DNA of 43,663 nucleotides. It comes from a virus. The first letter of the stretch is position 1. Every line of letters begins with the position of its first letter. The stretch lies in the IMG/VR virus record IMGVR_UViG_3300027747_002230, positions 1-43,663 of that record, one strand, 5' to 3'. Both the position numbers and the translations under genes were made by a program. The notes beneath the pieces were generated by a model, which saw nothing but the letters and a program-made list of their open reading frames with translations, had not been told where the DNA came from and made no database searches. This document shows positions 1-43,663 of this stretch, piece by piece.

Positions 1-1183
1 CATAAGTACCAGCATTTCCAAGTGATATTGTTGTAACATCAGTATTCGCTTGGTTGAAAGCAGCATTTGCTTGAGTATATGCTGCTGTTGCTGTGTTTGA
101 TGCAGTATTTGCTTGAGTATATGCTGCTTGAGTAAATGCAGCATTACTAGAAATCCAAGTATTTTGAGTGGTATCAACTCCTTGAATTGCTATAGTATTA
201 CTTGAAGCTGTATTTGCTTGAGTAAATGCAGCATTTGAATATGCATATGGTGCCGATGCTGTATTTTGTGTGGTCAAATCAGCAAAAGTGATTGGTTGTT
301 TCAATACAAGGCCGGTGTTATACTTGAATCTTGCAACCTCATTACTGATGTTTAAACCATTAACAGAAAATATGATATCGTTTGGTAAACCAGTACCAAC
401 AATCATATTACCGCCGCCGGTTGTTGTGTTACCTGTTGTGAACAAGTAACCATCATTTTTACCAATTAGAGTATAACCTGGATAGTTGTATGTACTTGAA
501 CCCATACCTAAGTCAACGAAACCATCATTTACAGTTCCGTTATCGGCAGTAATAAACAAATCAGAAGATGAGTTTCCACCAGTATTAATATTTTGCATAT
601 TCAAACCAGAGTAACCATTGAAGTTACTACTGATTTGGAATGTTACTTGAGGTTCTAGAAAATAACCTGTTGGTATACCAGCATACAATGCATTATAACC
701 ATTTGAAGCATAACCAAAAAACTGACCAGTGTTACCTGTTATTTGAACTGTTGTTGCATTACCAGTAAAAGAAATATTACCAGTAACAGTTAAGTCACTT
801 TGTATTGTTACTGAGCCAGATATTGTACCACCAGATGAACTAAATTTTGTATTGGCTCTATCGAATGCTGCTTGTGTGTATACAGCATTGGAAGAAATCC
901 AAGTGTTTTGGGTGTTGTTGATACCAAAAATATATGCAATATTAGCATTAGCAGTATTAAGTCCGCCTTGAAGTGCTATAGTATTTGCTGATGCATTAGT
1001 AGATGTTGATACAACACTGTTTGATGCTAGTATACTTACAACGTTACTGGAATTCAGATAATATAATACACCATCGGCCATGTTTATAGCCAATTCTCCT
1101 GAAATCAAATTTGCAGATAGTGGTTTATTACCTGCTGTATTTGAATAGTATAACTGTATTGGTGTATTGCCTAATGCTGCCAT
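1..1183 (-). CDS. Fibre-like repeat-rich structural protein (3' part cut by window edge)
   Basis: The frame is open from an ATG at 1183 to the left edge, so about 394 N-terminal residues are present and the C-terminus is missing. The start is preceded by AAAGATAAAC, a modest ribosome site. The N-terminus (MAALGNTPIQLYYSNTAG) and a segment like 'SGELAINMADGVLYY' resemble the fibre-attachment start found in many phage tail proteins. Further along are Asn/Ala/Ser/Thr-rich repeats of the type TQNTWISSNAAFTQAAY and 'QANTAS', shared with the proteins at 1205-5662 and 19416-21602. Such repeats usually form trimeric fibre shafts. It is the last visible gene of the minus-strand tail operon. The role as a virion fibre or baseplate appendage is inferred from composition and position; no enzymatic motif is seen. 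Confidence 0.75.
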   Translation of the reverse strand, partial: MAALGNTPIQLYYSNTAGNKPLSANLISGELAINMADGVLYYLNSSNVVSILASNSVVSTSTNASANTIALQGGLNTANANIAYIFGINNTQNTWISSNAVYTQAAFDRANTKFSSSGGTISGSVTIQSDLTVTGNISFTGNATTVQITGNTGQFFGYASNGYNALYAGIPTGYFLEPQVTFQISSNFNGYSGLNMQNINTGGNSSSDLFITADNGTVNDGFVDLGMGSSTYNYPGYTLIGKNDGYLFTTGNTTTGGGNMIVGTGLPNDIIFSVNGLNISNEVARFKYNTGLVLKQPITFADLTTQNTASAPYAYSNAAFTQANTASSNTIAIQGVDTTQNTWISSNAAFTQAAYTQANTASNTATAAYTQANAAFNQANTDVTTISLGNAGTY

Positions 1184-1204
1184 AGTTTATCTTTAAATAT
1201 GTAT

Positions 1205-4200
1205 TTAGAATGTTCCACCAGAGATTAATCCTGCTTGGAATGTATTTGCGGTTCTTACTGCACCTGTTCCTTTTGGTGTAAGAGTTATGTCAATGTTGGT
1301 ATCAGTTCCTTGCGAGCTAATAGTGGGTTTATTTCCAGTAGCCGCACCCGTCACCTGTACATAGTTAACAGCTGTTTGACCATTACCAGCATCAGCAACA
1401 ACGAATTGTGTGCCATTAGCAGTTTGAATTTTGGTGTTACCAGTACCTTTTGATACTAAAGATATATCAATATTTGGGTCTGAGCCAATAACAGACAAAA
1501 TGGGAGCAACACCAGTTGCTGTACCAGCTACTTGAAAACCATTGACTTGAGAAGTTTGACCAATAGCAGTAAAAGATGGATTACCGTTTGTATAACCTAA
1601 TGTAACAACACCACCCGAATTAATTAATAATCGTGTTGTGCCGTTTGTTTGAAAAGTATACAGACCACTACTTTTTGTATTGAAAGTTAATCCTACGGCA
1701 GCATCACTTCCTTGAGCTGAAATAACCGGAGAAACACCAGTATTTGCACCTTGTACCTGCACATAATTAACAGAATTCTGTCCAGCACCAGCATCAGCAA
1801 CAACAAATTGTGTGCCGTTAGCAGTTTGGATTTTGGTGTTACCAGTACCTTTTGATATTAAATTTATATCTGTGTTTGGATCCGAACCATTAACACCAAT
1901 TACAACACCAGAACCAACAACAGAACCTGTTAGAGTTAAGTAGTTTGCATTTGTCGGTGTATGCAAAACACGAACTTGGTTTGATATGCCGTTTGTTGTA
2001 AATCCTACATAACCAGTACCTTTACTGGTTAAAAGTAAATTGATTGCTGCGTCAGCGCCTTGTGCTGAAATAACTGGAGGACCACCAGCACCACCTGTAA
2101 CTTGTAAATAGTTATTTGCAGAAGTTGTATGTGCTACACGAAATTGTTCTGCTCCGGAAGTACCTGCATTTGTTTGAAATTGAATAGGTACCGCACTTGA
2201 TGTTTGTATTTGCCCCGATGTGGAACCAATTGCTCGTAAAATGGGGGCGGTACTTACTGCAAATGTTTGCCAATAACCACCTCCAGAAGAGCCTGTACCA
2301 GATACAACAAAACCTGTTCCCTCTGGAACAGCAAAAACTAATGAATTACCAAGACTGCGGAGAGTTGGATTTGTTCCAACAGTAGCATAAGCAGTAGCTG
2401 TAACACCAGGTGAACCACCAGTAAATGTCACAGTCGGTTGTTCTACATAACCTGAACCTGCATTTATTATGAAAACGTTATTAACTGCAAAACCAGAAGA
2501 GTTGATTGCTACGTTTGCACCCACACCTGATGTTGATGTGTTACCTGTGAGTATTAGATAATAAGGAACACCTGTATTGAGAGCACCAGTTGAGTTAGCA
2601 AAAGTTGGTAGATTATTATAAAATGCACCTTGATTAATAATAGCAATTGAATTAATACCACCAGTACCATATGTTGTTGCAGTATTACTTGTTACTTGAA
2701 AGACTGCATTTGCAAAAGAACTTCCTGTGTTTGCAAATAAGTAATCTCCGTTAGCGTAACCAGAACCAACGTTACCTATGACAATTGTTCCTGACAATCT
2801 CATTACAGCATTTGCTGTGGCAGTAACACCACCAGCTGTTGTTGGTGCGGTTATCGTTACAGTTGGTATTGATTGGTGTGTACTGCCTGAAGCTGAAATA
2901 GTTATAGCAGTAATTGTATTACCGTTACTGATATTCACACCGCTAGAGCCAGCAGCAAGGTCAATTGCACCTGTGCCTTTTGGTTGAAGTGCTAATGAAA
3001 TATTTGTATCAGAGCCCTGAGCAGACAATATAGGTGAGAACGAAGCAGCAGCCCCAGCTACTTGATAATAATTGCGATCTGTCGTGAGTGGTGCTGCAAT
3101 ACGGAAAGATTTATCCGGACTATTTGCAGTGGAGTTTTTAAATGTCCAACCGCCACCTGTGTCATTTGAATGGAACCATTCAATAGTAGATCCACCACCA
3201 TTGCTAAGTGTGCTGTAGTTATAAATGTATGTTGGATCTGTTAGAGTGTCAAGTTCAAAATACCGCGAAGTACGTGGAAATTTATTAGCTGCACTAACAG
3301 TATAAGTTGGCGCAGCAATATGTAAACCACGCCAAAAAGCGCCGCCGCTTGCATCAGAATTGAGACCACCGGCATTTTGGAATACATATTGACTCGGTGT
3401 TGTTGCATCTCTATTCTTTGTAAACGTTATTGCACCAGCATTTTTACTGTTGATGTTCAAAGGTACATTTGTATCAGAACCTTGAGCAGAGAGTGTTGGA
3501 CCAGCGCCAGTAGTTGCACCAGTAATTTGAACATAGTTAGCGTTATTTAAACCGGTGTTCAATGTACCGTTTATATTAGTGGTCGATGTAGCACCAGATG
3601 TTGCAGAACCAAGTGTAATATTAGTAATTGAACCAGATGCACCATTAGTACCAATATCAATTGACTTTTGTGTTGTGCCGGTAATAGCAGTGTTTGTTGA
3701 TATTGTCTGGGATTGGTTGATCGTGTATGTACCTATACCGCCTGTTGCACCTGTACCTAGAGCAGTAATGTATGTTCCTGGTAACACGCCAGTGCCTGAT
3801 AACGCCATACCAATCGAGAATGTTCCAGTATTAGCATCCCTAACAGTTAATGTTGTGGTTGATATTGTACCGTTTGCGGTTGTTGCAGTCGTTGCAGCTG
3901 TTGTGGCACCAGAACCAATTTGAATAGGCTGAGAAGTTGTTGCTAAACCAACTCTAATTAAACCCGTACCAGATGTACCACCAATTGCAATTGGGCCAGA
4001 TGTTACGGCTGTTCCAAGATTAACGGAATTGGTAGTAGAGCCAGTAAAGTTAAGAGTACCCGTAATTGTTGGGCTGGCAGAAAGTACCATACTGCCACCA
4101 GTACCCGTAACGGTAGCTACCTCAGTAAATCCTACCCTCCACCCAGCAGCAGTATTTACAGTAGTGTCAATACAAGTAAGGTATCCAGTTGCTCCAACAG

Positions 4201-5662
4201 GAATAGTTAAAACTAAAACACCTGTTGATGTGTATACAGCACAACTTGAATTTGTGGAACCGTTATTAATTCTAAATGACCAACCTTGTTGCAGCGTTGA
4301 AGTATCAGGCAATGCAAAAGCACTTTGTGTACTTCCAAGTCCAACAAATTGATAAAAACTGCTTGTGTTTGCCAGCAACACTGCTTGAGAAATAGTACCC
4401 GCTACGGTTTGAGCACCAGTTGTATTATTTGCATATAAAACTGCTGTATTATTAGATGATATTACTTGAAAAAGACCATTATAACCTGAGGGTGTTATCC
4501 CAACAACAGAAATATATGAACCACCTGCAAATGGCGTAGGTGATACTTGAGTTGCATAGTTTAATGTTACTATACCAGAAAGTCCATTCGCCGCAGTTGT
4601 TGCCAAAGCCAAACTATAATTATTTGCATAACCCAACAAGTTCGACATTGCACCAGGAGCAGTTCCTTTTCCTGTACCACCAGAACTCAATGCAATTGGT
4701 GTAGTTGCAGTTAATGTAGTAAAAGCACCGGTGTTTGGTGTCGTAGAACCTATTGCAACGTTATCGAGTGATCCACCAGAGACAAGTATTGTATTTGAGT
4801 TCTGTGTACCTAATGTACCAATTGTGTTTGCTTTTGCAAATGCAGCATTTGCTGTATTTCTTGCTGTTTGATCCGTTGCAGCACTAACCGCTGAGGTACT
4901 TTGAGTTGTGCCATCAGGAAAAGTAATTGCGCCGCCTGCACCTTGATTCAATGTTAAGCTAGAGGTGAATAATGTGTTGTTTGAACCAAAGAATCGTAAA
5001 GTATTTGTATTACTTAAATATCCTGTATTATTAGCAAAGATTACAGAGTTTGCTAAGTAACCAGATGAAGAACCGCCACCACCAGTTATTGCAACATTCG
5101 ATACTGATGTTATTCTACCATTTGCAGAAACAGTTACGACAGCAACGTTTGTTGCACCACCATAAGTACCAGGATTTCCAAGTGTTATTGTTGTATAATC
5201 TGTGTTTGCTAATATTTGCAAAGAAGCAATATTAGCATTTGCTGAGTTCAGTCCACCTTGTAAAATAGCAATTTGTGTATTTTGGTAAGCATCAACACCT
5301 TGAGTAACAACAGTATTAGCCGATGCAATGTTTGCTTGGTTGAATGCAGCAACAGCTAAAGCACTACTTCCGGAATTTGCTGCATTGAACGCAGCATTTG
5401 CTTGTGCGTAAGCTGCAACTGAAATACTATAAGATTGATTTGCCGTAATTGATGCAGAATTAGCCAGTACAAATGCTTGATTCGAAATGGTTGACACACT
5501 ATTTGCAAGAATATATGCAGCATTGGCTTCCGCAAAAGCAGCGTTAGATTGTGCAAAAGCAAGTCCAGCTATATTTGAGTAACCCGTAAAAGTTGCGAGT
5601 GTACTTACTGTTGCTGGTGTACCACCACCAGGTCTTACTACAGTTACGTTAATATTTGCCAT
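1205..5662 (-). CDS. Large tail-fibre-like protein with several repeat classes (1485 aa)
   Basis: This is a very long, low-Cys, Asn/Thr/Gly/Ala-rich protein without a signal peptide or enzyme motif. Residues about 25-110 carry heptad-like 'AFxxAN' repeats ([18 protein letters not shown]). From about residue 760 onward, modules of the form '[19 protein letters not shown]...L.SKGTG' recur at least six times. Between about residues 930 and 1110 there are two or more 'GSGY...PTVTFTG' beta modules. Together these suggest a trimeric beta-helical fibre built by module duplication. The ATG overlaps the stop of the upstream 121-residue gene (TAATG), so the two are translationally coupled. It is probably a host-contact fibre or baseplate decoration; a specific T4 equivalent (gp34-37, gp12) cannot be assigned. 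Confidence 0.8.
1385..1862 (-). repeat. Two near-identical ~76-bp direct repeats 402 bp apart inside the fibre gene
   Basis: The stretch 1385-1460 is nearly repeated at 1787-1862, differing at only a few positions. The spacing is 402 bp, exactly 134 codons, so the repeat keeps frame. It encodes the module around '[16 protein letters not shown]'. The similarity at DNA level indicates recent duplication or gene conversion. Confidence 0.8.
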
Positions 5663-6027
5663 TAGATATCAGTCCCATAAGAACTTGTGACACCTGTAAC
5701 ACCAGGAGAAACAAATATTTGCCCTTCAAGAATTCTTGATATTACATTAAATTGATCTGCAACAATCACATCATACACATATTTTCCATAAGGAACATTT
5801 GCAGTAGTTGGTGCATCTAAAGATAAAGTTACAATACCATTAACTGCATCTGTGATTGTTGTTGTAAAAGTCATTGCAACATTTGAAGTTATGTATGATT
5901 TTTTTGCTCTAGAAGTTATTGTAAAATTGGTAAGGTTATATGGGTTACCATAATCATCAGTCAAATTTAATTGAGTGCTGAATGTCGAGCCTTGTTCCAT
6001 GTATTGATCTGCATATCCTGCTGCCAT
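5662..6027 (-). CDS. Small beta-rich structural protein, BppU/Ig-like (121 aa)
   Basis: The product begins [20 protein letters not shown] and contains '[19 protein letters not shown]' and '[15 protein letters not shown]', followed by '[10 protein letters not shown]'. This pattern (EQG.TF, ..Y.ARM-like strand, G.Y.YD...D..G.V....EG...V.P) is that of small beta-sandwich proteins encoded next to fibre genes in many phages, often grouped with BppU-like upper baseplate domains. The ribosome site AAGGG lies about 10 nt upstream of the ATG. It lies between two fibre genes and its stop overlaps the next start. It is probably a connector or decoration protein; exact function unknown. Confidence 0.6.
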
Positions 6028-6028
6028 T

Positions 6029-6100
6029 TTATTTACCCTTTTTTAGTTCTTCTATTTCAGCCTTCAATTCTTTGATCGCTTCGATTAGCAGACCTATCAT
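6029..6100 (-). pseudogene. Remnant of a peptidase S74 (endosialidase-type) C-terminal chaperone tail
   Basis: Twenty-three codons plus stop encode a peptide containing 'IGLLIEAIKELKAEIEEL' and ending in KKGK. This is the typical extreme C-terminus of the intramolecular chaperone domain (peptidase S74) of phage fibres, where a LLIEAIKEL-type helix ends the protein. The rest of the S74 domain, including the Ser/Lys catalytic dyad, is absent. It sits directly after the chaperone gene that follows the long fibre. It could still be translated from the ATG at 6100, but I read it as a scar of a fibre-tip replacement. Confidence 0.65.
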
Positions 6101-6102
6101 GT

Positions 6103-6390
6103 TTAGCTTTTAGGATACTTAGCTTTAACCGCCAAGCAATCGGCAATGTATTTATCAATCTGCGCTTGGTCACCCTTAACCACGCCATCGAGATAGTCGA
6201 TATAGGATGGGTATTCCGCAACACGTTTCTGTGCGTAGGTCAGATTGTTAAACGCAGCATTTCGCTTTGCCTCATTTATGGCATCCGCCTCTGCTTGAGT
6301 AATTGGGGTCTTGTCCCCAATCAAATAATCCTGCGAGCCATCTGCCTCGTAAGCGTATATGGTGTTATCTACATCTTTAAAAAGTTTCAT
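6103..6390 (-). CDS. Probable tail fibre assembly chaperone (95 aa)
   Basis: The start is taken at the ATG at 6390, which has an excellent GGAG site six bases upstream; an in-frame TTG at 6402 is less likely. The C-terminal half reads 'AQKRVAEYPSYIDYLDGVV' and ends 'AVKAKYPKS'. This matches the small 'AEYPS..D.LD...KG......AVKAKYP' proteins that follow tail fibre genes in many phages and prophages and act, or are thought to act, in fibre folding. Only a few bases separate it from the fibre stop at 6406. Its base composition looks more GC-rich than the rest of the window, as does the adjoining fibre tip, which suggests joint acquisition. Confidence 0.6.
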   Translation of the reverse strand: MKLFKDVDNTIYAYEADGSQDYLIGDKTPITQAEADAINEAKRNAAFNNLTYAQKRVAEYPSYIDYLDGVVKGDQAQIDKYIADCLAVKAKYPKS

Positions 6391-6405
6391 GTTTTGCTCC
6401 AAAAA

Positions 6406-9400
6406 TTAACGCAACTCAAACCAAGAGTACAACGAGGGGGAACCAACAGTTGTAGTGACAACGTAAGTTGCTGAAGCTGGAATTATCAATTGAATTGGCA
6501 AAAGCAAACCAGGGTATGATCCATAATTTTCACCCAAAGAAGCAACTACCGTCCCGTTGACTGAAAAAGTAACAACGGCATTACTTACTGCTGGAAATTG
6601 GATTGTGATGCTTACTTGAATTGGCTTGCCAGTTGAGTTTGTATACGTAGTTCCGATTGCCCTACTTCCAATAACATCAATCCAAGTTTGCCCATAACCC
6701 AAAGAACTCATAGCAGTCAAAGCCTCACCACCTGCGCCTTGAACAGTAGAGGGAGTAGTAGCCCATGTACCCGCAGTTGCTTGTGTAGACTCAATATAGC
6801 CAACCACGCGGTATGCTAAGTTTGTTCTACCCGTATTGGAGTAAACAACAGTCGGAGAGTTTGAACTGGAAGAGATTGCTGTGGTAGCGCCGATTAAGTT
6901 ATCCTCTGTCAGTTTTACACTCCCGCCCGCAGAAATATTGGATACAGCTAGTTCAAGCGTGCCTGCATTGTTCATTACTATGACAACCAAACGAGACTGA
7001 ACGCCACTTACTGTCCCAAGCGTAGCATTCAAAGGAACGACCAAGTTTGCAGGGGTTCCCGATACAGTAGTTACCGCACCACTACCAAGGGTGGTAGACC
7101 GGAAATCCAAATTAAGCGCAGAGGTAGAGATCGTCAGTGCGCCAGATGCGACGGATGCTGATATCGGCTGGATTTGGGAGATGGCTGACCATGTGGGTGC
7201 AGAACCAGAACCTTGTGAAGTCAAGACCTGACCGGATGTTCCGTAGTTTGTATTAGCTCCAACACTAATAGGCCCACCAATGAATGTTGAAGCTCCAGTT
7301 GTCTGCAACTGTAACTGTTTAGCACCAACACTAGTTTGATATGCATTAACTGCAACGGCAGTTCCGTCAGTTACACCAACTGTAAGATATGTTGTACCGT
7401 TTCTTACATGAAAAATGTCTGTTGCTGATGTACCATAAACTTCTAAAGGTGTTTGGGGGCTATTAGTTCCAATACCTACGTATCCGTTGTTGGTTATACG
7501 CATCCTTTCTACTCGTCGATCTGTTCTAGCACCCAATGACTGTGTTGTCCAAGACCAAGCAGTAGAGCCATCGGTGTTTATATCAGCAACCATATTTGCA
7601 ACGGAAGCGCCATTTTCGTTCACGGCATCATAAAAAACCGCAGCATTATTTGCGGCGCTAGCATAATTGTTTTGAACAGAAATGCCTTGGACTTGCACGC
7701 CATAATTACCAAATCGTGCATAACCTGCTACGTTGAGTTTATATGGGGTGGAATTTGTACCAATACCCACGTTACCGATGGAGTCGATACGCATACGTTC
7801 GGTGTTGTTAGTGCCAAACAACAATGGATGGTTTGTATACGTATTTAAATACGAATATCCGTTTTGTACCTCCAAATGCATGGACGTTGTATCGTTTCGG
7901 GCCCGAATAATAGTGCCTGTTGTCCCGCTGTTATAAGCGTCTATTTTTGTTACAGGCGCATTAGTACCAATACCCACGTTACCGCTGGAGTCGATACGCA
8001 TACGCTCTGATGAACCTACATTAAATGACGTAAAGTTATTAACATGGGTATCGCCATTAGCGATAACAAAGCCTCCACCGGTCAACCATGCTATATCAAC
8101 AGATGCATTTCCCGTGTCGGCCATATTTCTATGAATTTGACGGAAAACAATACCACCAGATGCTGTGTTATTATAAAAGTCAAAATAAGAATAGGCTGCT
8201 TGGTCTTGTTGAATTGTAAATTTGGATGTAAGAAAACTAGCTCCAATACCAACGTTACCGCTGGTATCAATACGCATACGCTCATTGTTTCCGGCTAGAA
8301 AAGCCAGCGCCCTTGCCGCCCCAGTACCGCCGTTTGTATTACCAATAAATGTAACAGGGTTGGATGGGTCTACCCTAATTTCAAAACGATCATAGTTTGT
8401 TCCAAAGGGGTTGGTGCCTAATTTTGGTGTAAAAAAAGCGTACCCATTTGAGTCGCCTTCTATAAGAGCTGCACCAACAACATGCAATTTACCATTTGCC
8501 GAGTTTGTACCAATACCTACATTACCGGTGCTGGTAATACGCATACGTTCTAAACCGGCCGTAGTAAAGTACATTGAACCACTAAGCATACCAACCTCAG
8601 CAGAGTTGGTTATGTTATCTGAAAACTGCAAGTTCACATCACGTCCAGTAGCTTCCGATTGAATACGAAGTACCGTGTTGGTGCGAATTGCGGTTCCTGT
8701 CAGCGCAGAAGAAATAAGTGCACCTGGATTTTGTGATGAATTAGCACTAACATGAAAACGTGTTGCAGGTGTAATACCAATACCCACATTGCCACCAGAG
8801 TCGATACGCATACGTTCGCCAGTACCATTTTGAGAAAAAGATATGGCGGAGTTGTAATACAGATAGTTGAGTGATGCAGTATTAAGGTTTATGGCATTAT
8901 CAAAAGTTGCCAGGCCTGTTGAATGCAACGTTCCAGTTACATCTAGTTTATAAGCAGGAGAACTAGTACCAATACCAACGTTACCGCTGGCATCGATACG
9001 CATACGTTCATTATTTCCGGCCTGAAAAGCTAACGATCTTGCTAATCCGGTGCCAGAATTTGCATTGCCGATATATGTAACAGGATTAGCTGTGTCTAAT
9101 CTAACTTCAAAACGATCATAGTTTGATGTAAAAACTGTGCTAGCAGTACCATATTTTGATACAAAAAGACCGTATCCGCTTGAGTCACCCTCTAAAAGAA
9201 TTGAACCGTTTACGTCTAGTTTAGCAATAGGAGAACTAGTACCAATACCAACTCCCGTATTAGTTACTCGAATTTGTTCAACGCCATTTGCACCAAAAAT
9301 AAGATTCGCAGATGCTTGAACAGTTAGTTGATTTGAACCAACGATACCATCATATGCAATAATGGTATTTGTTGTTGCACTATTATTACTAATGCGAATT

Positions 9401-10422
9401 ACTCGTGAGAGTGAAGTGTTATTATCTGAAATGATATCAAATTTAACATTAGGGGTTGCAGTTCCCAATCCTAAATTTGTACCATTAAAAGTGAAAAAAT
9501 TGTTGCTGGTAACATTTTTGGAACTATTCAAGAAAATAATTCCATTTGCCGTAGAACCTTCAAAATTTGAAGTTAATATCTTATTATATGTACCACTATT
9601 TACATCTAAAATATCCCAATATGTATTTGCTTCATTCCAACGAATTGATGCGTTTGCTGTTCTTGTTGGTCTATAAGCATTGAAATATGAGTTTAATGGT
9701 AAAGAAGCATTAGCAGAAAGTGTTAGTGTGTTTGTAGAATATACAATAGAACCTGTAACAACAAAATTACCACCAACTTGTACTGCACCTGTAGTTGAAA
9801 CACTTCCAAAATTACCAATTCCAGTAACATTCAATGCACCAGTACTAACACTTGTATTTGCTTGTAGTATATCAGTATAAGTATTTCCAGTAACAGATAA
9901 AATACTAGTGTTAACACCTGTATTTGATTGTAAAAAATTGGTTATTGTACTTCCGCGAATTGTTGTACTTCCGCCAATTGTTGTATTGCCGCCAATTGAT
10001 GTATTCCCGCCAATTGATGTATTCCCGCCAATTGTTGCATTGTTAGAAACAGACAAACTGGTATTTGCTGCAGTAGCATACAATGTACCTTGTACTGTTG
10101 CTTGACCTGCAGCAACCATACTGGTTTGTGTGTTGTTTAAATAAAGAATACCGCCTTGTGGTGCTGGACTAGATTGACCAACGGTCAAATTATTATTGAT
10201 AATTGCAGAAGAACCTGTACCTTGAACTTGGAGTTGGCCTTGGATAACCGCATCACTGCCAACTTGCAGACTAGTAGGTCCACCATTTAGATATAGTGTA
10301 CCCGAATCTTTGGTCCAGTTTGCTTTACCTATTGCATTTATTTCATTAGAGCCTGCATTTGTTGCAACAACCCAATCACCAAATGTATTTGCATAACCTA
10401 AAATGTTTACTGTATTAGCCAT
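6406..10422 (-). CDS. Long tail fibre / receptor-binding protein (1338 aa)
   Basis: The N-terminus (MANTVNILGYANTFGDWVVA) is followed by short 'GGNTSIGGNTTIGG' beta-repeat turns (about residues 125-160). Then come about ten copies of 'ERMRIDSSGNVGIGTNAP..KL.V.G', a module classic for fibres that end in an S74 chaperone. Here there is no S74 domain. Instead the last roughly 250 residues (with 'RLVVIVMNNAGTLELAV', 'GYGQTWIDVIGSRAIGTTY' and 'TGKPIQVSI') form a different tip that I know from tail fibres of proteobacterial prophages. It ends WFELR and is followed at once by a small chaperone gene. AAAGG lies seven bases before the ATG. Role: probable host receptor recognition. The specific tip family is recalled from general knowledge and was not searched. 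Confidence 0.85.
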   Translation of the reverse strand: MANTVNILGYANTFGDWVVATNAGSNEINAIGKANWTKDSGTLYLNGGPTSLQVGSDAVIQGQLQVQGTGSSAIINNNLTVGQSSPAPQGGILYLNNTQTSMVAAGQATVQGTLYATAANTSLSVSNNATIGGNTSIGGNTSIGGNTTIGGSTTIRGSTITNFLQSNTGVNTSILSVTGNTYTDILQANTSVSTGALNVTGIGNFGSVSTTGAVQVGGNFVVTGSIVYSTNTLTLSANASLPLNSYFNAYRPTRTANASIRWNEANTYWDILDVNSGTYNKILTSNFEGSTANGIIFLNSSKNVTSNNFFTFNGTNLGLGTATPNVKFDIISDNNTSLSRVIRISNNSATTNTIIAYDGIVGSNQLTVQASANLIFGANGVEQIRVTNTGVGIGTSSPIAKLDVNGSILLEGDSSGYGLFVSKYGTASTVFTSNYDRFEVRLDTANPVTYIGNANSGTGLARSLAFQAGNNERMRIDASGNVGIGTSSPAYKLDVTGTLHSTGLATFDNAINLNTASLNYLYYNSAISFSQNGTGERMRIDSGGNVGIGITPATRFHVSANSSQNPGALISSALTGTAIRTNTVLRIQSEATGRDVNLQFSDNITNSAEVGMLSGSMYFTTAGLERMRITSTGNVGIGTNSANGKLHVVGAALIEGDSNGYAFFTPKLGTNPFGTNYDRFEIRVDPSNPVTFIGNTNGGTGAARALAFLAGNNERMRIDTSGNVGIGASFLTSKFTIQQDQAAYSYFDFYNNTASGGIVFRQIHRNMADTGNASVDIAWLTGGGFVIANGDTHVNNFTSFNVGSSERMRIDSSGNVGIGTNAPVTKIDAYNSGTTGTIIRARNDTTSMHLEVQNGYSYLNTYTNHPLLFGTNNTERMRIDSIGNVGIGTNSTPYKLNVAGYARFGNYGVQVQGISVQNNYASAANNAAVFYDAVNENGASVANMVADINTDGSTAWSWTTQSLGARTDRRVERMRITNNGYVGIGTNSPQTPLEVYGTSATDIFHVRNGTTYLTVGVTDGTAVAVNAYQTSVGAKQLQLQTTGASTFIGGPISVGANTNYGTSGQVLTSQGSGSAPTWSAISQIQPISASVASGALTISTSALNLDFRSTTLGSGAVTTVSGTPANLVVPLNATLGTVSGVQSRLVVIVMNNAGTLELAVSNISAGGSVKLTEDNLIGATTAISSSSNSPTVVYSNTGRTNLAYRVVGYIESTQATAGTWATTPSTVQGAGGEALTAMSSLGYGQTWIDVIGSRAIGTTYTNSTGKPIQVSITIQFPAVSNAVVTFSVNGTVVASLGENYGSYPGLLLPIQLIIPASATYVVTTTVGSPSLYSWFELR
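7470..9260 (-). repeat. Array of 'RMRID..GNVGIGT' coding repeats in the long fibre
   Basis: On the plus strand the array shows recurring blocks close to ACCAATACCCACGTTACCG followed by TCGATACGCATACGTTC. Copies are visible near 7480, 7765, 7970, 8250, 8515, 8790, 8970 and 9240. They are imperfect and spaced by varying lengths, always in frame. These are protein-level fibre modules, and the DNA similarity makes them sites for recombination between copies or with other phages. Confidence 0.8.
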
Positions 10423-10423
10423 G

Positions 10424-10645
10424 TTAACCTTTATTTATTAATTGATGCAATAGGTTCTTAATATCCACCATATCACCTTTAAGATTATTTATTTCTGTTT
10501 TTACATCATTTATATCTTCTTTTTGTAATTTAATCATACGAAGTTTAGCATAATACTCATTTCTTTCGGTGTTGTCTGTTGGCTGTATGGCCATACTATG
10601 AATATCCCGAACGAAATTTGAGTCTTTAATTTTTACCAATTGCAT
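10424..10645 (-). CDS. Small coiled-coil virion-associated protein (73 aa)
   Basis: The sequence starts MQLVKIKDSNFVRDIHSMAI and ends in a heptad-rich helix (residues about 40-72, with ...NDVKTEINNLKGDMVDIKNLL). Short proteins beginning 'M.LIKI.D..FVRD' with a C-terminal coiled coil occur between baseplate and fibre genes of marine T4-like phages, where they remain unassigned. AGGA lies about ten bases upstream of the ATG. It is tightly packed between the long fibre (stop/start separated by one base) and the 736-residue structural gene. A trimerisation or attachment role for the neighbouring fibre is plausible but unproven. Confidence 0.7.
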   Translation of the reverse strand: MQLVKIKDSNFVRDIHSMAIQPTDNTERNEYYAKLRMIKLQKEDINDVKTEINNLKGDMVDIKNLLHQLINKG

Positions 10646-10647
10646 GA

Positions 10648-12858
10648 TTAGAATCCTGTACCTACTAGTGCTGGCAATGCAATAACACGTATGTCTGTTA
10701 AATATGGAACAGTCGTATTATCTGAAGTTGTCATTACAACCTTAATTGCAAATTGAATGAAAGAAGTAAATGTTTGACCTGCTGCGTTTGTGTAACTGAT
10801 GGTATTATTTGCTTGATTGCTTGAGAACACACCAGGTGCTGTTTCATACTCATACAAATCAGTTCTAGAAGTCGAATATGTATTTTGATTAGAAATTGTA
10901 GTCATTAACTGCCAATTTCCAGATTCAAAAGTCGAAGTATCTAATGCACTTAGAATTTTATAATAGATATAAATGTTTGTTCCTGGTGGTCTATATGCAG
11001 TATAATAGACACGTAAGTCGCCAGAATCATTTCCTGGATTCAATACAACTTTCTTAGTGAAGTATTTTGCTGTAGCATTTCCACCTTTCGGTGAAGTTTC
11101 TCCTGCAATACTAATGATTGCTTGTGTATTATTTGCACCAGTTACAGTAACTGTAGGTGTTTTCAAATAACCAGAACCAGGAGTAATAATATAAGCAGAT
11201 TTAATTGAACCATTTGCACTTGCAGTTATACCAATAGTTGCTTGATTGGTACCAATGTCAGGTGGAGATATTGATACATTTGAAGAAGTTAAGTTTGAAT
11301 AACCATTGCCAGAATTGACAATAGAAATCAAATTATTACCCAATCCCATATTATTAATCATATACTGAATTGTATACAAAGTAACACCATCATCAGAAAT
11401 AATAGGACTTACATTTGGATCATTAGACGATAAGTTGGCATACAAAGAAAAATTATTATTCAAATATTTGGAAAGTACACGAGTACCTCGACCATCACTC
11501 AAATATACGTCATCTGGTGTGGGACTACCAAATCTTCCTGGAGAAATTGAAGCCGCTGGAGTTTGTGTTTTGTTCGACAATGTTGATGTGTATGAATAAT
11601 TAACTGATGTTCCAGATGGAACAAAATCTGTCGTTGTCACATTTAAAGCGTTGTAATTTTTACTTGCTGAGAAATTACCAAATACTTGTGATATACTATT
11701 TGCACTTTGTTTGTAACCAATATCTTGTGTTCCTAATTTTCTATATGGTAAATTAGGTAAAATAGAAAATTGAACAGAAGGATTTGTACTTGTATTAAAT
11801 AAACACTTATTAATAACAAACATCAAATCTTGCGTTTGATCAGCGGTCCAAGTTATTCCGTTTTGTGATCTGAATAATGCACCAACATATGGCGCAGCAC
11901 CGATTTGTGATGATTTGGTTGGAGTAGGATCAGTATAATTAACTTTCGAAGTGGATGTTAGTGCTGTTTGATTTTGTTGCCCATAAAATAAATTGTAATC
12001 AGAAGAAGAAGAATTAACAACAAAAGCATACAATACATTGGATTGTATATAAACAGGAGCATCAAAAATAAATTCTGTTCCTGTGTTTGGGTCTTGATAA
12101 TGGGGAGTAGAAGATACTTTTACTTGATTTGGGTATAAAACTACCTTAGAGTAATCTAATGATGATCCATTAGGATAACCATTTAAGGTTGGAATAATTG
12201 ATAATGTTACAGGAATATTTGATGTAGGCTTACTAACAAAAAATAATTTTACGGAATACAAAAATATTCCATTTGGATAATTGTCTTTTGATACAATGAA
12301 AGTTTGTGCAATTGGGTCTACATTTGCACCTCTATTCAATATATTGGTGTTCGCTGATACATTTGAAGAAGTACCAACTGTTTGTGTTGATTTTAAATTG
12401 ACTTGGGTGAAGATTGAAGAAGATGAATCGTGACTTGGGCCAAAATTATTTTGAGCTTTTGTTCCAAGTCCTGATGCAATAAAAGTTGCTTCTGCGAAAG
12501 ATGTTGCTGAAGTCGGGTCAATTGAAACGAGTCTATTATCAACACGAAATACTCTACTACCAGTTTGAAACATTGAAGGTGGAACATTAAAAACAGCAAC
12601 ATAATTTCCTGATTCATCAGTCGTAGGTTTAGCTAAAGCTACATTAGTTTGAACCACCTGGTCAATTTTACTATAAACTCCACTTATTGAATAATGTGAG
12701 GAAATATCACCCAATGCAACAGAACTTGCACCAAAAGACAGATTAACTGGTGAAGATAGTGTTGCTATCTTTGTTATATTATCATATGCGGTGATTGTTG
12801 ACGTATATGAACTAGGTGAACCAGGATTAATACTTGTAATTATTTTTGCTTGTGCCAT
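10648..12858 (-). CDS. Baseplate/tail structural protein (736 aa), function unassigned
   Basis: The protein has no enzyme motif. Residues about 505-590 hold two 'GSGY..PTVTVTG' beta modules. Its C-terminal part includes 'RVYYTAYRPPGTNIYIYYKI' and ends with 'VPYLTDIRVIALPALVG'. I recognise this C-terminal pattern from large virion proteins of T4-like cyanophages and related marine phages. It follows the DUF4815-type gene, and a CATAAATA late-promoter-like box lies 34 bases before its ATG, with AGGA as ribosome site. It is probably part of the baseplate periphery where fibres attach. A gp9/gp10-like role would fit the place in the order but I cannot show homology. Confidence 0.65.
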   Translation of the reverse strand: MAQAKIITSINPGSPSSYTSTITAYDNITKIATLSSPVNLSFGASSVALGDISSHYSISGVYSKIDQVVQTNVALAKPTTDESGNYVAVFNVPPSMFQTGSRVFRVDNRLVSIDPTSATSFAEATFIASGLGTKAQNNFGPSHDSSSSIFTQVNLKSTQTVGTSSNVSANTNILNRGANVDPIAQTFIVSKDNYPNGIFLYSVKLFFVSKPTSNIPVTLSIIPTLNGYPNGSSLDYSKVVLYPNQVKVSSTPHYQDPNTGTEFIFDAPVYIQSNVLYAFVVNSSSSDYNLFYGQQNQTALTSTSKVNYTDPTPTKSSQIGAAPYVGALFRSQNGITWTADQTQDLMFVINKCLFNTSTNPSVQFSILPNLPYRKLGTQDIGYKQSANSISQVFGNFSASKNYNALNVTTTDFVPSGTSVNYSYTSTLSNKTQTPAASISPGRFGSPTPDDVYLSDGRGTRVLSKYLNNNFSLYANLSSNDPNVSPIISDDGVTLYTIQYMINNMGLGNNLISIVNSGNGYSNLTSSNVSISPPDIGTNQATIGITASANGSIKSAYIITPGSGYLKTPTVTVTGANNTQAIISIAGETSPKGGNATAKYFTKKVVLNPGNDSGDLRVYYTAYRPPGTNIYIYYKILSALDTSTFESGNWQLMTTISNQNTYSTSRTDLYEYETAPGVFSSNQANNTISYTNAAGQTFTSFIQFAIKVVMTTSDNTTVPYLTDIRVIALPALVGTGF

Positions 12859-12891
12859 TAATTTTTCCTAAAATTTATTTTTCAATTATAA

Positions 12892-12899
12892 TATTTATG
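12892..12899 (-). promoter_or_regulatory. Candidate late promoter (CATAAATA) before the 736-aa gene
   Basis: The minus strand reads CATAAATA, one base off the T4 late box TATAAATA and fitting the NATAAATA form used in T4 relatives. It overlaps the stop of the upstream giant gene and lies 34 bases before the next ATG, leaving room for a start site and the AGGA ribosome site. In AT-rich DNA chance matches are common. Confidence 0.45.
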
Positions 12900-15800
12900 T
12901 GATTGAATTACCTGTAGGAGTAGTATTTTCCATATGGTCTATACTCGTAAATTGAGAAGTTCCGTCAAAATTTCGTGTATCATATTGATTACCAATATCT
13001 GCATCATCTATATTAAATTGAGGTAATATTGGCCCCACTGGAGCAGAACATACACCACTAATATTATCACAACCATCATCAGAAGCAACAAATCCACGGG
13101 AACTATGGCCGCCGGTGACACTCACACTGCCACCTCCACCTGAGGTGCCAGACGTGCGGGTAATGGTTGGCGGAGTGTATGTTGCAGATACAGGTATAGA
13201 ATAATTAAATTGAGATATGAAATTAATTGTTGAACCAACATAGAAACCTACAGAACTACTTGCAGCAGAAACATTTGATGCTATTGATGGATCTAATTTA
13301 ACTTGTGTTGCACCTTGAGACCAACTACCACCACCTGGCATATAAATTTGTGTGCCTGAGTTTGTAGTATAAACAGATGGTGTAGTAGATGTAAAAGTTT
13401 CATAATTAGAAGGATTTATAATCTTCATAGCAAATGCAGAAGTTGTTCCTGAACTTGTTGCAACCCACCCAATGTTTGTTAATCCTCCTGGTGCAGTATA
13501 CGTAAATGTCGAAACCTGACTTGGATTATTTACTGCTGTTGTACCAATCGATACTCCATTAGCATAAATTGTTGCACTACCTGAGCAACCAACAGATATT
13601 GTATAGGTGTTTCCTGCATTTAAAAATACTGGAAAAGTTGCTGTGTAATTACCACTATTAACTGCATCACCCCAAACACCATAAGTATTTAAAAAGTCTG
13701 AGTAACCACTTATGACTGGTGTACCATAAATTTGAGTGGTCACATTAGCGTTTAGTGTATTTGAATAACCTCCACCAACACCACTAATTATACCTTGTTG
13801 ATTTAATGAAACAATAGCTGAAGCATTAACTGTACCTGTTGCAGTTTGTGAACCTACAATATATGCTCCAGTTGTGTCAAATTTACCATTTTGTAATTGT
13901 ACTGAACCAACTAAATTTGGAACACCAAGAACTTCAGCACAATAAATTCTAACTTTTGTGCCAGATGCATATATTAAAGCAGATATTACACGAGCAATTG
14001 GATAGAAGGTATTTGAACCAGACAAATAGTAACCAACAACATCATCTTCTTCAAATGTACCAGTAACATTTGTCAACTCAATTGTGTTTGGTTGTGACAT
14101 ATATTGTGATACATCAACACCATCAAAGAATGTTGAAACATTTGAGTTTACCAACAATCCTTTAGCACGAATGATAATTCTTTGTGGTCTAATGTAAGGC
14201 AATATGCTAATATTTGTCAAATAACCATTAACATTTCCTAAAAATGATGATACTGGACTATATGAAGAAGTTACTGTATTGTTGAGTGTACTTGAATAAG
14301 TTCCTGTTGTTGTTTGGTTATATGTTGTTGGTGTTTGGCCAGTGGATATTGTTGTAGAACTTGAACTTCCTGGAATCGTAGCAATTCTTCCTGGAATTTC
14401 TTGATAAGAACCTGCATTCAAATAATTCAAACCAAAAGATTGTTGATTTATTTGTTGTGTTGGGTCAGTATTCAATACCGCTGGTGATATATTGTTGTCA
14501 ACCCAATTGTCCATTGGTGGATTCATTTGCAGAGTACCTTGTTGCACAACAACAGAAAACGGATTAACTGAAATAGTATTACTAGCATATGGTTGAAGTG
14601 CTGCAATTTCTACTGTATATGGCAATGTAAAAATGTTCGTATGAGCTGCATTGATACTGTTAATTCTATAAGTATTTGTATTTGCTACTGTTCCTAAAGA
14701 ATTAACCACAATTGGATTTTGCAACTGGAAATTGTTCACAATTTGTGCTGCACTCAATTGATTTTTTGTTGTATTAATGTTTGCATAGAAATCTAGATTA
14801 TTTGTATCTGCTGTTGCATATGTTGAAAAGTTATCAACTAAGATACCATTTTTAAATCTATTCAAACCAACACTGTCTGGAACCTGTAATGCATTTGCAT
14901 TTTGTTCTAAAATACTTAATGATGTGTAATATTCCAAATTACTAATTCTAGACTCCAAAGTTGTTATGTCTTGTTTTGCCCAACGTTTATTGAGAACTTT
15001 ATTAACTGACAGATTTGGAATTGTACCTGCTGGTGCTTCTCCTCCAACATAAGAGGTGTATGCGTCATGCAATAGATTTGCAATTACGAGAGAACCTGAT
15101 GGTTCAACAGGCAATATAGGGCTTACTGCTGGATTACCTTGTACAATAATGAAATTTCTATCTTTTGTTAAAACTAGTTTATCTTTTCTTGCTAAGTAAT
15201 ACTTGTAAGTTCCTAAGAAATTTGTTAAATTTGTTGGTAATAAAATACCAATATCATTTGTTGATGTTTGTGTAGTTGAATATTCCCAAACATAAGCAGT
15301 TTGTCCATTCACCCGGCAAGGCCTAAAATCAATACAATCTGATAGTCTATAGAATATACCATCTTTAGCTGTATATGTTGGAATTTGTGGATACAATTCA
15401 GGTGAGGTTGTAACACCACCATATGTTGAACCTGCTGTGTTGTATGATTGAATACTAAAATAACCATCACCAGATGCATCTTGTGTGTGTCTATAGTAAT
15501 CAAAAACAACAATAATATTACCAATAGGCAAAGGTGCACCAGAAATTAATGAAATCGAAGCATGGTCATAATAACTATCACGTTGACCATCATCAAAAGA
15601 AAAATAATTAGTAATATCTTTATAACGAGTTAGTGATGTTCCAGCTGTTGGATTTACTTTTGAAGTGGTATCATAAATTTTACTAATCTTCTTAACGTCA
15701 TTAACATATAAAGACACTTTTGAGGTTGCAGAAATACCAGTTCTTGCAATTAGAATTTGACCTTTTGCTAAATCTTGATATGCACTTGTTCCAGCAATTG

Positions 15801-17952
15801 AAACCAAAGAACCAGCAATATTTGTATTACCTGTAATTAGATATTTAGATTTCAAAACAAAAGATGAAGAATCACCACTAGTTGCAGAAACTTGAGCAAT
15901 GATTGTGACAGTCTTATTGTTATATGTGTTAGATGATATTGTTGCAGTTATTTTATCAGTCGAAATACTGATTGTATTTCCTGAACCAGCACCACCACTA
16001 AAATCTAAAACATTTCCTGTAGCCGTGTCAATAATAATAAATGACTGCAACGCCGCAGAACCAGATAATGTACCAGAACCGGTAAATCTTAATGGACTGC
16101 TACTACCATAACTTGATGTGGATGTTAATTGTAATGTGTTACTTGAAAAAGTTTTAGAACGATAAACTCTTTGTGTCGAATAAGATGTTGAGTTTAATTG
16201 AGCAACATAAGGATAACCAATTTGGAAAATTAATTCTGGAGTACCAGCAGCATTAAGTAATGTAACATTATTTGGTAATCCATTGTATTTGCCTAAAGCC
16301 GAATTTATATTAACGTTTGCAGTTAATCCATATGTTGCATTTTTTTGTACAATAGAATTAACATTTGTGTTCTTAAACAATAATGTAAATGTCGTAGTAG
16401 ATGATGCAGTAACTTGTGTATTCGAATCAACTGTAAATGTTTTTGTTGCACCATTATAACCTACAACAGTCTTTGTATCATAAACACCACCAGAATTGAT
16501 TAGAATAGGAACATTCAAGTAAGCATTGTTTGCTGTAGAAAACGCACCAGTTGGATCATATGCGGTAAAAGATGATGGTGTTGATGTACCTGTAACATTA
16601 CTTGTTAGTGTGTTTGAAGTAATGTCAGAGATATAAGCGTTATAGATATAGTTTTTTGTGATTGAACCTGTACCAGAAACGTAACTAAAATTACGCATGA
16701 ATGCAGTACCAACCAATGTTGATGTATATCCTATTTGTCCTGCTGTGTTGATACTTGCAGCAGGAACACAATGCAAATCAACTTGAGGCATTGTACCAAT
16801 ATCAAAAACACCATTTGCAGTGTCCACAACATAATAATTTCCATAATCAATGAAAACTGGATTATTACTGATATTTGCAGTAGTTTGTGCTCTGTTGTTT
16901 GTTAATTTTAATGCTGATTGATTCTCAATTCTATAACCGTGAACATAAGCAATACCTTTACCAACACTTAAATCGTATACTGTATTTGATACTGTGTTTG
17001 CTGATGGTGTTAGTTTAAAATCTTCAACAACATAATCGCCATTTGTTTCATAATCACGTTTAGCAAAATAATCATCAAGCTGAGAATATGATGTACTAGA
17101 AACTTGTTTAATAATAACACCATTATTGATACGAATCAACTCAATAAAATTGCTATCATTACCTGTAGCTAATGGTAAAGTAACTAGTGTTAATGTAACC
17201 ACATAACGATCTGCACCTGGTGCTTGATAATTTGATGCTCCAATTGCAGGGTCAAGCAATGAAGGATCACTTACATAGTCATAAATTGTTTCATTGATTT
17301 GCAAACCAATACGATATGTTGGAGTATTATCGTACTTATCTAAAACTATTGTTTGTGGATCAACTTGTACAAAATTACCAATTGAATATGGTATCTGTGT
17401 AGTGTTGGATATTGAATAACCATTTACAACATAGAAAATACCACTAGAAATGGATGCAACTGAAGATAAACCAGTAGATGGAGAAATTGCAGTAGACGTT
17501 GCAACAGATGCATAATAAGTTGCACCAGTTGAAGTTTGAATTTGTAAACCGTCTGTAAATTTTTGGCCAGAAAGATATGTGACAATTAGTGTGGGTGGAT
17601 CACCAGCAGTTGTTGTTTCAACTGTCTTGATAACTCTTGCTGAGATTGTTCCTGAAGCATCTTGAATGATTTGATTTAAGAAGTTTAAAGCAGTTACAGC
17701 TGCTCCGTTGAATGTTGTATTCAACTTAATGTAATAACAACCTTGATTTATAGTTACTTGACCACCTGAGATTGGAGTATTTTGTGTGTAAATTGCACTT
17801 GCAAAATTAGAAATTTGATTCTGCAATATGGTCTGTGATTGTGTCAATTCACGAGCTTGTACCGCTGCACCCGGTTTGAAAAGAATTCTATGAAAGTTTT
17901 TAGATGGGTCGAAATCATCAAAGTAAGGACCTACATTAAAATTTAGTGCCAT
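12895..17952 (-). CDS. DUF4815-type giant virion protein (1685 aa)
   Basis: The N-terminus (residues 1-50: 'GPYFDDFDPSKNFHRILFK' then PGAAVQARELTQSQTILQNQ) is the hallmark of the DUF4815 family found in T4-like cyanophages and other marine myoviruses. Around residues 985-1040 a further conserved block reads 'LESRISNLEYYTSL' and 'GILVDNFSTYATADTNNLDF'. The C-terminal third is Ser/Thr/Gly-rich and ends with a Gly/Ser linker (TSGGGGSVSVTGG) and an acidic stretch. The ribosome site is AAAGGA. It lies directly behind gp8, so it is very likely a baseplate-attached structural protein, perhaps linking wedge to fibres. The biochemical role of the family is not established. Confidence 0.85.
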   Translation of the reverse strand: MALNFNVGPYFDDFDPSKNFHRILFKPGAAVQARELTQSQTILQNQISNFASAIYTQNTPISGGQVTINQGCYYIKLNTTFNGAAVTALNFLNQIIQDASGTISARVIKTVETTTAGDPPTLIVTYLSGQKFTDGLQIQTSTGATYYASVATSTAISPSTGLSSVASISSGIFYVVNGYSISNTTQIPYSIGNFVQVDPQTIVLDKYDNTPTYRIGLQINETIYDYVSDPSLLDPAIGASNYQAPGADRYVVTLTLVTLPLATGNDSNFIELIRINNGVIIKQVSSTSYSQLDDYFAKRDYETNGDYVVEDFKLTPSANTVSNTVYDLSVGKGIAYVHGYRIENQSALKLTNNRAQTTANISNNPVFIDYGNYYVVDTANGVFDIGTMPQVDLHCVPAASINTAGQIGYTSTLVGTAFMRNFSYVSGTGSITKNYIYNAYISDITSNTLTSNVTGTSTPSSFTAYDPTGAFSTANNAYLNVPILINSGGVYDTKTVVGYNGATKTFTVDSNTQVTASSTTTFTLLFKNTNVNSIVQKNATYGLTANVNINSALGKYNGLPNNVTLLNAAGTPELIFQIGYPYVAQLNSTSYSTQRVYRSKTFSSNTLQLTSTSSYGSSSPLRFTGSGTLSGSAALQSFIIIDTATGNVLDFSGGAGSGNTISISTDKITATISSNTYNNKTVTIIAQVSATSGDSSSFVLKSKYLITGNTNIAGSLVSIAGTSAYQDLAKGQILIARTGISATSKVSLYVNDVKKISKIYDTTSKVNPTAGTSLTRYKDITNYFSFDDGQRDSYYDHASISLISGAPLPIGNIIVVFDYYRHTQDASGDGYFSIQSYNTAGSTYGGVTTSPELYPQIPTYTAKDGIFYRLSDCIDFRPCRVNGQTAYVWEYSTTQTSTNDIGILLPTNLTNFLGTYKYYLARKDKLVLTKDRNFIIVQGNPAVSPILPVEPSGSLVIANLLHDAYTSYVGGEAPAGTIPNLSVNKVLNKRWAKQDITTLESRISNLEYYTSLSILEQNANALQVPDSVGLNRFKNGILVDNFSTYATADTNNLDFYANINTTKNQLSAAQIVNNFQLQNPIVVNSLGTVANTNTYRINSINAAHTNIFTLPYTVEIAALQPYASNTISVNPFSVVVQQGTLQMNPPMDNWVDNNISPAVLNTDPTQQINQQSFGLNYLNAGSYQEIPGRIATIPGSSSSTTISTGQTPTTYNQTTTGTYSSTLNNTVTSSYSPVSSFLGNVNGYLTNISILPYIRPQRIIIRAKGLLVNSNVSTFFDGVDVSQYMSQPNTIELTNVTGTFEEDDVVGYYLSGSNTFYPIARVISALIYASGTKVRIYCAEVLGVPNLVGSVQLQNGKFDTTGAYIVGSQTATGTVNASAIVSLNQQGIISGVGGGYSNTLNANVTTQIYGTPVISGYSDFLNTYGVWGDAVNSGNYTATFPVFLNAGNTYTISVGCSGSATIYANGVSIGTTAVNNPSQVSTFTYTAPGGLTNIGWVATSSGTTSAFAMKIINPSNYETFTSTTPSVYTTNSGTQIYMPGGGSWSQGATQVKLDPSIASNVSAASSSVGFYVGSTINFISQFNYSIPVSATYTPPTITRTSGTSGGGGSVSVTGGHSSRGFVASDDGCDNISGVCSAPVGPILPQFNIDDADIGNQYDTRNFDGTSQFTSIDHMENTTPTGNSIT

Positions 17953-17961
17953 TTTTTTCCT

Positions 17962-19401
17962 TTAGTAACCTAATACGAATCTAAGTTGTTCAATACCGTC
18001 TGAACTTCTTTGAACGCCTGCTCTGTTTTCTATATATGTTATATAACCTGAATATGGTATTATATTTGATTGTGTGTTAGTAAATACTGCTCTAGATGCC
18101 AAAGAAGTAGAACCAGTAATCAATTGTCCAACAAGCACAGTTCCTGTAGTATTTATCAGCTGTAAAACGTTTGTTGAAGTATTAAAATTCAATACTGTAC
18201 CTGAAAATACTCTATTGTTTTTACCATCATTTTGATAAACAATTTCGTCTGGAATGTATACATTGCCTGCACCAGATGATAATGTTAGTTGTGTTGATGT
18301 GTTGTAAATTGAACCATTAGCTAAAACCGCACCACCGGAAGCACCATACATTTGTGGTTGAACTAAAAGACCAATTTGTCTATAAACAACACCGTCTGTT
18401 GGAATAATACCATTTTCAGTTCCATTGAATTCAACTTCATACATAATATTACTGCAACCCAATTCTGAAATTGGATCGTATGCATGGCCGCCAACAGGAG
18501 AAACTGGCGCTATTGCTGTTGCTCCTGAACCATAAGGTGATATTGTTCCAATTGATGATGAGACTGTTGCTTTAATTTCAACATTTGCATAAGTGTAATT
18601 TTTACCTGCATAACCAGATTTCACCACAACATCTTTAATAACTCCATTTACAATTTGTGATGGTGTTATGTTTGCAACTAAACCTGTACCATCACCTGTA
18701 ATCGTAACTGTAATGAAACTGTTTGTTGCATCATAACCTGAACCACCGTTTGTTATATTGATAACCTCAACGTCTCCGTAACCTGCTGTTGTAAGATATG
18801 GTTGTGGCGTCTTAGTACTTACAGGAACAGGCATCCAATTACTATCCATGAATCTCTTTTTACTACCTGCATCAATGCTGTACATATACTTCCATTTGTA
18901 GTAATCTGTGCCTTGATAAATGTTATTTGTTCCGTAAGAACCTGGTTGGAAATAAGGTTCTTCTGTAGAAATACCACCATTGTTATTTGCTAAACATTTG
19001 AAAACTTGATCATATCTGTTCTTGACATAAAAATTATTAATCAAAAAACCATTAGCATCTTTTGCAAATAAATCTACATCATCACTATAAGCAAAATAGT
19101 TTGTATTGTTTGCCCAGTTGATTCTCTGAATAACAGGACTGATATTGCCTGTTGTCAACTGTTTAAGTGCAAACATATTCTTAAACACACTTCTCAAATA
19201 TTTTTGATCATTTGTTGGTTGTGTTGGAATTTCAGTAACGCCGTCAGATGCATATGGCCAAGGATCTTCTTTACCTAAGAATGCATATGTTGAAGTAAAG
19301 TTTGCACCTTGTACGGTTGCAACTGGTGCATAATAATCCAAATTAATTTGGGTTACTTTTGCATTGTTTGTCAGTGTGTTTAAATTTAAATATGTGGTCA
19401 T
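17962..19401 (-). CDS. 8: Baseplate wedge protein gp8
   Basis: Residues about 40-190 carry the conserved gp8 core of T4-like phages: 'FLGKEDPWPY', 'QPTNDQKYLRSVFKNMFALK', 'RINWANNTNYFAYSDDVDLF', 'NFYVKNRYDQVFKCLANNN' and 'YYKWKYMYSIDAGSKKRFMD'. In T4, gp8 forms a dimer in each of the six wedges, contacting gp10, gp7 and gp6. This copy is longer (479 residues against 334 in T4). The extra length is partly a 'GGSGYDATNSFITVTITGDG' beta module near residues 215-275, similar to modules in gp6 and the large neighbours. No clear Shine-Dalgarno sequence precedes the ATG; instead GATAAATAGACC abuts it. Confidence 0.85.
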   Translation of the reverse strand: MTTYLNLNTLTNNAKVTQINLDYYAPVATVQGANFTSTYAFLGKEDPWPYASDGVTEIPTQPTNDQKYLRSVFKNMFALKQLTTGNISPVIQRINWANNTNYFAYSDDVDLFAKDANGFLINNFYVKNRYDQVFKCLANNNGGISTEEPYFQPGSYGTNNIYQGTDYYKWKYMYSIDAGSKKRFMDSNWMPVPVSTKTPQPYLTTAGYGDVEVINITNGGSGYDATNSFITVTITGDGTGLVANITPSQIVNGVIKDVVVKSGYAGKNYTYANVEIKATVSSSIGTISPYGSGATAIAPVSPVGGHAYDPISELGCSNIMYEVEFNGTENGIIPTDGVVYRQIGLLVQPQMYGASGGAVLANGSIYNTSTQLTLSSGAGNVYIPDEIVYQNDGKNNRVFSGTVLNFNTSTNVLQLINTTGTVLVGQLITGSTSLASRAVFTNTQSNIIPYSGYITYIENRAGVQRSSDGIEQLRFVLGY

Positions 19402-19413
19402 GGTCTATTTATC
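19402..19413 (-). promoter_or_regulatory. GATAAATA box four bases before the gp8 start codon
   Basis: The gp8 ATG lacks a purine-rich ribosome site and is preceded by GATAAATAGACC. The same arrangement (NATAAATA, then GANC, then ATG) precedes gp25. As a late promoter the box would place transcription at or near the ATG. As a ribosome site it has no evident pairing to 16S rRNA. Function uncertain. Confidence 0.35.
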
Positions 19414-19415
19414 TC

Positions 19416-21602
19416 TTAATTACCAACTCTGATTAATCCCCAATTTAATACAACTGCATCTGGATGACTTGATCCACCACCCGAATCCGCATTATACAAT
19501 GTTATATTAAAACTACCAACAGCAACTTTACTAACAGAAACAATATATGGATTTGGAGTAGTTACTGAATTTTGTATAGCAACAAAAGGTATATCATTAA
19601 CGTGCAATACCGAACTGTTATTGACTGTAAATGTTACGTATCCTTGACCTGCAAGTGCTGCATTATGCATCGTAATCTGACCAGACATTCCGTTTGCAGT
19701 AACTGCTGTAGATTTGCTAGTTAATTGTGTTACCATTGCATTTGCAGTTGCAGAACCATACACAAAAGTATTTGCAATAATTGTGTTTGCGTTTACTGTT
19801 CCTGTTGCATCATTAACATTAATCGTACTGCTGGATGTAATATTATTAGCAAAAGCGTACAACAAAGAACCATCAGCACGTCCATATGCTTGGCGCAATT
19901 GGTTTTGAATGAACAATTTACCTTGAGTCGTATCACTTAGAATAATTTTACCTAGTTGTACAACAGTGTTTGAGTTACCAGATATTGGTGCAACATTAGA
20001 AGCAATGCCTGGTGTTGTTGATAAGAAAAGAATATCTCCGTTTTTACCTAGTCCGGTTGTATTTAAATCTTCAACAATACCTTGAGAATAAGCAAAACCA
20101 TATGCTCCGTTTGCAATTGCATTCTTAACAAAACCAGCAACTGTTGCGTTAGCTGAATTGGTTGCATCAGCCAAAGCAATATAAGGAATTTGATTAGCAG
20201 TAACACCAGGAACTAAACGAATAATTGAGTTAGAAGGTATTGTTGCGCCAGTGGAGTTGTAACCGCGGAAGAAAAGAACTTTCGAGATAGAAAGTCTATC
20301 ATTAGCAACATCTGTATCCAAAATCAAAGATTGTGTATTACCATAATACCACAACTGAGCAACTTGTTGTGTTGGTGTTGTTGATTGTGTGGTCCAAAGA
20401 ATTGAGTTTGATTGTGTTGTTATTGTGGTTATATTTGAAAAGAATACATTTCCTAATAGTGTATTCGCAGATAGTGTACCCAATACAACAAGATTTTTAT
20501 TGAACGTTGCACTGTTTGATGTAAAATTATCAATAGAAGCTGATTGTCCTACATTATTAGCAATCAAATTACCTGTCAATATCAATGATTGTAATTGTAT
20601 AATCGCAGTATTTTGAACTGATGTGTTTGCAAGATTGAATGCGGCTTGACTGAATACTGCGTTACTAGCAATCCAAGTATTTTGGGTGTTATCAACTCCT
20701 TGAATTGCAATAGTATTAGATGATGCGGTATTAGCTTGATTGAATGCTGATTGGGTAAAGGCTGAGTTACTAGCAATCCAAGTATTTTGTGTTAAATTTA
20801 CACCAGTTAATGATATGGTGTTAGCAGATGCTGTATTTGCTTGTGCAAATGCCGCTTGACTAAAAACAGCATTAGATGCAATCCAAGTATTTTGTGTTAA
20901 ATCTACACCTTGAATCGATATAGTGTTGGATGATGCGTTATTTGCTTGGGTAAAAGAAGCATTTGAATATGCAAAAGATGCAGCAGAAGTATTTTGTGAA
21001 GTACCATCTGTAAAGTATATTGGATGACCATTTGTCAATTTAATACCATCACCAGTGATGATAGCAACAATATTTTCTTTGTTGTAACCACCTGCAATAA
21101 TTTTAATTTGTGTGTTTGTGGTCGTTGTTCCAATGATCAAATTACCACCATTTACTGATCCTGTTCCACCAACAGTTGAACCTTGAACGTAGAGATAACC
21201 ATCAAGTGGACTTAATGCTGTACCTAAGTTATTGAATTCTAATCCCGGTTGAACATTCTTATTCGCAAAACCCAAATCTGTAAAATATGCAGCATCAGTA
21301 CCACCAGACCCCACATTTGCAGTAATAACAATATCAGCAGTACCGCCATCATCAGTATTAACTAAATTTGTTTGTATATAAGAAGCACCACTCAAAGCAA
21401 ACTGAGCAATTGTGTTTGGTAGTGTGTTTGGATTAACACCAACACTCAAAGTTTCGTTTGAATAAAGGCCTTGCGCTAAAGTGTGTGCAGTAAATTGGAA
21501 TGTTTGTGCAGATGGTATATCAACACCAACAAACAACGTATTTGATGTATTTGCATTGATTCTTGTAAATGCAGGTAATTCAGAAATTTTAATTGAACTC
21601 AT
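19416..21602 (-). CDS. Fibre-like structural protein between gp7 and gp8 positions (728 aa)
   Basis: The N-terminus 'SSIKISELPAFTRINANTSN' followed by 'TLFVGVDIPSAQTFQFT' is a recurrent start of repeat-rich tail proteins in this group. Residues about 210-320 contain three 35-residue repeats, 'TQNTWIASNAVFSQAAF...QANTASSNTI..QGVD', shared with the fibre genes near the left edge. The following part ('RLSISKVLFFRGYNSTGATI', 'GIVEDLNTTGLGKNGDILFL') looks like a compact beta domain. Its place inside the wedge gene cluster suggests a baseplate-bound fibre or spike. AGGAT precedes the ATG. No T4 homologue can be named from sequence; gp10-like by neighbourhood only. Confidence 0.7.
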   Translation of the reverse strand: MSSIKISELPAFTRINANTSNTLFVGVDIPSAQTFQFTAHTLAQGLYSNETLSVGVNPNTLPNTIAQFALSGASYIQTNLVNTDDGGTADIVITANVGSGGTDAAYFTDLGFANKNVQPGLEFNNLGTALSPLDGYLYVQGSTVGGTGSVNGGNLIIGTTTTNTQIKIIAGGYNKENIVAIITGDGIKLTNGHPIYFTDGTSQNTSAASFAYSNASFTQANNASSNTISIQGVDLTQNTWIASNAVFSQAAFAQANTASANTISLTGVNLTQNTWIASNSAFTQSAFNQANTASSNTIAIQGVDNTQNTWIASNAVFSQAAFNLANTSVQNTAIIQLQSLILTGNLIANNVGQSASIDNFTSNSATFNKNLVVLGTLSANTLLGNVFFSNITTITTQSNSILWTTQSTTPTQQVAQLWYYGNTQSLILDTDVANDRLSISKVLFFRGYNSTGATIPSNSIIRLVPGVTANQIPYIALADATNSANATVAGFVKNAIANGAYGFAYSQGIVEDLNTTGLGKNGDILFLSTTPGIASNVAPISGNSNTVVQLGKIILSDTTQGKLFIQNQLRQAYGRADGSLLYAFANNITSSSTINVNDATGTVNANTIIANTFVYGSATANAMVTQLTSKSTAVTANGMSGQITMHNAALAGQGYVTFTVNNSSVLHVNDIPFVAIQNSVTTPNPYIVSVSKVAVGSFNITLYNADSGGGSSHPDAVVLNWGLIRVGN
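20671..20985 (-). repeat. Three in-frame 105-bp tandem repeats
   Basis: The plus-strand marker ATCCAAGTATTTTG occurs at 20671, 20776 and 20881, exactly 105 bp (35 codons) apart, within similar flanks. Related copies lie at about 153 and 896 in another gene 20 kb away. They encode the TQNTWIASN-type shaft repeat. Confidence 0.85.
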
Positions 21603-21605
21603 TTT

Positions 21606-24600
21606 TTATCCTATTAGAAGCGTTGCGCCTGTTTCTGTTATAATTGTATAACCATTTTCTGTTCCCAATTCTGCAAAATATTGTACACCAGCAGGTCCAA
21701 ATATTTGAATACTTGATGCATTTGATGAAACCATACTTCTACTTACTGACATTAAACCATTTGCTCCGTTAGCCAGAGGCCCACTTAATATTAATGAAGT
21801 ATATGGTGAACTAATCGTAGTTACAGTCTGTGCAGAACCATTAACTGAAACTCTATCACCAACTCTTATGGTATCTATAATTGGATATGCAGTGTTACTA
21901 TAAACTCCACCATTTACAATGTTATAACTATATGTTAATGAATTTATATTTATTACTTGATTATTTCCATTTGTAGCAGAAACCACAGCAACGTTAGCAA
22001 AATATGTCCAAACATTATCTTGCAGTGTTACAGTATTTGCTGCTCCGTTTACCGCAACAACCAAAGATGTTACTATATCTGTTGATCTTGTTCCGTATGC
22101 AAAACTCAATATTGAAGAATTAGCAAAGAATACATTTGCAATATTTGCTCCGTACAAACTACTGAATTTGACAATATTGTTACTTGGATTTGTTGCTGAT
22201 CCTCCAACAATAGTTGCGGTTACTGCTGCACCATCATAGTAACCTAGTGTGTGTGCATTTGCTACTGCATCTTTAGCAATGAAATTCATTTTATTATTTG
22301 AACTCATTGCAATACGACCAATAGCTTGTAAACCTGCTGGATGCAATAGATTTAATAAAACACTTCTGTATTTTTCAATTTCTTTTGAAAGTGTCAACTG
22401 ATATGTATAGTTGTTATATTGAGTATCTTGCAATACATCAAAAGAACTTGGTTGACCACTTGTGTCTAAGTATTGACCATTACCAATAACTAGACCATTT
22501 AAGAATGTTGCACTAGCTTTAGCATAACCATCACCATAAGTCATAATTCCATTTGCAGCATCAAATCTAGTATCGGGACCATAATTAATAAATGTTGTGT
22601 TTTTATTGGTTGTGTAACCACCAACTAAAGATAATGCTGATCCTGAAGAATCAATTTTCAATGGCAGAGAAGCAGATGGCTTAGAAGTATAGTTATAAAC
22701 TCTTAATTGGTATATACTACTATTTGATTGAGAGCTTGGTTGTAGAGAAATAATTGAATCAACATAAGCAATATATGATGCTGCGTTTATACTACTTCCT
22801 TGATAAATTGTGTCACCTCTATTGGGTAGAGAATATACAATAACATTCGATACAATTAAATCTTGTACTTTTAAAGAAATATTTGGTGCAGAAATATAAT
22901 CTTGGCCATTATCTAAGATATTAAATGATGTTATTGCACCAACTCTATCACCCGATGCACTCAAAATGGCACCTTTTCCTAAAATTCCAAGAACTACTAA
23001 TGATGCGGTACTTTTATAAAATGAATTAGAAACTAAAGTTGTTGATGCATTTGTTGTTAGTAATAGTGAATTTGCATTTGTAACTGAACTGACTGTACCG
23101 ATTATAATATTTTTATTTGTAACTAGAGTTGAACCACTACTTACTTGTGTTAAAAATGTTGTCCCGGTTCCTGTAACTACATTACTACTATTACTTGTTG
23201 TAATAGTTCCGGTGGCCACATTTGCAACAACCACGGTTGGTAATGAGTATTGATAACCCATACCACCTAAAGTCATTCTATTTGTATTGTTGGCAACATA
23301 ACCTACTGAAAGTATAGAACCACCCGAATCAACTGAAGTGACGTTTGCAAAAGCGCCGTAACCGGATCCACCAATAATTGCAATTTTATCATTATTTGCA
23401 TATCCTGAACCAGGATTAATAATTTGTATTGGTGCAAGTATACCTAAGTTAGCAAGATTTGTTTGAGAGTAAAGGTCAGTAGTATATTGAGATGAAGCTT
23501 GCACCACTGGCAAACTAGTTAATCCTCCGCCACCGTTCTGTATAATAACAGAACTAATTGGATATGCCGTAAAGCTGGTGAAAGTAAATGCATTTGCTAA
23601 TGATGTGTTTGCGTTTGCTGATAAATTATTTGCAAATTGATATGCTTGCTGTGTATAAAGACCATTAGGTCCTAATGTGTTTGCTCCGCTACTGCCTGCA
23701 ATATTTCCAATATAATGGTCTATTTTATACTGAATACTATCAACCGGAATATTTGTTACAAGTGATATACTATTTGGTGTATTATCTAAAGTACCTACTG
23801 TGATTATTGAACCACCACCAGAACTGATGTAAGTATTAGCACTACCAATTGAATTGTTTACACTAGGTGCAGTAGTATACCCATAACCTTTGGCAACAAC
23901 ATCAACATTTTTTATACCACCAGAAGTTACTGAACCAACTTGAACTGTTGCTCCAATTGGATTTGGTGTATTAGGATTTAAACCTCCGTACACTACAACT
24001 GGGTCATAAATATCACTTATAGTATTTGCAATATAATTTGTACCCCTATTTAATGGATCAATTATCACTTGACTAATTTGACCCACAATGAGTGCAGTTA
24101 ATGTCTCAGCACCAATGGTTCCCACCGGAACAATAGAACCATTTAAAAAATATACAAGTTGGTTATTTGAATCAACTACAGTAACGGTTTCACCCGATTG
24201 AAACAAACGTTCAATATTTGAAATGAAAACTTCTGTTTTTAATCCATCAAATATTGCAGTTTCAACTGTAGCAATAGACTTTGATATGTTTCCAAACAAA
24301 CGTAAATTTTTGATGTTTAAGAAATTTGGATCACTTGTTGCCAATTTCAAACTTCTAGGCACATACCATTTACCAGCAGATGCTTTTAGTACTGCATCTT
24401 TAGTGTAAAAAATTTCTACATCTGAATTATAAAGTACACGGAATAAAAATTTATATGATGCAGGTGTGCCTTTAGATTGATAAAGTTGTTTAGCTAATTT
24501 GATAGTTTTTGATTTGTCTGCCAGTATATCTTGTGGAAAATATGACATGAAATCATTAACGAAATATTGGAGAAATTGAGATGTGGTTGTATCCACATCC

Positions 24601-24770
24601 ATGTAATTCAATAAGTTTTTCGTGAAATCTAATGTGTTACCTTGTTGCTCCATCCATTGATAATATGCCTGTAAGAATAGTACAAAATTGGCATAGTTTG
24701 GGTCCTCACTAATAAAATTAGGGAGTTCATATGGAACAAGTAAAGAGGTTTTTTGATTACTCTGTATCAT
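21606..24770 (-). CDS. Large baseplate wedge protein, gp7-like by position and size (1054 aa)
   Basis: The N-terminal 200 residues are the conserved part: 'FVLFLQAYYQWMEQQGNTLD', 'DVDTTTSQFLQYFVNDFMSY', 'LYQSKGTPASYKFLFRVLYN', 'EIFYTKDAVLKASAGKWYVP'. I know this block from large virion proteins of T4-like cyanophages and pelagiphages, encoded next to gp6. The middle contains several 'GSGYANNDKIAIIGG'-like beta modules. The C-terminal third has the conserved 'EKYRSVLLNLLHPAGLQAIG'. T4 gp7 is 1032 residues and also lies directly after gene 6, so a gp7-equivalent role in the wedge arm is likely. Sequence homology to T4 gp7 itself is not visible to me. It is separated from gp6 by four bases. Confidence 0.65.
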   Translation of the reverse strand: MIQSNQKTSLLVPYELPNFISEDPNYANFVLFLQAYYQWMEQQGNTLDFTKNLLNYMDVDTTTSQFLQYFVNDFMSYFPQDILADKSKTIKLAKQLYQSKGTPASYKFLFRVLYNSDVEIFYTKDAVLKASAGKWYVPRSLKLATSDPNFLNIKNLRLFGNISKSIATVETAIFDGLKTEVFISNIERLFQSGETVTVVDSNNQLVYFLNGSIVPVGTIGAETLTALIVGQISQVIIDPLNRGTNYIANTISDIYDPVVVYGGLNPNTPNPIGATVQVGSVTSGGIKNVDVVAKGYGYTTAPSVNNSIGSANTYISSGGGSIITVGTLDNTPNSISLVTNIPVDSIQYKIDHYIGNIAGSSGANTLGPNGLYTQQAYQFANNLSANANTSLANAFTFTSFTAYPISSVIIQNGGGGLTSLPVVQASSQYTTDLYSQTNLANLGILAPIQIINPGSGYANNDKIAIIGGSGYGAFANVTSVDSGGSILSVGYVANNTNRMTLGGMGYQYSLPTVVVANVATGTITTSNSSNVVTGTGTTFLTQVSSGSTLVTNKNIIIGTVSSVTNANSLLLTTNASTTLVSNSFYKSTASLVVLGILGKGAILSASGDRVGAITSFNILDNGQDYISAPNISLKVQDLIVSNVIVYSLPNRGDTIYQGSSINAASYIAYVDSIISLQPSSQSNSSIYQLRVYNYTSKPSASLPLKIDSSGSALSLVGGYTTNKNTTFINYGPDTRFDAANGIMTYGDGYAKASATFLNGLVIGNGQYLDTSGQPSSFDVLQDTQYNNYTYQLTLSKEIEKYRSVLLNLLHPAGLQAIGRIAMSSNNKMNFIAKDAVANAHTLGYYDGAAVTATIVGGSATNPSNNIVKFSSLYGANIANVFFANSSILSFAYGTRSTDIVTSLVVAVNGAANTVTLQDNVWTYFANVAVVSATNGNNQVININSLTYSYNIVNGGVYSNTAYPIIDTIRVGDRVSVNGSAQTVTTISSPYTSLILSGPLANGANGLMSVSRSMVSSNASSIQIFGPAGVQYFAELGTENGYTIITETGATLLIG

Positions 24771-24774
24771 TTAC

Positions 24775-26850
24775 TTAACTCTTATTTGTAGACACAGAGA
24801 CAACTACAGCAGCATTATCATACGGATCGATTGTTATTATTCTATTTAATGTTGATGATATGATAGTTGTTGTTGGTTTAACAGATATTGTTAATTGACC
24901 TAATGGATTATTAATTGAAACTGGACTTAGATTTGTAAGAACAACAATTCCGTTTGTGTAGTCAATTGTTCCAACATTTGCTGAAACTATAATTTTACCT
25001 TTTACTGAATCATTATAATAACTTCTAATTGTTCCATATTGACCTTGCAAGTTTACAACCACACCAGCACCTTGGCCTGTAGTATCTCCAAATCCTGGAT
25101 TGATAGTTGCTATCGCATTTGTATAACCCACACCAGCATTTGTTACTGTTACTGAAGATAAACTACCGTTTACGATATTTGCTATTGCTGTTGCACCCAA
25201 ACCATCACCTGTGATAGTTACTGTTGGTGTTGATGTATAATTATAACCTGGATTTAGAACGGAAATAGAACCAACACCAGCAACAGCTGTTGGCACCTCT
25301 TCAAGGTATACTCCACTCAATTGTGTGTTAACATTTGTAGGATTAACAATGTTAATACTTGGTGAACTTGATAGTGTGGAAGAATAAACTCCACGTTGTA
25401 ACGGACTATTATAGTAAAGGTTATATGTTGTTGGTGTACCTAAATTTGGATAAAACTTTTTCTGAACATTTAATGTGAAATCTGAACCCATAATAGATTT
25501 GTCAAAAGAATTTATAGCAGACAACAAAGCATAAGAGTTGAATGTTGAATTGAATGTGTTCAAATAATTTGAAGCATAGTTATAAATTGAACTTTGTACT
25601 CCACTTTGTAATGCACCTGGTGTCAGTGTTGTTTGTGCTGGGTCATACACCACAGATGCATTTACTTGAATATAAGTGTAATCTGGATCAACAATGATTG
25701 GTTCAACAGTTAATACACCAATTGGTTTTATTACATTATTAATCAAAAGATTTTTTTGTGTTAGGGTTAGATCATAAGAACCTTTTGGTTTCAATGAAAT
25801 GAAAACTTGACCATACACCGGCGGAACATTTTGTTCTCCACCCCAAACAGAAACTGCATCAAATTGAAAACCTAAACTATTTTGTTGTAATGCTGTGATG
25901 TAGTCATTCTTATTAACTGCACGACCTTGAGCAGCAAAAGCTTTTGGTGCTTGGAACTTAATAGAATCAATTGCTTCTTTATCTGTACCATTGGATGCTC
26001 TTTGATATGGTGCTAAAGTATAAGAACCATAATTACCGATGTTATCCATTAGTGTAAAGTTGTTAGCAAGACCACCAGCAGAACCAGAAGTAGAAAGATA
26101 ACTCACCTTGACAATATTTCCATCAGCTAATTTTTTACCTAAAATACCATCACCAAAATATATTTGATAGTTTCCGTTTACTGCTTCTTGTACAAAATAA
26201 ACTGCATCAGTAGGACCTAATGACAAGTAATCTGTTGTACTATTAAATATTTGATAAGAACTGTTTGAAGAAGATTGTTGAACTAATACTTTTAATGTTG
26301 AAACGTCAATGTTCTGATCTGGTATTTCAAAAATATATTTTGGATTAGTTACTGAGTTAACTGTGAAATTATAACTAGAAAGTGTACCTTGTTTTAATTG
26401 AACACCATTGAATGTTGCTGTGTTATTAATGACCGGTGCAGTCAGACTTGTGGTTGTAACATAATTGTAATTAGTGCCATTGATTGCCTCTGACATAAAA
26501 TTTGTATACTGGGGCAAAGTAAATAGTGTTGTGGTCACACCATTAAATGCTAAATTTATTTGGCCAACAGCACCCATCGCTGATTGTGGAACGTAGTTCA
26601 TCAATTTTGCATGTGAAACTACAGAAGAACGTTGTAATGCAGAGTCCAAAAACATCTCATTTGCAACCATATTCAAATAGAATGCATTGTATTGTGTATT
26701 GTAGGCAAGAACATCCAGCAAGGTCGACAGAGCTGAACCTGAAAAATTATAGTCTTTAAATGTACTTTGTGATTGTAAGTAGTTTGTAAAGTTTTGTTTA
26801 ATGTCATTAAAATCTAAACTAGCTACTTGAATATTTGTATTTGATGCCAT
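24775..26850 (-). CDS. 6: Baseplate wedge protein gp6
   Basis: The N-terminal region reads 'LDFNDIKQNFTNYLQSQSTF', 'GSALSTLLDVLAYNTQYNAF' and 'VVSHAKLMNYVPQSAMGA', the signature of T4-type gp6, a relative of phage P2 gpJ. In the baseplate, gp6 dimers form the ring of the iris around the hub with gp53 and gp25. The central part 'GTDKEAIDSIKFQAPKAFAA' and 'RAVNKNDYITALQQNSLGFQ' is also typical of the J-like fold. Length is 691 residues (T4: 660). A 'PGYNYTSTPTVTITGDG' module pair is inserted near residues 530-595. Its ATG overlaps the gp25 stop (TAATG) with AAAGG upstream, implying coupled translation. Confidence 0.9.
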   Translation of the reverse strand: MASNTNIQVASLDFNDIKQNFTNYLQSQSTFKDYNFSGSALSTLLDVLAYNTQYNAFYLNMVANEMFLDSALQRSSVVSHAKLMNYVPQSAMGAVGQINLAFNGVTTTLFTLPQYTNFMSEAINGTNYNYVTTTSLTAPVINNTATFNGVQLKQGTLSSYNFTVNSVTNPKYIFEIPDQNIDVSTLKVLVQQSSSNSSYQIFNSTTDYLSLGPTDAVYFVQEAVNGNYQIYFGDGILGKKLADGNIVKVSYLSTSGSAGGLANNFTLMDNIGNYGSYTLAPYQRASNGTDKEAIDSIKFQAPKAFAAQGRAVNKNDYITALQQNSLGFQFDAVSVWGGEQNVPPVYGQVFISLKPKGSYDLTLTQKNLLINNVIKPIGVLTVEPIIVDPDYTYIQVNASVVYDPAQTTLTPGALQSGVQSSIYNYASNYLNTFNSTFNSYALLSAINSFDKSIMGSDFTLNVQKKFYPNLGTPTTYNLYYNSPLQRGVYSSTLSSSPSINIVNPTNVNTQLSGVYLEEVPTAVAGVGSISVLNPGYNYTSTPTVTITGDGLGATAIANIVNGSLSSVTVTNAGVGYTNAIATINPGFGDTTGQGAGVVVNLQGQYGTIRSYYNDSVKGKIIVSANVGTIDYTNGIVVLTNLSPVSINNPLGQLTISVKPTTTIISSTLNRIITIDPYDNAAVVVSVSTNKS

Positions 26851-27242
26851 TATCTGGACCTTTGCAATATTAGGTTGACTGCTGTTGGTGTTGTACTATT
26901 ACCTATGTAAAACTCCAAATTAACAGAGAAAGAATTTCTGTCCGGATTCACAAAAACAGTTATTGAATTTATTTGTACTCTAGGTTCAAAGTTGTTTATT
27001 ACTTTTCGTATCTCGGTTTCTAAAATATTTGCAGTTAAATCTGTTACTGGTTCAAACAATAGTGCATCTACGTTTGAACCTAAATTTGGTTGAAATGGTC
27101 TTTCATAAAAATTAGTCAGTAACAAATTTCTTACAGAAGCAATGACCGCCTGAGTATCATAACGCATAGCCACATCACCCGTACCTGGAAGACGATTGAA
27201 TGTTAAATCTAAATCTGAATAAAGCTTTAATGTATTTGCCAT
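26850..27242 (-). CDS. 25: Baseplate wedge protein gp25
   Basis: At 130 residues the length matches T4 gp25 (132). The conserved segments are 'GDVAMRYDTQAVIASVRNLL', 'NFYERPFQPNLGSNVDALLF', 'ETEIRKVINNFEPRVQI' and a final 'VNLILQRSR'. The EPR motif is the family hallmark of the gp25/lysozyme-like (GPW_gp25) fold, which forms the wedge core with gp6 and gp53 and touches the sheath. The family name mentions lysozyme but the fold lacks catalytic activity in contractile systems. The start has no Shine-Dalgarno sequence; AATAAATAGAAC directly precedes it. Confidence 0.92.
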   Translation of the reverse strand: MANTLKLYSDLDLTFNRLPGTGDVAMRYDTQAVIASVRNLLLTNFYERPFQPNLGSNVDALLFEPVTDLTANILETEIRKVINNFEPRVQINSITVFVNPDRNSFSVNLEFYIGNSTTPTAVNLILQRSR

Positions 27243-27254
27243 GTTCTATTTATT
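27243..27254 (-). promoter_or_regulatory. AATAAATA box four bases before the gp25 start codon
   Basis: The minus strand reads AATAAATAGAAC directly before the gp25 ATG, with the same spacing as the box before gp8. No purine-rich ribosome site is present. It may be a late promoter giving a leaderless or nearly leaderless message, or a non-canonical initiation context; chance cannot be excluded. Confidence 0.35.
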
Positions 27255-27256
27255 GC

Positions 27257-28267
27257 TTATTGTGGACCGGATGTTAAAGAACCACCACTCATAACACCAC
27301 CATGTACGTGTTTATCGAGACTAATTCCACCACCAACAACATCACCAGAAGCTGTTATTGATCCTGATACATTAATATTTCCATTAAAATTGAATGCACT
27401 TGCAGTTGCAGTTACTTGTCCTGATACTGTTGAATTGATATTTCCATCAACTTTTTCAACAACATTACCTTTTACATATAAGTTTGCATTTCCATTAACC
27501 GTTATATTACAATCACCAATCACGTTAACATAATTGGTTCCTGCAATAATTTCATAGTTATCTGACACAATTCTAGTTACTTTTGTACCATCTGGTTGTA
27601 TTTCTGTATATGTTCCAGTTCTGTGTGCTATATGTATTCTTTCTGAACCATTGGTGTCATCAAACTCCATAACGTGACCCGATTCAGTTTCCATTACTTG
27701 ATTGTATGGTGGCTTCGTATTGTATGATGGTTTTGGCTGTGACCAACTACTACCAGCTGCTGTTGGTATGTTACTTACTGCGGCCGAAGTTTCTCTTCCT
27801 ATGATTGTGGTATCAATCTTTTCATTTCTGTATAGTCTACTTGTTGTTGGTTCATCTAATTGATTTGGATATAAACTTGGAGACGATCCAAACGGTGCAG
27901 GAGAAGAACTTAAAACACTTGCATTTCTCTGGTCATAAAACCCACTTGATTGTTTGGGTGCTTCTATAGGAATACCAGGTAAAAGACCAATGATACAAGG
28001 AAATTGGCCAGATTCTGAATCTAAAAAGAAACCAAAAACATAATCACCTTCTCTTGGTGTTTTGTTTATTTGTGTTGTATTAGTTGAAATACTAGGCATA
28101 GCCCACGGTAAATCTTTTGATGGTATCAACTGTAAGTTTTCTGTGTGCCATCCGAATATACGAACTTGGCAACGTCCAAGATTCAATGGGTCTAATCTAT
28201 TTTCAACAACGCCAGTCCACCAAATAAAGCCATTTAGACCTGCAAAGTTATTAGTTTCTTTAGACAT
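27257..28267 (-). CDS. 5: Baseplate hub/spike protein gp5 without lysozyme domain
   Basis: Residues about 10-115 form the gp5 OB-fold region ('NGFIWWTGVVENRLDPLNLG', 'CQVRIFGWHTENL', 'PREGDYVFGFFLDSESGQFP'). From about residue 190 the segment 'ETESGHVMEFDDTNGSERIH' leads into short beta-helix repeats ('NVIGDCNITVNGNANLYVKG') that make the trimeric spike. The end contains 'DKHVHGGVMSGG', the His-rich tip motif seen in phage spikes that coordinate a metal. At 336 residues it is much shorter than T4 gp5 (575), because the T4 lysozyme domain is missing. A GH19-type domain in the gene at 34305 may supply this activity. AAAGGA precedes the ATG, which lies within the end of the gp27-like gene. Confidence 0.88.
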   Translation of the reverse strand: MSKETNNFAGLNGFIWWTGVVENRLDPLNLGRCQVRIFGWHTENLQLIPSKDLPWAMPSISTNTTQINKTPREGDYVFGFFLDSESGQFPCIIGLLPGIPIEAPKQSSGFYDQRNASVLSSSPAPFGSSPSLYPNQLDEPTTSRLYRNEKIDTTIIGRETSAAVSNIPTAAGSSWSQPKPSYNTKPPYNQVMETESGHVMEFDDTNGSERIHIAHRTGTYTEIQPDGTKVTRIVSDNYEIIAGTNYVNVIGDCNITVNGNANLYVKGNVVEKVDGNINSTVSGQVTATASAFNFNGNINVSGSITASGDVVGGGISLDKHVHGGVMSGGSLTSGPQ

Positions 28268-29642
28268 TGGGTAATATTCCTTTCACTGAATCATTCCATA
28301 ATTTACCACTATTTTTGGCTTGTGTATATGGATTTATTGTGCTTTCTTTTGCAAGCTCAAGTACAGTTTTATATTCTTGCAAAGTTAATATGTGTCTTGT
28401 TGCAGTTATTAAATAGTTACCTGAATAGAAAGAGTCTGGTTCTTTTTCTGTTGCATCTTTAGACAATAAATTAAATTTAATCACACGACCAACAGTAAGA
28501 TTGGTATCACCTGGAACAGATATCTTAACTCTTGTGTAAGTTGATAATGGTATTTGTGCTGTACGATATGGAACGTAAGTCTCTGCAAAAATATCATGAG
28601 CAACTGAACCTGGATTTGATTTTACATATTTAGAATCTGTTTCATTGAAGTTTGATAATATGAGTTTCAATGAAGCTTTATTTGTTTCATTTAGTCTATC
28701 ACCAAATCTATTTTTTAAATCATTTGTTATGAGATAATCATTCAACATCTGTGATTGATTTGCATATGAAGGATAATCAAAATTTGTAACTCTGAATCTT
28801 CTTAGCAATGGATCAATAGAAATTAACTGGTTGGTAAATACACCATCGTTTATTGCACCTAAGCTATCATAAGAGTCCATGATCTCATATGTAATTGCAT
28901 TCTTTAACTTCATATTCGTATCAAATTTATCTTTATTCAAGTTCTTTGGACTAAAAGTGTACTCATCATAAACCGGAGTAGTATAAAGTGATTGTAATGA
29001 TTTGAAGTTAAAACCAAATTTGTTTTCATACAATAACATATCAGCACCTAGATTATTTGAGGGTCTAGCATATGATGATAACCAATTGATTGCATCAAAG
29101 GGTTTTAAATTTGGAACTACAAAATCATATATTCCATATGTACTTTCTATGTTAAACGATTTGAGCTTGTTGTTTGGAACTTTTAAATGTGTTTGTAATA
29201 TATCTTTTATCATAAAGGAAATATCTTTTCCTTTATAAGACTTACTTACCTTGTACTGTTCAGACAATAACAACTCTTCAGAACAAAAATAAAGAGAATA
29301 TGATTCAGTATTTCCATCATTTATTGGTTTTCTTTTTGCGACTTTGAATACTCTAAAGATTTTATCTATTAAATATAAATCGTTTTCAGCTTTACCAAAC
29401 GTTAGTCTTATGAATTCATTACCATTCATGTGTAGTTTTTCAATAAAACCAGTAGAGTCGGTAACCATCAAGTATCCTGATGATATGTTATTGAACAAAT
29501 CTTCATTAAAAGACAGTTCAATCAATATGTTTTTAAAGTCAAATGTAGTAACCGACGTTATTAGTGTTAAATTTATTAACGAATAGTCATTAGGGTAAAC
29601 TACACCGCCAGTTGACAGTTTATCTGAATCTGAATCTGCCAT
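28260..29642 (-). CDS. 27: Baseplate hub protein, gp27-like
   Basis: The order gp48, gp53, this gene, gp5 and the N-terminal pattern ('LITSVTTFDFKNILIELSFN', 'ISSGYLMVTDSTGFIEKLHM', 'GNEFIRLTFGK') identify the hub protein on which the gp5 spike sits. Residues 125-200 ('GKDISFMIKDILQTHLKVPN', 'PNLKPFDAINWLSSYARP') are typical of gp27/gpD-like hubs with tube-like domains. Length 460 residues (T4: 391). It forms a trimer that adapts the sixfold tube to the threefold spike. It overlaps gp5 by eight bases. The ribosome site is weak. A divergent gp27 is the best reading; exact boundaries of the tube domains are not visible. Confidence 0.82.
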   Translation of the reverse strand: MADSDSDKLSTGGVVYPNDYSLINLTLITSVTTFDFKNILIELSFNEDLFNNISSGYLMVTDSTGFIEKLHMNGNEFIRLTFGKAENDLYLIDKIFRVFKVAKRKPINDGNTESYSLYFCSEELLLSEQYKVSKSYKGKDISFMIKDILQTHLKVPNNKLKSFNIESTYGIYDFVVPNLKPFDAINWLSSYARPSNNLGADMLLYENKFGFNFKSLQSLYTTPVYDEYTFSPKNLNKDKFDTNMKLKNAITYEIMDSYDSLGAINDGVFTNQLISIDPLLRRFRVTNFDYPSYANQSQMLNDYLITNDLKNRFGDRLNETNKASLKLILSNFNETDSKYVKSNPGSVAHDIFAETYVPYRTAQIPLSTYTRVKISVPGDTNLTVGRVIKFNLLSKDATEKEPDSFYSGNYLITATRHILTLQEYKTVLELAKESTINPYTQAKNSGKLWNDSVKGILPNV

Positions 29643-29643
29643 A

Positions 29644-30318
29644 TTATTGAGCCATCAAAGATTTAAACTGTGCTTCAAACTGTGGTACATAAACTGAGTT
29701 GATTAAATTTATACTTCTCATAGATTCATTTTGCTGATTTTCATAATCATATATTGATTGAGTATACTTATTAATAACTTGTGTGATACTTCCACCCGAT
29801 GAATTTTTTCCTGGTGGAAATGATTTGGTTGTTGTACCAGTGATCACATTTCCATATGTTACTTGGTCCAAATAAAATGTATTGGTGGTTGATGTTCCAG
29901 AAACTGAATCTGTTGTTGTAATAGTTTTAACGTAGTTTTTTACAGTTCCTTCTGTGTAAGCGGAAATTTGAGCATACGTTACTGTATTTGCCGATACGTT
30001 AAATGCATTTGCGGTTGCAGAAGTATACTTGTCAACCAAATAATCTCTAAACAAATTTGAATTCATTGGCCAATTCCATTGTGGATCAATGATTTGATTT
30101 GCAAATAAAACTAACCAATAACGATAAGAATCACCATAATACTTGTCTGCAATAATTTCTGGTGTATCGCCGTCTTGGATATCATATTGATAGAACAATG
30201 CAGGATTATTCAAAAGACTAGGAATAATCTCTGCACGAACCAATAAGTTTGTGAGTACAACATAGTTTCCAATATAATCTATACTTGCAATTTTTGGTAT
30301 TGTTTGAAAATATTTCAT
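29644..30318 (-). CDS. 53: Baseplate wedge protein gp53
   Basis: The product has the gp53 layout: an N-terminal segment ('KYFQTIPKIASIDYIGN'), then a LysM-like unit 'YQYDIQDGDTPEIIADKYYG' followed by 'DSYRYWLVLFANQIIDPQWN'. The D-G-D..E.IA..YYGD..YWWL pattern is what I use to recognise gp53. The C-terminal tail has 'YDYENQQNESMRSINLI', also found in T4-like relatives. Length 224 residues (T4: 196). In the baseplate gp53 clamps neighbouring wedges around the hub. Its ATG overlaps the gp48 stop. Confidence 0.88.
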   Translation of the reverse strand: MKYFQTIPKIASIDYIGNYVVLTNLLVRAEIIPSLLNNPALFYQYDIQDGDTPEIIADKYYGDSYRYWLVLFANQIIDPQWNWPMNSNLFRDYLVDKYTSATANAFNVSANTVTYAQISAYTEGTVKNYVKTITTTDSVSGTSTTNTFYLDQVTYGNVITGTTTKSFPPGKNSSGGSITQVINKYTQSIYDYENQQNESMRSINLINSVYVPQFEAQFKSLMAQ

Positions 30319-31556
30319 TATCTTAAACCTGTTTTATCAGAAGGATTGTTGTAACCAGTTGACAATCTTGCTTTATCAACAACTTCAATTTCTTTAAATG
30401 AAAGTGTTAATGTTGTTTGTATTGGTGCACCATCACTATGTGCAGCCCAACCATTTGGTGCATAGTTAACATCAACATGTTCTAAAACACAATCTGCATA
30501 TTTTGGAAGATATTTGTTTTCTATACCTTTAACCATAAAACTCACATTAAAAATTGCTGGCGGTATCAAGTACATACTTTGATTTGAAACTGTTTTACCA
30601 GATTGAAAACTTGGTGCAGAATAATATTTGAATTGATAGATGATATTATCAACTGTTTTTGCTTCTGCACGAGATTTGGGAGTAAAAGTAAATGATAACT
30701 GAAAACTTCTAAATTCCAAACCTTGATATATCATTTGCATTTGTGGATTTGTTGCATATCCCTGTGCATTTAAGATTGCTGCGGACAAACCATCCGAACC
30801 TCCGACTGCACTAGTGCCCGCTCTTATTGCTGCATCGATTGCTGCTGGGTCACTACCAACTGCATTGATTACACTGCTATCACTTTTTATTGCACCAGCT
30901 GCTGAACCGGCAACCGATGCAATTGTTTGTATACCTGTCAAAGTATCACCTAATGCACCACCAGGTCCTCTTAAATTAATTTGAGTGTAATCTGCACTGT
31001 AACTTGCAGTTAAAGTGTCTGGCATATATAAAGATATAACTGCTTTTAGGTCTGTTGTTTGTTTTGTAAGCAAGACATTTGTAATTTGTTCTGTTTCTTT
31101 TTGTATCCAACTACCTGCTGAAGCTGCTCCACTTGCAACAGCATCCGCGGCACCTTGGCCAAATTGACTTAATGTATCAATAGGACGTTGTATAAGATTT
31201 GAAACACCCGTAACAACTCCATTAACAGCTGTTGTTGCTACAGGAACTGCATTGTTGACAACTGCATTTGCGCCATTAACTATTCCATTACCAATGGCTT
31301 GAGCACCATTTGCTGCGATATTTGCTACACTTGGAGGAGTACCCGATACCGGAGTATATTTTTGGGGTATAATTTCTTTAATAGAAAATTGAACATAATG
31401 ACTTTTTGATGCATCTGTTGATAAATCTTGTGGATAATTAGCAGTAGTTAAATTTTTACCACCAAATAAAGCAGCCAAAGGACCACTAAGTATTTGACCT
31501 GTTTTACCGGGTATAGATACACCGCCAATCGATGTTGGTATAGAAATTATTGCCAT
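30318..31556 (-). CDS. 48: Baseplate tail tube cap protein gp48
   Basis: The C-terminal half holds the conserved core: 'MIYQGLEFRSFQLSFTFTPK', 'SRAEAKTVDNIIYQFKYYSA', 'KYADCVLEHVDVNYAPNGWA' and 'PIQTTLTLSFKEIEVV'. This is typical for gp48, a tail-tube-fold protein that caps the hub and nucleates the tube with gp54. The N-terminal half contains an Ala/Val/Asn-rich low-complexity stretch (about residues 75-150). Length is 412 residues (T4: 364). It is the first gene of the 31-kb minus-strand operon. A CATAAATA late-type box lies 28 bases before its ATG; the ribosome site is TGGAA. Confidence 0.85.
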   Translation of the reverse strand: MAIISIPTSIGGVSIPGKTGQILSGPLAALFGGKNLTTANYPQDLSTDASKSHYVQFSIKEIIPQKYTPVSGTPPSVANIAANGAQAIGNGIVNGANAVVNNAVPVATTAVNGVVTGVSNLIQRPIDTLSQFGQGAADAVASGAASAGSWIQKETEQITNVLLTKQTTDLKAVISLYMPDTLTASYSADYTQINLRGPGGALGDTLTGIQTIASVAGSAAGAIKSDSSVINAVGSDPAAIDAAIRAGTSAVGGSDGLSAAILNAQGYATNPQMQMIYQGLEFRSFQLSFTFTPKSRAEAKTVDNIIYQFKYYSAPSFQSGKTVSNQSMYLIPPAIFNVSFMVKGIENKYLPKYADCVLEHVDVNYAPNGWAAHSDGAPIQTTLTLSFKEIEVVDKARLSTGYNNPSDKTGLR

Positions 31557-31583
31557 TTTATTCCAGAAAAAATATACATACTC

Positions 31584-31591
31584 TATTTATG
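31584..31591 (-). promoter_or_regulatory. Candidate late promoter (CATAAATA) for the minus-strand baseplate operon
   Basis: The minus strand reads CATAAATAG 28 bases upstream of the gp48 ATG, a spacing that leaves a short leader with a ribosome site. It overlaps the start codon of the divergent gp4 gene on the plus strand. Being the head of a long collinear operon supports the call; gp33, the late co-activator encoded here, would act on such sites. Confidence 0.5.
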
Positions 31592-32023
31592 GCCTATTCA
31601 GGAAAGTTTACTCCTAAAAATCCACACAAGTATGTGGGTGACCACACGAATATTATTTATCGCTCATCTTGGGAGTGTAAAGTAATGTCCTATTTAGATA
31701 AGACCGAAGGAATCATTTCTTGGGCATCTGAAGAATTGATTATACCTTATGTATCTCCGGTTGACGGAAGATACCATAGATACTTTCCTGATTTTTTGGT
31801 GAAGGTTAGAACAAAAGATGACAAACTGAGAACCATACTAATTGAAGTCAAACCACAAAAACAAACAAAAGAACCAGAAAAAAAGAAAAAAGTAACTAAA
31901 CAATACATCAATGAGGTGGTTACTTGGGGTGTAAATCAAGCAAAATGGAAAGCTGCCCAAGAGTATTGTTTAGACCGTAACTGGGAATTTCAAATTTGGA
32001 CTGAAAAAGAGTTGGGATTGTAA
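31589..32023 (+). CDS. 4: Head completion protein gp4
   Basis: The start is set at the ATG at 31589 because the conserved protein begins 'AYSGKFTPKNPHKYVGD', as in other T4-like gp4 (also called gp50/65) proteins; an in-frame ATG at 31550 lies within the gp48 5' end. Further motifs are 'IIYRSSWECKVMSYLD', 'YFPDFLVKV' and 'LIEVKPQKQT', a D...E.K arrangement of a PD-(D/E)XK nuclease-like fold. T4 gp4 (150 residues; here 144) is needed for head completion before tail joining. It is the first gene of the plus-strand operon, 32 bases from the divergent gp48 gene, with no visible Shine-Dalgarno sequence. Confidence 0.85.
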   Translation: MAYSGKFTPKNPHKYVGDHTNIIYRSSWECKVMSYLDKTEGIISWASEELIIPYVSPVDGRYHRYFPDFLVKVRTKDDKLRTILIEVKPQKQTKEPEKKKKVTKQYINEVVTWGVNQAKWKAAQEYCLDRNWEFQIWTEKELGL

Positions 32024-32035
32024 ACTAAATAGTAC

Positions 32036-32674
32036 ATGGCAAAATCAAATACAACATCAAAATTAACTAGTTTAGCTGAAGAAAAAAAAGATAATGGTTA
32101 TAAAACCATGTCTAGGGATGCTATTTCTTGGATGAATGAAAAAGTTCTAGAATTAAAACGACCAGATAAAATAGCTACATCAATTAGTCGTGAAAGTATG
32201 AGAAATACTTCTCTTGTTAGAATTGGAATGCTTTATTGTTTTTACTATGATCCAAAAACAAAAGATAGTTTAGATTACTGGGATAAGTTTCCTTTAGTTT
32301 TGGTGCTAGAAAAATACGATGATGGTTTTCTTGGTTTAAATTTGCATTATTTACCACCAAAATTTAGAATTGCCTTCTTAACAAAACTAATGAAGTTTGC
32401 ACAACTAACAAAAGATGGTGACATTAACCGCATGAGAATATCATACGACATACTAAATGCAGCCAAACGTTATGCAGAGTTTAAACCTTGTATTAAAAGA
32501 TATTTGAAGAATCACGCTAGGTCTAGAATATTAATGATTCAGCCAAACGAATGGGATATTGCCACTCTGTTACCTCTACAACAATTCAGAGGCGCAAGAG
32601 CAACTACAGTATGGAAAGATTCGTTGCAAGAATATAGAGAACATATGGCTCACTTTAACAAAGAAGAAGAATAA
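32036..32674 (+). CDS. Conserved T4-like myovirus protein of unknown function (212 aa)
   Basis: I recognise the block 'CFYYDPKTKDSLDYWDKFPL', 'YDDGFLGLNLHYLPPKFRIA', 'KPCIKRYLKNHARSRILMI' and 'NEWDIATLLPLQQFRGA' from T4-like cyanophage and pelagiphage genomes, where it sits near gp4 and tail genes. I cannot assign a biochemical role. In T4 gene 2 (DNA end protector) neighbours gene 4, so gp2 is a positional guess only. The N-terminus is basic and Ser/Thr-rich and the C-terminus acidic (HFNKEEE). The ATG lacks a Shine-Dalgarno sequence and follows CTAAATAGTAC. Confidence 0.6.
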   Translation: MAKSNTTSKLTSLAEEKKDNGYKTMSRDAISWMNEKVLELKRPDKIATSISRESMRNTSLVRIGMLYCFYYDPKTKDSLDYWDKFPLVLVLEKYDDGFLGLNLHYLPPKFRIAFLTKLMKFAQLTKDGDINRMRISYDILNAAKRYAEFKPCIKRYLKNHARSRILMIQPNEWDIATLLPLQQFRGARATTVWKDSLQEYREHMAHFNKEEE

Positions 32675-32676
32675 CA

Positions 32677-33375
32677 ATGCCAAGTATTACAAATTTCATA
32701 TCATCTTTCAATAAAGATGTTGCACGACCAAAACATTTTGATGTTACTATACCTGCACCTGTTGCTTTGATTCCTTATTTGGCAACTGCTAGAAATTTGT
32801 CATTACGTTGTGAATCTGCTCAACTGCCAAGTAGAACATTTGCTTTAGCTGAACAAAAGTTTGGTGCAAATCCAGTTGAAAAACACGCCACACATTCAAA
32901 TTACAATGAATCGGAAATGACATTTATTGTGTCTGGTGATATGAGTGAGAAGATTTTCTTTGATGCATGGATGGAATATATTAATCCAACAGTATCATTT
33001 GATTTCAACTACAAAGAAGATTATATTTCTACCTTGACAGTAAATCAATATGGTATGTCAAATGACCTAACATACTCATTAAATCTAATTGATGCTTTTC
33101 CAATCTCTGTCAATCAATTAGATTTGGATTGGTCCAACGATGGACACCATAAACTAACAGTTGTTTTTGCATACAGATACTGGCAAAACAATTCTATTCA
33201 ACAACTTGGTTCAAGTCTACTGCAAGCAGGTATCTCCAATATTCTTGATACTTTTGGTGGACTTAACCCCGATCCACAACCAACTGATTCACCAGATTTT
33301 ACAACAAGTATATATGGAGGAAAACCAAATACTAATGTAAATGTACCTGACGTAAATCCTCAGGCTAAACATTAA
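32677..33375 (+). CDS. 54: Tail tube-fold protein, probably gp54 (baseplate tube initiator)
   Basis: The sequence shows the tail-tube fold shared by gp19, gp54 and gp48: 'DVARPKHFDVTIPAP', 'ARNLSLRCESAQLPSRTFA', 'YNESEMTFIVSGDMSEKIFF', 'AWMEYINPTVSFDFNYKEDY' and 'NLIDAFPISVNQLDLDWSND'. Typical gp19 of related phages is shorter and differs around the 'LPG' loop, and gp19 usually lies with the sheath and terminase genes, so gp54 is preferred. gp54 starts tube polymerisation on top of gp48. The 232 residues are shorter than T4 gp54 (320). The tail after residue 190 is Pro/Asp/Asn-rich. It could instead be a second tube subunit. Confidence 0.7.
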   Translation: MPSITNFISSFNKDVARPKHFDVTIPAPVALIPYLATARNLSLRCESAQLPSRTFALAEQKFGANPVEKHATHSNYNESEMTFIVSGDMSEKIFFDAWMEYINPTVSFDFNYKEDYISTLTVNQYGMSNDLTYSLNLIDAFPISVNQLDLDWSNDGHHKLTVVFAYRYWQNNSIQQLGSSLLQAGISNILDTFGGLNPDPQPTDSPDFTTSIYGGKPNTNVNVPDVNPQAKH

Positions 33376-33394
33376 TTGAAAAGGAAATATAACT

Positions 33395-34120
33395 ATGGCT
33401 TTACCAAAAATTGACTCACCTGTCTATGAATTGACTTTACCACTTTCAAAAAAACATATTAGATTTCGTCCCTTTCTAGTAAAAGAACAACGCAATCTGA
33501 TGATGGCGATGGAATCAGATGACAAAGAAACTGTTGAAAAGAACATCAAACAAGTTTTACATAACTGTACCTTGACAGAAGGTATTGATATTGAATCATT
33601 ACCTATCATTGACATTGAATACTATTTCATTCAATTGAGAGCAAGATCAGTAGGTGAAATTGTAGAAAACAAATATCGTTGCGAGAACATTGTTAATGAA
33701 AATCCTTGTGGTAATTTGATGGAAGTTAAATTTAATCTACTTGATATTAAAATTACAAAGAATGATAGTATCAAAGATGAGATTCAATTGACAGATACAA
33801 TTACAATCAAATTTAAATATCCCCAATTCTCAACATTGAATCATGTTAGAGAAGAAGAATCTGCAACAGATATTGCTTTTAGAATGATTGTTGAATCTGT
33901 AGAACACATTTTTGATGGTGAACAATTTTACTATGCAAACGAATGTTCAACAGAAGAAATTATGGAATTTATTGAATCATTGAATCAAGAACAGTTCTCA
34001 AAGATCGAAGAGTTCTTTGAGAATCTTCCAACTTTAAATAAGAAAATTGAAGTTGATTGTAAAAAATGTAACTTTCACCATGTCATTGATGTGGAGGGCC
34101 TTGAAAATTTTTTCGGGTGA
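33395..34120 (+). CDS. 26: T4 gp26-type baseplate hub assembly protein / tail assembly chaperone (241 aa)
   Basis: The product matches the T4 baseplate assembly family (gp26): 'YELTLPLSKKHIRFRPFLVK', 'EQRNLMMAMES', 'LPIIDIEYYFIQLRARSVGE'. Two Cys pairs (about C95/C105 and C222/C225, the latter as CKKC) suggest a zinc ribbon. T4 gp26 (208 residues) helps assemble the hub but is not kept in the virion. AAAGGA precedes the ATG. The last codons run through A AAT TTT TTC, and the -1 frame continues into a conserved 65-residue extension, so two products of 241 and about 304 residues are expected, as with tail assembly chaperones of other long-tailed phages. Confidence 0.8.
   Translation: MALPKIDSPVYELTLPLSKKHIRFRPFLVKEQRNLMMAMESDDKETVEKNIKQVLHNCTLTEGIDIESLPIIDIEYYFIQLRARSVGEIVENKYRCENIVNENPCGNLMEVKFNLLDIKITKNDSIKDEIQLTDTITIKFKYPQFSTLNHVREEESATDIAFRMIVESVEHIFDGEQFYYANECSTEEIMEFIESLNQEQFSKIEEFFENLPTLNKKIEVDCKKCNFHHVIDVEGLENFFG
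34105..34111 (+). promoter_or_regulatory. Programmed -1 ribosomal frameshift site (A AAU UUU)
   Basis: In the upstream frame the bases 34105-34111 are A|AAT|TTT, a canonical X XXY YYZ slippery heptamer, nine bases before the TGA. A -1 slip continues as UUU CGG GUG ACG CUG CGG into the downstream frame. No strong downstream hairpin was recognised by eye, though a GC-richer stretch follows. Confidence 0.75.
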
Positions 34121-34308
34121 CGCTGCGGCATGATAATCTAAAAAATTATTATACCACAAACTTTGCTTTGATGCAGCATCACAAATATAGTTTAACTGAA
34201 TTGGAGTCTATGTTACCTTGGGAAAGAGAGATTTATGTGTCTATGCTTTCCCAATATATTGAAGAAGAAAATGAAAAAATAAAACAAAGAAACGCAGAAC
34301 GTAGATGA
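34117..34308 (+). CDS. Frameshift extension of the gp26-type chaperone (-1 frame, 63 codons)
   Basis: This frame has no ATG at a useful place; the only start-like codon is a GTG at 34117 with no ribosome site. It encodes 'NYYTTNFALMQHHKYSLTEL' and 'MLPWEREIYVSMLSQYIEEE', a conserved segment including the PWERE.Y motif typical of the second part of tail assembly chaperone pairs. It is therefore most likely made only as a -1 frameshift fusion with the upstream 239 residues (total about 304). Its stop overlaps the next ATG (ATGA). Confidence 0.8.
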   Translation: MTLRHDNLKNYYTTNFALMQHHKYSLTELESMLPWEREIYVSMLSQYIEEENEKIKQRNAERR

Positions 34309-36182
34309 CCGACAAAACCAACCCTACTCCAGAAGATGTTATTAATCCCAAATACACTCCTGGTCCCATTCCTCCTGGATTTACTGAAATAAATCTAGTT
34401 AGACCTGGCGTTGCAACGCAGGTTCGCTATGTTCATAGATCACAATTAGAATCTTGGTTGGAAAATGGTTGGAAAAAAGGCAAAGGTGACGGACCTGTTG
34501 CACCTCTAATTGAAAAAATAAAAGAAGAACAAAAACGTGTAAAAGAAACTAAAGTTCGTTCTACAAAACCTCAAAGTGAGGCTGCAGCATCAACACCTGA
34601 ACCTGAAAAACAACCTGAATCTGCACCAGAGCCTGAACAAAAACCCGATAGAGAAAAAACTGCTCAAAGAGGTGAAAAGATAAAGAAAAAGTTTGTACCA
34701 AAAACATTAAGTAATATGTTTGGGAGTGCAAGACCAAAAAATAATGTAAACACAGGTTTGTATTCAGCTATTGCTGCTCCCAATAATCCAAAATTACGTT
34801 CAGGTGATGGTGCTGCAACTATTGCAACTAAAATTTATGCAGTAATGAAAAATGATTTGGACGTAAAAAAAGTAAGAACAGAAATAATCAAAAACTTTGA
34901 AACCGAAAAGTATGAAGGCGAAAAACGTAGACATAATGAGATTATTGCTGAAATAGAAAAGATAAAAAAATCTAAACCAAAAATGCCAGTTCGGGATTTA
35001 AAGACTGGTAGATTTAAAAAAGCAGAAGAGAAAGCACCATCTGCACCTGCACCCACAACTAAAGCTGCACCACCTAAAACTAAAGCACCAGAAGCCAAAG
35101 CTCCAGAAGCCAAAAAAGCACCAGAAGCCAAAAAAGCACCAGAACCTAAGAAAGCACCAGAAGCCAAAGCTCCAGAAGCCAAAAAAGCACCAGAAGCCAA
35201 AAAAGCACCAGAACCTAAGAAAGCACCAGAGGCTAAACCACCAGAGGCTAAACCACCAGAACCCAAGAAAGCACCTGAAGCTAAACCAAAAGAAACTGCA
35301 AAAAAAGAAGAAGCTGCACCACCAACACCAACAGCACCGACGGCAACAAAACCGCCGCCTGCTGTACCAAAAGGTGCAGCCACAGCCGCAAAGGTAGCTA
35401 TAGGTGGAGCAAAAGGTGCTGTTGCAGCTGCATTACTTGCCGCAGGTTTCTCAAAGGCTGCACAAGCTAACATCATGGCGAATGTAGATGAAGAAAGTAA
35501 ATTTAAACCAAGAAGTGAAGAACTTGAAAAATATTCAGCTAAAACTTTGTTTAAGATGTATGGACCTCCCGGTGTTGATGGTGGTCAACCAGCAGGCGGA
35601 AAAAATAAAGTTAGATTCCAATCAATTTCTGAAGCTCAAAGCCTTGTTGCAAAAGGACCTGAAGCGGTTGGTGATGTAATCTATGGTGGTAGAATGGGTA
35701 ACTCTGAGCCAGGTGATGGATACAAATATAGGGGCCGTGGTTATATTCAATTGACAGGTAAAGATGCTTATAAAGCAATCGGAGATAAAATTGGTGTTGA
35801 CTTACTCAAAAATCCAGATTTAGCTAATGATCCAGATGTAGCAGCAAAAATTGTTCCTGCTTTCTTTCAAATGAAATTGGGTAAAAATAAACCTTCAGAA
35901 TTGGATGACATTGATAAAGTTAACAAAATTGTTGGTTCTGCAAGTGAAGAATCTAAAAATAAAAGAAAACAACTAGCATCACAATACATGAGTGAAGGTG
36001 ATTCTGGTGGCGATCAGTTAAATAAATCATCTGTTGAAAATGCAGACCAAAAGAAAGCAATGCAGAAAGGTGGAACTACAATTGTTGATGCTTCGACAAC
36101 TGTTAATGGTGCACCTGCAAGTAAGCCACAGAAAATTGAAGTACCAACAGATTCAGATAAACCAGCACATACAAAAAAATAA
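34305..36182 (+). CDS. Tail-associated GH19-type lysozyme with Ala/Lys/Pro linker (625 aa)
   Basis: Residues 1-75 form a small domain ('LVRPGVATQVRYVHRSQLES'). Residues about 75-375 are charged and low-complexity, with a run of EAKKAP/EPKKAP repeats at about 260-330. From about residue 375 a glycoside hydrolase 19 (chitinase-like) domain follows: 'AGFSKAAQANIMANVDEESK' with the likely catalytic Glu at 396/397, then 'MGNSEPGDGYKYRGRGYIQL' and 'DLLKNPDLANDPDVAAKI'. This is the architecture of phage muramidases, suggesting local peptidoglycan cleavage during DNA entry. It sits between the tail chaperone and the tape measure candidate, and the gp5 spike here lacks a lysozyme domain, so it may be its functional substitute. 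The ATG overlaps the previous stop. Confidence 0.8.
   Translation: MTDKTNPTPEDVINPKYTPGPIPPGFTEINLVRPGVATQVRYVHRSQLESWLENGWKKGKGDGPVAPLIEKIKEEQKRVKETKVRSTKPQSEAAASTPEPEKQPESAPEPEQKPDREKTAQRGEKIKKKFVPKTLSNMFGSARPKNNVNTGLYSAIAAPNNPKLRSGDGAATIATKIYAVMKNDLDVKKVRTEIIKNFETEKYEGEKRRHNEIIAEIEKIKKSKPKMPVRDLKTGRFKKAEEKAPSAPAPTTKAAPPKTKAPEAKAPEAKKAPEAKKAPEPKKAPEAKAPEAKKAPEAKKAPEPKKAPEAKPPEAKPPEPKKAPEAKPKETAKKEEAAPPTPTAPTATKPPPAVPKGAATAAKVAIGGAKGAVAAALLAAGFSKAAQANIMANVDEESKFKPRSEELEKYSAKTLFKMYGPPGVDGGQPAGGKNKVRFQSISEAQSLVAKGPEAVGDVIYGGRMGNSEPGDGYKYRGRGYIQLTGKDAYKAIGDKIGVDLLKNPDLANDPDVAAKIVPAFFQMKLGKNKPSELDDIDKVNKIVGSASEESKNKRKQLASQYMSEGDSGGDQLNKSSVENADQKKAMQKGGTTIVDASTTVNGAPASKPQKIEVPTDSDKPAHTKK
35091..35228 (+). 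repeat. Perfect 69-bp tandem duplication in the lysozyme linker
   Basis: The 69 bases 35091-35159 are repeated identically at 35160-35228. Each unit encodes 23 residues of the EAKAPEAKKAPEAKKAPEPK-type linker, itself made of smaller degenerate units. The identity points to a very recent duplication, or to an assembly-sensitive region. Confidence 0.92.
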
Positions 36183-36193
36183 GAGAATAAAAA

Positions 36194-37747
36194 ATGTCAT
36201 ATCAAAGATCACGAGCTATAAGACGTTCACCACTTGGTCGTTTAATAGTTAACCGAACTATATCGGGCCAAGGTTTTTTAGGTTCTGTTCGCTCTTCTAT
36301 ATCAGATAAAACTAAAGCTGGTCTGACAGGCATAGCAGAGAAGTTTGATCCTATGAATATAGGTAAAGCTGTTGGTGGTAGACTAGGTGCTTATGCTGTT
36401 GGTAAATTGACTGGACGATCTCAAGAAGATATGTCTTATTTTACTGGTGCACCATATAGTAGAGGTGATCAGAAATCTAAACCTGTTTCTGTACAAAAGA
36501 AGAACAATCCCTTATATACAAAAATTTCTGCATCAGATGCAAGACCATCCAAAAAAGGTGATGGTCTTGCTGATGTACTGTCTCGCATATTTAATTTGAT
36601 GAGAAAAGAATCTGATGAAAATGTGAAAAAACACGAATTAGAAAAAAACTTTGAAAGACAAAAAGAAGATGATCGTGAAGAAAGACATAAAGAGTTAATA
36701 AAAGCTTTATCTGGTTTATCTGGCGGAACTGCCACAAAGGTTGAACCTGAAGGTAGTAAAGGTGGAATATTTGATTTTATCAAAAAAATGTTTGATTCTT
36801 TTTTGAATGATTTTAAAATCTTAAAAGATATTGTATTAAAGTATGGGCCAAATTTGATGAGGATTATAGGAACAGCAGCAGAGTTTGCCGCGGGGCCGTT
36901 AGCATTTCTTGCTGCTGTTGGTGCTATAGCATATTTGGCTAAGGCTATTCAAGAAAAACTGGAAGAAAGCACAGAAAAACAATTTGGTAAAGCTGGAGGA
37001 GAAAAAGCAGAAAAAGCATTAAAAGAAGTACATGAAGAGCGTAGAGGTACAGATGTTGAAAATGCATCACCCGAACAAGCAGAATCTGTACAAAAACAAT
37101 TGAAAAGTGAAATTAAAGCAACTGATGAAATTAAAAAGAAACAAGATTTGATTCAATCTTATATGCAAGAAAAAGGCTACAAAAAGTATGCCAAAACTGC
37201 TTTGGGTTTAACTTATGGTTATGAATATGATGATAAGAATGGCAAACAAGCGCCAGAGTCATTGTTAAAAGAAGCTGATGATTATGCAGAAAAAGAAATG
37301 AAAAAACAAGAAGTAACTGCACCTAAAGCTGGTGCGACCGCTTCTAGCGTTCCATCACCGTCATCTACGCCCGCATCAGCAGCACCTTCAGCATCACCAG
37401 TTTCATCAGAACCTTCTTCAACATCACCTTCTACATCAACACCATCGGGAACATCTTCAGCAACACCTTCAGCTACATCATCGCCAGCAGGAGCACCTTC
37501 AGCAACACCAATGCCAGCTGCACCAAGTGTTACTGGACAAAATGTACAAGCAGCCATTTCAGAAAATAAAAATTTAGAAATGGATCAAAATGCAAGTCAA
37601 GGCCAAACGGTCGTGATTGACAAATCTAAAAATGTTGGTGGCGGAGGCGAACCAGGACCTGCCGTGACGATTGATAGCTCTGCACCTGTACGAATTGATG
37701 ATCCAACATTGAAATACATCCAGGAAAGAAACCTGAGAAAGTTTTAA
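36194..37747 (+). CDS. Probable tape measure / hub protein (gp29-like position, 517 aa)
   Basis: The N-terminus is basic (MSYQRSRAIRRSPLGRL). Residues about 125-175 are highly charged and likely helical, residues about 220-252 form a hydrophobic segment ('IIGTAAEFAAGPLAFLAAVG' then AIAYLAKAI) that could insert in a membrane, and residues about 380-450 are a Pro/Ser/Ala/Thr linker. The last part ends 'DPTLKYIQERNLRKF'. Tape measure proteins of long-tailed phages combine helices, a hydrophobic region and low complexity, and follow the frameshifted chaperone gene, as here. T4 gp29 has 590 residues. Homology to gp29 is not evident by eye, so the role rests on context. Confidence 0.6.
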   Translation: MSYQRSRAIRRSPLGRLIVNRTISGQGFLGSVRSSISDKTKAGLTGIAEKFDPMNIGKAVGGRLGAYAVGKLTGRSQEDMSYFTGAPYSRGDQKSKPVSVQKKNNPLYTKISASDARPSKKGDGLADVLSRIFNLMRKESDENVKKHELEKNFERQKEDDREERHKELIKALSGLSGGTATKVEPEGSKGGIFDFIKKMFDSFLNDFKILKDIVLKYGPNLMRIIGTAAEFAAGPLAFLAAVGAIAYLAKAIQEKLEESTEKQFGKAGGEKAEKALKEVHEERRGTDVENASPEQAESVQKQLKSEIKATDEIKKKQDLIQSYMQEKGYKKYAKTALGLTYGYEYDDKNGKQAPESLLKEADDYAEKEMKKQEVTAPKAGATASSVPSPSSTPASAAPSASPVSSEPSSTSPSTSTPSGTSSATPSATSSPAGAPSATPMPAAPSVTGQNVQAAISENKNLEMDQNASQGQTVVIDKSKNVGGGGEPGPAVTIDSSAPVRIDDPTLKYIQERNLRKF

Positions 37748-37756
37748 CCAATAAAA

Positions 37757-37777
37757 AACCCCGCACTAGGCGGGGTT
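37757..37777. terminator. Strong hairpin after the plus-strand tail operon (possible bidirectional terminator)
   Basis: A perfect 8-bp stem, AACCCCGC / GCGGGGTT with loop ACTAG, starts ten bases after the tape measure stop. In the plus direction the following T run is poor (TTATAAATA). In the minus direction the stem is followed by TTTTTTATT, a proper U tract. It probably ends the plus-strand operon and also backs up termination of leftward transcripts. Confidence 0.7.
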
Positions 37778-37784
37778 ATAAATA
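37777..37784 (+). promoter_or_regulatory. Late promoter (TATAAATA) for the homing endonuclease gene
   Basis: An exact T4-type late box TATAAATA directly follows the terminator hairpin on the plus strand. It lies 61 bases before the ATG at 37846, which has a strong AAAGGAG site. The leader between them contains a weak stem (AGTGTGT.../...ATACACT) that might shield the transcript end. Confidence 0.6.
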
Positions 37785-37845
37785 AGTGTGTATCGCCGGA
37801 CTACGACCCCCGCATACACTCTAATGCTATAAAGGAGCAATCAGC

Positions 37846-38400
37846 ATGAATATTTATAAACCATACACATATCTTATTGGATGGACAAATCATAATAAAT
37901 GGTATTATGGTGTTCGTTATTCAAAAAAATGTAATCCTTCTGATCTTTGGATAAAATATTTCACAAGTTCTAAAAAAGTAAAAGAATTTCGTGAATTGCA
38001 TGGTGAACCAGATATAATTCAAATCAGAAAAACTTTCTTAGATGATAAATCAGCCAAATTATGGGAAGATAAAGTATTGCGAAGAATGAAGGTTCACATT
38101 GATGAAAAATTTATAAATGTACGAAAAGATACCTTTAAAGGAGTTATAGTCACCGAAGAAATGAGAAAAAAGAATGGTGATGCACATCGTGGCCAAATTC
38201 CTTGGAATAAAGGAATAAAAAGACCAGATATTTCAGAAAAAATGAAAAATATGAGAAGAAATAGAGAGGATTGGGGCACGACCAAAGGTCAAACTAACGA
38301 ATATAGAAAAGAAAACGGCCTACCTCTAATAAAAGGTAGGCCGAAAGGTTCTAAAGATTTAAAGAAAAGAAAAACTTACACCAAATCAATCATCAGCTAA
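37846..38400 (+). CDS. GIY-YIG-like homing endonuclease (184 aa)
   Basis: The N-terminal domain shows a degenerate GIY-YIG pattern: Y9-L-I with 'NKWYYGVRYSKKC' (Y20, Y21, G22, R24), then 'YFTSSKKVKEF', and the probable metal-binding Glu74 in 'AKLWEDKVLRRM'. The segment 'HRGQIPWNKGIKRPDISEKM' (about residues 118-137) looks like a NUMOD3 DNA-binding motif, and the C-terminus is very basic. Such free-standing enzymes are common in T4-like phages and spread by cutting cognate alleles lacking them. It is inserted convergently to gp32, overlapping the gp32 C-terminal codons by 15 bases, with its own late promoter and the strongest ribosome site in the area. The gp32 region of relatives is a likely target, by inference. 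Confidence 0.8.
   Translation: MNIYKPYTYLIGWTNHNKWYYGVRYSKKCNPSDLWIKYFTSSKKVKEFRELHGEPDIIQIRKTFLDDKSAKLWEDKVLRRMKVHIDEKFINVRKDTFKGVIVTEEMRKKNGDAHRGQIPWNKGIKRPDISEKMKNMRRNREDWGTTKGQTNEYRKENGLPLIKGRPKGSKDLKKRKTYTKSIIS
38301..38343 (-). terminator. gp32 transcription terminator located inside the homing endonuclease gene
   Basis: A perfect 10-bp inverted repeat, CGGCCTACCT / AGGTAGGCCG with an 8-base loop (38316-38343), lies 43 bases after the gp32 stop. Read on the minus strand it is followed by TTTTCTTTTC, a T-rich tail. It thus fits a rho-independent terminator for gp32, while also coding for residues of the endonuclease C-terminus on the other strand. Confidence 0.8.
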
Positions 38401-39276
38401 CCGAGAAAAATAGGCTAAATCTGTATCATCTTCATCGCTGCTTGTTGCAGTAATATCAGGTTCAACTTCTTTTACTTTTGGTGCAGACTTCAATTGTTCA
38501 ACTGTAGTCTTTGGTTTGATTGTCTCACCATTCAGACCAAGAACTTTATCCAAACGACCTTTCAGGTCATCATATGATTTAAATTCTTTGTCAGCAGTCA
38601 ACTCTTTCAAAGAGTGTTCATTCTTCCAAATCTTTTCGAGTTTTTCATCATCCTTAGACAATGCAGATGGTGCTTCAAACTCAGACTTGTCATAGTTTTG
38701 GTAACCCTCAACTTTACGAATCTTCAGTTTGAAGTTTGCACCAGTCCATAGATCAAATGGATTGATTGCAGTTTCATCTTCAAAAGCAGGATTCATTGCT
38801 TCAGTAATCTTATCAAAGATTTTCTTACCAAACTTGAACAGTTTGATTTGTCCTTCATTCTCTGGATGTTTTGGATCAGAGATAATGTAGACGTTTGCAA
38901 TATAGTTTAGTTTACGTTTTTGCTTACGTACAACTTCCTTGTTTGCTTCGATACCAGAATTCCACAATGTAGAATTGTGTTCACACACAGGACATTGCTG
39001 ATTCTTAGTAGTCAGACAGTTATCAATCAGCCAACCACCAGGACCTTGAAATCCATGAGAAAACATCTTGACCCAAGGCAATGCATCATCGCCGTCTACT
39101 GCTGGTGCAGGAAGAAAGCGGAAAGTAGCCATGCCGTTACCGGCTTTATCTACTTCTGGTCGCCAAAATTTATCTGATTTTTCACCTGTGTCGGTACCAG
39201 CACTCATTGCTTCAACAGCTTTTGCCAGTTTTTCCATATTGCCCGAAGAGCGTTTAAGATTTGCGAAATCTACCAT
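38386..39276 (-). CDS. 32: Single-stranded DNA-binding protein gp32
   Basis: The start is set at the ATG at 39276, preceded by AAAGGA eight bases upstream; an in-frame start at 39327 would add 17 unlike residues across the leader repeats. The N-terminus 'VDFANLKRSSGNMEKLAKAV' has the basic 'LKRSS' motif used for cooperative binding. Zinc ligands are visible as H74, C87, C95 and C98 (HX12CX7CX2C), as in T4 gp32. The C-terminus is acidic ('SSDEDDTDLAYFSRLADD'), the part that contacts partners such as the gp59 loader encoded nearby. Length 296 residues (T4: 301). It coats single-stranded DNA in replication, recombination and repair. Confidence 0.93.
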   Translation of the reverse strand: MVDFANLKRSSGNMEKLAKAVEAMSAGTDTGEKSDKFWRPEVDKAGNGMATFRFLPAPAVDGDDALPWVKMFSHGFQGPGGWLIDNCLTTKNQQCPVCEHNSTLWNSGIEANKEVVRKQKRKLNYIANVYIISDPKHPENEGQIKLFKFGKKIFDKITEAMNPAFEDETAINPFDLWTGANFKLKIRKVEGYQNYDKSEFEAPSALSKDDEKLEKIWKNEHSLKELTADKEFKSYDDLKGRLDKVLGLNGETIKPKTTVEQLKSAPKVKEVEPDITATSSDEDDTDLAYFSRLADD

Positions 39277-39292
39277 GATTTTTTCCTTTATA

Positions 39293-39323
39293 TAACGGAG
39301 TGTAAAAAATATTAACGGAGTGT
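39293..39323 (-). repeat. Two 11-base direct repeats in the gp32 leader (possible autoregulatory operator)
   Basis: The minus-strand leader contains ACACTCCGTTA twice, 20 bases apart, separated by an A/T-only stretch. The proximal copy ends three bases before the AAAGGA ribosome site. T4 gp32 represses its own translation by binding an AU-rich leader next to a structured element, so these repeats are good candidates for an analogous operator. No pseudoknot was established by eye. Confidence 0.55.
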
Positions 39324-39345
39324 CCACTTATTCATAATATAATTC

Positions 39346-39353
39346 TATTTATA
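39346..39353 (-). promoter_or_regulatory. Late promoter (TATAAATA) upstream of gp32
   Basis: An exact T4-type late box on the minus strand overlaps the stop of the HAD gene and lies 70 bases before the gp32 ATG. The predicted transcript would carry the full repeat-containing leader. Confidence 0.6.
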
Positions 39354-39840
39354 CACGCAATAAAGCGTCTAAAATAGAGATAGTGCTCAATGCATCTTTG
39401 TGATGAATTGCGACACCACCTGCTTTCTTCCAATCATCGATAACAGATTGAGTATCATCAATGATTATGGAATCTGGTGTTGCATACTTGTACTTGTGTT
39501 TTTTACCAGGTACAAAGTTGCGAGGATATTTAATGTTTCGGATAGTAAGCCAAACATCTTTTTGATAAGAAATTTCCTTATGTGATTCTTCTCTTGCAGT
39601 AGACGAAAGAATCTCAACAGGAACACCACAAGTGTTTAAATGATCCAATAAAACCACCGCATCTGGCATATATTCGAGTGAAGAGAATTGTCTAGATTCA
39701 ATAAAATCTTCAAAGAACATACCAAATTTTTTTCTCTTATCAGCTTCTGCTGGCTCAATCTTGTACAATTCTTTATAACGTTTTGTGAAGTCGGCAATTA
39801 CACCGTCCATATCCAAATAAATCTTAGTAAACTTACTCAT
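39349..39840 (-). CDS. HAD-superfamily 5'(3')-deoxyribonucleotidase-like phosphatase (163 aa)
   Basis: HAD motif I is 'KIYLDMDGVIADF' with nucleophile D10 and D12. Motif II is S79/S80-T81 in 'EILSSTARE', and motif IV is the acidic pair in 'DSIIIDDTQS' near residue 128. Length and motifs fit the small deoxynucleotidase-like HAD proteins found in many phages, which dephosphorylate nucleotides or act on other small phosphates. The exact substrate cannot be read from sequence. The ATG overlaps the stop of the hydrolase gene, so both are likely co-translated from the sigma70-type promoter at 40368. These genes interrupt the T4-like 33-59-32 order. Confidence 0.8.
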   Translation of the reverse strand: MSKFTKIYLDMDGVIADFTKRYKELYKIEPAEADKRKKFGMFFEDFIESRQFSSLEYMPDAVVLLDHLNTCGVPVEILSSTAREESHKEISYQKDVWLTIRNIKYPRNFVPGKKHKYKYATPDSIIIDDTQSVIDDWKKAGGVAIHHKDALSTISILDALLRV

Positions 39841-40361
39841 TACATTTCTTTCAAATAATCAATAACTAATCCAAAGTGTTTGTCAAACCTGTGGTCTGCA
39901 TCAGCCACAATTGTAACATCAAAACCAGCATCTGTCAAGTTTTTGCTGAAGGTTTGATTATCTATTACCTCATCATACTTTGCAAAGAAATATTTGTGTC
40001 CTTCATGTGGAGCAAATACAGAATACTTTTCACAGATTTCTTCAGGCACACCATACTTCAATAGTGATGTTGCAGGATCAACCGAAGGATTGATGATAAC
40101 AGCTTTCGCTTTATATAATTTAGCAAGTTTGGCTGCTGTCCAACCACCAAGTGATGTACCGACAAATACCAATTCAACATCTTGATTCAGGTGGTCGATG
40201 AGTATATTATCGATTTTATTGGTGAGATACGTCAAAGCTTCAACAGGGTCAACGTCAGCCTCAAAGCAATAGGCATTAAATCCTGCTTCTTTGAGAGCTT
40301 TTAGTTTGTTGCTGTTTGCACTTGAACCATAACCGTGGCAATATACAATTAACTTTTCCAT
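39840..40361 (-). CDS. Small alpha/beta hydrolase, YqiA/UPF0227-like esterase (173 aa)
   Basis: The protein begins MEKLIVYCHGYGSSANSNKL, giving strand one and the oxyanion-loop 'HGYGSS'. The nucleophile elbow is 'VFVGTSLGGWTAAKLAKLY' with Ser70 in GTSLGG. A likely catalytic His157 lies in 'ADADHRFDKHFG'. This is the pattern of short YqiA-like esterases. Substrate and phage role are unknown; modification of host lipids, thioesters or cell-wall esters are possibilities only. The start at 40361 is only six bases after a consensus -10 box, so the mRNA is predicted to begin at or about the A of the ATG, without a ribosome site. A GTG at 40367 would be an alternative start. Confidence 0.8.
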   Translation of the reverse strand: MEKLIVYCHGYGSSANSNKLKALKEAGFNAYCFEADVDPVEALTYLTNKIDNILIDHLNQDVELVFVGTSLGGWTAAKLAKLYKAKAVIINPSVDPATSLLKYGVPEEICEKYSVFAPHEGHKYFFAKYDEVIDNQTFSKNLTDAGFDVTIVADADHRFDKHFGLVIDYLKEM

Positions 40362-40367
40362 ATACAC

Positions 40368-40396
40368 ATTATATCACATTACAAATAACTTGTCAA
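40368..40396 (-). promoter_or_regulatory. Consensus sigma70 promoter (TTGACA-17-TATAAT) for hydrolase and HAD genes
   Basis: On the minus strand TTGACA (40396-40391) and TATAAT (40373-40368) are both perfect and separated by 17 bases; a TG one base before the -10 gives an extended form. The expected start of transcription coincides with the hydrolase ATG at 40361. It is the strongest early-type promoter in the window. Confidence 0.9.
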
Positions 40397-40397
40397 C

Positions 40398-40949
40398 CTA
40401 CTTTTTAGGATGTCCCATCATAACTTTAGTATGCATTTCTCCACCAATCTTACGGTCATAATGCTCACCATTATCGTGAGGTTTAACTTCTTTATTCAAT
40501 AACTCACCTGCTCTATTTGAGTGGATAACTGGGACGCCCATCTTTCTTTGTAGATGTTCTGCTGCACCTGATACTTCACCCCATGCACGTTTCTGTTCAT
40601 GGTCCTCAATCTTAGTTTTCTTCCAATCTTCTTTACCTTGTTCACTACCATCAGTAGCAGAGGCAATCGATTTACGTCCGTGTTGTTTCTTGTATAGATT
40701 TACAGCAGTAATCTTACCATTACGCTTGGTTGCCTTGATTGCAGAATCTGTAATGTCTTTATGAATCGCATCAGATTCTTCTTTCGAACCAGACTTATGA
40801 CCACCATAACCACCAATCTTAGGATGTGAATATGATTTTTGTATCATATCATGGATTTCTTGTCTGTGTTTTTCTCTATTAACCTCATGTTCAGGATTAA
40901 TACCAATAGATAGAACTTTTTCAGTAATAAAAGATTTGAAGTTTTGCAT
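40398..40949 (-). CDS. Conserved phage protein of unknown function (183 aa)
   Basis: The product starts 'MQNFKSFITEKV', a start common to several small T4-like virion or injected proteins. It is rich in His, Lys, Gly and Glu, with 'NREKHRQEIHDMIQKSYSHP', 'KIGGYGGHKSGSKEESDAIH', 'GKITAVNLYKKQHGRKSIAS', 'KRAWGEVSGAAEHLQRKMGV' and a final 'GEHYDRKIGGEMHTKVMMGH'. I have seen this pattern in other T4-like phages without a function. A degenerate GNAT-like acetyltransferase fold is conceivable but not shown. A hairpin (40953-40971) overlaps the region just before its ATG, so translation may be controlled. Confidence 0.65.
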   Translation of the reverse strand: MQNFKSFITEKVLSIGINPEHEVNREKHRQEIHDMIQKSYSHPKIGGYGGHKSGSKEESDAIHKDITDSAIKATKRNGKITAVNLYKKQHGRKSIASATDGSEQGKEDWKKTKIEDHEQKRAWGEVSGAAEHLQRKMGVPVIHSNRAGELLNKEVKPHDNGEHYDRKIGGEMHTKVMMGHPKK

Positions 40950-40952
40950 GAT

Positions 40953-40979
40953 AGTAAAAGTAGTTTTTACTTATTTATG
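40953..40979 (-). promoter_or_regulatory. CATAAATA late-type box plus hairpin before the 183-aa gene
   Basis: The minus strand has CATAAATA at 40979-40972, overlapping the gp59 stop, and next to it a 7-bp inverted repeat AGTAAAA / TTTTACT with a 5-base loop (40953-40971). The hairpin ends three bases before the ATG at 40949 and would hide the initiation region. No U tract follows, so termination is unlikely. Confidence 0.4.
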
Positions 40980-41583
40980 CGTGTTCAGATATTGCCTCTT
41001 TGAGTATACTTTTAAACTTTACCTTATCGTACTGTACAAACGGTTTATACTTTTCAAGTTTCATTTTCCAATTTGGCCAAATGATATCTTCAGATATTTT
41101 TTTATCCCACATCGGAAAGAAATTCATTATGTCATTCAATATAATTAAAGTTTCAATACAAATATCATTCTGCATTGCACCGAGTAACAAATCAGGATGA
41201 CCGCCAGATGGTACTTTTATCAAGTCATCAGGTTTATCGGCCTGTTCCAAGATACGTGCTATATCAGTTTCAAAACGATATGTTAAACTCTGATTAATCT
41301 TCTGCCACTTTTTATACACCTCTTCGCCATTTGGGCCAGTCATTTCACCCACCCATGATGAATCACCATAAACAAAGTTTGCAATGTAGAAGTTTTTAAG
41401 TTCTTCCATTGAATACTTGCGTGACAGTTTATAGAAACTATACTTGGACTTGTTTCTTAAAAAAGAATCTTGTGATACATTTGTTTTACCACCATACTTT
41501 ATGAAATCATATGATGTAGAGGTAAAATGCAACTTCAAAGCTGAATATAGTTTATATGCTTCAAAACCTGTTGTTTCATTCAT
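40975..41583 (-). CDS. 59: Replicative helicase loader gp59
   Basis: The N-terminal half reads 'TGFEAYKLYSALKLHFTSTS', 'YDFIKYGGKTNVSQDSFLRN' and 'SKYSFYKLSRKYSMEELKNF', the signature of T4-type gp59. Further on, 'ANFVYGDSSWVGEM' and 'YKKWQKINQSLTYRFETDI' also fit. gp59 binds fork DNA and gp32 and loads the gp41 helicase. Length 202 residues (T4: 217). It lies just after gp33, and gp32 follows three genes later, so the T4 order 33-59-32 is kept with insertions. The ATG is close to the gp33 stop; no good ribosome site is visible, suggesting coupling. Confidence 0.92.
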   Translation of the reverse strand: MNETTGFEAYKLYSALKLHFTSTSYDFIKYGGKTNVSQDSFLRNKSKYSFYKLSRKYSMEELKNFYIANFVYGDSSWVGEMTGPNGEEVYKKWQKINQSLTYRFETDIARILEQADKPDDLIKVPSGGHPDLLLGAMQNDICIETLIILNDIMNFFPMWDKKISEDIIWPNWKMKLEKYKPFVQYDKVKFKSILKEAISEHA

Positions 41584-41585
41584 AT

Positions 41586-41807
41586 TTAAATTGGCAGACT
41601 GCTAACTCTTTTAATAAGTGAAAGTGATTGTGCTTCTTCATGTATACGAGCCTTGAGTGATGAGGATATAAGTGTTGCTGCTACCTCGATCTCAAGTCCT
41701 GTTTCATTACAGTAATCTATAATAGCATCAATACAATTCACCCTATGCTCATTGGCAAGTTTAATTACATTTGTACTAAATTCAGATATTTCATCACGGG
41801 TTGGCAT
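41586..41807 (-). CDS. 33: Late transcription co-activator gp33
   Basis: The 73 residues contain 'MPTRDEISEFSTNVIKLANE', 'IDAIIDYCNETGLEIEVAAT' and the C-terminal 'SLIKRVSSLPI'. This is the short gp33 form of marine T4-like phages (T4: 112 residues). gp33 binds the beta flap of host RNA polymerase and links it to the sliding clamp at late promoters read by gp55. The GGAG ribosome site is well placed and a sigma70-type promoter precedes it. Position next to gp59 supports the call. Late boxes of the NATAAATA kind in this window are the expected targets. Confidence 0.82.
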   Translation of the reverse strand: MPTRDEISEFSTNVIKLANEHRVNCIDAIIDYCNETGLEIEVAATLISSSLKARIHEEAQSLSLIKRVSSLPI

Positions 41808-41831
41808 ATAATCTCCAGGTTTTAATGCATA

Positions 41832-41860
41832 ATCTTAACATAAAGATAATAGATTGTCAA
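41832..41860 (-). promoter_or_regulatory. Sigma70-type promoter (TTGACA-17-TAAGAT) for gp33-gp59
   Basis: TTGACA (41860-41855) and TAAGAT (41837-41832) are 17 bases apart on the minus strand, with a TG before the -10. Transcription would start about 41825, leaving a short leader with the GGAG site of gp33. The -35 overlaps the TGA stop of the upstream lysin gene. Confidence 0.75.
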
Positions 41861-42330
41861 GCATCATCTGTATAAAATATATGTTTACCAATCTTCACCA
41901 GTTTTCTATATTTCCATTTTGGATGTACATAGTCTGCATGATAGAATAACGCATTTGATTCTGCAAGTTCTTGGTGACTTACATTATTCTCAATCGCATC
42001 ATGTGCAACAGTAAAACTTCTTTGCCACATAGGAAAGTTTGTTATGGTTTTATCTTCACCAACCCAACTGAATTGATATTTCTTACCTTTATGCTGATAC
42101 ACAATAGAACATATATCTTTTGGGTAACGTGGGTCATTTAACCGATTCAATACAACCTGAGATACTGCACGTTTACCTTCATCAGATTCAATACCTGCTT
42201 CGTGGTAAATGTTTCTCGCCATGCATAGTACGTCATCATTCAATTGTGGTACTTGCTTGTGGTGAATTGTAGGCCATAAAATAAAAAGTGAAAGAAATAC
42301 TATCAATAACGAAATTGATTTTTTAGGCAT
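41857..42330 (-). CDS. SleB-type cell wall hydrolase with N-terminal membrane anchor (probable SAR-like endolysin)
   Basis: Residues 5-22 (SISLLIVFLSLFILWPTI) form a hydrophobic segment after a basic MPKK, a signal-anchor without obvious cleavage site. The rest is the Hydrolase_2/SleB domain: 'LCMARNIYHEAGIESDEGKR' with the likely catalytic Glu44, 'AVSQVVLNRLNDPRYPKDIC', 'KYQFSWVGEDKT' and 'SNALFYHADYVHPKW'. The family cleaves peptidoglycan glycan strands. In phages with a signal-anchor-release mechanism the enzyme is exported by the host Sec system and activated when released. No holin gene is seen next to it. It lies just downstream of the tmRNA gene and may be co-transcribed. The ribosome site is weak. 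Confidence 0.82.
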   Translation of the reverse strand: MPKKSISLLIVFLSLFILWPTIHHKQVPQLNDDVLCMARNIYHEAGIESDEGKRAVSQVVLNRLNDPRYPKDICSIVYQHKGKKYQFSWVGEDKTITNFPMWQRSFTVAHDAIENNVSHQELAESNALFYHADYVHPKWKYRKLVKIGKHIFYTDDA

Positions 42331-42364
42331 TAGGATTATTTGGAGTTTAGAAAGTGGCAGGTTA

Positions 42365-42680
42365 TTCTGTTACGAGGAAACCCACCGAAACCCTAGGTGC
42401 CTTTAATTAGGCAGCCAATGCGTAAACTTCTTGGTTTGCGGCTATTTTGATTTACTTTTAGCGACTATCTGTGTCGAGTTGTCCATGCGTCTACTTGTTA
42501 CCCAATCGATTACCAGAGCAGGCCCATCAAAAACATACTAAGGTATATTAAGTCTTACATGTAGAGGACTGGGATACCAAACCTGATCTTTTTACAGATT
42601 CTAATATGTTTATGGTGGACCTGGCCGGATTTGAACCGGCGTCTTGAATACTTTTGGATTTACTTCATACAACCATAACT
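42365..42680 (-). ncRNA. ssrA: Circularly permuted (two-piece) tmRNA
   Basis: Read on the minus strand from a predicted start near 42678, the acceptor piece comes first. It holds a T arm (GCCGG-TTCAAAT-CCGGC, 42640-42624), the acceptor 3' strand CAGGTCC, discriminator A and encoded CCA (42615-42613). After an 87-base intervening segment (42612-42526), whose ends can pair as AAACATA/TATGTTT, the coding piece begins with GGGCCTG (42525-42519). This pairs with CAGGTCC over 7 bp, including G3-U70, the alanine identity pair. A 'CTGGTAATCGATTGGG' D-like segment, a CGAC/GTCG pseudoknot-1 stem (42476-42462) and the tag frame follow. tmRNA rescues stalled ribosomes and tags the unfinished proteins. 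The 3' limit is approximate. No SmpB gene is seen here. Confidence 0.93.
42407..42439 (-). other. tmRNA tag reading frame (ANQEVYALAA-stop)
   Basis: From the resume codon GCA at 42439 the frame reads A-N-Q-E-V-Y-A-L-A-A and stops at TAA (42409-42407). The bases just before it (ATAGCC) match the conserved A/TAGTC-type context of the tmRNA resume site. The LAA end is the classical signal for ClpXP-type proteases. The E. coli tag is ANDENYALAA, so the C-terminal YALAA is identical. Confidence 0.93.
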
Positions 42681-42683
42681 CAC

Positions 42684-42712
42684 ACTATAACACAGAATTG
42701 CTTCTATGTCAA
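42684..42712 (-). promoter_or_regulatory. Sigma70-type promoter (TTGACA-17-TATAGT) of the tmRNA gene
   Basis: TTGACA (42712-42707) and TATAGT (42689-42684) are 17 bases apart on the minus strand, pointing into the tmRNA. The -35 overlaps the TGA stop of the nuclease gene. The same 'GCTTGACA' stop/promoter junction occurs before gp33. Confidence 0.85.
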
Positions 42713-43362
42713 GCGTTATCTTTGTAGAATTGAATGTACTCTAAAAGAGTATTTAGGTGATCTTGCGTTTTCTCAATGAAAAGTAGAGGCTCAGAATTCT
42801 CCACAGCCATAACCACCACGATCTGGTCAATACCATTACCAATCAGTTCTTCGTACATACAAGCATATGCAACACATTGAGCAAAGTAAGAATCAATCTC
42901 ATCTTTTTTCTTGATGCGTTTAGAGGTCTTGAAGTCAATGACGGATAAAACACCATCAAATTCTGCAATACAATCTACACGACCAGCCAAACCTAGCTTG
43001 ACAGACCACAATGCACACTCTTGATAATGAATGTTGTTAATACGATTCAATATCGGTTTCAATGACTGGAACATCTCCAGAGCATCAGGCATGATTTTAC
43101 CTAATGGTTCATTGTTCAGATATCTTTCACACAAGGTATGTACGTTGGTGCCTCTAGATGACGCTTGCTTAGAGATACGATTTGCTTCTTCAGCACCAAC
43201 ACGCTTACGCCATTCCATAATGGCTTTCTTACCTTTTGCACCAATGACTGTGGTCACAGATGGTAAACGATTACCTTCTGGTGTGGTATAATACCGTTTA
43301 CCATCGGGAAATGTTTCCGATTTTAAGTCAGCAAGGACTTTTGGCGGGCAATAATTAAACAT
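42709..43362 (-). CDS. PD-(D/E)XK (RecB/Cas4-like) exonuclease (217 aa)
   Basis: The start is the ATG at 43362 (TGATG overlap with the upstream PhoH stop). The sequence 'LPSVTTVIGAKGKKAIMEWR' and 'ASSRGTNVHTLCERYLN' (H75), then E115 in 'HYQECALWS', D130 in 'LAGRVDCIAEFDG', and D143/K145 in 'LSVIDFKTSKR' form the core of a PD-(D/E)XK nuclease. T4-like cyanophages and relatives carry such exonucleases near replication genes. Probable roles are DNA repair, recombination or breakdown of host DNA; the specific role is not known. It has no Cys cluster for an iron-sulphur centre, unlike Cas4 or AddB. Confidence 0.85.
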   Translation of the reverse strand: MFNYCPPKVLADLKSETFPDGKRYYTTPEGNRLPSVTTVIGAKGKKAIMEWRKRVGAEEANRISKQASSRGTNVHTLCERYLNNEPLGKIMPDALEMFQSLKPILNRINNIHYQECALWSVKLGLAGRVDCIAEFDGVLSVIDFKTSKRIKKKDEIDSYFAQCVAYACMYEELIGNGIDQIVVVMAVENSEPLLFIEKTQDHLNTLLEYIQFYKDNA

Positions 43363-43663
43363 CAAAATCCCATCTTATCACAAGCCACAATCCATGACTT
43401 AACTAAACTACTACGAACAATATCATCTGGTGTAAATGATATCTCACTAAACTCATCCATATGTCTTGCAACATTCAAAAATTCAGATAGACCCGATACA
43501 TCGTTTCTACTCTTAATCAAATCATTCTGTTTCAAGTCACCAATAAACATAATCTTAGAACGATGACCAACACGAGACATAACCGAACTCAATTCGTGAA
43601 ATGTCATCGACTGACATTCATCTACAATAATGATTGAGTTATCAATAGAAATACCACGTATGG
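43362..43663 (-). CDS. phoH: PhoH-like ATPase, C-terminal part (cut by window edge)
   Basis: The open frame enters from the right edge and ends with the TGA at 43362-43364. It contains a Walker B segment, 'NSIIIVDECQSMTFHELSSV', followed by 'GHRSKIMFIGDLKQND' and 'DIVRSSLVKSWIVACDKMGF'. This is the order found in PhoH-family P-loop ATPases: Walker B, then a sensor-like GD..Q motif (usually GD..Q.D). The Walker A part lies outside the window. PhoH genes are frequent in marine and freshwater phages; their function, perhaps RNA-related or phosphate-linked, is unsettled. It is coupled to the nuclease gene through the stop/start overlap. Confidence 0.8.
   Translation of the reverse strand, partial: IRGISIDNSIIIVDECQSMTFHELSSVMSRVGHRSKIMFIGDLKQNDLIKSRNDVSGLSEFLNVARHMDEFSEISFTPDDIVRSSLVKSWIVACDKMGF

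Follow-up and report, generated by a model that had tools for sequence, protein, structure and literature searches.

Two-piece tmRNAs are already known from bacteriophages. One was reported in 2022 in the phage Melnitz, in a study in which 53 of 133 unique phage tmRNA structures were of the two-piece form, 50 of these 53 originating from marine or aquatic phages, and in which ribosome maintenance or degradation of host proteins was proposed as the role (PMC9004378). The permuted family RF04321 has likewise been described, with 79 phage tmRNA sequences counted (PMC11915505). No functional assay of a phage two-piece tmRNA was found.

The closest described systems are those of two isolates, Pelagibacter phage Mosig and Methylophilales phage Melnitz (hosts SAR11 and OM43), whose published tmRNAs lie between the same genes as the one analysed here. 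In the T4-like phage Melnitz (MZ577097, gene 86) the permuted tmRNA is found on the same strand between a PD-(D/E)XK nuclease and gp33-gp59, with phoH beyond; unlike our locus, it matches the alpha_tmRNA model (106.7 bits) and adjoins a glutamine riboswitch, whereas ours is of the beta_tmRNA type and has no riboswitch. The permuted SsrA of Mosig (MT647606), placed between the exonuclease and gp33, also differs in being of the alpha type and in its tag, GEDNFALAA. Stenotrophomonas phages (Menderavirus, e.g. Yut2, PV130723) encode a permuted tmRNA above the beta_tmRNA cut-off, but it resides in a tRNA cluster near ribonucleotide reductase and carries the tag VAANDDSYTVRIAA. Finally, the two-piece tmRNAs of betaproteobacteria (RF01850) share with our locus the gene order, the structure and the tag form ANDExFALAA, the promoter region lying inside the model match; most bacterial copies nevertheless fall outside a clade holding 67 of 70 phage copies in a rooted tree, although AU tests permit other groupings.

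The novelty implied by the original prediction is therefore low, a phage two-piece tmRNA having been published in 2022 (PMC9004378) and two isolates having the same gene neighbourhood. The locus described below is a well-supported new example of a described system and no new kind. In the slot where alpha-type phage tmRNAs were known, it represents a betaproteobacterial-type case, a sound confirmation rather than a surprise. New are the beta-type gene where Melnitz and Mosig have an alpha-type one, and a tag with Q at position 3 that is unmatched in the other viral contigs and the bacterial genomes searched; the beta type in this slot and the share of relatives with such a gene count as modest additions.

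The analysed DNA (IMG/VR record IMGVR_UViG_3300027747_002230, hereafter the window) is a linear fragment of 43,663 bp, which carries on its minus strand, at about 42349-42690, a circularly permuted tmRNA gene recognized by ARAGORN and two Rfam models. ARAGORN and a covariance search were the checks proposed with the original prediction. The former calls a permuted tmRNA* at 42316-42705 (minus strand) with the tag ANQEVYALAA*. In the latter, both Rfam models match above their curated cut-offs: tmRNA_permuted (RF04321) at 42407-42674 (minus strand; 106.2 bits, E 7e-20, cut-off 47 bits), with the full model (1-213) covered, and beta_tmRNA (RF01850) at 42349-42726 (minus strand; 87.9 bits, E 3e-25), the top of the tmRNA clan but near its cut-off of 84 bits. 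The features of the locus, in the direction of transcription of the minus strand, are as follows.

42709-43365, minus strand: PD-(D/E)XK exonuclease, upstream neighbour (phrog_298, E 6e-75)
42684-42712, minus strand: sigma70-type promoter-like sequence with a TG-extended -10, 11/12 match
42712-42707 and 42689-42684, minus strand: its -35 TTGACA and -10 TATAGT, separated by a 17-nt spacer (sequence reading)
42613-42674, minus strand: acceptor RNA piece, with P2 strands, T arm, acceptor 3' strand and CCA (RF04321, ARAGORN; kept in 27 homologues)
42640-42624, minus strand: T arm (sequence reading)
42623-42617, minus strand: acceptor 3' strand CAGGUCC, followed by discriminator A (sequence reading)
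42615-42613, minus strand: encoded CCA (sequence reading)
42526-42612, minus strand: intervening (removed) segment, 87 nt (homologue comparison)
42407-42525, minus strand: coding RNA piece as far as the tag stop, including the D-loop region (RF04321 match; alignment of homologues)
42525-42519, minus strand: acceptor 5' strand GGGCCUG, carrying G3; G3-U70 present (sequence reading)
42505-42499 and 42482-42478, minus strand: P2 partner strands (RF04321 match, homologue alignment)
42407-42439, minus strand: tag frame GCA AAC CAA GAA GTT TAC GCA TTG GCT GCC TAA, ANQEVYALAA and stop (ARAGORN)
42349-42406, minus strand: 3' domain of the coding RNA (within the RF01850 match)
42386-42379 and 42363-42356, minus strand: 3'-domain hairpin GGUGGGUU / AACCUGCC (sequence reading; L002 and L016 have a hairpin at the same position)
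41857-42330, minus strand: endolysin, downstream neighbour (phrog_938, E 4e-18)
41586-41807, minus strand: gp33-like late promoter transcription regulator (phrog_254)
40975-41583, minus strand: gp59-like helicase loader (phrog_269)

The order is the permuted one, the 3' tRNA half with its encoded CCA standing ahead of the 5' half, and the in-frame proteolysis tag ends in AA followed by a stop. The gene had been predicted to be a phage-encoded, permuted tmRNA with a promoter-like sequence and a complete tag, in a T4-like phage beside a lysin gene, and all testable parts of this description are borne out; the T arm, the encoded CCA, the 7-bp acceptor stem and the G3-U70 pair can each be read in the sequence. 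It is a real, intact two-piece tmRNA gene. A covariance match is present, and related phages conserve both the acceptor strands and the tag, so the gene is not a product of chance.

It is established for trans-translation that host factors carry out alanylation, delivery, tagging and proteolysis. We estimate at roughly 85% the probability that the window, from a T4-like phage, contains an ssrA gene of the permuted betaproteobacterial type that is intact, is maintained by selection and rescues ribosomes together with host factors. We infer transcription, processing, charging, tagging and a benefit to the phage along the following lines. The sigma70-type promoter, situated within the final part of the exonuclease gene, would drive a precursor, from which host tRNA-processing enzymes would cut out the intervening segment, leaving two RNAs joined by the acceptor stem and P2 helices. 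Charged by the host AlaRS via G3-U70, the molecule would be delivered by the host SmpB and EF-Tu to ribosomes stalled on broken mRNA, which would switch to the ANQEVYALAA frame and terminate at UAA, the tagged product being removed by host proteases (ClpXP type). The most likely gain for the phage would be extra ribosome rescue while mRNA is cut up during infection. The original prediction had proposed ribosome recycling while host mRNA decays, or degradation redirected by a phage-specific tag. The question of what a lytic phage gains from a tmRNA of its own can be put to the test in cultured relatives, for instance Melnitz or a phage of Stenotrophomonas.

A search for SmpB (PF01668) in the window and 15 further phage records, of which several are fragments, gave no match, whereas RF04321 matched in each of the 16; the RNA, if working, would therefore have to act with the host SmpB. 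A different use of this protein would be that of an interfering decoy: the phage tmRNA might bind the host SmpB and block or alter host trans-translation, as has been reported of the RNA of mycobacteriophage DS6A, which consists of a tRNA-like domain only. Phage RNAs of that kind do inhibit the host tmRNA (PMC11915505, PMC4131195), and the D-loop motif of the window departs from the consensus GGUUUCGAC (also given as GGUUUCGACA), being changed to GGUAAUCGAU. We regard this explanation as very unlikely, because the tag frame, stop, resume region and 3' domain, all needless for a decoy, are intact in the window and in dozens of relatives. For the ribosome-rescuing tmRNA that we favour, the altered D-loop motif might lower activity. 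Together with the RF04321 score of the window (106 bits), which is below that of most relatives (118-150 for several), it makes reduced activity possible. The folding energy of the whole precursor is not exceptional (z -1.33), a value that says little for a pseudoknotted RNA.

The intervening segment differs among homologues both in length (28-171 nt) and in sequence; in the window it folds into a long hairpin extending the acceptor stem. In L016 (tmRNA at 3661-4054) this segment holds a T-arm-like GGTTCGATTCC stretch, perhaps a tRNA remnant or a duplication.

Conservation of the structure was examined in relatives gathered via the neighbouring exonuclease (80 viral contigs) and via the tag form. 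The covariation alignment comprised 27 distinct phage sequences and 19 predicted pairs in the acceptor stem, T stem and inner P2 helix. Standard pairs occupy 99.8% of 513 cells (shuffles 85.5%, slid controls 48-63%). Two-sided changes are seen in 13 of the 19 pairs, and covariation scores 0.401, as compared with 0.128 in shuffles. All seven acceptor-stem pairs are formed in the window and paired in every one of the 27 sequences, with compensatory changes at 3 positions, a result that is slightly favoured because the input segments for the alignment, itself built blind to structure, were cut using acceptor complementarity and a TCGA motif; those for the T stem and P2 are unaffected. The alanine identity pair G3-U70 is invariant (27/27). 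The inner P2 helix of the window is UUCAA/UUGGG, as against UUCUG/CAGGG in most relatives, i.e. a compensated two-base change (CAA/UUG for CUG/CAG) common to L007, and the outer P2 helix of the L002 group has GATAG/CTATC in place of GTTGT/ACAAC. Such pairing and compensated helices are signs of an RNA maintained under selection. The original prediction had named unconserved acceptor strands and tag as one outcome that would count against it; in related phages both are kept, with compensatory changes.

The position of the gene is conserved as well. In the window, as in many relatives, the genes follow the order phoH - exonuclease - [tmRNA] - lysin - gp33 - gp59 - gp32 on one strand. Of the 80 exonuclease contigs, 36 have a tmRNA on the exonuclease strand, downstream of that gene by no more than about 3 kb, and these 36 homologues have in-frame tags of the same form. 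Counted anywhere in the contig, permuted tmRNAs above the cut-off are present in 51/80 contigs with a related exonuclease (8/8, 23/40 and 20/32), many of the negative ones being short fragments. In one branch of T4-like phages, as sampled by the neighbouring gene (51/80), permuted tmRNAs are thus common rather than rare. Searched by tblastn against the phage collection, neither the exonuclease nor the ORF at 34305-36182 yielded a relative at >=60% identity. One contig of 235,812 bp (G007, the contig of L058) contains two separate permuted tmRNAs over the Rfam cut-off (143658-143932 and 172862-173101).

The promoter-like sequence, which overlaps the end of the exonuclease gene, also recurs: of 78 permuted tmRNAs examined, 27 have a sigma70-like promoter of at least 10/12 matches ahead of the acceptor RNA piece. 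In most of these the spacer measures 17 nt and the -10 occupies nearly the same position, and several match at 12/12. A second promoter-like sequence in the window, TTGACA-17-TAAGAT (10/12; 41860-41832, minus strand), is located just upstream of the gp33-like gene.

These data bear on the idea that the locus is what is left of a host ssrA acquired by chance (e.g. through an integrating element), now decaying and without present function. The ssrA gene is indeed a common integration site, and the window copy has diverged beyond its relatives (end branch 0.27-0.28 vs a median of about 0.05). All parts are intact, however, with compensatory base changes, the location is conserved across many phages and the promoter is kept; moreover, no close host tmRNA was found, the best match among 274 genomes sampled from the class of Cupriavidus being a partial one of 71% over 126 nt. 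The covariation already largely refutes such a remnant, which we consider highly improbable. Assignment of a host by the nearest tmRNA fails, since these genomes offer only 71% partial matches.

The tags of relatives mostly have the form AND[ES]x[FY]ALAA, and that of the window has Q for D at position 3. The residues Q-E-V had been taken to stand in place of host residues. This holds for Q, which is unusual, but not for E, which belongs to the general consensus ANDExFALAA, or for V, which is present in the phage tags ANDEVFALAA and ANEEVYALAA. Exact codon-degenerate searches with a TAA or TGA stop found ANQEV[FY]ALAA in no other contig among 2.9 million viral contigs and AN[QE]EVYALAA in none of 84,980 bacterial and archaeal species genomes. 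That the altered tag sends host or phage proteins to a different fate, as a phage-specific function, is most improbable: its form is matched in no other viral contig or bacterial or archaeal genome searched and RIAA or LMAA ends occur in some tags of related phages, but the window tag retains the C-terminal ALAA, the ordinary protease signal, and so shows no sign of redirected degradation, and its codon 3 (CAA) is a single base from the GAA of L117 (ANEEVYALAA), so drift suffices.

Several phage tags have unusual ends other than ALAA, namely ANDEKFRIAA (L003/L004), ANDESAYLMAA (L005), ANDESYRIAA (L007), VAANDDSYTVRIAA (L202) and ANDSAYRLAA (L243). For L113, L168 and L195, ARAGORN predicts 26-residue tags (ANVSTFKFWQSPVSVAANDEAFALAA and a close variant of it); the tag is extended in these cases, or else the resume codon has been placed wrongly.

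The beta model is the best of the tmRNA clan for the window and for 11 of 12 loci scanned, the twelfth, Mosig, being of the alpha type. Given these beta-type loci and the alpha-type Mosig and Melnitz, tmRNAs of two bacterial lineages occupy this slot in different phages. When the tree is rooted on one-piece Burkholderiales tmRNAs, 67 of the 70 phage copies share a single supported clade (100/99) that also takes in the extra Cupriavidus copies and is separate from most bacterial ones; the remaining phage copies (L112, L117, L140) and most bacterial two-piece genes are placed near the root. With an alignment of only 185 columns, and with AU tests that are compatible with host monophyly (p 0.125) as well as phage monophyly (p 0.129), this grouping is a lead, not a result. 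In the unrooted tree, bacterial copies form three clusters among the phages. Derivation of the bacterial two-piece form from phages was considered as well; we claim no direction, as rooting moved most bacterial copies near the base and the AU tests were non-rejecting.

It is a tentative and rather doubtful proposition that T4-like phages have long carried a phage-specific lineage of beta-type two-piece tmRNA in a fixed slot (marine relatives having the alpha type) and returned it to bacteria, of which the extra copies on chromosomes and plasmids of Cupriavidus would be a sign; if true, phages would be a reservoir spreading the permuted gene form. Among sampled genomes, the beta permuted form scores above the cut-off in 3 of 60 of the order, 7 of 81 of one family and 16 of 19 of one genus. 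None of the seven ORFs scanned around the Cupriavidus copy L229 matched a phage or integrase family. Cupriavidus pinatubonensis HN-2 (G086) has five permuted copies above the cut-off (L204, L218, L225, L229, L245), distributed over two chromosomes and a plasmid; four, with the tag ANDEKFALAA, lie inside the phage clade, and one, with ANDERFALAA, groups with bacterial genes.
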